This document shows, piece after piece, positions 1 through 45,547 of a stretch of 45,547 nt of DNA. The position numbers were made by a program, and so were the translations under genes. The notes beneath the pieces are model-generated. The model did no database searches. It was not told the origin of the DNA and saw nothing but the letters and a program-made list of their open reading frames with translations. Positions within the stretch are counted from its first letter, which is position 1. Each line of letters starts with the position of its first letter. This stretch comes from OM182 bacterium MED-G24 (GTDB lineage Bacteria > Pseudomonadota > Gammaproteobacteria > Pseudomonadales > Azotimanducaceae). The stretch is from assembly GCA_002457275.1 (NCBI GenBank), contig NTKD01000008.1, forward strand, positions 1 to 45,547, given 5' to 3'.

Positions 1-155
1 ACCTTGTGTGGGCTGTCCACGTATATGGTGAAGGCGGAGGGGACATGCTTAGCATACGGGTAAACGCGGGAGAGCCAGGGCCGTGGGCTCATGCTATCAG
101 TTTGATTGCGCTGTTGGCCCTGCGCTGGTCCTCGCTGTCTCTGGGTCGCGAGTAG
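1..155 (+). CDS. Possible C-terminal end of an upstream gene (partial)
   Basis: The frame starting at base 3 is open from the window edge to a TAG at 153-155, about 50 codons, with a hydrophobic stretch reading AISLIALLALRW near its end. It stops 10 bases before the GTG that opens the serine hydrolase remnant and is in the same frame. It could be the tail of an upstream protein, or the signal or membrane leader of the hydrolase itself, cut off by this TAG. I do not recognise the family, and an open run of this length at an edge can occur by chance. Confidence 0.25.
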   Translation, partial: LVWAVHVYGEGGGDMLSIRVNAGEPGPWAHAISLIALLALRWSSLSLGRE

Positions 156-164
156 GTACCACTC

Positions 165-1937
165 GTGGACTGGACATCCGTCGGGGATCAGATGTCCCCC
201 GTGATCGTTTGGCGGATGGCGGATGATCAGATTCCCGACGTCGTACTGGTGGTCGTCAAAGGTGCTCGCGTTGTGTTGTCAGGGGGTTATGGCGGAGCGG
301 ATATCGGTACTGGCAGGCCGGTGTTGCCAGACCAGACACGGTTCCGTCTGGCGTCCCTGTCCAAGCCGTTCACGGCACTCCCGGCGGCCAGGCTCAGTGA
401 TCGGGGCCAACTGGATCTCGACGCTGATATCCGCCAATACCTGGATGATGAGATCCCGGTCATCGCGTGCCCAGGAAGTGTCACGACGAGGCAGCTACTC
501 ACGCATACGGCAGTATTCGACAACACGGACATTGGTGATGCCGCATATCACAACGCCAACGTTATCACCCTGGTTGAGTATGTTTCAGAGCGGATGATCC
601 GGCAGACGAGTGCGCCGGGCCATCGTTTCAAATACGCGAACCCTGGTTATGCATTGGCAGGGCGGTGATAGAGCGCATCAGTGGTGACGCCTACCACGAT
701 CACATGACGACAAAACTGCTGTGGCCATTGGACATGAACAGCGCAACGTTTGGTCAACCCCCCCGCTGATGACAGTATTGCGACTGGTCATGTCCTGGTC
801 GACTGAGAACTTCAGACGGTTCCCTATGACTACACGCAGACCGCGCCGGCGGACGGGTTGCTTGCAACGGCTGATGACATGTCGCGGTTTCTGATGTTTC
901 AGCTGGGTCGCGGGCCAGGGATTCTCTCTGAAGAAAGCCTTCGGATGACTCACGCGCTTCAGTTTTCCCGGATAGGGCACTGGCCGGGCATGGCGCTGGG
1001 ATGGGTGGATGAACGCAGAACTGGCAGGCGAATGCTGGAACACTCTGGTGGGACACCGAGCTATATGGCTATTTTCCCGGATCACGACGTTGGGGTGTTT
1101 ATCGCGCTCAATCGACGCGACAGTGGTGCGCGTATTGGTATGTTGATTGAATTGTGGAATCGTTTCCTTCCCGCGGTGGCTTCTGAGGCACTGAAAGATG
1201 TGTCTGCAGACCCAGGGCGGCCGCTAGCGGATTACGCGGGTGACTATCGGAACAGCAATTTCCCGATGGGAGATATGCAAAAGGTGCCGGGGTACCTGGG
1301 GCTCTACTATGACCTTGTGGCGGTTAAACCGGTGGCAGCAGGCCTTCTGATTGACGGGCGTGTCTACAGACTTGTCGGCGAGGATCAGTTTCGGCGTGAA
1401 GGCACGGACCTTATCGAACGTTTCGATTTTTCAGGACCAGTGCTTGCCCTGCTGAAGGGACGGTTCTCCTATGATCGTGTGGTTCGGTATGAACGACCGG
1501 CGATCATTGGGAGTTTCCTGGTGGGTCTTATTGTCTTGTCGCTTTACGCCGGAGGTCGGGGCGTGAGCGGACTGTAGCGTCGACGGTCAGACCGGCCCGA
1601 CCGCACCTCACACAAGACAGCACGCCTGCCCTGTGTCCTGGTTGACCTGGGTGGGATTGGGTTGTTGCTTTCACTGGGGCTCTACGTGCACGTGACCCTG
1701 CTGACCATCTTCAACGATGGCCTCGATTACGGACTCCCGGCCACAGGTTTTCTGATGTTGCCGGTGGCGGGGCTCACAACAATTTTGTTTTTGGGTGCAC
1801 TGAGTTATCACATCGTGAAGCTGAATGTGGCTGAAGTGAGAGCGCAGCCGGGCTTTGCAACCAATGTCATCCTTCTGTTGATATCGCTTTTGGGCATGAT
1901 CGGCGCCTGGCAACTCCGGATGTTTGTTACGTTCTGA
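165..1937 (+). pseudogene. Serine hydrolase (beta-lactamase/esterase family) with C-terminal membrane domain, decayed
   Basis: Read across its breaks this is a class C beta-lactamase-like serine hydrolase (Pfam Beta-lactamase type; peptidase or esterase) of about 590 residues. The nucleophile motif SLSK (SxxK) lies near residue 66 and the YAN (YxN) motif near residue 162. The middle piece reads VIERISGDAYHDHM and PLDMNSATF in another frame, as the family requires, and the 858-1577 part continues with GLLATADDMSRF. The C-terminus has several membrane segments (bases 1500-1937). Damage visible: one base lost near 660, a second shift back in a run of seven C (758-764), in-frame TGA at 804-806, and in-frame TAG at 1575-1577 after which the same frame continues into the last helices. 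GTG at 165 is the first start in frame. Four lesions make a functional product unlikely. Confidence 0.82.
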
Positions 1938-1996
1938 CCAGTTCCTGACGAATCGCATTGCCGGACGGTGTGTGGTTTGCGAAAATAGTTGCCTTC

Positions 1997-3901
1997 ATGT
2001 CGTCTTCCTCGCTCAACGGATCGACTTCCGATCCTGAACCGTCGGCGTCAGCGCATCAGGTTGCGCAACGGCCTTCACGGTTCCGACAGCTGCTGCGTTT
2101 GGTACGCCCTTACCGTTATGCGCTCATGCAGTGTCTTGCGATCATGTTGTTGTTGTCCGGGCTCAACATGTTCTATCCGCTGTTATTCGCGGAGATCATC
2201 GGTCGTGCACTGCCCAATCAGGACATGGAGCTGTTCATGTCATGTCTGGTGGGCATGCTGTCGATCAGAATGATTGGCGAGGGATTGGGCCTGTGGAACG
2301 GCCATCTGCTTCGCCTGGTGGGTGGCAGGGTGATCTTCAGCCTGCGCAAGAAGATGTATGACCATGTACAGAAGCTGTCGCTCGGTTTCTTTGAAAGCCG
2401 CAGTCCAGGCGAAATCAATGCCCGGCTCATGGGCGACACGGCCTCTCTGACGAACCTCGTCACTGGGACCCTGCTCAGGACCATCGAGGCTGTTTTCACC
2501 GCTATCATCATTGTGTGTCTGTTGTTCTATCTCGATTGGCGGATTGCGCTGGTTGCCCTTGCGGTAACACCGCTACATTTCATGAGCTATTTCATGTTCG
2601 AACGTCGACTCAGCCATGAATCCTGGAAGGCAACAGAGAAGAATTCCCAGGTCAGCGGAAAAACGCATGAAGTCTTTGATGCCTCTAAGGTGGTCAAGGG
2701 ATATTCCGCGGAACGTCGCGAAGTACGTACCCTGGTAGGGCAATTGAGAGAAGGCCATGAGATACAGCTGCAATCCGGCTGGTTATCAAGCAGCTGGGGT
2801 GCGTTTACCAATTCGGTCTCCCATATCGGAACGCTGATTGTGATGGTTGCGTGTGGTCTTGTTGTGATGTGGCTGGACCTGGATGGCTTTACCGAGGCTG
2901 AAGGCAGGGAAGCGATCCAGCAGGGCGTCGTCACGTTCTCGGCGATGATCGCGTATGTCGGCATGCTCTATGCGCCGATTTCACAACTGATTGGGGTGGT
3001 CGGCCAGATCATTCCAGCTCGAGTCGGGCTGATGCGCGTATACGAAATCCTGGACCTCGAACCCGATATCGTGGACGAGGCTCATGCGATTCGACGAGAC
3101 GTGGTGGGACGTGTTGAGTTTGAGGACGTCGGTTTTGCTTATCCCATGAGTAAACAGGTTCTGACGAACATTACGTTTACTGCTGAACCGGGTCAGTCGA
3201 TTGCACTTGTCGGGCCGAGTGGCGCAGGGAAAACGACCGTCGCAAATCTGATTGCGCGCTTTTATGACGCGTCCGAAGGCACTATTCGAATTGATGGGAT
3301 TGATGTCGAGGAGTATGCGATTCATAGCCTGCGCAACCAGATGAGCATGGTCCTGCAGGAAACCTATCTGTTTCGTGGAACAGTGCGGGAAAATCTGCTC
3401 TATGGAAAACCGGATGCCACTGATGCCGAAGTTGTTCAAGCAGCCACGCTCGCCAATGCCCACGAGTTTGTGCAGGCACTGCCCTATGGCTATGACACGA
3501 TTCTCGGCGCGCATGGCGCCCGGATCTCTGTCGGTCAGCGGCAGAGACTTGCGATTGCACGGGCACTGATCCGTGATCCGAGATTGTTGATTCTGGATGA
3601 GGCGACCAGCGCATTGGATACGGCCTCAGAGATGAAGGTGCAGGAAGCCCTGTCGACACTGATGTCCGATCGGACAACCTTCATTATCGCCCACCGCCTT
3701 TCGACCATCCGTGATGCGGACATCATCCTGGTGCTTGATGACGGGCGCATTGTGCAAAAGGGAACCCATGAGGAGCTGATCTCGATTGATGGCCTGTTTC
3801 GCAAGCTCTATGACCCGTTGTGGGCGAGGGAAAAGGAAAAGCAGGAAGAAGAAGAGTTACGAGCGCTCGCTGAAGCCGAGACCCGGGAGTCAGAAAGCTG
3901 A
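1997..3901 (+). CDS. ABC exporter, MsbA-type half transporter (membrane plus ATPase domain)
   Basis: The protein of 634 residues is a fused permease-ATPase exporter half that works as a dimer in the inner membrane, like MsbA or LmrA. The transmembrane domain covers about residues 35-340. The nucleotide-binding domain has Walker A GPSGAGKT at 406-413, a signature ISVGQRQR at 510-517 (canonical LSGGQ, here with Val), Walker B LLILDE ending in the catalytic Glu 535, and H-loop His 566. Both key residues are present, so a homodimer with two active sites is expected. I chose ATG 1997; a TTG at 1958 would add 13 residues, and neither has a clear ribosome site. The C-terminal tail is charged and Glu-rich. 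The stop overlaps the start of the next gene (TGATG), so the two are probably translated together. The substrate cannot be told from sequence. Confidence 0.93.
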   Translation: MSSSSLNGSTSDPEPSASAHQVAQRPSRFRQLLRLVRPYRYALMQCLAIMLLLSGLNMFYPLLFAEIIGRALPNQDMELFMSCLVGMLSIRMIGEGLGLWNGHLLRLVGGRVIFSLRKKMYDHVQKLSLGFFESRSPGEINARLMGDTASLTNLVTGTLLRTIEAVFTAIIIVCLLFYLDWRIALVALAVTPLHFMSYFMFERRLSHESWKATEKNSQVSGKTHEVFDASKVVKGYSAERREVRTLVGQLREGHEIQLQSGWLSSSWGAFTNSVSHIGTLIVMVACGLVVMWLDLDGFTEAEGREAIQQGVVTFSAMIAYVGMLYAPISQLIGVVGQIIPARVGLMRVYEILDLEPDIVDEAHAIRRDVVGRVEFEDVGFAYPMSKQVLTNITFTAEPGQSIALVGPSGAGKTTVANLIARFYDASEGTIRIDGIDVEEYAIHSLRNQMSMVLQETYLFRGTVRENLLYGKPDATDAEVVQAATLANAHEFVQALPYGYDTILGAHGARISVGQRQRLAIARALIRDPRLLILDEATSALDTASEMKVQEALSTLMSDRTTFIIAHRLSTIRDADIILVLDDGRIVQKGTHEELISIDGLFRKLYDPLWAREKEKQEEEELRALAEAETRESES

Positions 3902-5007
3902 TGTGGCGACCCCAGGTGTATGACCTTGTTGCTCACTATGAACCAAGGTCGGACTTTTCCCTGACGCATAGTATCCGAGCAGCCGTGAAGGAGCTTGGCC
4001 GCAAATACCGTGGCACCACATTGATGACGGGTGCACACGCCGGGAGCCCCGTTATTCACACCGACATGCGTGGTATTTCGATTGGCACCCGGCTTGAGAT
4101 CAGCCGGCTGGCGCTGAGAGAGAGAGATCGGCAGCCTCTGGTTGCCGAAGTGTTCCGGATGTTCCGCGAGGCGGCTGAGCGAGGCATTGCCAGCGGTCCC
4201 ATTGATCGAATGACGGTGAAGTTCCCGAATGCCGAGAGTAAACCGGATGCGCGACAGCCGATTCATGATGCGTATGAGGAAGTGTTCGACAGCTCCTGCT
4301 GTTTCCAGCGTATGCAGGACCCTCATACGCTTCGGTTGGGTCGTGCAGTCGTCCATCAGGCACTGATCCACCATCTGCGTGAAGACGGGCCATACCATTC
4401 AGATCATCAGCCGCGCGTAGAGCGGGTGCACAGCGAACTGGGCAGGCGTCCTGGCCGCTACGAAGGCTATCAGTACTTTGTGGAGCCGATCTTCACGCCA
4501 GGTGAACATCCTGAGGTGGTCTTCCATTATAGCGGCGATGAGCCCAGCAGGATCATTGAGGTCACGATGCGGCAGAAGTCTGAGGAAACGCTGCAGTTCA
4601 TGAAGTCAAAGACGATGCGCGCCGATCCATCGCGCTTTGTGTCGTTGATAGACTACGATCAGGGTGCACGTCGCTTTGGTCGGCTCTGGGTCATGCAGGA
4701 GGGATTGCTACGGCGGTTGGACCGTGAATGGCTGCCTCTTATCTACCTCTTTATGGACGAGGACTTGAATCCCCCGCTGGATGCCACGTTCACCTGGGAA
4801 GAACTCTATGAACGTCAGCGGGTCAGTCCCTATGTGCCTCGCGCGCAGCGACTGTCATCCACGTTCCTGGATATCTGCATTGAACGTCTGTCTGAACGAT
4901 TCCTGGTATTGCCCGAAGGGGGGCGGTTTAGACTGCAACCGCTGTTCAGGGAAGTCCAACATGTGACGTTCTATGAACTGGGGCACTACGACAAGCGTCT
5001 GGGCTGA
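3901..5007 (+). CDS. Unknown soluble protein coupled to the ABC exporter
   Basis: I do not recognise this 368-residue protein. Its ATG at 3901 shares a base with the TGA of the upstream exporter, so translational coupling is likely and a role linked to the exporter is the best inference. It has no signal peptide or membrane segment. It is rich in Arg, His and acidic residues, with a patch around residues 38-65 (TGAHAGSPVIHTDMRG) and an aromatic acidic stretch around 190-200 (YEGYQYFVEPIF). The second half contains repeated hydrophobic-charged helices and ends with FYELGHYDKRLG. Base composition matches the neighbours, and the frame is intact throughout, which supports a real gene. It could be a modification enzyme or an accessory factor for the exported molecule. 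No catalytic motif that I know stands out. Confidence 0.8.
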   Translation: MWRPQVYDLVAHYEPRSDFSLTHSIRAAVKELGRKYRGTTLMTGAHAGSPVIHTDMRGISIGTRLEISRLALRERDRQPLVAEVFRMFREAAERGIASGPIDRMTVKFPNAESKPDARQPIHDAYEEVFDSSCCFQRMQDPHTLRLGRAVVHQALIHHLREDGPYHSDHQPRVERVHSELGRRPGRYEGYQYFVEPIFTPGEHPEVVFHYSGDEPSRIIEVTMRQKSEETLQFMKSKTMRADPSRFVSLIDYDQGARRFGRLWVMQEGLLRRLDREWLPLIYLFMDEDLNPPLDATFTWEELYERQRVSPYVPRAQRLSSTFLDICIERLSERFLVLPEGGRFRLQPLFREVQHVTFYELGHYDKRLG

Positions 5008-5013
5008 TATACT
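5005..5013 (+). promoter_or_regulatory. Possible extended -10 promoter for the Mrp-like operon
   Basis: TGATATACT sits at the very end of the upstream gene: TATACT (5 of 6 to TATAAT) with the TG of an extended -10 one base before it. No good -35 box is visible 16-18 bases upstream. It lies about 50 bases ahead of the first antiporter gene, the right place for an operon promoter. Upstream readthrough could serve instead. Confidence 0.3.
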
Positions 5014-5063
5014 GGGCCCGACTGAAGGAACAGGGAACCGGACGTGACAATAAGGATCTGGCA

Positions 5064-5540
5064 TTGGGACGAGTAGTTGGACCGACCCTGGGTCTGGGGT
5101 TGCTGCTGGTGGCGCTCTGGCTGATCCTGTCAGGCCACTTTGAGCCGTTGCTGTTGGCCATTGGTGCGTTTTCCGTTGGTGGCGTGGTTGCTCTTTGCCT
5201 TCGACTGGGAATTGTTGATCGTGAGGGACTGCCGTTTCACCTGGCCCCTCGGTTGATGGTCTACTGGTTGACGCTCGCGGTGAAAATCATCCGCGACAAC
5301 ATCAGCGTCGCATACACCATAGTCAGACCAAAGGGTCGAATCGAACCGGGCCTGGTGACAATTTCTCCAGAACTGACAACTGACCTGGGGCGCGCGATCT
5401 ACGCTAATGCCATTACGTTGACCCCCGGTACCTATACGCTTTCGATTGACCATGGCAGCCTCCTTGTCCATGGGTTGAGCAAGGCGGTTGCTCAGTCTGA
5501 AAAATCTGATGAGGCGTGGAGAGAGGTGCCGGAAGCATGA
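5064..5540 (+). CDS. mrpE: Mrp-type cation/proton antiporter subunit E
   Basis: This 158-residue membrane protein matches MrpE/MnhE, a small subunit of the multisubunit sodium(potassium)/proton antiporter. Two to three helices lie in residues 5-50, followed by the family's cytoplasmic part with VKIIRDNISVAYTIVRPKG and the C-terminal ITLTPGTYTLSI, which is typical of MnhE. The start is TTG at 5064: AAGGA at 5052-5056 is 7 bases upstream, and no ATG fits the family start better. It is the first gene of a tightly packed operon, its TGA overlapping the next ATG. MrpE is needed for full antiport in several bacteria but is not itself an ion channel subunit. Confidence 0.93.
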   Translation: MGRVVGPTLGLGLLLVALWLILSGHFEPLLLAIGAFSVGGVVALCLRLGIVDREGLPFHLAPRLMVYWLTLAVKIIRDNISVAYTIVRPKGRIEPGLVTISPELTTDLGRAIYANAITLTPGTYTLSIDHGSLLVHGLSKAVAQSEKSDEAWREVPEA

Positions 5541-5815
5541 TCGAGGTGGTTGCCGTGTTGCTGCTGTTCTCGATGGGCATCGTCCTGATCCGGGCGCTGC
5601 TTGGCCCTTCCTTGTTTGACCGCATTCTGGCGGTGAACGTGTTCAGCACGAAAACGGCATTGTTGATTGCCGTCTACGCATGGATTATGGACAGACCGGA
5701 CATCCTCGATATTGCGATTGTCTATGTGCTGATCAATTTCATCGCGGTGATCGCGTTTCTGAAGCTCATTGTGCGTGGCAACCTTGCTGATTCCTCTTCG
5801 GAACGGGTGCGATGA
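5537..5815 (+). CDS. mrpF: Mrp-type antiporter subunit F
   Basis: This 92-residue protein has three predicted helices and the MnhF/PhaF pattern: an opening hydrophobic helix, then IRALLGPSLFDRILAVNV and a final helix IAIVYVLINFIAVIAFLKL. It is an integral inner-membrane subunit of the antiporter complex. ATG 5537 overlaps the stop of the E gene (ATGA) and has GGAAG just upstream; a longer GTG start at 5516 exists but would only add a non-conserved leader. The length fits the usual 85-95 residues. Confidence 0.92.
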   Translation: MIEVVAVLLLFSMGIVLIRALLGPSLFDRILAVNVFSTKTALLIAVYAWIMDRPDILDIAIVYVLINFIAVIAFLKLIVRGNLADSSSERVR

Positions 5816-6117
5816 TCGCCTGGCTTGCGGATGGTCTGATGTTGGTGGGGGCGATCTTTTGCCTGCTTGGGAGTATCGGTATGCACCGGTTCCCTGACTT
5901 CTACACACGAGTTCATGCAGCGGGGATTACCGACACGCTGGGTACAATTCTTGTGCTGATCGGGCTCGCGATGCAGGCGGATCCAGGCGACTCGCTGAAG
6001 CTGTTGCTCGTTTTCGCCTTTTTGTTTTTTACCAGTCCTGTGGCTACACATTCCCTCTCGAATGCCGCCATTAAAAGCGGCTACAGACCCCGGCTGGGTA
6101 TCGACGCTGATGATTGA
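5812..6117 (+). CDS. mrpG: Mrp-type antiporter subunit G
   Basis: The 101-residue protein matches MnhG/PhaG: helix 1 LMLVGAIFCLLGSIGM, then the family motif RFPDFYTRVHAAGITDTLG at residues 26-44 and two further helices. It is a small membrane subunit of the complex. ATG 5812 overlaps the TGA of the F gene. The order E-F-G is the classical Mrp order, but here these three come first rather than last in the operon. Confidence 0.93.
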   Translation: MIAWLADGLMLVGAIFCLLGSIGMHRFPDFYTRVHAAGITDTLGTILVLIGLAMQADPGDSLKLLLVFAFLFFTSPVATHSLSNAAIKSGYRPRLGIDADD

Positions 6118-6700
6118 GCTGATCGCCAACAATGTGCTGTTGTTGTTCCTCGCCATCGTCGCGGTCGCTGTGGTGCGCGTACGTCAGCTACTGGTCAGTG
6201 TCATGTTGTTCGGGATTTACAGTTTGTTGTCGGCCGCCATCTTCGTGGTCATGCTGGCGGCTGACGTGGCGTTTACCGAGGCTGCGGTTGGTGCAGGCAT
6301 TGCCACGGTGCTGATGCTGGCGGCACTGGCACGGCTGCCGGGTGAGAAGGAAGAAGCCAGAGCGCGGGGGCAGTTCTGGCCTTTGGTGCTGGTCGTCGCA
6401 ACCGGGGCTTTGCTGATCTACGGCACAATAGACATGCCTGGATTTGGGAAAGCTGACAATGTTGCTCATCGCGGTGTAGCGATGCAGTACGTTGAGCGAG
6501 CACCAAAAGAGACCGGTATCCCAAATATGGTGACGTCCATTCTAGCGAGCTATCGGGGTCTTGATACGCTGGGAGAGGTACTGGTGATCTTTACTGCAGG
6601 TCTGGGGGTTTTGCTGGTGCTGGGCGGTGTCCATACAAAGATCGCGTCGCCACTGAGACCTGATGCCGTTGGCATCCGTGACGGCGAGCGAAGGGGGTAG
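6110..6700 (+). CDS. DUF4040 / MbhD-MbhE-like subunit (C-terminal module of MrpA as a separate protein)
   Basis: The 196-residue membrane protein corresponds to the region that follows the NuoL-like part in long MrpA proteins and to MbhD plus MbhE of membrane-bound hydrogenases. The first half carries the DUF4040 pattern (AVVRVRQLLVSVMLFGIYSL, then DVAFTEAAVGAGIATVLML, with the conserved acidic-rich helix). The second half has GIPNMVTSILASYRGLDTLGE, where NxVT.ILa.yRg.DTlGE is the MrpB/MbhE hallmark, and a last helix. ATG 6110 overlaps the stop of the G gene; an upstream ATG at 6062 would extend into MrpG and is unlikely. That this module is free rather than fused shows the split architecture. 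Confidence 0.9.
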   Translation: MIELIANNVLLLFLAIVAVAVVRVRQLLVSVMLFGIYSLLSAAIFVVMLAADVAFTEAAVGAGIATVLMLAALARLPGEKEEARARGQFWPLVLVVATGALLIYGTIDMPGFGKADNVAHRGVAMQYVERAPKETGIPNMVTSILASYRGLDTLGEVLVIFTAGLGVLLVLGGVHTKIASPLRPDAVGIRDGERRG

Positions 6701-6705
6701 TCCGG

Positions 6706-7128
6706 GTGACCGATTACCTGATCCTGCGGGTCACCGCAAAATTCCTGATCCCTATCATTCTACTGATGGGACTTTACGTTCAGTTCCATGGCGAGCTGGG
6801 GCCGGGTGGAGGTTTCCAGGCCGGAGTCATTTTCAGTGCCGGGTTGATTCTTTACGCGCTGGTGTTTGGTCTGGATCGACTGAGTGATGCCGTGCCCATC
6901 GTTGCGCTCAAGGTATTGTCGTCAGTCGGGGTATTGTTGTTCGCAGGCACGGGCATGATATCGGTCATCGTCGGCGGTGAATTCCTGGACTACAACCTGC
7001 TGGCGGAAGACCCGGTTGCAGGGCAACACTTGGGCATCTTCCTGGTTGAACTGGGCGTAGGTATCACTGTTGCCAGTACCATGCTGCTGATCTTTACGCT
7101 GTTTGCAGCTCAGAATGACCATGTCTGA
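6706..7128 (+). CDS. mrpB: Mrp-type antiporter subunit B
   Basis: The 140-residue protein has about four helices and the MnhB signature LYVQFHGELGPGGGFQAGV at residues 23-41, with the conserved G-P-G-G-G-F-Q motif. A second typical patch is DYNLLAEDPVAGQHLGI near residue 95. It starts with GTG at 6706, six bases after the previous stop, with a plausible GGGGGTAG upstream. It is a core membrane subunit of the antiporter. The gene runs slightly into the C gene. Confidence 0.93.
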   Translation: MTDYLILRVTAKFLIPIILLMGLYVQFHGELGPGGGFQAGVIFSAGLILYALVFGLDRLSDAVPIVALKVLSSVGVLLFAGTGMISVIVGGEFLDYNLLAEDPVAGQHLGIFLVELGVGITVASTMLLIFTLFAAQNDHV

Positions 7129-7498
7129 CGTTGTGCTTGAACACTACAACTACTGGGTGGTCATCGTCTTGATGATGATCGGGATGTATACGGTGATCAG
7201 CCGTGGTCATCTGCTGAAGAAGGTGATCGGTCTCAACATATTCCAGACGTCTGTCTTCATTATGTATATCAGTATTGGTTATGTTGAAGGCGGAACGGTC
7301 CCCATCGTGGAAGGAGGCGCGGCGTCGGATGTGGTGTATGCGAATCCTCTGCCACACGTACTGATTCTGACGGCGATTGTCGTGGGTGTGTCAACAACTG
7401 CGCTGGCGCTGGCGCTGATCATTCGCATCAGGGAAGCCTACGGCACGCTGGAGGAGTACGACATCCAGAAGCTGGATCAGGATGCTGAGAGTGAGTGA
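7121..7498 (+). CDS. mrpC: Mrp-type antiporter subunit C (NuoK-like)
   Basis: This 125-residue NuoK-like membrane protein has three helices, with MIGMYTVISRGHLLKKVIGL (MnhC motif) and ANPLPHVLILTAIVVGVSTTALALAL, the most conserved part of the family (PLPqaLvLTAIVIg). NuoK-type subunits take part in the proton pathway. ATG 7121 (MSDVVLEH) overlaps the stop of the B gene; ATG 7115 is an alternative. The C-terminus ends in an acidic tail that overlaps the start of the next gene by 17 bases. Confidence 0.92.
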   Translation: MSDVVLEHYNYWVVIVLMMIGMYTVISRGHLLKKVIGLNIFQTSVFIMYISIGYVEGGTVPIVEGGAASDVVYANPLPHVLILTAIVVGVSTTALALALIIRIREAYGTLEEYDIQKLDQDAESE

Positions 7499-8975
7499 CG
7501 GGGCACAGTTGATACTGATCATTCTGCTCCCTCTCGTGGTGGCGCCGATCTGTTATGTCCTGCGCTCCGTCCGCGTGGTATGGCTGTTGACCCTGGCTAC
7601 TGCCCTGAGCTGTTTTCTGATGTCGGTGGGACTGCTTCTAGTGGTTCTGGATACAGGTGGATTCAGCTATCACCTGGGTGGATGGGCGCCCCCGGTGGGA
7701 ATTGAGTATCGACTGGATCTGCTGTCGGCGTTTGTGTTGCTCGTGTTGACGGCTGTTTTTTTCGTCTGCCAGTTGTATGCGGGGTCTTTGACTGTCGCAT
7801 CGAGCAGCAAAGAAGTGCCACCAGCGATCGCTCCTGCCTTCTTTGCTGCGACGTTGTTATGCATTGCAGGGTTGATGGGCATCGTCGTCACCGGTGATGT
7901 CTTCAACCTGTTTGTCTTCCTTGAGATCTCGTCGCTGGCCACCTACGCAATGATCAGCCTGGGACGTGATCGACGAGCTCTGACGGCCGCATTCCAGTAC
8001 CTGGTGTTGGGGACGATCGGTGCAACGTTTTTCCTGATTGGGGTGGGGTTGCTTTACGCCGAAACGGGTACCCTGAATATGCGTGAGATGTCGATGCTGA
8101 TCCCTGATCTGGTAGACCGTCAGACCGCGTTTACCGGGATGACATTTGTCATCATTGGCCTCGCGTTGAAACTTGCCATTTTCCCGCTTCATCTCTGGCT
8201 CCCCAACGCTTATACTGAGGCGCCATCGGTGGTGACGGTTCTGCTTGCGGGGACTTCCACAAAAGTTGCCTTCTATGCACTTGCACGTATGGTTGTATCC
8301 GTTTTTGGCGTTGAGACGGTGGTGGAAACGCCCCTCCCCCGGCTGTTGCTTATCGTGGGAAGCCTCGCGGTTCTTTTCACTTCGGCACAGGCAATTCTTC
8401 AGGCCAACGTCAAGCGGCTGCTGGCTTATTCCAGTGTTGCGCAGATCGGCTACATGGTGATTGGCCTGGGTCTGCTGACCACGGAGGGGCTCGCGGCAGG
8501 ATTTGTGCATCTGTTCAACCATGCGCTGACCAAGACCGGGTTATTCATGGCCGTGGGGATCATGATGCTTGTTTCCCTGGACGCAAGGTTGTCGTCGCTT
8601 GCGGGTCTGGGGAGGCAGATGCCATGGACCAGTGCCGCGGTCGTCATTACCGCATTCTCTCTTGTCGGGATCCCGGGAACGGCAGGTTTCATCAGCAAGT
8701 GGGCGCTGCTGGACGCGGCGCTCGCCCAGGAAGCGTATCTGATTGCCGCCGTGGTTGTGGTGGGTTCCTTGCTTGCTTGCCTCTATCTTCTGAGACTGCT
8801 CGATGTCATGTATTTCCAGGTATCAGAAAAGCCACGTGAGTCGATCACGATTCCGATCCATATGGTCACTGCGCTGTGGCTGCTGGCGATTGCCTGCATC
8901 TGGTTTGGTCTGTCCACTGAATATTCACTGTCGGTGGCGAAGCTGGCGGCGGCATCGATGATGGAAAGTCTGTGA
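7482..8975 (+). CDS. mrpD: Mrp-type antiporter subunit D (first NuoL/M/N-like subunit)
   Basis: The 497-residue protein has about 14 helices and the Proton_antipo_M fold. Key channel residues are visible: the helix-5 Glu in NLFVFLEISSLATYAM (about residue 148), the helix-7 Lys in GLALKLAIFPLHLWLPNAY, the helix-8 Lys in STKVAFYAL, and the helix-12 Lys in HALTKTGLF. The ending helices fit MrpD. Start is ATG 7482 inside the end of the C gene; GTG 7491 is possible. It is one of three antiporter-like subunits in this operon and is closest to canonical MrpD. Confidence 0.92.
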   Translation: MLRVSDGAQLILIILLPLVVAPICYVLRSVRVVWLLTLATALSCFLMSVGLLLVVLDTGGFSYHLGGWAPPVGIEYRLDLLSAFVLLVLTAVFFVCQLYAGSLTVASSSKEVPPAIAPAFFAATLLCIAGLMGIVVTGDVFNLFVFLEISSLATYAMISLGRDRRALTAAFQYLVLGTIGATFFLIGVGLLYAETGTLNMREMSMLIPDLVDRQTAFTGMTFVIIGLALKLAIFPLHLWLPNAYTEAPSVVTVLLAGTSTKVAFYALARMVVSVFGVETVVETPLPRLLLIVGSLAVLFTSAQAILQANVKRLLAYSSVAQIGYMVIGLGLLTTEGLAAGFVHLFNHALTKTGLFMAVGIMMLVSLDARLSSLAGLGRQMPWTSAAVVITAFSLVGIPGTAGFISKWALLDAALAQEAYLIAAVVVVGSLLACLYLLRLLDVMYFQVSEKPRESITIPIHMVTALWLLAIACIWFGLSTEYSLSVAKLAAASMMESL

Positions 8976-10471
8976 TCTGGGTGGTGCTCATACCGCTTGT
9001 CGCTGCCGCACTCACTGCCGGGCTGTCGCCATTTCTGTCGGAGAGAAGTCGTACGCCGGAACGATTGGCCATTGGTGGCGCGTTCCTGCAGGCGCTGGTC
9101 ATGATCTACATTGTGATGGGCGTGGTTAGTGGTAACACCGATGTTCAAACCGGTCCGTGGGTGCTTGCTGAGCCCATTGCTGGGATCCCGATGGCGTTCC
9201 ATTTTGAGACCCTGTCGTTGTTGTTTGCCTTGGTCGCATCGATCCTGTGGTTTGCAACAACGCTATATGCCGCGGGCTACATGCGCGCGCATGGCGAAAC
9301 TCGCCTACCCCGGTTCTATTGCTTTCTGGGCGTGGCCATCAGCGCGACCCTGGCGCTCGCGTTCTCTGCGAACCTGTTTACGATGTTTGTGTTTTATGAA
9401 CTCCTGACGCTCTCGACCTGGCCCCTGGTGGTCCATACCGAGGACGAGACGGCCCGTCGAGGTGGGCGAACCTACCTCGGTATTCTGATCGCAACCTCCA
9501 TCGGGCTGTTTCTTCCCGCGATCGTCTGGGTGTATCAACTTTCGGGTACGGTGGCGTTTACTTCGGGTGGGGTCATACCCGCCGAGACGTCTGGCGCGGT
9601 ATTATCGGTGCTACTGCTGATGTTCGTTATCGGCGTTGGTAAGAGCGCTGTGATGCCCGCACACCGTTGGTTGCCTGCTGCCATGGTGGCGCCTACACCC
9701 GTCAGCGCGTTTCTGCACGCAGTTGCGGTGGTCAAGGCAGGAGTATTCGCGCTGACCAAAATTGTGGTCTACATTTTCGGGTTTTCAGTCTCATCGGAAC
9801 TGCTGGCGCACTGGGTGATCTGGTTGCCTGCGATCACGATTCTTCTGGCATCGCTTGTTGCCATGCGTGAGGACAATCTCAAACGAAGGCTCGCGTATTC
9901 GACCATAAGTCAGCTCAGTTACATTGTACTGGCGGTATTGTTGTTCTCACCTGAGGGAACACTGGCCGCGGGTATGCACATCACCATGCACGCGTTTGCA
10001 AAGATCACCCTGTTTTTTGCGGCGGGTGCCATCCTGATCGCGTCCCATTGCACGCGGGTCTCTGAACTCGATGGTATGGGTCGGCGAATGCCTCTCGTGT
10101 TTATTTGTCTTGCGATCGCAAGCCTGAGCGTCGTGGGTCTGCCACCGACCGGAGGGCTTTGGAGCAAGTGGTTTCTGGGTCAGTCGATTGTCACCTCTGA
10201 CTACCCTGGTGCCTGGGTGTTGCTGGGCGTCATCCTGGTCAGTGCGTTGTTGAACAGCATTTATCTGCTGGGCATTGCTGTTCGTGCCTTCGTCAGACCT
10301 TTCGCGGGGAATACCACCATTAAGGCGGTTCCGCGGACCATGCAGGCTGCGATGCTGATTGCCACCGGCGCCACGCTGCTGCTCTTCCTGCTGCCCATGC
10401 CTCTCTACGAATGGTTGAGCACACTCTCTTGGAGCACACTCTCAGAAACGATACCGGCAGGTCGGCGTTGA
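8972..10471 (+). CDS. Second antiporter-like subunit, NuoL/MrpA N-terminal type
   Basis: This 499-residue, roughly 14-helix protein belongs to the same family but carries the NuoL/MrpA-type run HRWLPAAMVAPTPVSAFLHA followed by VVKAGVFALTKIV. The helix-5 Glu (FVFYELLTLSTWP), the helix-7 Lys (GVGKSAVMPAHRW) and the helix-12 Lys (HAFAKITLFF) are all kept. It probably plays the role of the N-terminal NuoL-like part of MrpA, whose C-terminal part is encoded upstream at 6110-6700. GTG 8972 overlaps the TGA of the previous gene (GTGA). It lacks the long C-terminal lateral helix of NuoL. Confidence 0.9.
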   Translation: MIWVVLIPLVAAALTAGLSPFLSERSRTPERLAIGGAFLQALVMIYIVMGVVSGNTDVQTGPWVLAEPIAGIPMAFHFETLSLLFALVASILWFATTLYAAGYMRAHGETRLPRFYCFLGVAISATLALAFSANLFTMFVFYELLTLSTWPLVVHTEDETARRGGRTYLGILIATSIGLFLPAIVWVYQLSGTVAFTSGGVIPAETSGAVLSVLLLMFVIGVGKSAVMPAHRWLPAAMVAPTPVSAFLHAVAVVKAGVFALTKIVVYIFGFSVSSELLAHWVIWLPAITILLASLVAMREDNLKRRLAYSTISQLSYIVLAVLLFSPEGTLAAGMHITMHAFAKITLFFAAGAILIASHCTRVSELDGMGRRMPLVFICLAIASLSVVGLPPTGGLWSKWFLGQSIVTSDYPGAWVLLGVILVSALLNSIYLLGIAVRAFVRPFAGNTTIKAVPRTMQAAMLIATGATLLLFLLPMPLYEWLSTLSWSTLSETIPAGRR

Positions 10472-10486
10472 TGATGGGTGAACGCA

Positions 10487-10846
10487 ATGAGTAAAGTGAC
10501 CGTACCACCCGCTGTAAAGCGTCTGTTGTATGTGTTCTATGGCCTGGCAGCCTGTCTTGTCCTGGCAGACTGGCTCATCCATCGGCACGTGAGTCATCCG
10601 GCGGAATCCGTGTTCGCGTTTTATCCCCTGTTCGGTTTCGTGGCCTGCGTCTTACTGGTTTTTGCGGCAGCGGCAATGCGTCGCATCGTGATGCGACCAC
10701 CTGCCTATTACGAAGGTGCAGAGCCTGCAGACGAGAAGTCTGAGGATGTCGCATTCAGCGAAAGTGACGATGTTGATGGCCAGATTTTAGAGGGTGAGGC
10801 GCAGAATCGTCGCGTTGATCCATCCCCCGGCGAGGATGGACCATGA
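10487..10846 (+). CDS. Small two-helix membrane protein inside the Mrp-like operon
   Basis: The 119-residue protein has two strong helices, YVFYGLAACLVLADWLI (about residues 14-30) and FYPLFGFVACVLLVFAAAA (about 43-61), joined by a His-containing loop. An acidic, probably disordered tail rich in Glu and Asp follows. It is not a standard Mrp subunit and I do not recognise a named family. It lies between two antiporter-like genes, its stop overlapping the next ATG (ATGATGG), so it is very likely a subunit or assembly factor of this complex. ATG 10487 was chosen; a GTG at 10478 would add three residues. Confidence 0.82.
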   Translation: MSKVTVPPAVKRLLYVFYGLAACLVLADWLIHRHVSHPAESVFAFYPLFGFVACVLLVFAAAAMRRIVMRPPAYYEGAEPADEKSEDVAFSESDDVDGQILEGEAQNRRVDPSPGEDGP

Positions 10847-12600
10847 TGGAGAGTCAGATCATTCTCGCGTCGCTCGATTGGATCGCTCAGTTTCGGGTGC
10901 TCGCGGTTGTGCCCCCTGCGGTGCTCTATTTCCTGGCAGCGTTGCTGGTTCTCTGGAGCGGTCATCGGGTAGGCCGTGTCGTCATGCTGCTGATGCCTGT
11001 TCTTGGCATGTTCCAGCTCGCGGCCATGTTTGCGATCAAACCGAATGTGACACTCTCCCTGCTGGATATGTCTCTCGTGGTTCTGAGAGTCGACAGCTTG
11101 TCACTGTTGTTCGCGCTACTGTTCAACATTGCTGCGCTGATCGGTGTGATTTATGCACTACACGTACGTGATCGGCTCCAGTCGGTCAGTGCGATGTGTT
11201 ACGTGGGTAGTGCCTTAGGCGCTGTTTTTGCCGGTGACCTGCTGACGCTCTTCATCTTCTGGGAGTTGCTCGCGCTGTCGTCGGTGGGTTTCATCTGGGC
11301 CAGACGACGACCGGAGTCGATGGCGGCCGGTATGCGGTATCTGCTCGTTCAGATTGTCTCTGGACTACTGCTGCTTGCTGGTGCTCTGTACCTGTATGAG
11401 CAGACAGGGTCTCTCGTTTTTAATCATATTGGGCTTGATGGTCCGGCTGGCTGGTTGATCCTGGTCGCATTTGGCATCAAGTGTGGTTTCCCGATGTTCC
11501 ATGGTTGGATCACGGAGGCATACCCGGCAGCGACGGAAGCCGGTGCTGTCTTTATGGCGGCCATCACGACCAAAGTGGCCGTTTATGCCCTGGCACGAGG
11601 GTTTCAGGGTGAGGAACTGCTTGTATACGTGGGTGTGACGATGACCTGCTTTCCGATTTTCTATGCGGTGATTGAAAACGATCTGCGTCGGGTACTGGCC
11701 TATAGCATGATCAACCAGCTGGGTTTCATGGTGTGTGGTATCGGCGTGGGTACAACACTTGCGGTCAATGGTGCCATTGCACACGCGTTCAACGATGTGA
11801 TTTTCAAAGGTCTGCTATTCATGTCGATGGGCGCCGTATTGTTGCAGACAGGCCGAATCAATGCGTCCGAACTCGGTGGACTGTATCGGACGATGCCGAA
11901 GACGACGGTACTCTGTATTGTCGGCGCCATGTCCATCTCGGCTTTTCCGCTTTTCTCCGGATTTGTGAGCAAAGCTATGATTGTGACCGCGGTCCTGGAG
12001 GAGCATTATGAATGGGTCTGGCTGGCGCTTCTGTTTGCCTCCGCCGGTGTTTTCCATCATGCGGGAATCAAGATTCCCTACTTCGCATTTTTTGCACACG
12101 ACAGTGGCCTGAGACCGACAGAGCCGCCAACCAACATGCTGATCGCCATGACGATTTCTGCGGTGCTTTGTATAGGGATCGGTGTTTTCCCGTTGGTGCT
12201 TTATCAGATGTTGCCGTTCGATATGGTGTACTCACCGTACGATGCGACGCATGTACTCGCCCAGTTGCAGCTGCTCTGGTTTTCAGCGCTGGCGTTTGCG
12301 TGGTTGAACCTGCGGGGCTGGTATCCCCCGGAGATTCGTTCGGTGAACCTGGATGTGGACTGGCTGTTTCGAAAATTGGTGCCAGGGGTAGTGTCCGTGA
12401 CGATGCCGCATCTTGGTAGGATTGGTGAGCATTTGACATTTGGGATAGGTCAGGGATTACAGCGAATGGGCGGGTTCCTCGCGAGAGGTCTGGTGGTGCT
12501 TGTCGGCCAGGCGACTTCCATTCGCCTGATGGCGATGTATCTTGTGATCGTACTAATGTTGTACCTGTTCCTCGATGGCTTGATGATGTTGGTCGGTTAG
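10843..12600 (+). CDS. Third antiporter-like subunit (NuoL/M/N-like, MrpD paralogue)
   Basis: This 585-residue Proton_antipo_M protein has the helix-5 Glu (LLTLFIFWELLALSSVGF), the helix-7 Lys in FGIKCGFPMFHGWITEAYP, TTKVAVYALAR, YSMINQLGFM, and a channel motif HAFNDVIFKGLLFM in the second half. After the core it has an extra stretch, from about residue 470, with a linker GWYPPEIRSVNLDVDWLFRK, an amphipathic region and a last helix, a layout seen in D-type subunits of respiratory-like complexes. ATG 10843 overlaps the preceding stop. With it the complex has three possible proton or cation channels. Only a 5-base gap separates its stop from the following nitrilase remnant. Confidence 0.9.
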   Translation: MMESQIILASLDWIAQFRVLAVVPPAVLYFLAALLVLWSGHRVGRVVMLLMPVLGMFQLAAMFAIKPNVTLSLLDMSLVVLRVDSLSLLFALLFNIAALIGVIYALHVRDRLQSVSAMCYVGSALGAVFAGDLLTLFIFWELLALSSVGFIWARRRPESMAAGMRYLLVQIVSGLLLLAGALYLYEQTGSLVFNHIGLDGPAGWLILVAFGIKCGFPMFHGWITEAYPAATEAGAVFMAAITTKVAVYALARGFQGEELLVYVGVTMTCFPIFYAVIENDLRRVLAYSMINQLGFMVCGIGVGTTLAVNGAIAHAFNDVIFKGLLFMSMGAVLLQTGRINASELGGLYRTMPKTTVLCIVGAMSISAFPLFSGFVSKAMIVTAVLEEHYEWVWLALLFASAGVFHHAGIKIPYFAFFAHDSGLRPTEPPTNMLIAMTISAVLCIGIGVFPLVLYQMLPFDMVYSPYDATHVLAQLQLLWFSALAFAWLNLRGWYPPEIRSVNLDVDWLFRKLVPGVVSVTMPHLGRIGEHLTFGIGQGLQRMGGFLARGLVVLVGQATSIRLMAMYLVIVLMLYLFLDGLMMLVG

Positions 12601-12605
12601 TCAAT

Positions 12606-13339
12606 ATGAGAGTGGCGGTATGTCAGGTTCCGGATATTCGCAACGATATTCGTGCTGCACTGCGTGTGGTTCGTGATGAAGCGATTCTTGCGGAGGCCGA
12701 GAAGCGGATCTCGTGTTGTTCCCCGAGTGTTTTTGCAGGGTTATTTTACGAACAAGGAGTCGGTCACTAATCTGGCGATCAAGATGGCGTCACAGGAATT
12801 CTCGGATATCCTAGAGTTCCTGTCGGATCTTCAAGTCACCATCGTCGTCGGCTTCATCGAGAAGTCGGATGCCGGTTGCGCGGGGACGGAGTATTACAAC
12901 ACGGCGGTTCCGATTCGCGGCGGAAGGACAATCTGCCGTTATAGGAAGAGCTGTCTGCTCGATGGTGAGAAGGATGGCTTTGATCCTGTGCGTGAACGTC
13001 CGACATTTGAGGTTTCGGGCCAGATCGTGGGGATCAACATTTGTGAACTTCAATACTGCAGTTTAGCCACTGGTGAGTAAAGGAGCCCGAATCCTCGTAT
13101 GTCCCTGCAACAACATCACGCCGTTTGCAAAAGCGGAGAGACTCAAAACAGCGCACAATGACATTCGAGTACAGCGATGCAGGGACAAGGGCATCTTGCT
13201 GGTCTCATCCGATGTGACCGGCACCCGGGATGGGCGAATCAGCTATGGCCCGAATGCGGTCATTGATCACCATGGGGCCACCGTCGACCAGGTTCCCCTG
13301 ATGACAGAAGGTATGGTCGTGGTTGATATCGCCTATTAG
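12606..13339 (+). pseudogene. Carbon-nitrogen hydrolase (nitrilase superfamily), frameshifted
   Basis: Conceptual joining of three frames gives a nitrilase-superfamily amidohydrolase of about 245 residues. It begins MRVAVCQVPDIRNDIR at 12606. The family triad is recognisable: Glu in LFPEC (bases 12725-12727), Lys in CRYRKSCLLDGEK, and Cys in VGINIC. The rest reads GARILVCPCNNITPFAKAE and ends with GMVVVDIAY. Breaks: one base missing near 12703, one T missing in the T run at 12730-12734, and a third shift near 13060. The Tyr usually next to the Cys is also absent. It starts five bases after the Mrp-like operon and stops exactly against the converging SDR gene. Two of the three shifts could be read errors, but the sequence as given does not encode an enzyme. 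Confidence 0.85.
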
Positions 13340-14101
13340 CTAGTGGTTCCACCAGGCCTGATCGGAGAAGGCCCGTAGATCCATCTCGAATGTCCAGGTG
13401 GATCGATGTTGTGTAGCCACATGGTAGTACGTGTCGGCGATTTCTGCCGGCAGCATCAGTCCGTCCTCGGCTCCCTTGGTTTCCCTGAGCTTTTTGAATT
13501 GCTCTTCGCCGATCATCTTGCCCAGTGTGTCGGGGGCGTCAACGGAACCATCGACCACGATGTGGGCCACATGAATACCCTGGCTCGCGAATTCTGCGTT
13601 CAGGGACTGACACAGCAAGCGTCGTCCTGCCATGGCCGCAGAATGGGAGTGTTGCCCCTTGTTGCCCCGCATCGCAGCGGTCGCGGATGTCACCAGAATG
13701 CTCCCCTTTCCCCGTTCCACCATCTTCGGGCAGACGCACTGAGCCAGCCGGAACAGGGCAAATGTTGCGATCCGCCATCCAAGTTCAAAGACTTTGTAAC
13801 TGGTCTCTGCGAGGGGACGGTTCCCGATCTGTGCACCCAGGTTAAAGATGACGACTTCAATGGGCCCAATGTTTGCTTCGATGTCAGCGACTCGTTCTTC
13901 GATACTACCTTCATCAACGGCATTCAAAAGGTAACCGCTGGCGCTGCCGCCCTCCGCTTCGATGTCGCCAACCAGTCTGTCGAGACCGTCCTGATCGCTA
14001 CGGCGACACAGAACGGCATGGTAGCCCTCCGCCGCAAAGCGTTTTCCAACGGTGCCACCGATACCGGCGCCTGCGCCGATTACAAGACAAACTGGTTTCA
14101 T
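13340..14101 (-). CDS. Short-chain dehydrogenase/reductase-like protein without the usual Tyr-Lys pair
   Basis: The 253-residue protein has the SDR Rossmann fold: MKPVCLVIGAGAGIGGTVGK gives the TGxxxGxG-type dinucleotide motif (GAGAGIG), followed by the NAG-like FNLGAQ near residue 89 and the catalytic-Ser strand GSILVTSATAA near 138. Where classical SDRs have YxxxK, this protein reads HSAAMAGRR, so Tyr is His or Ser and Lys is Met. The C-terminal part HRSTWTFEMDLRAF and DQAWWN is unlike most SDRs. The start at 14101 is fixed by AGAGG six bases upstream; an ORF start at 14185 would add a non-homologous leader. It is divergent to CaiB. Catalysis by the usual mechanism is doubtful; it may use another mechanism or only bind cofactor. 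Confidence 0.88.
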   Translation of the reverse strand: MKPVCLVIGAGAGIGGTVGKRFAAEGYHAVLCRRSDQDGLDRLVGDIEAEGGSASGYLLNAVDEGSIEERVADIEANIGPIEVVIFNLGAQIGNRPLAETSYKVFELGWRIATFALFRLAQCVCPKMVERGKGSILVTSATAAMRGNKGQHSHSAAMAGRRLLCQSLNAEFASQGIHVAHIVVDGSVDAPDTLGKMIGEEQFKKLRETKGAEDGLMLPAEIADTYYHVATQHRSTWTFEMDLRAFSDQAWWNH

Positions 14102-14166
14102 GGGAACCTCTGGGGATGAATGAGCGCTCGACGATAGGTGAACGTGCCCGTTAGCGCAATTCCCTC

Positions 14167-14196
14167 TGATCATTGTCTTGATCACTCGTTCAATGA
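14167..14196. promoter_or_regulatory. Possible operator between the SDR and CaiB genes
   Basis: The 129-base divergent gap holds two copies of the palindrome TGATCA (14167-14172 and 14179-14184), 12 bases apart, and an inverted pair TCATTG (14170-14175) / CAATGA (14191-14196) whose centres are 21 bases apart, two helix turns. Such symmetry fits a dimeric regulator acting on one or both genes. This is pattern only; short palindromes also arise by chance. Confidence 0.25.
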
Positions 14197-14230
14197 CAAA
14201 CTTCCGACCTGCAAAAAACAGGATATGTAG

Positions 14231-15397
14231 ATGAAGCTCGAAGGGGTGCGCGTACTTGACCTGTCGTTGTTTCTGCCGGGTCCACTACTGACCCAGATGA
14301 TGGCAGACCAGGGCGCAGAAGTGATCAAGCTGGAACCGGTACGGGGTGGCGGCGAACCTAATCGGGAGATCGGACCGAAGCGGGATGGTGTATCGGTCTA
14401 TTTTGCCAATACTCACCGTGGTAAACGCAGCGTGCAGCTGGACCTTAAAAACGATGCGGGTCGCGCGATGGCGCTCAAGCTTGCAGAACGCGCCGACGTT
14501 GTGATCGAAGCGTTCCGGCCAGGTGTCATCAATCGGCTTGGACTGGACTATGAGACCATCGCGGAGATCAATCCGGGTGTGGTGTACGCCTCCCTGTCTG
14601 CTTTTGGTCAGACGGGTCCATACGTAAAAAAGCCTGCCCATGATCTTGCCACCGAGGCTTACGCTGGGGTGGTCTCAGTCAATCTGGGATTTGATGGCAA
14701 ACCCGCCATACCGGCCGTTCCTGCGGCTGATATGTTGACCAGCATGATGGGGTTGTCCGCTGTGGTGATGTCCCTGTTGCGTCGACATACCACGGGACAG
14801 GGCGACTACATTGACCTCGCCATGATGGACTCCCTGATCGCGAGTTTGCCCAATTCGATGGGCGCTGTATTTGCCGATAAGTCCCCGCCGATGGTCAAGG
14901 ATGAACGGATCTGGGGGGGTTACGCGATGTACAACATCTATGAGACAAAGGACGAACGCTTCATCGTACTCGGTGCATCAGAGATCCATTTTGCGGAAGC
15001 GGTCCTGAACAAGCTTGAACGTCCGGATCTGATTCCTCTGTGTGAGCCACCACCAGGCCCGAACCAGGAACCTGTGCGAGAGTTTTTTCGAGAGACCTTC
15101 AAAACACGAACACAGGCGGAATGGATCGCTTGGTTTGAGGATGTCGATGCAGCGTTTGCACCGGTCAACAACCTGAGAGAAGCGATGGATGATCCCCAGG
15201 TCCGTGCACGGGAAATGGTGATCACCGACGACCGTGGTCACGAACATCTGGGGATTCCCATCAAATTCCGGCATGAACCCGGTGAGGTCAATTTCAAGGC
15301 ACCTGACGTTGGTGCTGACAATTCCGCAGTGGCGCAAGAGCTGGGTTACTCAGACGATGACATTGAGGCAATGAGAAAAAGCGGCGCCTTTGGCTAG
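14231..15397 (+). CDS. CaiB/BaiF family (class III) CoA-transferase
   Basis: The 388-residue protein moves CoA between a CoA-thioester and a carboxylic acid in catabolic pathways. The N-terminus MKLEGVRVLDLSLFLPGP and LLTQMMADQGAEVIKLEP is the family hallmark. FRPGVINRLGLDYE and YASLSAFGQTGPY follow. The catalytic Asp of the family (Asp169 in formyl-CoA transferase) is probably Asp 138 in KPAHDLATEA. The C-terminal FEDVDAAFAPVNNLREAMDDP is also typical. The start has AGGA about 8 bases upstream. The gene stands alone, divergent from the SDR and convergent with a hydrolase pseudogene, so its acid substrate cannot be guessed. Confidence 0.93.
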   Translation: MKLEGVRVLDLSLFLPGPLLTQMMADQGAEVIKLEPVRGGGEPNREIGPKRDGVSVYFANTHRGKRSVQLDLKNDAGRAMALKLAERADVVIEAFRPGVINRLGLDYETIAEINPGVVYASLSAFGQTGPYVKKPAHDLATEAYAGVVSVNLGFDGKPAIPAVPAADMLTSMMGLSAVVMSLLRRHTTGQGDYIDLAMMDSLIASLPNSMGAVFADKSPPMVKDERIWGGYAMYNIYETKDERFIVLGASEIHFAEAVLNKLERPDLIPLCEPPPGPNQEPVREFFRETFKTRTQAEWIAWFEDVDAAFAPVNNLREAMDDPQVRAREMVITDDRGHEHLGIPIKFRHEPGEVNFKAPDVGADNSAVAQELGYSDDDIEAMRKSGAFG

Positions 15398-15416
15398 GTT
15401 CTCCCTAGCTGTCTTG

Positions 15417-16302
15417 TCAGATCAGGTAGCGATGGAACATATAAAGTAGTCGCCCCCGGCTTTTTCGGCCTGGATCTCATGGTAGGCCTGTGAATCCAGC
15501 GCGCAGAATCCGTGCATGGCGCCCTTGTATACCTCAATCGCGGCGATTAGTCCGGCGCGTTGATAAGCTTTGCGGAGTGCTTCCTGGGGACCCAGGTTCC
15601 TATTCGTGGTCATTGTCCGCAATGACGATCAAAGCGGCCGCTTTTGAATCCCTGATGGTTCGATAGGGGCTGTCTTCCCGATGGGTGACAAGTCCTCCGC
15701 CGTGGAACGACGCAATGGCACCGATACGTTTAGGCTCCGCGGCCGCGGTGCGCATCGCAAATGAACCGGTCATGCAATAGCCCATGTTGCCGATCAGCTT
15801 CCTGGCGTCGACCGCATCGGATGAATCCAGGTATTGGACGTAGGCGGCACCGTCGACGCGTTGTACGCCTGGCGTTAACTTCTGTACTAGGGGAAAGATT
15901 TTTCCCCGAACCTCAGGATCGCGGAGCGACGCACCCTCGCCCAGTACGGGAATGCGGGCATCCCCGGTAGTAGGGGTTCACGACCAGCACCGCGTAGCCG
16001 GACCTTGCGAGCCGTTGTCCCATGGATCTGAACGCTGACCTGAGTCCTTAGATATCCGGCCAGAGAATGACACCCGGATGTCGGCCTTCGGCGGGATGTA
16101 CAAAGTAACAGTCCGATTCACCGTCTGGTGTCGTCACCGTCACGTCATTTTCAACAAGCTCGGCGCCACCGCTCTTGCTCGAAGCATTGAGGGGTGGAAC
16201 CAGCAGGCTCACGGCGGCGCCGCTCGCAAGCGCGCTGAAACGCCGACGTGACAGGCTGTTGCTGAAGGTTTGCGCGTCCTGTTCGGTATCTTCATCACAC
16301 AT
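15417..16302 (-). pseudogene. Tat-exported dienelactone hydrolase family protein, decayed
   Basis: Reading across breaks gives an alpha/beta hydrolase of the dienelactone hydrolase family with a twin-arginine signal SLSRRRFSALASGAAVSLL near residues 16-34. All three catalytic positions can still be found: Cys in GYCMTGSFAMR, Asp in VIADNDHE, His in GAMHGFCA. Damage: TAA at 16048-16050 in WPDI-stop-GLRSAF, a frameshift near 15975 after NPYYRG, another near 15605 after ADNDHE, and probably one near 15445 (the expected RLLYMFHRYLI end lies in a neighbouring frame, stopping at 15417). ATG 16302 has GAGG eight bases upstream. A substitution stop plus several indels argues for a real pseudogene. 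Confidence 0.85.
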
Positions 16303-16423
16303 GTCTTGGCCTCGTTTTCGGTACAGGCCACCTTAGAATTGGATCCTATTGAATGGAAGCTGTCACGACAGTCTGTACATGTCATGGATTGATCCTCCTG
16401 CCAATCGCGTGGACACTGGTCCC

Positions 16424-17307
16424 ATGCGGAGGAACACTCTCTATCTCGTGGATGTCACGTATAAGCTCTTCCGCTGGTTCAAGGCGACGCCATCACACAC
16501 CAATATCCAGGGTCGAGAAGTGGATGCAATCCGGGGATTGCTGCAGACGCTGGTGTCGTCACTCAAGACAGATGATCTGACGCACGTGGCCGTCGCCTTT
16601 GATGCCATGGTCAGTCGGACAGCGGCCAATGACCGCTCGGAATCGGCCCGCCTCCGAAGCCAGTATCCGCTGGCTCTGGATGTTGTGCGAGCGTTGGGGA
16701 TGACGTTGTGGCCGATGACCCGGGTTCAGGCGGATGATGTGATTGCGAGTGCCGCATTGCAGTATGCCGATCATGTGGAACGGATTGTCATCTTTTCCAG
16801 CGACCAGGATTTCTGTCAGTGTTTGTATGACAAAGTAAGCCTGTGGAACCGTAGTCGCCGGACGGTGCAAACCGCCGAAGATGTCCGGTCTCGCTACGGC
16901 GTCCAACCCGCCCGTTTCGCTGAATACCTGGCACTTGTCGGAGACGGGTCTGACGGTTTGCCTGGGGTACCGGGTTTGGTCAGAAGACGACGGCGGCCTT
17001 GCTGAATCGCTATCCGAATGTTGAAGCGATCATTATTGCCACAGGAGAATGGTCTGACGACATTCGTGGCGGTAGCTCGATGGCATCGATGCTGCTCGAA
17101 CGTCGCGATGAAGCCATTTTGTATCGTGACCTGTCGATTCTGCGCACCGATGTACCCTTGCATCATCACATGGACGATCTCCGGTGGCGTGAACTCAACA
17201 GGAGTTTGCTACTCACGCTGACTCAGCTGATCGAGGACGTTTCGGTCTTGCCGCGGCTGAACCGATGGCCGAGGCTCGATGAGCCGTTTGCGCTTTCAGG
17301 TGGATGA
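16424..17307 (+). pseudogene. Stand-alone 5'-3' exonuclease (PolI N-terminal / FEN family), one frameshift
   Basis: The protein resembles the 5' nuclease domain of DNA polymerase I: LYLVDVTYKLFRWF at the start, AFDAMVSRTAANDR, then QADDVIASAAL and SSDQDFCQCL (metal-binding Asp residues), and the helix-hairpin DNA-binding motif GDGSDGLPGVPGL. Directly after this motif the expected GQKTTAALLNRYPNVE lies in the next frame, because one T appears missing in the TTT at 16975-16977. The second part runs from there to 17307, giving a total of about 294 residues. ATG 16424 fits the family start. A single homopolymer shift means this could be a sequencing error and an intact gene. The gap before it has a small palindrome CTGTCACGACAG at 16360-16371. 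Confidence 0.82.
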
Positions 17308-17377
17308 TGTATGCCCGCGATCACAATGCGAACAGGTGTACAATGCGCCAAAATCCGAAGAGCAACGGGAAATGATG

Positions 17378-18562
17378 ATGTCTCGACCAGTGTATGAATC
17401 TACTGTGGTGCGCGTAGAGGCTACGGGTGAACATTATTCCTACCTGAACGCGCCCAATGGTGATTGGCTTTGCGTCAATGAAGCAGGTGAGCTCACCACC
17501 CAGGGCTATGTGAACAATGCCGCGATCTGGCAGGTCTCTGGATCCAGATTTCAGCATGCTGTTGCCAACGTCGCTCTGAACGCAACCAGTACCGCGATTG
17601 AACAGACGACCGAACTCACCTTGGATGGCGCTCCTGTCGGTGACGATGGCAGTACCGGAGAAGGCGCCACGTTTATGGTCAACCACGGTCCGGAACGATT
17701 GCCTTCAGAGTATCTGGCGGAGCTGCGTGAGCAGGGTTGGGTATCGCTGACCTGCATCCTGTCGCCCAGCGTCATTGATGATCTTCAACGGATTGGATGC
17801 GTGGATGATTATGAGAATGAGAAGCCAGAACGTGTGAATCCCATCGTCCACCCAGCCATGACGAAGGTGACGGTGGAGCCGATCTCGATGTGGTTGATGC
17901 GTGAGTATATGCAAACGCGCGACGTCAAGCTGGGGCATCCCCCTGGCGTCTCGGCGTTGACCCGTGACGATGGCAAACGGGAAGTGCAGGGTTGGCACAC
18001 CGATTTCCCTTATCTGTGGGGCACTGGGGATCGCGTGCCGGTGCCGTCTGGCGACCTGGTGCTGGGCATGCAACGAAACACCTGTATCTCCGAGTTTACG
18101 CAGGAGAACGGCGCGACTCTCTTCAAACTGGGTAGTCATGCCTCGAACGCAGCGCCACCTGATGAGTGGGGTATCACCAATCACACGATCCGCAGGGGTT
18201 ACCGGGCTGAACACGGCTTGCCTTATGGTGGTCCGGATACCGACGTGATTGTGGCGCCACCTGGTTCAATGGTCCTCTATGACTCCCGAACCTGGCACCG
18301 GGCTGGAGTGAACAATACGGATCGAAAACGGGGTGCGATGATTCAGGCTTTTATCCCCGGTTTCATCGTTCCATTCATGGACACGTCGAACATGTATAAG
18401 ACGTTCCTCGCAAGTGATGCACCGCATCAGTTGACTGCGCGTGAGTGCAAGGAGCTCGATAACCTGATGGTGCACAAGATCATGGGGCCAGCCGGGCTGT
18501 TTGCCATCACCACGGATGATGAACTGACTCAGCGGGTCCGGGACCAGATGGCTTCGGCCTGA
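17378..18562 (+). CDS. Two-domain phytanoyl-CoA dioxygenase (PhyH) family protein
   Basis: The 394-residue protein carries a C-terminal non-haem iron, 2-oxoglutarate dioxygenase fold. Iron ligands are probably His 207 and Asp 209 (GWHTDFPY) and His 307 (DSRTWHRAGVNNTDRKRG), with the nearby basic residues for 2-oxoglutarate. Residues 1-100 form an extra, beta-rich domain of unknown kind (HYSYLNAPNGDWLCVNEAGE); it recalls a beta-trefoil or fascin repeat, which is only an impression. The PhyH part begins around LPSEYLAELREQGWV. Of three adjacent ATGs (17372, 17375, 17378), the last is best placed from GGGAA. The substrate is unknown; PhyH enzymes hydroxylate many small molecules and natural products. 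Confidence 0.88.
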   Translation: MSRPVYESTVVRVEATGEHYSYLNAPNGDWLCVNEAGELTTQGYVNNAAIWQVSGSRFQHAVANVALNATSTAIEQTTELTLDGAPVGDDGSTGEGATFMVNHGPERLPSEYLAELREQGWVSLTCILSPSVIDDLQRIGCVDDYENEKPERVNPIVHPAMTKVTVEPISMWLMREYMQTRDVKLGHPPGVSALTRDDGKREVQGWHTDFPYLWGTGDRVPVPSGDLVLGMQRNTCISEFTQENGATLFKLGSHASNAAPPDEWGITNHTIRRGYRAEHGLPYGGPDTDVIVAPPGSMVLYDSRTWHRAGVNNTDRKRGAMIQAFIPGFIVPFMDTSNMYKTFLASDAPHQLTARECKELDNLMVHKIMGPAGLFAITTDDELTQRVRDQMASA

Positions 18563-18659
18563 ACGACGGTTGGCAGCCGTTGGACGCGCGACTTTGTTGC
18601 ATCGGCAATGCATCGGTGTATTAATGGTTTTTCAACAGGGAAACTGAGGGGAGTGACCT

Positions 18660-19211
18660 ATGTCTGAGAGTGATAACAAAAGCCAGCCACCCGGTGCTGA
18701 TCTTGATGATGAGACATCCATTTTTGCGTTTTGTCTGCGATATGGCGTCATCGGGGGTGTCGTCGTCAGTGTTCTATCGTTGGCGTTCTCCTTCGTAGGG
18801 ATGGCGGACCACTGGTCGAATGCCGTCGTAGGAATTCTGGTGCTCATCGGTACCATGATCTGGGCGCAGCTGAGCTACAGAAGTTCCGAACAGCCACCTG
18901 TGGACTATGGCGAGGCATTGGGCGTCGCGGTCGTCACCACGCTTTACCTGAGCATCGTCGGTGCGATCTACACCGTGATCTATATGACCGTGATTGATCC
19001 GGACGTCGTGGAGCGCTCCATTGAAGCTGGCGCAGCACAGATGCGTGAGATGGGTATGACCGAAGAACAGATCGAAGAACAGCTATCGATGAGCCGTGCG
19101 ATGAGTGGACCGCTGGTGACAGCTTTGTCCAGCATCGCCGGGAATGTCATCCTGGGAATAATCATTGGGCTGATATCCTCAATATTCATGCGTAAAAAGC
19201 GGGAGGCCTGA
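18660..19211 (+). CDS. DUF4199 family membrane protein
   Basis: The 183-residue protein has an acidic N-terminal tail and four predicted helices: FCLRYGVIGGVVVSVLSLAF, SNAVVGILVLIGTMIWAQL, ALGVAVVTTLYLSIVGAIY and LSSIAGNVILGIIIGLISSIF. The sentence DYGEALGVAVVTTLYLSIV followed by a Met/Glu-rich amphipathic stretch (MREMGMTEEQIEEQLSM) is the DUF4199 layout. Function of the family is unknown; it sits in the inner membrane. GAGGGGAG a few bases before the ATG gives a strong ribosome site. The following VOC gene is only 8 bases away, so they may be co-transcribed. Confidence 0.85.
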   Translation: MSESDNKSQPPGADLDDETSIFAFCLRYGVIGGVVVSVLSLAFSFVGMADHWSNAVVGILVLIGTMIWAQLSYRSSEQPPVDYGEALGVAVVTTLYLSIVGAIYTVIYMTVIDPDVVERSIEAGAAQMREMGMTEEQIEEQLSMSRAMSGPLVTALSSIAGNVILGIIIGLISSIFMRKKREA

Positions 19212-19219
19212 CAACGGCG

Positions 19220-19648
19220 ATGGCCAGTCCAACCTGTAAGGTGTTTCCGCTGATCTGGTCGTCCGATGTGGCGACGTTTGCGGGCTGGGCATTCGATGCG
19301 CTAGGCCTGGTTCAGTCCTGGCGCGCTAACGACGAGAACGGTATCGCAGAGCACATTGAGCTGCATTGGCAATGGCAGGGCGAGACCCGCGGCAAAGCCT
19401 CCCTGAACGTCACTCGCGATACATTCCAGGGCATGGGTCCTTCAGGAATCTCTTTGCGACTGGACGACGAGTCTGCGGTAGACGCCATTCATGCAAAGGC
19501 AGTTGCAGCTGGTGCCGATACCACCCAGGGACCGGAGAGATCTGTTGTTGCCTATAGCTTCACTACGACGGACCCTGATGGCAATCAATGGTGGGTCAAC
19601 GCCGAAACCGGCATGCTGGATCAGCTCAGGGCGTCTGGCAGGAGCTGA
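19220..19648 (+). CDS. VOC (glyoxalase/dioxygenase) superfamily protein
   Basis: The 142-residue protein has two beta-alpha-beta-beta-beta halves. The C-terminal half shows the family ending FTTTDPDGNQWWVNAE, where DPDGN is characteristic of vicinal-oxygen-chelate proteins. The metal ligand candidates are a His/Glu in ENGIAEHIELHWQW and a Glu in the last strands. Members include glyoxalase I, ring-cleavage dioxygenases and antibiotic-binding proteins, so the activity is open. The 8-base spacing from DUF4199 and the gene following within 10 bases suggest an operon. Confidence 0.85.
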   Translation: MASPTCKVFPLIWSSDVATFAGWAFDALGLVQSWRANDENGIAEHIELHWQWQGETRGKASLNVTRDTFQGMGPSGISLRLDDESAVDAIHAKAVAAGADTTQGPERSVVAYSFTTTDPDGNQWWVNAETGMLDQLRASGRS

Positions 19649-19657
19649 TCAAAACTG

Positions 19658-20149
19658 ATGTTGGATATCCGGGTGGCTTCGGAGCAGCAGCGTCCCATTC
19701 CGGAACGGACGTTGCATCTGTATCTTCACGACCTGAGTGAATTTACGGGAGAGGAAGCGGGTCCCAAAGTACGGTTCGATTATGACCTCCTGATTCGGTA
19801 CAAGCGGGAAGATGGTCGATATCCCCGTCTCTTTTTCAGCGGAGAGATTCCCTGCGAGTTTGCGTTAATTCGATCTATGTCATCAGACGATCAAGCCAAA
19901 CACGTTTATCAGATGGCTGAGTTCTTTGTGATGCGAGCCTATCGCAGGACTGGGATAGGAGAACGTGCGGCGTGTCTATTGTTTGATGCGTTTCCCGGTG
20001 AGCTGTGCGTTGCGCAGGAGAAAGAAAATACAGGTGCGACGACTTTCTGGCGGCGGGTGATTGAGTACTATACGGGTGGCCGTTTTGAGGAAGGGCGATC
20101 CGGGCCGCCGGAAGGACCCACGCAGATTTTTCGGAGTCCATCAGTTTGA
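19658..20149 (+). CDS. GNAT family N-acetyltransferase
   Basis: The 163-residue protein shows the second half of a GNAT fold: strand MAEFFVMRAYRRTGIGERAA gives the acetyl-CoA binding pattern (R-R-T-G-I-G, Q/RxxGxG/A type) at about residues 86-105, and ENTGATTFWRRVIEYYTGG is the usual N.xA..FW...gF region. The first half is more divergent (LHLYLHDLSEFTGE), as in small-molecule or protein acetyltransferases. ATG 19658 starts just after the VOC stop. The TTG of the HAD gene overlaps its stop, so the two are coupled. Acceptor unknown. Confidence 0.87.
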   Translation: MLDIRVASEQQRPIPERTLHLYLHDLSEFTGEEAGPKVRFDYDLLIRYKREDGRYPRLFFSGEIPCEFALIRSMSSDDQAKHVYQMAEFFVMRAYRRTGIGERAACLLFDAFPGELCVAQEKENTGATTFWRRVIEYYTGGRFEEGRSGPPEGPTQIFRSPSV

Positions 20150-20787
20150 CAACACCAATATTGATATTTGATCTGGATGGCACCTTGAGCGATCCGCTCA
20201 AGGGATTTGCGCTCTCCATCAACTATGCGTTTGACTATTTTGGTCTTGATCCGGTGAGCGAGGACGACCTTCGACCCCATATTGGTCCACCACTGGATGA
20301 GTCCATTGCTATTCTGACCGAGACTGAGGATCCTGATTTCATTGGCGAGCTGATTGAGAAATATCGCGAGCGCTATATTGAGGTCGGTTTCGCTGAGAAC
20401 ATACTCTATGACGGTATCGTCAGTGCATTGTCCGAGTTGCTCGATGAGGGTGTCACGATGGGTGTGTGCTCAACCAAGAGGGTTGATCTCGTAGAACGTG
20501 TGTTGATGCAACATGATCTGATCGAGTGTTTTGATTTTGTCAGTGGCGGTGACATCGGACTCACCAAGGATATGCAGCTCGGTCGTTTGCTGGATGCGGG
20601 TACCGTAAGTGGCCCGGCGATCATGATCGGGGACCGGCGGTTCGATCTCGTGGCGGCGGCGTTGAATGGTCTGCCGTCGGCCGGTGTGTTGTGGGGATAC
20701 GGCGCAAAGGAAGAATTGCTCCTGGAGAGTCCCACATTCCTGCTGTCATCCCCAGATGAGCTGAGTACATTCTACCTGTCGGAATAG
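20146..20787 (+). CDS. HAD family hydrolase (phosphoglycolate phosphatase type)
   Basis: The 213-residue protein is a Gph-like HAD phosphatase. Motif I is LIFDLDGTLSDPL with nucleophile Asp 9 and Asp 11. The cap follows (YAFDYFGLDPVSEDDLRPHIG), motif II is GVCSTKR, the motif III Lys is in LTKDMQL, and motif IV is MIGDRRFDLVAA. Length fits the family (210-230). Start TTG 20146 overlaps the GNAT stop (TTGA), as expected for coupled translation. Substrate may be phosphoglycolate or another phosphorylated metabolite. Confidence 0.9.
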   Translation: MTTPILIFDLDGTLSDPLKGFALSINYAFDYFGLDPVSEDDLRPHIGPPLDESIAILTETEDPDFIGELIEKYRERYIEVGFAENILYDGIVSALSELLDEGVTMGVCSTKRVDLVERVLMQHDLIECFDFVSGGDIGLTKDMQLGRLLDAGTVSGPAIMIGDRRFDLVAAALNGLPSAGVLWGYGAKEELLLESPTFLLSSPDELSTFYLSE

Positions 20788-20861
20788 CCCGCATGTTTTT
20801 CGGTGTTGATAACCAATCGGGCTGAGGCGCGGGACTGGCGTTCTGTCGCCGGTTCACCGAC

Positions 20862-20890
20862 TTGACCTGTCTTTTCCATTCACAGATGAT
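20862..20890 (+). promoter_or_regulatory. Possible sigma-70 promoter before the HpaI aldolase gene
   Basis: TTGACC (20862-20867, 5 of 6 to consensus) and GATGAT (20885-20890, 4 of 6) are separated by exactly 17 bases, 35 bases ahead of the aldolase start. The 137-base gap before this gene supports its own promoter. Confidence 0.4.
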
Positions 20891-20924
20891 GCCCGCTCCC
20901 TGAAGGAGCAAGCGAGAGAGCCTT

Positions 20925-21722
20925 ATGCGCCCAAATAGCGTGAAGAACGCCTGGAAAAATGGCAAACAGACCATCGGCGGCTGGATTTCCTGTGACTCGG
21001 TCTACGTGGCAGAGATGATGGGCCGGACCGGTTTTGACTGGTTGTGCCTGGACATGCAGCACGGTCTGCTGGACTACAACGATGTGCGGGACATGCTACC
21101 GGCAATATCCCTTTCAGATACGATGCCATTTGTTCGAGTCCCCTGGAACGAACCCTATATCATGATGAAGGTGCTGGATGCTGGTGCCTACGGCGTCATC
21201 GTCCCACTTGTGAACAATCGAGAAGAAGCTGAGAAAGCGGTCGCTGCTTGCCGATATCCACCCGATGGCATGCGTTCGATGGGACCGATTCGTGCGGGGA
21301 TGTACGGTGGTCGCGGGTATGTACAACATGCCAACGACGAAATTGCCGTCATCGCGATGATCGAAACCGCGGAAGCACTCGAGAATCTCGATGAGATCTG
21401 TTCCACGCCCGGTCTGGACGCGGTCTACATTGGACCGTCCGATCTCGCATATGCCATCGGACTGCCGCCTCGCGGTGACAATGACGATCCGAAACACGTC
21501 GAAACTGTCCATCACATCTACGACACTGCTCGAAAGCATGGCATTCATGTGGGCGCACATACCGGTAGCCTGGAATTCACGAAACGCTGGCTGAAGCATG
21601 GCTTTGACATGGTGATGCTGGGTAGTGATACCGCCTGGATGGCGAAACTGGCAGGTCAGGAATTGCGTGAGGCACGTCAGGAGACCGGCGTGGAACGTGC
21701 TCCTCGAGGCGAGGACTACTAG
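20925..21722 (+). CDS. HpaI/HpcH aldolase/citrate lyase family protein
   Basis: The 265-residue protein is a class II pyruvate aldolase that makes or cleaves 4-hydroxy-2-oxoacids. Family motifs: FDWLCLDMQHGLLDYNDV (the general D.EH pattern with QHG), the active-site Arg in PFVRVPWNEP, the metal ligand Glu in AMIETAEALENLDEI and the Asp in VYIGPSDLAYAIG. Length is normal. The best start is ATG 20925. It has its own likely promoter and a strong terminator, so it is a single-gene unit. The aldehyde partner is not inferable. Confidence 0.93.
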   Translation: MRPNSVKNAWKNGKQTIGGWISCDSVYVAEMMGRTGFDWLCLDMQHGLLDYNDVRDMLPAISLSDTMPFVRVPWNEPYIMMKVLDAGAYGVIVPLVNNREEAEKAVAACRYPPDGMRSMGPIRAGMYGGRGYVQHANDEIAVIAMIETAEALENLDEICSTPGLDAVYIGPSDLAYAIGLPPRGDNDDPKHVETVHHIYDTARKHGIHVGAHTGSLEFTKRWLKHGFDMVMLGSDTAWMAKLAGQELREARQETGVERAPRGEDY

Positions 21723-21787
21723 AGACCGTATCACGTGTGACCGACTGAGCGGACAGACGGCGTGCCGTCCGCGTTGTGACTCTATAT

Positions 21788-21830
21788 AATGCCGCGCTGC
21801 AGATTTCATAGTCTGCAGCGCGGCATTTTT
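21788..21830 (+). terminator. Strong intrinsic terminator after the HpaI gene
   Basis: A perfect 16-base-pair stem (arms 21788-21803 and 21812-21827) with an 8-base loop TTTCATAG is followed by a run of five T at 21826-21830. It is the strongest terminator in the window and isolates the aldolase gene from the ABC exporter. A TATAAT at 21785-21790 overlaps its first arm; no fitting -35 is seen. Confidence 0.93.
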
Positions 21831-21887
21831 ATTCACCTCTCGAATTAGCTTACGCTGTCATCCAGGCAACCTGGCCGGCAGGACCCT

Positions 21888-23717
21888 ATGGACCACTATC
21901 AGAAACGCGAACGCTCGTCGTTCAAACAGCTCGGACACCTCGCTCGGCTGGGAACCTATTTCAAACATTATGCATGGGTGCTGGTCGCCGCAATCTTCGG
22001 ATTGTTGCTGACCCGAATTCTTGACGCCATCGTCCCGTTGATGATGAAAACTGCCATCGACAGCCTGGCAGACGATACGATTGAACCGAATTTCTCATGG
22101 CCCGCGATAGGCATCCTGGTGATTGTGGTGTTGCGGTTCATCATTTTTGTGTTCTCACGCCGAATCATGCGTCGCGTTTCAATTGGTGTCGCTTACGACC
22201 TGCGCAAGCGCGTGTTCAGCCACATCCAGCACCAGGGGCCAGGGTTTTTCAACAGATTCAGTACTGGGGATCTGATGTCCAGGACCATCAACGACATCAA
22301 TATGGTACGCATGGTGGTCTCGTTTGGCTGGGTAGACATGATTCTCTTTGTGTTCACAATTTCGGCGGGTCTCTACTTCATGTTTGACCTTTCATCAGAA
22401 CTGGCTCGGTGGGTGATTATTCCGCTGCCTGTGGTCGCAGTGGTGGGCTTCATCATGGCTCGCATGATGTTCCCCTATTATCGCGATCAACAGGAGGCCA
22501 TGGCGGAGGTCACCAACTTTACCCAGGAGAACCTGAATGGCATCCGGACAATCAAAGCGATGTCCCAGGAGCAAAAGGAAGTCAAACGGTTCCACACGGT
22601 TTCCACAAACTATGTAAAGAAGGTCTACCGGGCGAGCCGTTTCAATGCCTGGATTGCCCTGATCATGCCCATTCTGAGTTCGGCTGCTCCTGCGGTTCTG
22701 TTTTTCTATGGCGGTGCGTTGGCGCTGCGCGGTGAGATAACTATCGGTACCTATACAGCATTCGCGGCTTACATGTGGATGGTGATCTGGCCAATTCGAC
22801 ATATCGGTATGACACTGTCGATGTTTACCGCGGCCGCGTCGGGAACCCAACGGATTTTTGAGGTTCTGGACACGGAACCCGAGGTACGTGATAGCGACGA
22901 CGCTAGGCTGCCAGACAATCTGCGCGGTGATCTCACCATCAAGGAACTGTCGTTCTGGCACCCGGGTGCCGCAAGACCGACGATTGAGAACGTCAATATC
23001 GAGGTCAATGCCGGACAGACTGTCGCAATCCTGGGTCGTGTGGGATCCGGTAAGTCCACAATTCTGAAGGGCGTGGTTAGGTTGGTGAACACCCCACGGG
23101 GTTCCGTCTATGTCGACGATCATGATGTGTGTGACATTCCACTAACAGATCTACGCAGGATTGCGACATTGGTGCCTCAGGATCCGTTTCTGTTTTCTAC
23201 GAGCCTGCGGGAGAACCTGACATACGACCAACCGGGACGTGATGAAGCGCAGCTCTGGGACGCTGCTGAGGCCGCCGGTGTTGCCGGCAGTATCAGAGAG
23301 TTTCCTGACGGCATGGAGACCATGGTCGGGGAACGCGGTCAAACACTGTCCGGGGGACAGAAACAACGCTCCACGCTGGCAAGAGGCCTTGTACGCCAAT
23401 CACCGGTACTGCTACTCGATGATTGTTTTTCCGCTGTGGATACCGAGACAGAAGAGCGGATACTTTCCGGTCTGGCTCGCCTGCGCTCCGACAAAACCAC
23501 AGTTCTGATTTCGCACCGTGTATCAACCGCACGTCATGCCGATCGGATTTACATCATCGACAACGGGCATATCAGTGAATCAGGTACCCACGACGAGCTG
23601 ATGTCGTTGGGCGGGTATTACGCAGACCTGGCCGCGATTCAAAGCGACCAGGATGCGGATCACGAACGAAAAGCCCGATTGTTGCAGGACCTCGAAGATG
23701 ACGAGGTGACGGCATGA
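21888..23717 (+). CDS. Heterodimeric ABC exporter, subunit with degenerate Walker B (TM287/BmrC type)
   Basis: This 609-residue half transporter has six helices (about residues 28-315) and an ATPase domain with Walker A GRVGSGKS (383-390), signature LSGGQ (487-491), Walker B VLLLDD (507-512) and H-loop His 543. The catalytic Glu after Walker B is replaced by Asp 512, as known for the degenerate-site subunits TM287 of Thermotoga and BmrC of Bacillus. The stop overlaps the second subunit's ATG by four bases (ATGA), so the pair forms a heterodimer in the inner membrane. The drug or lipid it moves is unknown. No strong promoter is evident in the 57 bases after the terminator. Confidence 0.94.
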   Translation: MDHYQKRERSSFKQLGHLARLGTYFKHYAWVLVAAIFGLLLTRILDAIVPLMMKTAIDSLADDTIEPNFSWPAIGILVIVVLRFIIFVFSRRIMRRVSIGVAYDLRKRVFSHIQHQGPGFFNRFSTGDLMSRTINDINMVRMVVSFGWVDMILFVFTISAGLYFMFDLSSELARWVIIPLPVVAVVGFIMARMMFPYYRDQQEAMAEVTNFTQENLNGIRTIKAMSQEQKEVKRFHTVSTNYVKKVYRASRFNAWIALIMPILSSAAPAVLFFYGGALALRGEITIGTYTAFAAYMWMVIWPIRHIGMTLSMFTAAASGTQRIFEVLDTEPEVRDSDDARLPDNLRGDLTIKELSFWHPGAARPTIENVNIEVNAGQTVAILGRVGSGKSTILKGVVRLVNTPRGSVYVDDHDVCDIPLTDLRRIATLVPQDPFLFSTSLRENLTYDQPGRDEAQLWDAAEAAGVAGSIREFPDGMETMVGERGQTLSGGQKQRSTLARGLVRQSPVLLLDDCFSAVDTETEERILSGLARLRSDKTTVLISHRVSTARHADRIYIIDNGHISESGTHDELMSLGGYYADLAAIQSDQDADHERKARLLQDLEDDEVTA

Positions 23718-25744
23718 GTGAGCAGAAAAAGCAGTCTCCGCCACGAGATTATTCCGCGTTCGATGTTGAACTGACGCACCAGGCACTCAATTTTCGATTG
23801 TTCGGGCGCCTGTTGAAGTGGATGCGTCCTTATCGCATCACACTCGGCGTCAGTATTGCGTTTGTCCTGCTTGGTGCGACCACCTCTGTACTGTTGCCAG
23901 TTGTTACAGGGCGGGTACTGATTGACACGATTTTGTTGCCGTCTGCTGCGGGTGATGACCTGCCGGATTATGGACTTGTCGACCTGACGCACTGGTTGGC
24001 CGATACCTTGTCGGTGGATCTGCTGGTTGCGGCGGGTGTGATCTATATCGTGATGCACATCGGCCACGCCGTACTGATGTTCCTGCACCAACTGACACTC
24101 GTTAGCAGTTCCCTGAAGGCACTACGTGATCTTCGTATGGACCTGTTTGCGAGTCTGCAGAATAAGCCTATCGCCTTTTATGATCACGTCTCTGTTGGGC
24201 GGGTGATGACACGGGTCAGTAACGACGTTGAGAATCTGTTTGCTCTGTTGACCGGGTTCGGTATGCTCGTTGGGGAATTTGTACCGTTTTTCCTGGCGCT
24301 ATTCCTGATGCTACACATCAGTATTGAACTGACCATGGTGGTCGCTGTCACCCTTCCGGTCGCCGCGGTGGGTACGTATGCATTCAGAATCGTGATGTCG
24401 CGTATTTTCAGACTGATCAGGGACTCGGTGTCATCGCTGAACCAGTATATGCAGGAGGACCTGTCTGGAATCGACGTCGTTCAATTGTCAGGTCGCGAAG
24501 CGCTGAACATCGAGCAGTACGGGGAACGAAACAAGGAGAATCGTCAGCAGGAATTCCGGGCTATCAACTACGAAGTGTTGTATGAAAACTTCAACAACTC
24601 CCTGGCTAGCATGGCGACCGCGGGTATTGTCTGGTACGGCGGTGGAACTGTGGTACAGGAATCTATTTCGCTCGGCGCACTTGTTTTGTTTACGCATCTG
24701 ATCAACCTGATGGTGCAACCAGTTGTGATCCTCGGACAGCAGTTCAATGTGCTGTTTCGGTCCATGGCCTCTGGTGAGCGCATCTTCCAGGCGATCGACT
24801 GGGAGGAAGCCCTGCATGAACCAAAACAACCGGCGCGACTGCCAGAACGTCTTGCCGGGGAGGTGGAGTTCCGCAATGTGGATTTTGGATATTACGCTCA
24901 TGATCCGATCCTGAAGGACGTTTCCTTTCGTATTGAACCCGGTGAGAAACTGGCGATTGTCGGTCCAACAGGTTCAGGTAAGAGCACGATCATTCGGTTG
25001 TTGATGCGGTTCTACGACTTCAAGGACGGCATGGTTTTTCTGGACGGCGTTGATGTGAACCAGATCAACAGTCACGAACTACATCGACGAGTGGGTGTGG
25101 TGCTACAGGACTTCCATATCTTCTCCGGCACCGTTCGGGACAACATTACACTTGGTAATCCGGATATCACTAATGAACGTGCTGAGTGGGCGGCCAGAGT
25201 GGTCAATGCGCATCGGTTCATTCAACAATTGCCGGAGGGATATGAATCGGAGCTGGGAGAGCGGGGTAAATCTTTGTCACAGGGCCAGCGACAGCTGCTG
25301 GCGTTTGCCCGTGTGCTGGCTGCTGACCCTGAAATACTGGTGCTTGATGAGGCGACAGCGAGCATTGACACCGCGACAGAGTTGGTGATTCAGGATGCGT
25401 TGCACAAGCTGACTGAGGGGCGAACATCGATCATGGTTGCGCACCGACTACAGACAATCCGCGAGTGTGATCGAATCCTAGTCTTGCATCATGGGGTCGT
25501 GCACGAGCACGGTACCCATGAAGAATTGCTTGCGAAGAGAGGAATCTACCACACGTTACACGAACTTCAGTTTCAGGACGCAGAAGCTGCGGAAGAGCTC
25601 TCCGGTGAGACTACCCTCAGCGATGTCAATCAGGTGAAAGCGATTGCAGAACTAGACTGGAATGACGCTGATGAAGAGTCTCTGCACGATGATCCGGCGG
25701 AACCGGAGCAGCCGAGTCCATTGGGTGGCGAAAAGCTCGACTAA
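23714..25744 (+). CDS. Heterodimeric ABC exporter, catalytic subunit (TM288/BmrD type)
   Basis: The 676-residue partner has Walker A GPTGSGKS (417-424), Walker B ILVLDE with catalytic Glu 546, H-loop His 577, but a non-standard signature LSQGQ at 521-525. In a head-to-tail dimer, this LSQGQ faces the Walker A/B of the partner with Asp 512, so both deviations fall in the same site: one degenerate and one active ATP site. It has a long N-terminal segment (about 35 residues before the first helix), an extended loop after helix 1 with VDLTHWLADTLSVD, and a C-terminal acidic tail of about 70 residues. Translated directly after its partner. Confidence 0.94.
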   Translation: MSEQKKQSPPRDYSAFDVELTHQALNFRLFGRLLKWMRPYRITLGVSIAFVLLGATTSVLLPVVTGRVLIDTILLPSAAGDDLPDYGLVDLTHWLADTLSVDLLVAAGVIYIVMHIGHAVLMFLHQLTLVSSSLKALRDLRMDLFASLQNKPIAFYDHVSVGRVMTRVSNDVENLFALLTGFGMLVGEFVPFFLALFLMLHISIELTMVVAVTLPVAAVGTYAFRIVMSRIFRLIRDSVSSLNQYMQEDLSGIDVVQLSGREALNIEQYGERNKENRQQEFRAINYEVLYENFNNSLASMATAGIVWYGGGTVVQESISLGALVLFTHLINLMVQPVVILGQQFNVLFRSMASGERIFQAIDWEEALHEPKQPARLPERLAGEVEFRNVDFGYYAHDPILKDVSFRIEPGEKLAIVGPTGSGKSTIIRLLMRFYDFKDGMVFLDGVDVNQINSHELHRRVGVVLQDFHIFSGTVRDNITLGNPDITNERAEWAARVVNAHRFIQQLPEGYESELGERGKSLSQGQRQLLAFARVLAADPEILVLDEATASIDTATELVIQDALHKLTEGRTSIMVAHRLQTIRECDRILVLHHGVVHEHGTHEELLAKRGIYHTLHELQFQDAEAAEELSGETTLSDVNQVKAIAELDWNDADEESLHDDPAEPEQPSPLGGEKLD

Positions 25745-25833
25745 CGGGACTCGCAATCGCTTTAGGCAGTCGCTCTAAGCCAGATGCTGGAACCACTACG
25801 GAGCCCGTGCTGTAATGTGGCTCGAAGAATCCT

Positions 25834-25974
25834 ATGGGCAACGGGATCGAATTTGAAATCGTCGAGGGCTGGGACAAGGTGGCGGAAGGTTGTAGGTATG
25901 TTGATCGTGCCAGGTGAGTTTTTGTGCTGCCGGTGACCCCATTTTCGAAACAAATTGTGCGTATCCACGGGTAG
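25834..25974 (+). pseudogene. Possible remnant of an NHL-repeat protein gene
   Basis: Within the 236-base gap between the ABC pair and the symporter micro-gene, ATG 25834 begins NGIEFEIVEGWDKVAEG, resembling the N-terminus of NHL-repeat proteins (peptidyl-amidating-lyase-like, EVVEGWG.LPEG). It meets TGA at 25915-25917 and, in the same frame, runs on to FVLPVTPFSKQIVRIHG and TAG at 25972-25974. Only about 46 codons survive. The similarity is from memory of the family and short; the rest of the gap shows nothing else. Confidence 0.3.
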
Positions 25975-25980
25975 CGACGA

Positions 25981-26091
25981 ATGGATTTCATGACAAGCCT
26001 GCCCTACTGGGGCATTCTGATAATCATCGCGGTCAATGCGATCATTGTGTGGCGCATGGATGTGACGCTGGATGACGACGCAGATGGTTGA
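25981..26091 (+). CDS. 36-residue single-helix membrane protein before the sodium symporter
   Basis: ATG 25981 opens a 36-codon frame: a short N-terminus, one clear hydrophobic helix (YWGILIIIAVNAIIVWRM, residues 9-26) and an acidic end DVTLDDDADG, stopping at 26091 inside the symporter gene (20-base overlap). Hydrophobic helix plus acidic tail and overlap with a transporter gene are typical of small accessory subunits of sodium:solute symporters. It is too short for statistical proof, and no strong ribosome site precedes it. Confidence 0.5.
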   Translation: MDFMTSLPYWGILIIIAVNAIIVWRMDVTLDDDADG

Positions 26092-27604
26092 TTACCTCTC
26101 GCAGCACTGGATAGTGCTGCTACTGACCTCGATCTATCTGGTGTTCTGCCTGTGGGTCGGCTGGTATTTTCGTGCGCGGGCGGAGGAAGGCGTAGAGTCG
26201 TTCTACGTCGCCAAGCGTGAGATACCGGGGTGGGTTGTGTCGCTCGCGTTTTTCTCGACGTTTGCCAGTACCAACACCTATATTGGTCAGGCTGGGAAGT
26301 CGTTTCAGTTTGGCCTCTCGTGGGCTTGGGTCGGGCTCTTCTGGGCGTTTTTCTGCGTCATCTCCTGGCTGGTTCTGGGGCCACGGATGCGCAAACAGAC
26401 CGCACGCCTTGGGTCCGTCACGATCCCGGACTATTTCTACTTCAGATACAAGAGCGATTTCGCACGTGCCATCAGGCTGCTCAGCGCCTTTGTAATCCTG
26501 TTTGCGACCCTCTGGTATATGGTGGGTATCACCAAGGGACTGGGTCATGTCATAACCTCTGTGCTCGATATCCCATATGCGTTTGGAACGGCCGCTATTG
26601 TGTTTGTGACCTGCGCTTATACGGTATTCGGAGGGATGTATAGCGTGCTTTGGACTGATGCGGTGCAGGGCATCATGATGTTCGCGGTCGCTATCATCAT
26701 GGTGACGTTACCGTTCGTTTTCGTCGGTGGCGTCGATGATCTGATGCTTAGAATCAGCGATACCGCGCACGTCGCCAGGACCGGCGAGCCGATGGGAGGC
26801 GGTCTCGTGACCTTTAGCGCGCTCGTATCCTTCTTCTACATCCTTGGGATTGGTCTTGCCGTAGGCATGAAACAGATCGCGGAGCCGCGATGCCTGATTC
26901 GATTCTATTCGATTGATAATGCCCGCAGCATGAAGTTTGCAATGATCTGGACGCCGGTCTTTCTCGGTATTTCGCTAATTTGTGTGATGGGTCTTGGGGC
27001 GCTCGTGCATGGTATGGCGACTGAAGAAGAAGCGGCGTACCTGATCAACAATACTGACGAGGTTGTCGGGTTCATGCTGGCGAAGTTTGATAACCCGATC
27101 ATCAGTGGGGTCTGTGTTGCAGGGTTGTTCGCCGCTGGTATGTCATCGCTGGCCTCAGTCATGTTGATTGTTGGGACGGCGTTTGTGAAGGATATGTGGG
27201 ATGTGGTCAGCGATGTACCAGAGGTCAAGGTGGTCAACTACACGCGCTGGACGATGGTTGCATACTGCGTCCTGCTCTATGGGGTGACACTATATCCGCC
27301 AGGGGGGATTGTCGAGATGACGGCGTTTTCCGGTGCAGTGTTTGCGGCCAGTTTCTTTCCGGCGATATTCGGAGGGCTGTATCTGAAGTGGGGTACCGAT
27401 CTGGGGGCCCTTGCCTCGATGGTTGCGGGTATTGCAGGTTGTCTTGTATGGCGGCTACTTTTTCGCTTCGAATTTGAAGGCCTGTCAGATATTCACGAGA
27501 TTATCCCGGCATTCCTGTTGTCATCGCTGGTTTATGTGGTGGTGTCGAAGGCGACCGCGCGGCGGATTCCATCTACTGATCACCTTCAAAGAATTTTCGC
27601 CTGA
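26072..27604 (+). CDS. Sodium:solute symporter family transporter
   Basis: The 510-residue protein has about 13 helices of the SSS (LeuT-like) fold. Helix 1 contains LFLASLIYLVFCLWVGWYF-like sequence, followed by VESFYVAKREIPGWVVSLAFFSTFAS, the family's conserved helix-2 start, GSVTIPDYFYFRYKS, and a sodium-site region with GLFAAGMSSLASVML. It imports a small organic solute with sodium. ATG 26072 and ATG 26084 are both possible. It follows the micro-protein closely, and the next gene converges. Sodium-coupled uptake fits the Mrp-type antiporter upstream, which would restore the sodium gradient. Substrate unknown. Confidence 0.92.
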   Translation: MTTQMVDYLSQHWIVLLLTSIYLVFCLWVGWYFRARAEEGVESFYVAKREIPGWVVSLAFFSTFASTNTYIGQAGKSFQFGLSWAWVGLFWAFFCVISWLVLGPRMRKQTARLGSVTIPDYFYFRYKSDFARAIRLLSAFVILFATLWYMVGITKGLGHVITSVLDIPYAFGTAAIVFVTCAYTVFGGMYSVLWTDAVQGIMMFAVAIIMVTLPFVFVGGVDDLMLRISDTAHVARTGEPMGGGLVTFSALVSFFYILGIGLAVGMKQIAEPRCLIRFYSIDNARSMKFAMIWTPVFLGISLICVMGLGALVHGMATEEEAAYLINNTDEVVGFMLAKFDNPIISGVCVAGLFAAGMSSLASVMLIVGTAFVKDMWDVVSDVPEVKVVNYTRWTMVAYCVLLYGVTLYPPGGIVEMTAFSGAVFAASFFPAIFGGLYLKWGTDLGALASMVAGIAGCLVWRLLFRFEFEGLSDIHEIIPAFLLSSLVYVVVSKATARRIPSTDHLQRIFA

Positions 27605-27625
27605 GACGTTGATCAGAGCGGCGTG

Positions 27626-29173
27626 CTATTGCGTCAGTGACATCGGGCTGAGACGGGTTCGATCGTAGAAGTGCTCAATCATCATATTCAGTTTATCTTC
27701 GAGAACTGGAGCATAGCGATCAGTGTCATCGAACACGTACCAGTGACCCTGCTGGTCAAGCGCGGGCCACGTCGGTCCAGGTGCACCGGTCCTAACAAAT
27801 GACAGCCAGTGTGTGCGTAGTCGCATTGCCATGGCCCGAGTCGTTTCATCCGGCAGGAGAGGTCCGGATGCGAGGTAGAAACCATCGGTGCCATGACGGG
27901 TACCGGGCTGATCTTCGTCCGCGTGGTCGATATAGTAACGCCATGCAGGCGTATGGATCATCGCCATGGCTTCGGTCAGTACACGTGCAGACAGCAGGTA
28001 GCGGTGATCACCGAACATGCGTCGAATACCTTGCGTTGCGTTGACCTCAAAATCGTTCTGGTAGTGTTCTGCGACTTCCCTGAACGCAGACCCCCAGTAT
28101 CGCTGATAGTCCTCCGGTGAGATCCCGGAGGCGGGCATCACCGAACCTTCAAAGCTGTTTCCTCCGCTGATGTAGGGCACGGGTTGTTGTTGTCCCCGTA
28201 CGAAACGAATACCGGGCTCTTCGGGAATCGATTGTCCGTCAACGATCGGGAGTTGAAATCCTTGAAGAGCAGCGACCAGGCTCTGTCCGTCCAGGCGCCT
28301 CAGGGTACGAGGTGTTTGTCTTTCCTCACTGATTGAGGAGACCAGCACCCTGGAAAGAGTTTCAGCTCGCTGCGCAGGTTCCTGTGACATACCTCGAACA
28401 CTGGCGGGAGGAGCGTGACGTGAACGCGGCAATGCCCACGTCGCGTAGCCGCTCTGTGAGATAGCGCCGTGAAACAGATTTTTCGTATCCGGGCTCGCCA
28501 TCAGCAGATTGACCGCCATGCCCCCCGCTGATATACCAAAGATCGTCACCTTGTTGGGGTCGCCACCGAACGCGGCGATGTTGTCCTGGATCCATTGCAG
28601 GGCAAGCTGGATATCCAACAGGCCGAAGTTGGCGTCCTGCTGTCTTAGTGCTTGATGTGCGAAGAAGCCCAACGGACCGAGACGGTAGTTCATGGTCACG
28701 TAGACGATGTCCTCACCAGCAAGGTGTGCCCTTGCGTTGCCGGAGCCAGCCCGGAAGCCGCCACCATGGATGCTCACCATCACAGGCCGTTGTCCACTGA
28801 TTGAAGGCGTCCAGACATTCAGGAACAGGCAGTCCTCGCTCAGATCGGTAGCTGGTTGTCGGGTGCTCTGCAGGCAACGATCACCATAATCGGTGGCAGT
28901 CAGCTGTCGTTTTGAGCGAAATGCTCTGGGGGGCTGCCAACGATGTTGGCCCGTTGGAGGTTGCGCATAGCGGATACCCTTGAAACTGACTATGCCACCT
29001 GGCGCCTGGGTTCCGGAAAGTAGTCCACTGGTCGTGACGAGCATGTCAGCACCTGCCATCGTTAGGGCGCAGCTCATAAGAAGTACGGACAACAGCATAG
29101 TGCGAGCGATGAAAGAAGGTGTTGAACGGCTCACGCGATTTCCGATGCTGATATTTGAGGGGGCACTATGCAT
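27626..29173 (-). CDS. Type-B carboxylesterase, secreted
   Basis: About 515 residues from ATG 29173, with an N-terminal signal-like helix (TMLLSVLLMSCALTMAGA) preceded by Arg, so probably exported; the Cys in it could be a lipobox but is not ideal. The alpha/beta-hydrolase motifs are GGFRAGS (oxyanion hole HGGGF), EDCLFLNVW near residue 120, and the nucleophile elbow GISAGG (usual GESAGG) with Ser about 215. The His is probably in GTRHGTDGF and the acid in GGNSFEGS. Possible starts are TTG 29233, ATG 29212, ATG 29173 and ATG 29098. The gene diverges from the PhyH gene, whose start is 128 bases away from the chosen start. It cleaves esters of unknown acids or alcohols. Confidence 0.9.
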   Translation of the reverse strand: MHSAPSNISIGNRVSRSTPSFIARTMLLSVLLMSCALTMAGADMLVTTSGLLSGTQAPGGIVSFKGIRYAQPPTGQHRWQPPRAFRSKRQLTATDYGDRCLQSTRQPATDLSEDCLFLNVWTPSISGQRPVMVSIHGGGFRAGSGNARAHLAGEDIVYVTMNYRLGPLGFFAHQALRQQDANFGLLDIQLALQWIQDNIAAFGGDPNKVTIFGISAGGMAVNLLMASPDTKNLFHGAISQSGYATWALPRSRHAPPASVRGMSQEPAQRAETLSRVLVSSISEERQTPRTLRRLDGQSLVAALQGFQLPIVDGQSIPEEPGIRFVRGQQQPVPYISGGNSFEGSVMPASGISPEDYQRYWGSAFREVAEHYQNDFEVNATQGIRRMFGDHRYLLSARVLTEAMAMIHTPAWRYYIDHADEDQPGTRHGTDGFYLASGPLLPDETTRAMAMRLRTHWLSFVRTGAPGPTWPALDQQGHWYVFDDTDRYAPVLEDKLNMMIEHFYDRTRLSPMSLTQ

Positions 29174-29300
29174 GAGCGGAACAGGTTTGTCTGCTTGCCG
29201 ACAACACGCCATAGACTGTTGGGTATGGCTCAATCGCTATCGTATACCGCTGCTGCCCATGCTATTTTCTGGGCCCTTGCTGTTTCCGCACTCTGAATTT

Positions 29301-30113
29301 GTGACACAGGCTCCAAACTACCAGCTCAGTCAGTCAGACGTGGATCAGTTCCACGAAGACGGCTTCCTCATGATCCGGGACTATTTTTCACGGTCTGAGA
29401 TGGAGCGCTTTTCCGATATCGCACGTTGTGATCGTGAGATGCTCCTGAATTTTCCGTATACATCACTGGATGCGGAGGGAAGGCCCACCAAACTTTTTGT
29501 CTGGTCAAAGCTCCGTAGTGACATCTACAGCGCCTACGCGCGCCATGAGGCTTTGGTTGAGCCATGGGATCAGCTCCTGGGAGGTCAGGTCACATACTTC
29601 CACCACAAGATGATGATGAAAGAGCCGAACACACTGGGTGCATGGGAGTGGCATCAGGACTATGGCTACTACTACGAACATTATCTGCGACCCGACATGG
29701 GCGGCGTTATGATAACAATCGATGAGGCGTCCAAAACCAACGGATGTCTCGAGGTGCTTCGAGGGTCGCATCGATTCGGAAGGGTTGATCACTCACGCCT
29801 GGGACATCAGAGTGAGTATGAGACAGCGGCAGATCCTGATCGCGTGAAGGTGCTTCTGGCATGTTGCGAGCGTGTCTATTGTGAGATGACGCCTGGTACG
29901 GTGTTGTTCTTCCACGCCAACCTGTTACATCATTCAGGGCCCAATCTGAGCAACTCACCCAGGTGGGCGCTGATCAGCAACTATACGAGAACAGACAACC
30001 CTCCCTTTGCGGCATCCCCCGGGTGGGGCGAGAACTTTGAGACGCTGTCGGCGGATCAGGTTCAAGAAGCCGTCAAGGCTTACGCCCTTCGCCAGACCGA
30101 GCGAGATCGTTAG
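29301..30113 (+). CDS. Phytanoyl-CoA dioxygenase (PhyH) family protein
   Basis: The 270-residue 2-oxoglutarate/Fe(II) dioxygenase has iron ligands His 118 and Asp 120 (WEWHQDYGYYY) and His 210 (LHHSGPN), with the Arg of SNSPRWAL as probable 2-oxoglutarate contact. The N-terminus reads QLSQSDVDQFHEDGFLMIRDYF, the classical PhyH start. GTG 29301 puts it eleven residues before that motif; a longer ATG 29259 cannot be excluded and the frame stays open far upstream only because it lies antisense to the esterase. Its 3' end overlaps the convergent TPP-enzyme gene by four bases. Confidence 0.9.
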   Translation: MTQAPNYQLSQSDVDQFHEDGFLMIRDYFSRSEMERFSDIARCDREMLLNFPYTSLDAEGRPTKLFVWSKLRSDIYSAYARHEALVEPWDQLLGGQVTYFHHKMMMKEPNTLGAWEWHQDYGYYYEHYLRPDMGGVMITIDEASKTNGCLEVLRGSHRFGRVDHSRLGHQSEYETAADPDRVKVLLACCERVYCEMTPGTVLFFHANLLHHSGPNLSNSPRWALISNYTRTDNPPFAASPGWGENFETLSADQVQEAVKAYALRQTERDR

Positions 30114-31753
30114 CGCGTCTCTAGGCCCTCGACGATCAGATCGAGCATAAACGGTCCATCGTGCGCGAGCGCGTCTGAAACAGCACCGGCAATGTCTTCC
30201 GGTTTGCTGACCTGGGCCCCAGGAATTCCCATGCCATCAGCCATCGCTGTGAAAGACATCACGGGGTCGGACAGATCCATATGGGGGTAGGGTTTGTTCG
30301 ACTGTGCATTGAAACGTCGTCGGTACTGATCGACGTTGTGTTTGAGCACCCGGTATTCCCTGTTGGACAAGATTACAAACAGCACGTTGAGTTTGTGATG
30401 CCCGGCAGTCCATAGGGCTTGAATACTGTACATGGATGACCCGTCGCCGGATATGCAGACCACTTGACGATCAGGGTAAGCCACCGCGACCCCGGGTGCC
30501 CCTGCAACGCCCTGGCCGATGCCGCCACCCTTGACGCCAAAGAACAGGTGCGTGCTGCCCAGTTTGAAGTTGCGGATAACATCCGCACTCGCAGTGATAC
30601 TTTCGTCTGCGATCACCGCATCGTCTGGCAACGCAGCCGCCAGTTCCGTCAATGCGCGATAGGGGGTCATCGGATCACGATCATGCAGAACGGCCGTTCT
30701 TTCAGCGGATGCCTCGTTTTCAGATTGTTTGAGATCTTGCAGGCGCTGACATCGTGCAGGTGCATCGTCGACGAGTTCAGTGAGCCTAGAAAGACTGTCG
30801 GCCAATTGTCCTGCGATGCCGAGATCAATCCCCATGTTCTCCGCGAGTCGTGCGGGACCGGATTCCAGCTGAATGATCTTGGTGTTGTCTGAGAATGGTG
30901 AATCCGGCGCATACCAGACCTCTTCGAAAAATGCGCCACCGATCAGGATTACGAGATCGTGGTCGCCAAGGGCAGCGTTGATAGCTGCGTAGTCTGGTCC
31001 GAGTTTGTTGCGGAAGTGATCGTGGTCTGATGGAAAAGCGAAGCGAGCTGTAATCAGTTCCAAGTGAACACCAACCCCGGCCTTCTCGGACAAGGCTACC
31101 AGCGCGTCCCCTGCATCATCTCGAACAACATCATCCCCCGCCACAATCACGGGACTGGTGGCGGCGTTGATCAGGTCTGCGGCCTGTTTCAGATGTGTTT
31201 CACTGGCGTTGCCAACCATGCTCAGGTCGCCGGAATGGTACGCGGCGTTCTCCGTGTCCTGCTCCATCACATTGATCGGCAGGGCTACAAACACTGGACC
31301 CGGTGGATGCTGGTGGGCGATCTTGAAAGCGCGAGCCATGATCAGCGCCATCTCGTCAGCATGCTCTACCTGCACGCTCCACTTCACAACGGGTTCAGCC
31401 ATGGCGACAAGATCGTGTCCCAGCAGTGGGCCGCGAAGACGAATACGAGTGTCCTGTGCTCCGGCAGTGATAATCATGGGCGACGAGTTTTTCAGCCCGC
31501 CATAGATCATACCGATGGCGTTCCCGAGCCCTGGCGCCACATGCATATTTGCCACGCCGATTGAGTTTGAAGCCTGCGCATACATGTTCGCAGCACCCAC
31601 TGCGACTCCTTCGTGAAGGTGCATGATGTAGTCGATGTCGGGATAGTCGATCAATGTGTCCAGCATCGGGGTTTCAGTTGTACCCGGGTTCCCAAAGATC
31701 TTGGTGACACCATGCAGACGCAGGCTATCGAGGAATACATTTCGGCCACGCAT
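30110..31753 (-). CDS. Thiamine-diphosphate decarboxylase (benzoylformate decarboxylase/acetolactate synthase-like)
   Basis: The 547-residue protein belongs to the TPP-enzyme family. The catalytic Glu 48 (LHEGVAVGAAN) activates the cofactor; the TPP motif is GDGSS (436-440) followed by Asn 464 (SNREY). The N-terminus FGNPGTTETPML resembles benzoylformate decarboxylase (FGNPGSNELPFL), and the C-terminal part HLFFGVKGGGIGQGV is also shared with it, so non-oxidative decarboxylation of a 2-oxo acid is most likely. AGGAG about 6 bases before ATG 31753 fixes the start. It is convergent to the PhyH gene. The exact 2-oxo acid is not determined. Confidence 0.92.
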   Translation of the reverse strand: MRGRNVFLDSLRLHGVTKIFGNPGTTETPMLDTLIDYPDIDYIMHLHEGVAVGAANMYAQASNSIGVANMHVAPGLGNAIGMIYGGLKNSSPMIITAGAQDTRIRLRGPLLGHDLVAMAEPVVKWSVQVEHADEMALIMARAFKIAHQHPPGPVFVALPINVMEQDTENAAYHSGDLSMVGNASETHLKQAADLINAATSPVIVAGDDVVRDDAGDALVALSEKAGVGVHLELITARFAFPSDHDHFRNKLGPDYAAINAALGDHDLVILIGGAFFEEVWYAPDSPFSDNTKIIQLESGPARLAENMGIDLGIAGQLADSLSRLTELVDDAPARCQRLQDLKQSENEASAERTAVLHDRDPMTPYRALTELAAALPDDAVIADESITASADVIRNFKLGSTHLFFGVKGGGIGQGVAGAPGVAVAYPDRQVVCISGDGSSMYSIQALWTAGHHKLNVLFVILSNREYRVLKHNVDQYRRRFNAQSNKPYPHMDLSDPVMSFTAMADGMGIPGAQVSKPEDIAGAVSDALAHDGPFMLDLIVEGLETR

Positions 31754-31927
31754 GGGTGTCTCCTTGAGTCTTTGGAAGTCGCGTGAATATAGCAGAAGCG
31801 GGGCTTGGCTTGTGGTCGGTGTACGCGTCCCTCGTCATGTTGCGCGTCGCGTTGTTGCGGCTATCGCGTAGCGGCGGGACCTGAGACAGCGTACGATTTG
31901 AGGGCAGGATACCAACAGGCAAGCGAT

Positions 31928-32332
31928 ATGATCGAAGCGATTCTCAGAGACGACAAGATGCTGGCCGAGCTTCGACATGTCAGCTACTTTGAGCTATCGG
32001 AGTTGGTGCTCCTCACGTATTCGACCTTGATTTATCAGTTGTCGGTATTGCTGACGGTAACGTTTGGCTACTTTGTGGCTGCCTATCTGGTGGCGAAGCG
32101 TCTTTCGGTATTTTAGGTTTGGGCGGTCTCTGCGGTCTACACCGCGTTCTGCATGGTGGCGATTGGCGGTTATTTCTCCTTGACGGTCAGGCTGTGGAAT
32201 CTCGTGTACTTCCGGGACCGTGAGGTGCCTTTTACCCTGTTCCTTTCGTTCGCTGTTTGTGTCCTAGGCTGGATGTTCAGCCTCGCGTTCATGATCAACG
32301 CAAGTATGACAAGTGATCACATCGTGTCGTGA
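31928..32332 (+). pseudogene. Small membrane protein gene interrupted by an amber codon
   Basis: ATG 31928 opens an unrecognised membrane protein of about 134 residues. It has an amphipathic start MIEAILRDDKMLAELRH, helix TLIYQLSVLLTVTFGYFVAAYL, then TAG at 32114-32116 after AKRLSVF. Without a frame change, the next codons read VWAVSAVYTAFCMVAIGGYF, LTVRLWNLVYF and VPFTLFLSFAVCVLGWMF before TGA at 32330-32332. One C-to-T change (CAG to TAG) explains the break. The continuing hydrophobic pattern is the evidence that the stop is in the middle of a gene. Readthrough is not excluded, but nothing else indicates it. Confidence 0.7.
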
Positions 32333-33843
32333 GTGAGTCGGGTCCAACCGTTAACCCCCAACCCCCAACCCCCAACCTCCAACCTCCAAATGATCTGGCC
32401 GGTTGAAGGTCTGCGGTGACACGCCGGACTTCCTGCAGGCTGATCAATCCCTGACAGGCTTTACGAAGGCCATCCATCACCAGGGTCTCCATGCCGCTGG
32501 AGATTGCAGCGGCACGCAGTTCGTCCTAGCTGCCACCCTGCATCATTGCATCATAGAGAGCCTGGTCGGGGACCAGGGCTTCAAAAATCCCGATACGACC
32601 TTTGTGTCCACTGTGGCAGTGTTCACAGCCGACTGCTCGATGGAAACGGTCGCCGAGTAGTTTGAGTTCATTGATCTTGCTTTCCGTCTGTATGAGTTCC
32701 TGATCCTTGTCTGTCAGGTCCGCCGGTTCCGCGACATTCGGTACAGAGTCTGCGTACCAGCCGTTGTGCAGTGATGAGCGCGACACCATCCCCGGTGAGG
32801 CGATCCAGATCCACCCAGTTTGCGACGAGCATCAAACCTGAAATAGCGTCTTGAAAATGCATGGTGTTAATAACATGTTTGGACAAACCGCCTTCCATCA
32901 ATTCAGCAAGGGCCTCTGATGAACCGGTATAACATACGTGCAGACCATCATAGCTCTGCCGGACGGCGGCGCTGACTTGAGCGGTCCTATCTTTCATCTT
33001 CTGCAGATTCACCACGCCCTGTACGACATTCTCGACGGGCATCCCAGCGCCAGGATCTTCGATACTGAGTACGCGCCGCTCCGGCGTGTTCGGTACATTG
33101 AGAATCGAATAGGCAGACACGGTCTTACCGCTGCCTGCAGGACCACCAATCAGATAAAGCCCACTATTGTGACTAAGGGATGCTTCAACACGCGCCAGAT
33201 TGCCGTTAGCCAGACCCAGTGCATCGAACCCGATATGGGTAGCTGCTGGATCTCGGATAGAGATTGTGCAGGATTCACTGTGGGTCGCGGGGAACGTGCT
33301 GACGGTAAAATCGAGCCAGCGATCGGTTTCGGACCCGATATTCATTCGAAAACGCCCATCCTGAGGTATCTGGGTCTCGTTGACGATTATTTGCCACATC
33401 TGCTGGATTCTTTCGATCAGCGGTTTGTGCGCTCTGGTGTCATATCGCGTGATTTCGCGAACCAGGCCGTCGATCCTTAACGAAATGCTTGGTCCGGTGT
33501 TGTGGTCAGCGTCGAGAAACAAATGGCTGGCAACCATTCGGATACAGCAAAGCAGCATCGCATTGACGACCCGAACTGGGCCCGACGGCCCGTCGGGGAT
33601 GTCTTCAGTGTGACCACTGGCGACGAACAATGTTCTGATCAACTCATCGCTGTTCGGGAACTCGATCGAGGGCTCCTCACCATGCAGAAAGCGAGATACG
33701 TCTGACTCGGTGAAACGCCATTGACGACCGACTTTACGGCCTCTGATGCGGTCTGAACGTAACCAGCGTTAGAACGTGGAACGTGTTGTGGAAAGTCGAT
33801 TAATCGCCTGTTCCATGGTTAGGAGGCTGTCGTTATCACTCAT
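32295..33843 (-). pseudogene. HTH-domain plus GspE/PilB-type secretion ATPase fusion, decayed
   Basis: ATG 33843 follows GGAGGA and starts SLLTMEQAINRLSTTRSTF, a helix-turn-helix (excisionase/HTH_17 type) which continues RWLRSDRIRGRKVGRQWRF after an in-frame TAA at 33769-33771. A GspE/PilB/PulE-like ATPase follows: Walker A GGPAGSGKT, Asp box SIEDPGAG, His box NTMHF, C-terminal QRLVRRLCTEC, then a frameshift near 32730 and the second Cys pair VGCEHCHSGHKGRIGIFEAL. A TAG at 32526-32528 precedes DELRAAAIS and TLVMDGLRKACQGLISLQEV, the family's end. The usual Walker B glutamate region is replaced by VCYTGSSEAL. Such ATPases drive type II secretion or type IV pili; the HTH fusion is unusual. The true end probably lies near 32390, before the heptamer repeat. 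Confidence 0.85.
32353..32387. repeat. Heptanucleotide tandem repeat (AACCCCC/AACCTCC)
   Basis: Three exact AACCCCC units are followed by two AACCTCC units, 35 bases in register, flanked by decayed versions (AACCGTT before, AAATGAT after). The other strand is GGGGGTT-like and could form a G-quadruplex. It lies between two pseudogenes facing each other, near the end of the ATPase remnant. Heptamer short tandem repeats are known in some bacteria (for example STRR repeats of cyanobacteria). Confidence 0.9.
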
Positions 33844-33939
33844 TGATTGGATTCCTCCGCTTCGCGTCGACCTTCACTCCCGTTCTTTGTGTGTGCTTTG
33901 TTCGTTCTATGTCTTTTGACATTTGTGTATCATAAATCG

Positions 33940-34007
33940 TCACAACGACTGTGATATTTAACGAAACATAAAGTAAACCAAGACGTCGATATAGTGCTTG
34001 GCACTAT
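33940..34007. promoter_or_regulatory. Palindromes upstream of the SPFH gene
   Basis: Two symmetric elements occupy the divergent gap: TCACA-N5-TGTGA (33940-33954) and a perfect ATAGTGC-TTG-GCACTAT (33991-34007), which ends 20 bases before the SPFH ATG. The second may be an operator or a short RNA hairpin in front of the ribosome site. TTGACA at 33916-33921 lacks a -10 at normal spacing. Confidence 0.3.
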
Positions 34008-34027
34008 GGCAGGGGGAGGAGAGACGA

Positions 34028-34912
34028 ATGGGCCAGAAAAAACAAATTGGTGGGATTGTGGCGGGGCTAGCGGTGCTGCTCGTTCTATTCAACTGCTACA
34101 CGACTATCAGTGCGGGACACAACAAGGTAGCAACGCTCTTTGGTGAGGTGCAGGTGGAACCACTCGGAGAGGGTTTTCATATCGTCAATCCTTTGCTTAA
34201 TTTCACGGAATTTGATCTGCGGGCACAGACATTCACGTGGGAGGGGGTTCAGGTACCGAGTCAGGATAAGTTGAAGACATCGATGGATGTCTCCGTGACA
34301 TTTCGGTTGGACGGCAGTCGTACACCAACCATCCTGAAGGAAACAGGTAGACTCGATGATGTGCTCTCGAAGCACATCACACCGAAGGTACGTTCTCTGC
34401 TGCGGGAAGCAGGGAAGACTGTTCAACAGTCTCAGGATTTCTATCTCGATACCGTTCAACTTGAGTTGCAGACCACGATGGAAGTAGGTCTGACCGAATA
34501 CCTCTATGAAAAGGGAGTGATTGTGGACGCGGTGCTATTCCGGGATATCACGCTCCCGCCTGTGGTTACCACCGCGGTGGTTCAGACCAAAGAGCGCCAG
34601 GAGCAGCTGGAGAGGGAAAAAGCGCAGCTTCAGATTGTTGAGCAACAGGCGCAGCAACAGGTGAAACAGGCCCAGGCGCGTGAACAGGCTGCGGTAGCCG
34701 ATGCTAACGCGAAACGCACGCAGGCGGATGCGGAAGCCTACCGAATCGAAATTGAAGCGCAGGCCCAGGCCAAGGCGAATGAGCTGCTGGCGAGATCGGT
34801 GACAGGTGAACTGATCCAGTACAACAGCGTCAAACAATGGGATGGAAAATACCCAACAACACTGTTGGGGGGTGGTGAGAACGTGCTGTTGAACCTCCCC
34901 AGCGCCAACTAG
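34028..34912 (+). CDS. SPFH (prohibitin/stomatin-like) membrane protein
   Basis: The 294-residue protein has one N-terminal helix (IVAGLAVLLVLFNCYTTISAG), the SPFH domain (AGHNKVATLFGEVQVEPLGEGFHIVNP, DVSVTFRLDG, about residues 28-190) and a long Gln/Ala/Glu-rich coiled coil from about 195 (ERQEQLEREKAQLQIVEQQ). This is the prohibitin 1/2-like layout, forming ring-shaped assemblies at the inner membrane with roles in membrane domains and protease control. ATG 34028 has GGAGGAG 8 bases upstream; a TTG at 33998 is less likely. It diverges from the HTH-ATPase remnant and converges on the Opp operon with only 18 bases between them. Confidence 0.93.
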   Translation: MGQKKQIGGIVAGLAVLLVLFNCYTTISAGHNKVATLFGEVQVEPLGEGFHIVNPLLNFTEFDLRAQTFTWEGVQVPSQDKLKTSMDVSVTFRLDGSRTPTILKETGRLDDVLSKHITPKVRSLLREAGKTVQQSQDFYLDTVQLELQTTMEVGLTEYLYEKGVIVDAVLFRDITLPPVVTTAVVQTKERQEQLEREKAQLQIVEQQAQQQVKQAQAREQAAVADANAKRTQADAEAYRIEIEAQAQAKANELLARSVTGELIQYNSVKQWDGKYPTTLLGGGENVLLNLPSAN

Positions 34913-34930
34913 GACGCTAACGTGGCTTCC

Positions 34931-35749
34931 CTAGAGCCCAAGTGATTTCCTGTCGAGTGGATTGAGTGGTTCATCGGGGTCAGGCGAAGGAATCGCAGAG
35001 AGCAATAACCGGGTGTAGTCCTCCTGGGGGTCCTCAAAAACCTCCTGGACACTACCCTGTTCCACGACTCGCCCACGATGCATCACGAGAATCCGATCGC
35101 AGATGTGGTGCACCACCGAGAGATCATGGGCTACAAACAGATAGGTAAGCCCGAATTCTTCCTGCAGGTCTTCCAAGAGGTTGATGATCTGTGCCTGTAC
35201 CGATACATCGAGTGCTGATACGGATTCATCGCAGACTACAAGCTTAGGGCGCAGGATGAGTGCCCGGGCGATGCCAATGCGTTGACGTTGCCCGCCGGAA
35301 AATGCGTGCGGATAGCGAGTAAGAGAATCCTGGTCTAGCTGCACTTTGGCCAGTATATCAAGCACCTCTGCCCGTCTTGAACCGCGGTTACCGATGTTGT
35401 GAATGATGAGAGGTTCTTCAAGGATTTCCTGTACCGTCATTCTCGGATTGAGCGACGAGAATGGATCCTGAAACACCATCTGCATCTGCTGGCGCAGGGG
35501 TATCATTTCATCGTCTGTTTTGTCCTGTAGCTCGACCCATTCGTCGTCGCCTGTGCGAAATCGCACGACTCCCCGATCAGGATCGATCGCCCGCAATACG
35601 CAGCGCGCCAGTGTGGTCTTGCCGGAGCCGGATTCCCCGACGATACCCAGGGTTTCAGACGCACTGATTGTGAAGCTGACATCCTCTACCGCGCTCACAC
35701 CGTCAAAGCTCTTGTACAGATTCGTGACTTCAAGCAGCGGCTCAGTCAT
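34931..35749 (-). CDS. oppF: Oligopeptide ABC importer ATPase, OppF/DppF type
   Basis: The 272-residue ATPase has Walker A GESGSGKT (38-45), Q-loop FQDPFSSLNPRM (family signature of OppF), ABC signature FSGGQRQR (150-157), Walker B VVCDE (Asp 174, Glu 175) and His in FVAHD. The C-terminal part has EDPQEDYTRLLLSAIPSPDP, the usual peptide-importer tail. It energises uptake of peptides, oligosaccharides or nickel-type substrates together with the D subunit. It overlaps the D gene by eight bases and is the last gene of the operon. No cysteine cluster of the typical iron-sulfur kind is visible. Confidence 0.93.
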   Translation of the reverse strand: MTEPLLEVTNLYKSFDGVSAVEDVSFTISASETLGIVGESGSGKTTLARCVLRAIDPDRGVVRFRTGDDEWVELQDKTDDEMIPLRQQMQMVFQDPFSSLNPRMTVQEILEEPLIIHNIGNRGSRRAEVLDILAKVQLDQDSLTRYPHAFSGGQRQRIGIARALILRPKLVVCDESVSALDVSVQAQIINLLEDLQEEFGLTYLFVAHDLSVVHHICDRILVMHRGRVVEQGSVQEVFEDPQEDYTRLLLSAIPSPDPDEPLNPLDRKSLGL

Positions 35750-36698
35750 CCGTCAGCTCCAGGTCCGCCAGTTGAGCGGAAGACAGGCTGACCTGCCGGC
35801 CGTCAGCAAGGGTCATCAGTGGGTGCGGCGTGGTGAGATCGGCATCACCGACAACGCTTGCGATCGTGGCGAGTCGCGCACCCTTGGTGGCGAGCCCGGG
35901 AATCGCTGCTAGCAGACCACGGGTGTAGGGGTGTACCGGCGTTTTCAGGACCTGTCGCACCGAGCCAACTTCCAAGACCCGCCCCTGGTACATGACGACA
36001 ACCTGGTCTGCCATCTGCGCAACGACGCCCAGATCGTGTGTGATAAAAAGGACGGAGTTTTTGAGGTCTTTCTGTAGATCGCGGATCAGCGTCAGGATCT
36101 CTGCCTGGATGGTGACATCAAGCGCTGTTGTGGGTTCATCACAGATCAGAAGTTGAGGATGGCATACCAACGCCATCGCGATGACAACGCGTTGCCGCAT
36201 ACCGCCGGAGAACTCAAACGGGTATTGCTGAATCCTTCGGTCAACGTTGTCGATACCCACCCGTCTCAGCATGTCGGCGGCCTCTTCGAAAGCCTCCTCC
36301 TTGCTCACATTGCGATGGCAAAGGATGGCCTCGGCAACCTGATTGCCCACCGTATAGACAGGCGACAAGGCCGTCATGGGTTCCTGGAATACCATGCTGA
36401 CGGAACCTCCGCGCAGATCGAGCAGTCGAGGGTCCTTGTTAGGCAGTGCAGCGATGTCGTAAGCGGGCGCGTCGTTCGGTGAGAAGTGAATCTTGCCGCC
36501 GGTGATTCGTCCGGGTGGCTGGATCAACCGCATGATGCAGTTCGCAGTGACGGACTTGCCGGAACCTGACTCGCCCACGATGGCGGTGACCTTGCCACGT
36601 AGCACGTCAAAACTGACTTCCCTCAGTGCATGGGTTGTTCCGATATCGGTCCCGAATTCCACCGCGAGGTCTCTGATCTCAAGTAGGTTGTCTGCCAT
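35742..36698 (-). CDS. oppD: Oligopeptide ABC importer ATPase, OppD/DppD type
   Basis: The 318-residue ATPase has Walker A GESGSGKS (42-49), Q-loop [12 protein letters not shown] (OppD signature), ABC motif FSGGMRQR (163-170) and Walker B LLICDEPT (183-190). Its C-terminal tail, with [14 protein letters not shown], is typical of the D subunits. The two ATPases form a heterodimer on the cytoplasmic side of the permease. Its start and the end of the C gene overlap (TGATG). The final LADLELTDD is immediately followed by the F gene. Confidence 0.93.
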
Positions 36699-37849
36699 CA
36701 GTCGCGATTTCCCCCGGTGTTATAGGGATCTGCCGCATCGCGCAAACCGTCACCCAGCAGATTGAACGCGATCACGGTGAGGACGACGAACAGTCCGGGA
36801 ATCATCAACCAGGGTGTCATCACAATGACCTGATAGTTTTGTGCCTGTTGCATCAAAACCCCCCAGCTCACCACGGGGGGCCTTAATCCGATGCCCAGGA
36901 AACTGAGCGCGGTTTCGCCGAGGATCATTCCCGGGACGGCGAGAGTTGCTGTCGTGATGATGTGACTGGTGAAGCTCGGCATCATATGCCTGAAGATCAC
37001 ACGAAGTCGGCCAGCACCCAGGAGTCGTGCGGCCATTACAAAATCCTCTTCTCGAAGTGCAAGGAACTTACCGCGCACCTGACGGGCGAGCCCTGGCCAG
37101 CCAAAAAGCGACAGGATAATCGTGATCCCGAAATAGACCATCAGCGATGACCACTCAACGGGCAATGCCGCTGAAAGTGCCATCCAGAACGGCAAAGTCG
37201 GCAGAGACAACAACACTTCGATGATACGTTGGATACCTCGGTCGACGATGCCGCCCATGTAACCTGCGATCCCGCCGATGAGCACACCAAAGAACAGTGT
37301 CAGCATGACCCCCACAACGCCGATAGACATGGAGATACGTGCGCCATAGAACACCCGCGTGAACATGTCTCTTCCCAGCTGATCGGTTCCAAACACATGA
37401 ATGTAACCTTCGCGCGTTGCAAACAGGTGGGTTTCTGCTTCAAACAGGTTCCACATATGGTAACTCTCGCCAGCCTCAAAGAAGTAGATGGGATACATCT
37501 CTTCGGTGTTTTCCTTGTATTCACGCATCCAGCTGTCGGCATTGATTTCCATGTCATAGCTATAGACGAATGGCCGCAGGTGGAAGTTGCCTTCTGCGTC
37601 GAAGAAATGGATCGACATCGGTGGTGCATTGATAGCTTTGACGTTGCGGGTATCCGTGTTGTACGGCGAGACGAATTCGCAGAACACCGTAATCAGATAC
37701 ATCGCAATCAGGAACCCGGCGGAGATCATGGCGAGTCGATGGCGCTTGAATCGGATCCATGCCAGTTGGCGTGGTGAAATCTCCTGGAGGGTCTCCGTGC
37801 CAAGATCTGTCACGACAGCGGGAGTCGCTTGATTGGCAACCTCACTCAT
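36698..37849 (-). CDS. oppC: Oligopeptide ABC importer permease, OppC type, with long insertion
   Basis: The 383-residue permease has the OppC_N segment (RQLAWIRFKRHRLAMISAGF), five more helices and the ATPase contact loop EEDFVMAARLLGAGRLRVIF around residue 260-280. Compared with common OppC (about 300 residues), it has an extra 90-100 residue extracytoplasmic insertion between helix 1 and the rest (about residues 65-160; NFHLRPFVYSYDMEINADSW), ending with the conserved FGTDQLGRDMFTRVFYGAR. Longer C subunits with such a loop are known for some peptide importers. It overlaps the B gene by eight bases. Confidence 0.92.
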   Translation of the reverse strand: MSEVANQATPAVVTDLGTETLQEISPRQLAWIRFKRHRLAMISAGFLIAMYLITVFCEFVSPYNTDTRNVKAINAPPMSIHFFDAEGNFHLRPFVYSYDMEINADSWMREYKENTEEMYPIYFFEAGESYHMWNLFEAETHLFATREGYIHVFGTDQLGRDMFTRVFYGARISMSIGVVGVMLTLFFGVLIGGIAGYMGGIVDRGIQRIIEVLLSLPTLPFWMALSAALPVEWSSLMVYFGITIILSLFGWPGLARQVRGKFLALREEDFVMAARLLGAGRLRVIFRHMMPSFTSHIITTATLAVPGMILGETALSFLGIGLRPPVVSWGVLMQQAQNYQVIVMTPWLMIPGLFVVLTVIAFNLLGDGLRDAADPYNTGGNRD

Positions 37850-38825
37850 AACGAATCCTTGGGTCCGCCCACGCGAGTAGCAGATCAGAGAGCAGCATGC
37901 CGAGGACGGTCAGTACGGCGAGTAGCATCAGGAAGCTTCCAGCAAGGTACATATCCTGCGCAATGAGCGCCTGGATCAGTGCCGGCCCAATCGTCGGTAA
38001 CCCTAGCACGATGGAGACAATGGCCTCGCCGGAGATCAGCGCGGGCATGAGCAGACCAATCGTGCTGATGAACGGGTTGATCGCGATCCGTAGCGGGTAC
38101 TTGAAGAGTAGTTTCATGGGCTTGACGCCCTTCGCACGCGCCGTCACCACGTAAGGTTTACTGAGCTCATCAAGGAGGTTGGCACGCAGAATCCGCATGG
38201 TTGATGCGGTACCACCCAGACCCAGGACAACCATTGGAATCCACAGGTGACTCAGGAAATCTAAGAGTCTGCCAAACGACCACGGCGCGTCCCGGTACTC
38301 TGGTGAGAACAGTCCTCCGATGCTGATGCCGAAGAACTCATATCCGGCATACATCGCCATCAGTGCCAACAGGAAGCTGGGTGTTGCAAGCCCAACGAGC
38401 ATGATCGTGGTGATCAGGTAGTCGCCGAATGAGTATTGGCGCACGGCGGAATAGATTCCCGCGGGGATCGCGATGGCCCAGGTGAAGATCAATGACGACA
38501 CGGTGATCATGAGAGTGTAACCGAGGCGCTCCCAGACAAGCTCGGATACGGGGCGAGTAAACAGATACGAGTACCCCATGTCGCCCACCAGGAATCCACC
38601 GATCCAGCGAACGTATTGAATCAGCAGTGGTTGATCGAGATTGTACTGGGCGCGCAGATTGGCAACGGCCTCCGTTGACACTTCCAACCCCTGGGATTGC
38701 ATACGATCCAGCGTCGAGGTCACGATGTCGCCTGGCGGCAGCTGGATCACAATAAAGATCAGGCCTGATATCAGGATCAATGTCGGGATCATCCCGAACA
38801 CACGCTTGATGACGTACGCTCTCAA
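37842..38825 (-). CDS. oppB: Oligopeptide ABC importer permease, OppB type
   Basis: The 327-residue membrane protein has six helices and the OppB start MRAYVIKRVFGMIPTLILIS. Typical motifs are FIVIQLPPGD, RAQYNLDQPLLIQYVRWIGG and the ATPase contact loop RTARAKG-like VTARAKGVKPMKLLFKYPLR near residue 222-241. Together with the C subunit it forms the translocation pore. It is 27 bases behind the binding-protein gene and part of the same operon. Confidence 0.93.
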   Translation of the reverse strand: MRAYVIKRVFGMIPTLILISGLIFIVIQLPPGDIVTSTLDRMQSQGLEVSTEAVANLRAQYNLDQPLLIQYVRWIGGFLVGDMGYSYLFTRPVSELVWERLGYTLMITVSSLIFTWAIAIPAGIYSAVRQYSFGDYLITTIMLVGLATPSFLLALMAMYAGYEFFGISIGGLFSPEYRDAPWSFGRLLDFLSHLWIPMVVLGLGGTASTMRILRANLLDELSKPYVVTARAKGVKPMKLLFKYPLRIAINPFISTIGLLMPALISGEAIVSIVLGLPTIGPALIQALIAQDMYLAGSFLMLLAVLTVLGMLLSDLLLAWADPRIRYE

Positions 38826-38852
38826 CGAAGCATCTCCGAGTGACGGTTCGAA

Positions 38853-40796
38853 TCAATCTGCATCGAAGTACCAGGTTGATGGATGGTATGCGAGGGTCCA
38901 TCGGTTGTCCCATCCCCAGATACCTTTGGGCAGGACGTTCCTCAAACGTTTACTAACAACTACTGGGTGAGGCGCAAGACCGATGGTCCCAATGGTCCAC
39001 AAGTTGTCGGCATTGGTCTGTAGCAACTTCTTTCCAATGGTGATGCGTTTGTTGATATCGGTTTCGAAGCGCATATCATCAGTCCATTGCTGCATCTGAC
39101 GGATGATGTCAGGCGGTTGCTCACCCAACTCGCCATCAGTCTGATAATAACGAGCCCAGTCGTTCCACATCCCACGGTCCCAGCCAGTGGACCGTGGTGC
39201 CCACCAATCGGGTACCAATGGGAACAGAATGTCCGTGACCCGATCTGCATGCCACAGCGTCATCTGCATTTCACCCGCCTGTGCGCGTGCTGATTGCAGG
39301 GCGCGATCGACAAGTTTGAGCCGGAGATCTAGCCCAACCTCACGCCAGTAGTTGGCCACGAGTTCCATGGTGATCCCTTTGGGTGTTTCGAAATCCAGGA
39401 ACTCCAGTGTGATGGTCAGCGGACTGCCATCGGGGTATTCGACGAGGCGGTCGCCATTGATGTCTTTCAAGCCGATATCTGCAAACAATGCGCGTGCCTC
39501 ATCCGGATCGAATTCCGTATACGCCGTGGCATAGTGAGGCTCAAAGTAGGCACTTGTAGGGTGTACCGTGACTTGTCGTGGCACGCCGCGACTGAAGTAG
39601 ATGATCTCGTTCATTTCCGGACGATTGATCGCCAGCGACAGGGCTTTACGAAAGCGGACGTCCCAGAGCAACGCACGATACTTGGGATCCGCGTAGTTGT
39701 AATTCGGTTGGATAGCCACGTCACTTGAATGCAGACGACGCCAGATGTGGACCTTGATCTCGCCATTGCGTTCACCGAGTTTCAGAAGCGGAATATCCTG
39801 TGTTCTTAGCGTGAAGGCGGCGAAATCAAGCTGACCGGTGGATGCTTTGGCGGTGACCACCTCGGCGTTGTCGAGGATGTCCTCTGCATCGATGCCGTCA
39901 ATATAGGGGAGCTGTTGGCCCTGGGGATCCACCTTGTGGTAGTAGGGGTTGCGATCAAATCGAACCATCGTGGGTGTCCGCTGAACGATCTTGTATGCCC
40001 GTAGCGTCGGCATGTTCAATCCTTCGTCAATAATGGCGTTGCGCAAAGCGTCCAACAACGCCATCCAGGTCGGCACGCCAACTTCTGCGACCTTGGCATC
40101 TACGAATTCGCGATCGGCAAAGGACGGATGGTATTTCACGAAAAAGTGCTTCGGGTCGACCATGAAGCTGCCGTACTGCGCGATCAGATTTTCGAACATC
40201 GGGTTCGGATCTTCGAAGACGTAGCGGAAAGTCAGGTCGTCAATCTTCTCGATCCGTCCACCGAGGATGAGCATGGATGTGACCGGATTGATATCGGTAT
40301 CCAACCAGATGTGGTTGAACGTGAAGACAAAATCATCACTCGTAAGCGGGTGCCCGTCAGACCACTTCAAACCCTTGCGTAACCTGACGGTTGTGACTCG
40401 ACCATCTGCGCTGACGTCCCAGGACTCAGCGAGGTTAGGCAGGAAATTTCGGAGGTCTGCCGAGATGGTCAGTGCAGACTCCCAGTTGAAGAACTGCCAG
40501 GAGTCACCGAGTGTGATCTGAGCCCGTCCGCCGAATTGGCCAATATCGTTGAGTGGTTCGATCACCGGAGGATCGTCAGGAAGCCGTTCGCTGACCGGTG
40601 GTAGTCCCCGATCGTCCAGTATCGGACTTTGGGAGAACGAAACAATGCCAAGCTGTGAGGCGGTCTTGGGTACTTCAAACCATGAGCCAGGCATGGGTGA
40701 CACGCTATCATCGGCATGGGATATCAACAGAACGCTGAGGAGTAGCGGGACCAGACACGCGGTCAGGCCGCGCCGGTACTTCCGGTCCGTCTCCAT
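38853..40796 (-). CDS. oppA: Solute-binding protein family 5 (oligopeptide/dipeptide type)
   Basis: The 647-residue periplasmic protein begins with a signal peptide (LTACLVPLLLSVLLISHADD) and carries the SBP_bac_5 hallmark FLPNLAESWDVSADGRVTTVRLRKGLKWSDGHPLTSDDFVF at about residues 115-158. It is longer than usual (500-550), with an N-terminal extension before the fold and inserts around 240-260. It delivers peptides or similar solutes to the BC permease. First gene of the operon; the 198 bases upstream (40797-40994) show no clear promoter. A G-rich run sits just before the ATG. Confidence 0.93.
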   Translation of the reverse strand: METDRKYRRGLTACLVPLLLSVLLISHADDSVSPMPGSWFEVPKTASQLGIVSFSQSPILDDRGLPPVSERLPDDPPVIEPLNDIGQFGGRAQITLGDSWQFFNWESALTISADLRNFLPNLAESWDVSADGRVTTVRLRKGLKWSDGHPLTSDDFVFTFNHIWLDTDINPVTSMLILGGRIEKIDDLTFRYVFEDPNPMFENLIAQYGSFMVDPKHFFVKYHPSFADREFVDAKVAEVGVPTWMALLDALRNAIIDEGLNMPTLRAYKIVQRTPTMVRFDRNPYYHKVDPQGQQLPYIDGIDAEDILDNAEVVTAKASTGQLDFAAFTLRTQDIPLLKLGERNGEIKVHIWRRLHSSDVAIQPNYNYADPKYRALLWDVRFRKALSLAINRPEMNEIIYFSRGVPRQVTVHPTSAYFEPHYATAYTEFDPDEARALFADIGLKDINGDRLVEYPDGSPLTITLEFLDFETPKGITMELVANYWREVGLDLRLKLVDRALQSARAQAGEMQMTLWHADRVTDILFPLVPDWWAPRSTGWDRGMWNDWARYYQTDGELGEQPPDIIRQMQQWTDDMRFETDINKRITIGKKLLQTNADNLWTIGTIGLAPHPVVVSKRLRNVLPKGIWGWDNRWTLAYHPSTWYFDAD

Positions 40797-40994
40797 TCGC
40801 CCCCCCTGCCAATCGCGATGGTGTGTCCCGTTGTCAGGGGCTCATCGCAAAGTTGCTGAGGCTCGATACTGCTAGGTTCGAGGGTCGCCGTCAACTTCAG
40901 CCGGGCGTAGAAGGTTGTGGGTGCCTAAAGCTAATTAAGGCCTGGCGTGTGACCTAGCTCCGGGCTGCCTTTCATCGTTGGCTCCCTTGTTCCC

Positions 40995-41471
40995 TTAATC
41001 GCGCTGGTAGGTTCCTAACAATCGATTCATGCCAATCAGTTTGGGTTCGATCTTCTCGAGTAGATCCCACATCGACAGGCCCGCTGGCAGGGGCTCATCG
41101 CTATCGAGGGCCAACACCCAGAAAAAGTAATTGTGAACGCCGTGGCCCTGCGGAGGCATCGGGCCACCGTAGCCTGGTGTTCCGAAATCGCTGTTGCCTG
41201 ATGTGTACTGATCGACATCCTCAGGGAGTGAATTAACATCTCCTGGGATGTTGTAGAGCACCCAGTGGACATATCCATAAGTGCGGGGAGTCACTAAAGG
41301 GGCGTCCGGGTCGTGACAGATCACCGCAAATGATTTGGTGCCTTCCGGTGCGCTTGACCAGCTGAGTTCCGGGGATACATCGACGCCTTCCCCTGTATGT
41401 TTTGAAGGAATGCTGTCGCCGGTTGTAAAGGCGGAGCTGGTCAATTGCATATCAGACAGTGCGAAACCCAT
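40995..41471 (-). CDS. PEBP / Raf-kinase-inhibitor-like protein (YbhB/YbcL family)
   Basis: The 158-residue protein contains the PEBP signatures VICHDPDAPLVTP (CMxDPDAP box) and the GxHR-like segment GTPGYGGPMPPQGHGVHNYFF. YbhB/YbcL proteins bind anionic ligands and are of unclear role. AGGAG 8 bases upstream of ATG 41471 fixes the start. It is a single gene between the Opp operon and a decayed region. Confidence 0.93.
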   Translation of the reverse strand: MGFALSDMQLTSSAFTTGDSIPSKHTGEGVDVSPELSWSSAPEGTKSFAVICHDPDAPLVTPRTYGYVHWVLYNIPGDVNSLPEDVDQYTSGNSDFGTPGYGGPMPPQGHGVHNYFFWVLALDSDEPLPAGLSMWDLLEKIEPKLIGMNRLLGTYQRD

Positions 41472-41582
41472 AATGCTCTCTCCTTGGAAGTCCTAGAATC
41501 TGGGACCCGCAATCGTCACATGGTGTGTAACGAAGAACAACCCACGCTGTGTGATGCCCAAGGTGCATCCGATCGACTCGGA

Positions 41583-42066
41583 CTACTGCAGATGAACCAG
41601 CTTGTGATTATCCCAGGTGACAATCCGGCGAGGGGTGATCACGAGCCAGCGGCGATTGCTGCCGCGTGCCGTGCTATTGTTGGGCACCGGCGGGTCTGAG
41701 CGCAGCGCCCCGTGTCGCCCGTTGTATTTGGCCCCCATCTGTACGCGCGTTTGTGCGAGGCGAAGGTCCGCCACTTCTGCCGCTTTGTTCTCCAGTACCG
41801 CGGCATTGCCACGCATCATGATGCCCATCAGCTTCGGGAACTTCTCGTTGTGATCAACAAGCAATGTGTAGTTTTTGTTCTGCCGCAGGTTCACCACTTT
41901 CTGACACGGGCGGTCATGTAGACCTTGCCCCCTGCCCATCCGAATCACATGGGCGAAAATTGATATCGTCGCCTGGTCCATGTGTAGCGATTCGGATGTT
42001 TCAGCTGGTCAGCATCATCTCTTTGATCTGATCGATCGTCAGAGAAATTTCCCTTGGTAGTGACAT
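41583..42066 (-). pseudogene. Pyridoxamine-phosphate-oxidase-like (PPOX) protein gene, decayed
   Basis: ATG 42066 (GAGGGG six bases before it) starts MSLPREISLTIDQIKEMMLTS, then TGA at 42001-42003, with NIRIATHGPGDDINF continuing in frame. After a shift near 41958, GWAGGKVYMTARVRK lies in another frame, where a TGA replaces the usual Trp of PMWFGW. After a further shift near 41897, the long segment VVNLRQNKNYTLLVDHNEKFP and LMGIMMRGNAAVLE follows the family to WDNHKLVHLQ. This is a split-barrel flavin or F420-type PPOX fold. Four lesions in 160 codons mean the gene is dead. It lies 11 bases after the monooxygenase remnant on the same strand. Confidence 0.82.
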
Positions 42067-42076
42067 CAGCGCCCCT

Positions 42077-42290
42077 CTATTGATACGTCTGTTCGACGAA
42101 GCTGCCCGTGTCCGTCGCCAATCTACGCTCGTATTTGTCCATTGTATGTGCCACTGGATAACGATTTAGCCACCGTTGCCTCGATAGTAACCTCCGCAGG
42201 CACCCTGCCAGACCTGAACGTTGTCGAGATCTTCTTGCAGCGTCTGATTGCAGTCTTTCATCCGTTGGGGTTTCAGTGAGACGACGTCGT
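42077..42290 (-). pseudogene. C-terminal remnant of a flavin-dependent (Baeyer-Villiger-type) monooxygenase
   Basis: On the minus strand, KPQRMKDCNQTLQEDLDN and VQVWQGACGGYYRGNGG, then TAA at 42166-42168, IVIQW, a frameshift, and TMDKYERRLATDTG followed by TAG at 42077-42079. VW..gC.sWY...G....WP...  and a final DxY segment is the C-terminal pattern of class B flavin monooxygenases. Only about 70 codons remain; the FAD and NADPH domains are gone. The upstream limit is approximate. With the PPOX remnant it marks an old catabolic operon. Confidence 0.6.
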
Positions 42291-42395
42291 CACCAGGGGA
42301 CTCCTTGCTCTCTCAATGGTTCAGTGAATGCGGCATGGATGGCAGGCAGTTTAGCGATTTGGAGAACTGGAACACAAAAGGGAGGTACGCGAAGT

Positions 42396-42575
42396 GTGGA
42401 AGGAAGACTGTGTTACGGAATCCTGCTGTTGGCGACGGTTCTCGGGCTTACGATCTACTGGCTAATCCAGCGACTGATTGCGCTGGGGATATTTCTTGGT
42501 CGGGACAGCGCTACAGGTGGCGTGGGACTGATTCTTGCGCTGACCGGTATTGCGATTGAGATGGGACAGATGTAG
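42396..42575 (+). CDS. Small two-helix membrane protein
   Basis: GTG 42396, ten bases after GGAGG, opens a 59-residue protein with two hydrophobic segments (CYGILLLATVLGLTIYWLI and GVGLILALTGIAIEMG) and a short charged link with LFLGRDS-like sequence. I do not recognise the family. It is placed 32 bases before the PhyH cassette on the same strand. A longer in-frame ATG at 42276 has an Arg-rich, unlikely leader. Confidence 0.55.
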   Translation: MEGRLCYGILLLATVLGLTIYWLIQRLIALGIFLGRDSATGGVGLILALTGIAIEMGQM

Positions 42576-42607
42576 AAGAAAGGTGACAAAGGAACGAACG
42601 GCAGGCC

Positions 42608-43414
42608 ATGGCGAACCATCAACTCACAGACGAAGAGGTCAAGTTCTTCAACGAACACGGATACCTGCGACTAAAGTCGGTGTTTTCACCCGACGAGGTC
42701 GATGAGATGGCAGAGGAACTTGACTGGCAGATCGACAACTGGGCCGGAACGGGTCCGGGTTGGCGCGGTGAGTGGCGACAGGTCTATATGGATGAAGACA
42801 CGGAATGTCGCTCCCAACTGACCGCGCTTCACGATTTGCATCGGTATTCCACCGCCTGGTGTGATGCTGTTACCAACAAACGACTGGCGGGATCGATCGC
42901 GGACCTGTTGGGTGACAACGTGGAGCTTCACCACACAACCCTGCATGCGAAACCACCAGAAACCGGGCATCCCTTTCCAATGCATCAGGATTGGGCCTTC
43001 TACCGACACGAAGATGGTCGTTACATCGATTGTCTGGTTCACCTGGATGACACATCCGACGAAAATGGCTGTATTCGGTTTCTGGATGGCTCGCATAAGG
43101 GTGGGGCACGGCGACACGTCACGCGGTTCGCAGATGGATCTCATTGCGAGCCTCATCTTCCCACGAATGAATACTCACTCGATGACACCATCCCCGTCCC
43201 CGCGAACCGGGGTGACGTGGTGATCTTTCACCTCCACATGATTCATGGCTCTCGTATCAATCAGACTGACAGAATTCGCAGGCTGGTGCGTGTGGGCTAC
43301 CGTGATCCAGAGAACGCGCAGTTGGGTGGCCAATCCAAGACGAGACCAGGGCTCATGGTTTGGGGGCGTAGGCCTCGAGCGGAAGGACAGATGCCGTTTT
43401 CGACAGAGATCTGA
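42608..43414 (+). CDS. Phytanoyl-CoA dioxygenase (PhyH) family protein
   Basis: The 268-residue Fe(II)/2-oxoglutarate dioxygenase has the PhyH start LTDEEVKFFNEHGYLRLKSVF, iron ligands His 126 and Asp 128 (FPMHQDWAF) and His 213 (IHGSRINQTDRIRR, with Arg for 2-oxoglutarate). The C-terminal MVWGRRPRAEGQMPF is shared with a subset of marine PhyH proteins in my memory, not verified. Directly followed by another PhyH gene. It likely hydroxylates an organic substrate in the same pathway as the dehydrogenase downstream. Confidence 0.9.
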   Translation: MANHQLTDEEVKFFNEHGYLRLKSVFSPDEVDEMAEELDWQIDNWAGTGPGWRGEWRQVYMDEDTECRSQLTALHDLHRYSTAWCDAVTNKRLAGSIADLLGDNVELHHTTLHAKPPETGHPFPMHQDWAFYRHEDGRYIDCLVHLDDTSDENGCIRFLDGSHKGGARRHVTRFADGSHCEPHLPTNEYSLDDTIPVPANRGDVVIFHLHMIHGSRINQTDRIRRLVRVGYRDPENAQLGGQSKTRPGLMVWGRRPRAEGQMPFSTEI

Positions 43415-43417
43415 GTG

Positions 43418-44191
43418 ATGAACAAATCGATCGCTGAGGCCATCACCGAAGTACAGAGAGACGGCTACACCGTCATCGAAGATTTTCTCACCGATGACCA
43501 GCTTCGAGACTCAGAAGAAGCGTTGGTGAAAATCGAGTCCCAGGTTGAGTTTGGTCGCGATATCTTCAGTGGCACACGCACAAAACGTTCATCGAACCTG
43601 GTGGGGTTGACCCGTGCCTTTGACAACGTGGTTATTGACGAACGGATGCTGGAGCTGGTGCGTGGCGTTCTGGGTCCTGACATCCAGTTGTCGATCAGCG
43701 CGATGATCAAGATCTTTCCCGGTGAGACACATCAGCCGCTCCACCAGGATGATGGCCTGTGGCCGGCACCCCGTCCTCATCAGCCATTTGTGCTTAACAC
43801 CATGTACGCCATTGATGATTTCACAGCGGAAAATGGTGGCACCACACTCGTACCGGGGTCACATCAATCGACTGATCCGGTCGACCAGGAGGCGGAACGT
43901 ATCGCGGTGTCGATGCCGCGAGGTGCAGTGCTTGCCTGGGATGGGGCGACGTGGCACGGGGGCGGCGCAAGTGTTGATGACGCGGCTGAACGATGCGGGC
44001 TCAACATCAACTACAACGCGGGATGGCTGAAACAACAGGAAAACCAATTTGTCTGTATTCCACAGGAAGAAGTGCCGTCACTGCCGAAACAGTTGCAACG
44101 GTTGCTGGGATATCAAACGAGTTTTGGTGGGATTCTTGGCGGAGCGCATGGGCGTGATCCATTGGACGTCCTAGTGGAGCGGGTTTCATGA
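43418..44191 (+). CDS. Phytanoyl-CoA dioxygenase (PhyH) family protein
   Basis: The 257-residue protein has ligands His 109 and Asp 111 (PLHQDDGLWP) and His 180 (ATWHGGGASVDD), with the Arg of DDAAERCGLNI. Compared with its neighbour, it has the more classical helix-rich start EAITEVQRDGYTVIEDFL. ATG 43418 follows the previous stop by three bases (TGAGTGATG); a GTG at 43415 adds one residue. The two are only distantly similar, so they may act on successive positions of the same substrate or form a complex. Confidence 0.9.
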   Translation: MNKSIAEAITEVQRDGYTVIEDFLTDDQLRDSEEALVKIESQVEFGRDIFSGTRTKRSSNLVGLTRAFDNVVIDERMLELVRGVLGPDIQLSISAMIKIFPGETHQPLHQDDGLWPAPRPHQPFVLNTMYAIDDFTAENGGTTLVPGSHQSTDPVDQEAERIAVSMPRGAVLAWDGATWHGGGASVDDAAERCGLNINYNAGWLKQQENQFVCIPQEEVPSLPKQLQRLLGYQTSFGGILGGAHGRDPLDVLVERVS

Positions 44192-44219
44192 ATTTCTTGG
44201 TTCGCCAAAGGGAGGCTGC

Positions 44220-45272
44220 ATGAAAGCACTGGTATTCGAAGGTTATCAGTCTGTCAGCTATCAGGATGTACCTGATCCCGGTCTGGTCCAGTCGGGGGAC
44301 GCGATTGTTCAGATTGAACGTACGGCCATCTGTGGTTCAGATCTGCATTTTTATCATAACCAGGGTTACCAGGGACCAGCGTTTACGATTGGCCATGAAT
44401 GTCTGGGTCAGGTTGTGGATATTGGTGCAGGTGTCGAACGGTTCAGCAAAGGGGACAGAGTACTCGTGTCCTGTACGGTGGGCTGTGGTCACTGTGCAAT
44501 CTGCAGTGACGGCCTGTACAGCGGGTGCGAGACTCACGCCAGTATCGGACCTGCAACCAACGTGTTTGGGTCTCCGTTGTTACCGGGCGGTCAGGCCGAA
44601 GCGATTCGGGTGCCGTCCGCCGATATCAACCTGTTTCACATTCCAGACGCGGTAGAAGACGAGCAGATCCTGTTCCTGTCTGACATTCTGCCCACGGGAT
44701 ACATGGGTGCGGAACTTGCTGATGTTCGTCCCGGTGATACGGTCGTGGTGATTGGCTGTGGACCCGTGGGCGTCTTTGCGCAGCAGGCCGCCAAGATACG
44801 TGGTGCAGCGACGGTAATCGCCGTGGATCTTGACGGAGGTCGCCTCAAGAAAGCAGCCGCACGGGGATGTCGTCCCCTGAATCCCTTGCAGGAGGATTTG
44901 AACGAAGTGGCGCGTGACCTCACGCATGGCCGTGGAGCGGATTGTGCGATAGAGGCGGTCGGTCGTGAGCAGACCGTGCTAGATGCACTGGGTGTGGTTC
45001 GACGTGGGGGGAGAGTAGCGGTTATTGGTGTAGTGACTAGTGATGTCACCTTGAACTTCATGTCGCAGATCATGGCGCGAGGGATCACGCTCCGGTCCGC
45101 GATTGTCAGCCCTCAGGTGTACTTTCCGAAACTGCTGCCATTGATTGAGCAGGGTCGCCTGGATCCGACGGAGATCATTACCCACCGACTTTCCCTGTCA
45201 GACGGCCCTCGTGGCTACGAAATTTTCGACCGACATGAGGAAGACGTCCTGAAGGTGGTGATGACACCCTGA
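44220..45272 (+). CDS. Zinc-dependent alcohol dehydrogenase (MDR family)
   Basis: The 350-residue protein is a medium-chain dehydrogenase. Catalytic zinc ligands are Cys 38 and His 59/Glu 60 (TIGHECLGQV); the structural zinc is held by Cys 89, 92, 95 and 103 (CGHCAICSDGLYSGC, spacing as in horse ADH). The Rossmann motif is GCGPVG at 179-184. It ends the PhyH cassette; the 28-base gap contains GGGAGG close to the ATG. It probably oxidises an alcohol made by the dioxygenases. The acidic tail of the binding strand (VIAVDLDGGR) suggests NAD preference. Confidence 0.93.
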   Translation: MKALVFEGYQSVSYQDVPDPGLVQSGDAIVQIERTAICGSDLHFYHNQGYQGPAFTIGHECLGQVVDIGAGVERFSKGDRVLVSCTVGCGHCAICSDGLYSGCETHASIGPATNVFGSPLLPGGQAEAIRVPSADINLFHIPDAVEDEQILFLSDILPTGYMGAELADVRPGDTVVVIGCGPVGVFAQQAAKIRGAATVIAVDLDGGRLKKAAARGCRPLNPLQEDLNEVARDLTHGRGADCAIEAVGREQTVLDALGVVRRGGRVAVIGVVTSDVTLNFMSQIMARGITLRSAIVSPQVYFPKLLPLIEQGRLDPTEIITHRLSLSDGPRGYEIFDRHEEDVLKVVMTP

Positions 45273-45394
45273 GGAATTGGGGGGAGCAAGGTCCGGTGTG
45301 GTCTCCGTGAGCGACGCGTAGGGCGTACCCCTTGTGATGCCCGCAGGACTTGATCACGTCGAAGGTGCCGCGCGTGACAGGTCTGAGCGTTCCC

Positions 45395-45547
45395 TTAAGG
45401 CGACGATTTGTCACCCTGACCCAACCGTGCCATCTGTAATTGCACCGCCTTGAATTCTAGATCGGTGGCCAGTAACGCATCAATCGACCAGCCCTCATCT
45501 TCCAGTAGCCAGATGACGACTAAGCGGTATGGTGCATAAACGCCGTG
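45395..45547 (-). CDS. C-terminal end of an unknown gene (partial, runs off the window)
   Basis: On the minus strand a frame is open from the window edge to TAA at 45395-45397 (50 codons, no stop). It reads YRLVVIWLLEDEGWSIDALL and KAVQLQMARLGQGDKSSP, a helix-like C-terminus. I do not recognise the family; the rest of the protein lies outside. The 122 bases between it and the dehydrogenase show no gene or clear terminator. Confidence 0.5.
   Translation of the reverse strand, partial: HGVYAPYRLVVIWLLEDEGWSIDALLATDLEFKAVQLQMARLGQGDKSSP

Follow-up and report, generated by a model that had tools for sequence, protein, structure and literature searches.

How the number of antiporter-like subunits relates to the ion ratio is a question at stake in Mrp antiporters, MBH, MBS and complex I. 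In the stretch of OM182 bacterium MED-G24 DNA analysed here (the window; 45,547 nucleotides of contig NTKD01000008.1), a first-pass annotation had claimed an Mrp/Mbh-like operon in which MrpA is split and three subunits, instead of the two of canonical Mrp, bear channels. What such an operon encodes, and what a third channel would do in it, is the question addressed here.

Gene content and channel residues

Ten open reading frames, adjoining or overlapping, lie on the forward strand at 5064-12600 and form a complete, intact operon in the order E-F-G-MbhDE-B-C-D1-D2-x-D3 (the start codons of E, TTG at 5064, and MbhDE, 6062 or 6107, are uncertain):

5064..5540 (+), MrpE/MnhE subunit, 158 aa: PF01899, 91.6 bits; best solved relative MBS 6u8y_A, 64.5 bits
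5516..5815 (+), MrpF subunit, 99 aa: PF04066, 53.7 bits; Asp-Arg pair aligns with D32-R33 of B. pseudofirmus MrpF
5812..6117 (+), MrpG subunit, 101 aa: PF03334, 96.8 bits; Pro of TSPVA aligns with TAPVA of 7qru_G
6062..6700 (+), single protein comprising MbhD and MbhE (C-terminal part of MrpA, TM17-21): PF13244, 61.7 bits, and PF20501, 29.0 bits; 7qru_A residues 637-794, 49.8 bits
6706..7128 (+), MrpB subunit, 140 aa: PF04039, 102.4 bits; NF009162, 179.3 bits (cut-off 120)
7103..7498 (+), MrpC subunit, NuoK-like, 131 aa: PF00420, 77.8 bits; NF005621, 145.2 bits (cut-off 126); MBS 6u8y_G, 86.8 bits
7482..8975 (+), D1, MrpD/NuoN/MbhH-type antiporter subunit, 497 aa: PF00361, 216.6 bits; MBS 6u8y_H, 241 bits; D1 clade support 99; E148, K230, K261, K406
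8972..10471 (+), D2, second antiporter subunit, of the NuoL/MrpA-side clade, without C-terminal extension, 499 aa: PF00361, 176.8 bits, and PF00662, 26.2 bits; D2 clade support 100; E143, K224, K255, K399
10478..10846 (+), x, small protein, 122 aa, with predicted helices 11-35 and 48-71 and an acidic C-terminal tail: no Pfam or NCBIfam match; between D2 and D3 in the surveyed loci; model pLDDT 71, pTM 0.38
10843..12600 (+), D3, third antiporter subunit, 585 aa, with a predicted NuoL-like lateral helix 505-556 and final TM helix 560-584: NF009310, 686 bits (cut-off 564); D3 clade support 100; model pLDDT 88.9; E. coli NuoL 9q8i_L, Z 43.5, rmsd 7.0, 523 aligned; E141, K213, K244, K377

A Pfam search of the ten frames matched E, F, G, MbhD plus MbhE, B, C and three Proton_antipo_M proteins, bearing out both the split MrpA and the three large subunits; unlike the other nine frames, x matched no Pfam model. 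Every Mrp module (E, F, G, B, C, the MrpA C-terminal part and D) is present, each over its Pfam cut-off. The order given earlier, E-F-G-DUF4040-B-C-D-L-small-D, stands, except that the 'DUF4040' protein is MbhD plus MbhE, the whole C-terminal part of MrpA. Apart from this operon, no PF00361 locus was found in the genome. A promoter scan gave fewer sites than were found in shuffles.

Group 1 and 2 Mrp systems have a single MrpA with NuoL-like and MbhD/E-like parts, whereas here MbhDE has a frame of its own, apart from those of the NuoL-like subunits, and the group 2 MrpA model NF009288 had no match in the MED-G24 genome. Group 3 is defined by the lack of a full-length mrpA and by mrpD-like genes only, sometimes several (PMC8415708). 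By gene content the operon fits group 3 Mrp (CPA3) and is a predicted antiporter.

As the first-pass annotation had stated for Glu and Lys, all three large subunits carry the channel residues, which could be located in each as a TM5 Glu and Lys in TM7, TM8 and TM12 (listed above in that order). These residues are nearly invariant across D1, D2 and D3. In alignments of the surveyed loci all four were kept in 84/84 D1 and 94/94 D2 sequences; in D3, the TM8 and TM12 Lys were kept in 103/103 and the TM5 Glu in 102/103, while the TM7 Lys was found in 93 of 99 Mrp-type rows (Asn in six) and in none of the four rhizobial complex I rows (all Asn). Along the Na+ path, an Arg and a Glu of MbhDE align with R773 and E780 of B. 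pseudofirmus MrpA, and the Na+ module also has Thr-Pro in E and GPGGGF in B. Channel and path residues thus match the expectation for group 3 Mrp, the site of the essential MrpA E687 excepted, which is Gly in MbhDE with a Glu four residues earlier, like MbhD (positions counted by hand).

These residues bear on the identity of the ion. The complex might move something other than Na+ or K+, such as Ca2+, which the Thermomicrobium roseum Mrp is reported to exchange for H+ (PMC5703873), or the substrate of a DAB-like partner. However, E, F, G, B and MbhE retain their Na+-path residues, and no DUF2309/DabA-like partner was found among the recurring neighbours of 98 loci; we consider another substrate most improbable.

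Conserved gene order and the position of D3

The surveyed loci are the best 80 of at least 568 relatives and so lean to close relatives; their phylum labels come from record titles, and many are metagenome-assembled genomes. Gene order was counted in 81 loci, namely the window and 80 others with at least 7 kb upstream of D3, leaving out 20 loci with less. The ten genes stood in the same order in 76/81 loci including the window, that is, in 75/80 of the other loci among the matches listed, which places the layout beyond chance. Of 11 further regions, drawn from the family and order to which the window belongs, 10 showed this layout too, and the remaining one is cut by its contig end. The ten-gene layout is common to many bacteria, conserved and little described. 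It had been considered that the third subunit might come from an unrelated complex, but for this operon D1, D2 and D3 occur together in the same 76 of 81 loci. A plasmid search gave no useful result.

In a quick tree with SH-aLRT support only (deep forks 80-85, five long branches flagged), D1 grouped with MrpD, NuoN and MbhH, while D2 and D3 formed two separate clades nearer NuoL and MrpA. Because D2 and D3 both lie on the NuoL/MrpA side, the last subunit is not D-like, as it had been labelled. The separate clades also led us to reject a recent duplication of D1 as the origin of D3.

The D3 model shows a NuoL-like lateral helix. This helix lies between the last two hydrophobic segments, in a stretch whose median length was 51 residues in MrpA (two channels; 10 of 16 measured), 76 in Mrp-type D3 (n=94), 85 in NuoL (three channels; 22 of 30 measured) and 93 in D3 of rhizobial complex I (n=4). 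The D3 stretch exceeds that of MrpA by about 25 residues and is significantly shorter, by nine residues, than that of NuoL. Helix length has been tied to the number of pumps spanned, with one in MBH, two in MBS and three in complex I (PMC7684303). We rejected it as proof of a simple pump count, as the pattern is broken by five of 99 Mrp-type D3 with tails of 106-127 residues (75-87 in the other 94) and by a two-antiporter cluster, L168, with a stretch of 77. Since two Mrp-type loci (L124 and L125) share the long D3 tail and the TM7 Asn, and the D2 of L125 groups with rhizobial D2, ancestry rather than adaptation may account for the long tail in rhizobial D3.

Pairwise distances across 80 complete operons correlated for D1 with MbhDE (0.84), C (0.83) and D2 (0.81), for D2 with D3 (0.63), for D1 with D3 (0.51) and for D3 with x (0.77), a pattern expected for a row MbhDE/C-D1-D2-D3 with x at D3. 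Against the row, D3 reached only 0.42-0.51 with core genes, and D3 and x together 0.28-0.51.

From the genes present and their conserved order, the channel residues, the tree positions and the helix predicted in D3, we propose that the operon probably encodes a group 3 Mrp, a Na+(K+)/H+ antiporter driven by the proton motive force, with three proton channels in a row. The ten proteins would form one complex in which the Na+ (or K+) path is made up of E, F, G, B and MbhDE; D1 would be linked to this path by MbhDE and C and followed by D2 and then D3. From the far end, the lateral helix of D3 would extend back over the row in the manner of NuoL in complex I, and x would pack beside D3. Proton entry through all three channel subunits would drive Na+ out. 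As there would be three proton-entry channels, the H+ per Na+ ratio could exceed that of two-channel Mrp, and the changed ion stoichiometry suggested in the first-pass annotation is plausible. Counting against this reading are the D3 stretch being shorter than that of NuoL, the uneven helix lengths, the modest D3-core correlations, the occurrence of D2-x-D3 apart from an Mrp core in two loci and the Gly at the E687 site. If the reading is true, a stand-alone three-channel antiporter with no redox module and with many close relatives in culturable bacteria, Kangiella aquimarina and Ferrimonas balearica among them, would make possible a direct test of how subunit number relates to ion ratio.

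Redox partners and genome context

A split MrpA in this gene order is also found in MBH and MBS, and the operon might instead encode the membrane arm of a redox-driven pump of that kind, with its electron-transfer subunits encoded elsewhere. MBS 6u8y is the best solved relative of E, F, C and D1, and D2-x-D3 is part of the rhizobial complex I operon. However, MbhDE, G and B each have an Mrp as their best solved relative, and a NiFe-hydrogenase-like large subunit (PF00346), our test for MBH and MBS, was not found in the MED-G24 genome, which is only 85% complete. Neither gene marking a complex I membrane arm was found in this genome (no NuoD by TIGR01962 or PF00346, no NuoL match to TIGR01974 at E 1e-100); it has nqrB. 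No recurring redox neighbour was found either: even the most frequent neighbour family is present in only 18 of 98 loci, and this cluster consists of response regulators and kinases.

In a 398-genome sample, the seven genomes of the window's own class with an over-cut-off D3 all had nqrB over cut-off, and six had no NuoD match, five of the seven belonging to one family; the Mrp-type genomes outside this class had NuoD in 11/11 and nqrB over cut-off in 0/11. The link between operon and NQR is weak. The presence of the operon in both NQR-bearing and complex-I-bearing genomes speaks against a redox arm, which we regard as decidedly unlikely. Coupling to a different module, as first suggested, is thus not supported for the operon itself, with neither recurring neighbour nor PF00346 protein found, but D2-x-D3 does lie within the rhizobial complex I operon.

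D2-x-D3, complex I and related systems

D2-x-D3 also occurs apart from the Mrp core. It stands by itself in loci L046 and L113, and it is part of a complex I operon, the rhizobial 'green complex I', in L036-L038 and S. meliloti. Across the surveyed loci x, a conserved two-helix family, sits between D2 and D3; no Pfam or NCBIfam model fits it, its best PDB match had an E-value of 0.76, its structural model is weak, and its rhizobial counterpart, in S. meliloti an 84-aa gene flanked by the two MrpD-like ones, is annotated only as hypothetical. We see an even chance that D2-x-D3 is a portable two-pump cassette, which would top a one-pump Mrp core to give the three-channel antiporter and would have been carried whole, with x, into rhizobial complex I, replacing NuoL to give a four-pump enzyme. 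If so, x would have gone unnoticed as a subunit in both machines, and the cassette would illustrate one route for adding pumps within the complex I superfamily. Rhizobial complex I has been reported as up-regulated in symbiosis (PMC7415380); the shared D2-x-D3 links the antiporter to this symbiosis-associated enzyme and flags the small protein there.

The same occurrences would also fit a semi-independent pump pair that merely shares an operon with a one-antiporter core (E-F-G-MbhDE-B-C-D1) and docks on that core or on other machines. This core has the order of the stand-alone Pyrococcus furiosus Mrp, EFGBB'CD (PMC8415708), and the D3-x correlation exceeds that of either with the core. Such independence is nevertheless unlikely, given the D1-D2 correlation and the ten genes found together in 76/81 loci. 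Every surveyed locus with the core up to D1 also had D2-x-D3, which is no fair test because the loci were chosen by D3.

A single three-channel antiporter, our preferred reading, compares with known systems as follows. The P. furiosus Mrp is identical in order up to D1, likewise with MbhD and MbhE in one protein and no full-length MrpA, but has one antiporter-like subunit, whereas D2, x and D3 are added here. Canonical group 1 and 2 Mrp of Bacillus and Pseudomonas share the same seven functional modules and the channel residues, but have one long MrpA and two channel subunits. Archaeal MBS (6U8Y) and MBH (6CFW) follow the same order with distinct MbhD/E, B, C and D-type genes, and of the two antiporter-like subunits in MBS the second bears a lateral helix (PMC7684303); unlike this operon, for which none was found, both MBS and MBH carry a redox module. 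In rhizobial green complex I and in Complex_I_3 of 'Ca. Manganitrophaceae', two MrpD-like subunits replace NuoL (PMC9040806). Those of green complex I are the D2-x-D3 of the present family, but in both enzymes, Complex_I_3 being known to us by description, the subunits belong to a redox complex with NuoM and NuoN. Closest to a description of the operon under a named type, which the first-pass annotation had named as a refutation, are group 3 Mrp itself and 'Ca. Nitrospira alkalitolerans', in which two NuoM/NuoL-like genes downstream of mrpD were read as extra mrpA/D-like genes (PMC7784846). We liken the two by description; the passages on these genes concern one organism and do not bring in x, relatives or the complex I link. 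Given the group 3 definition and the Nitrospira precedent, the operon is no new class, yet its layout is conserved and little described.

The ten-gene operon and its distribution

One operon, a predicted group 3 Mrp cation/proton antiporter, forms the subject of this analysis:

5064-12600, + strand: ten adjacent or overlapping open reading frames, E-F-G-MbhDE-B-C-D1-D2-x-D3

Pfam assigned these frames to MNHE, MrpF, MrpG, MbhD+MbhE (in one protein, the counterpart of the C-terminal part of MrpA), MnhB, MrpC/NuoK-like and, three times, Proton_antipo_M, the family of the large antiporter-like subunits D1, D2 and D3. D3 also passes an existing NCBIfam model, NF009310 'Na(+)/H(+) antiporter subunit D' (686 bits, cut-off 564). 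The four channel residues, Glu in TM5 and Lys in TM7, TM8 and TM12, are present in D1, D2 and D3 of the window and were all kept in 84/84 D1 and 94/94 D2. Among D3 sequences, TM8 Lys and TM12 Lys were found in 103/103, TM5 Glu in 102/103 and TM7 Lys in 93/103, with Asn in its place in ten, including four rhizobial ones.

D3 exceeded the NF009310 cut-off in 21 of 398 genomes sampled from the phylum, and 14 of 58 relatives, a same-genus genome among them, had a D3-type match of at least 400 bits (one partial). A scan of genome contigs found at least 568 relatives, and the 80 best were retained; with 20 loci from the phylum sample and the window, this gave 101 loci with D3. Gene order was counted in the 81 whose sequence reaches 7 kb or more upstream of D3; the ten genes were complete and in order in 76, with MbhDE and B fused in a single reading frame in 31 of these. 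Eleven further regions from relatives had the same layout, one broken by a contig end. Judged by record titles, several of them of MAGs, complete operons occur in Pseudomonadota, Thermodesulfobacteriota, Planctomycetota, Gemmatimonadota, Campylobacterota, Verrucomicrobiota and Nitrospirota. The operon is genuine and intact, and it represents a widely conserved variant of an already known kind. Next to its ten-gene operon, one locus (L126) has another, divergent set of Mrp-like genes, encoded on the other strand.

In the window's own genome (2.09 Mb, 85% complete), the three PF00361 matches all lie within the operon, PF00346, TIGR01962 and NF009288 had zero matches, TIGR01974 had none at E 1e-100, and nqrB was over the cut-off. 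Because PF00361 is confined to the operon, the complex I models are unmatched and nqrB was found, the operon looks like the organism's only Mrp and the organism seems to use NQR rather than complex I, as read from an 85% complete genome. Elsewhere in the window, frames at 165-668 and 858-1577, in different reading frames, resemble by eye pieces of one serine hydrolase (beta-lactamase-like), a split that is possibly a frameshift or assembly error. The frames at 17279-18562, 28980-30113 and 42608-44191 resemble, from a motif in translations inspected by eye, phytanoyl-CoA dioxygenases.

Three large subunits and the predicted lateral helix of D3

D1, D2 and D3 each formed one clade in the tree, which had 110 rows (starred supports of 99, 100 and 100). 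D1 was placed with MrpD, NuoN and MbhH, and D2 and D3 were two separate clades on the NuoL/MrpA side, the deep forks being supported at only 80-85. Two side loci also entered the tree. The Mrp-like cluster of L168 (G398:C3, 369-6281), E-F-G-MbhDE-MbhDE/B-C-D-D', has two antiporter subunits, and its D was placed with MBS MbsH; L167 (G398:C12, 3702-13083) has four antiporter-like subunits within 10 kb, of which two or three sit near NuoM, on long branches. Pairwise distances across 80 complete operons, with shared ancestry uncontrolled, correlated best for D1 with MbhDE (0.84), C (0.83) and D2 (0.81), and gave 0.63 for D2-D3 and 0.51 for D1-D3; x followed D3 (0.77) rather than the core (0.28-0.36).

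In the model of D3 (mean pLDDT 88.9), the 14-helix fold is followed by two helices of lower confidence, a long one at 505-556 and the last at 560-584. Its best structural matches were NuoL chains, with MrpA 7d3u_A (Z 41.6, rmsd 2.8, 499 aligned) and MBS chain 6u8y_X (Z 41.6, rmsd 4.0, 496 aligned) little behind. The helix-bearing stretch, sized by hydropathy, had median lengths of 51 residues in MrpA (measurable in 10 of 16), 76 in Mrp-type D3 (94 sequences), 85 in NuoL (22 of 30) and 93 in rhizobial D3 (four). As helix length is related to the number of pumps spanned in published structures (PMC7684303), and a 26-residue insert is reported for a complex I with one additional pump (PMC9040806), these medians place D3 nearer the three-pump class. 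The relation of helix length to pump number is a loose rule, given the counter-cases of five D3 with long tails and of a two-antiporter cluster whose stretch measures 77 residues.

The D2-x-D3 cassette outside the Mrp operon

The five exceptions to the ten-gene order were three rhizobial loci (L036-L038), L046 and L113. In the rhizobial loci, D2-x-D3 is flanked by a NuoJ/NuoK-like start and NuoM-NuoN. The S. meliloti plasmid is annotated as nuoJ, nuoK, 'monovalent cation/H+ antiporter subunit D family protein', an 84-aa 'hypothetical protein', 'Na(+)/H(+) antiporter subunit D', nuoM, nuoN and then nuoA-G. This gene set agrees with the description of 'green complex I', a rhizobial respiratory enzyme that carries two MrpD-like subunits instead of NuoL (PMC9040806). 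L046 (11631-13316 region) and L113 (8133-11626) carry D2-x-D3, and the sequence covered there shows no Mrp core; the former adjoins flagellar genes, the latter genes resembling a TRAP transporter.

Rhizobial D2 grouped with the Mrp-operon D2 of a Nitrospirota record (95, starred) and would lie inside Mrp-type D2 with the clade rooted on the other families; the position of rhizobial D3 at the base of its clade was not settled by the tree. TM7 Asn is found both in rhizobial D3, L036-L038 among them, and in five or more of the Mrp-type D3 (L048, L049 and L124-L126, the last three also with a long C-terminal tail). Since rhizobial D2 groups with an Mrp-operon D2 and this Asn occurs in both settings, transfer from Mrp to complex I is the favoured reading. 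We consider a cassette common to Mrp and complex I the most interesting part of the finding.

The 122-aa x frame between D2 and D3 had no Pfam match, nor did the window's x match NCBIfam; 40 x members gave one marginal Pfam and one marginal NCBIfam match, both to unrelated families. A profile of 96 non-rhizobial x proteins, collected with a model that included three of the four rhizobial proteins, scored these four at 54.6-63.6 bits (best of 1000 shuffled controls, 8.4); when x of the window alone had first served as query, those three had scored 18-23 bits. In the model of x, two helices (11-35 and 48-71) are predicted with low confidence.

Comparison with known complexes

Clustering was applied to the 602 frames that flank the operon within 3.5 kb at 98 loci, the upstream side being included only for the 80 loci in which E was found. 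Response regulators and kinases, in varying positions, made up the largest cluster, which covered 18 of 98 loci; the next covered nine, and no hydrogenase- or dehydrogenase-like family recurred in the 14 clusters shown. A three-channel antiporter is the best supported reading of the operon. Open PMC literature, in the passages covered, yielded no description of the ten-gene type, x or the shared cassette; the nearest earlier report concerns 'Ca. Nitrospira alkalitolerans' (PMC7784846).

Group 3 Mrp is defined by absence of mrpA with mrpD single or several, and the stand-alone P. furiosus operon is EFGBB'CD (both from PMC8415708). The best solved relative was the MBS complex for E, F, C and D1, an Mrp for MbhDE, G and B, E. 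coli NuoL for D2, and MbhH, with MrpA close, for D3. Of the essential residues of B. pseudofirmus Mrp listed in PMC5703873, MrpA R773 and E780, MrpF D32-R33, the Thr-Pro of E, the Pro of G and GPGGGF in B are kept in the window's operon. In contrast, by positions counted by hand, Gly occupies the site of MrpA E687, a Glu standing four residues before it as in MbhD, and the MrpC motif DPLPQ has His for Gln.
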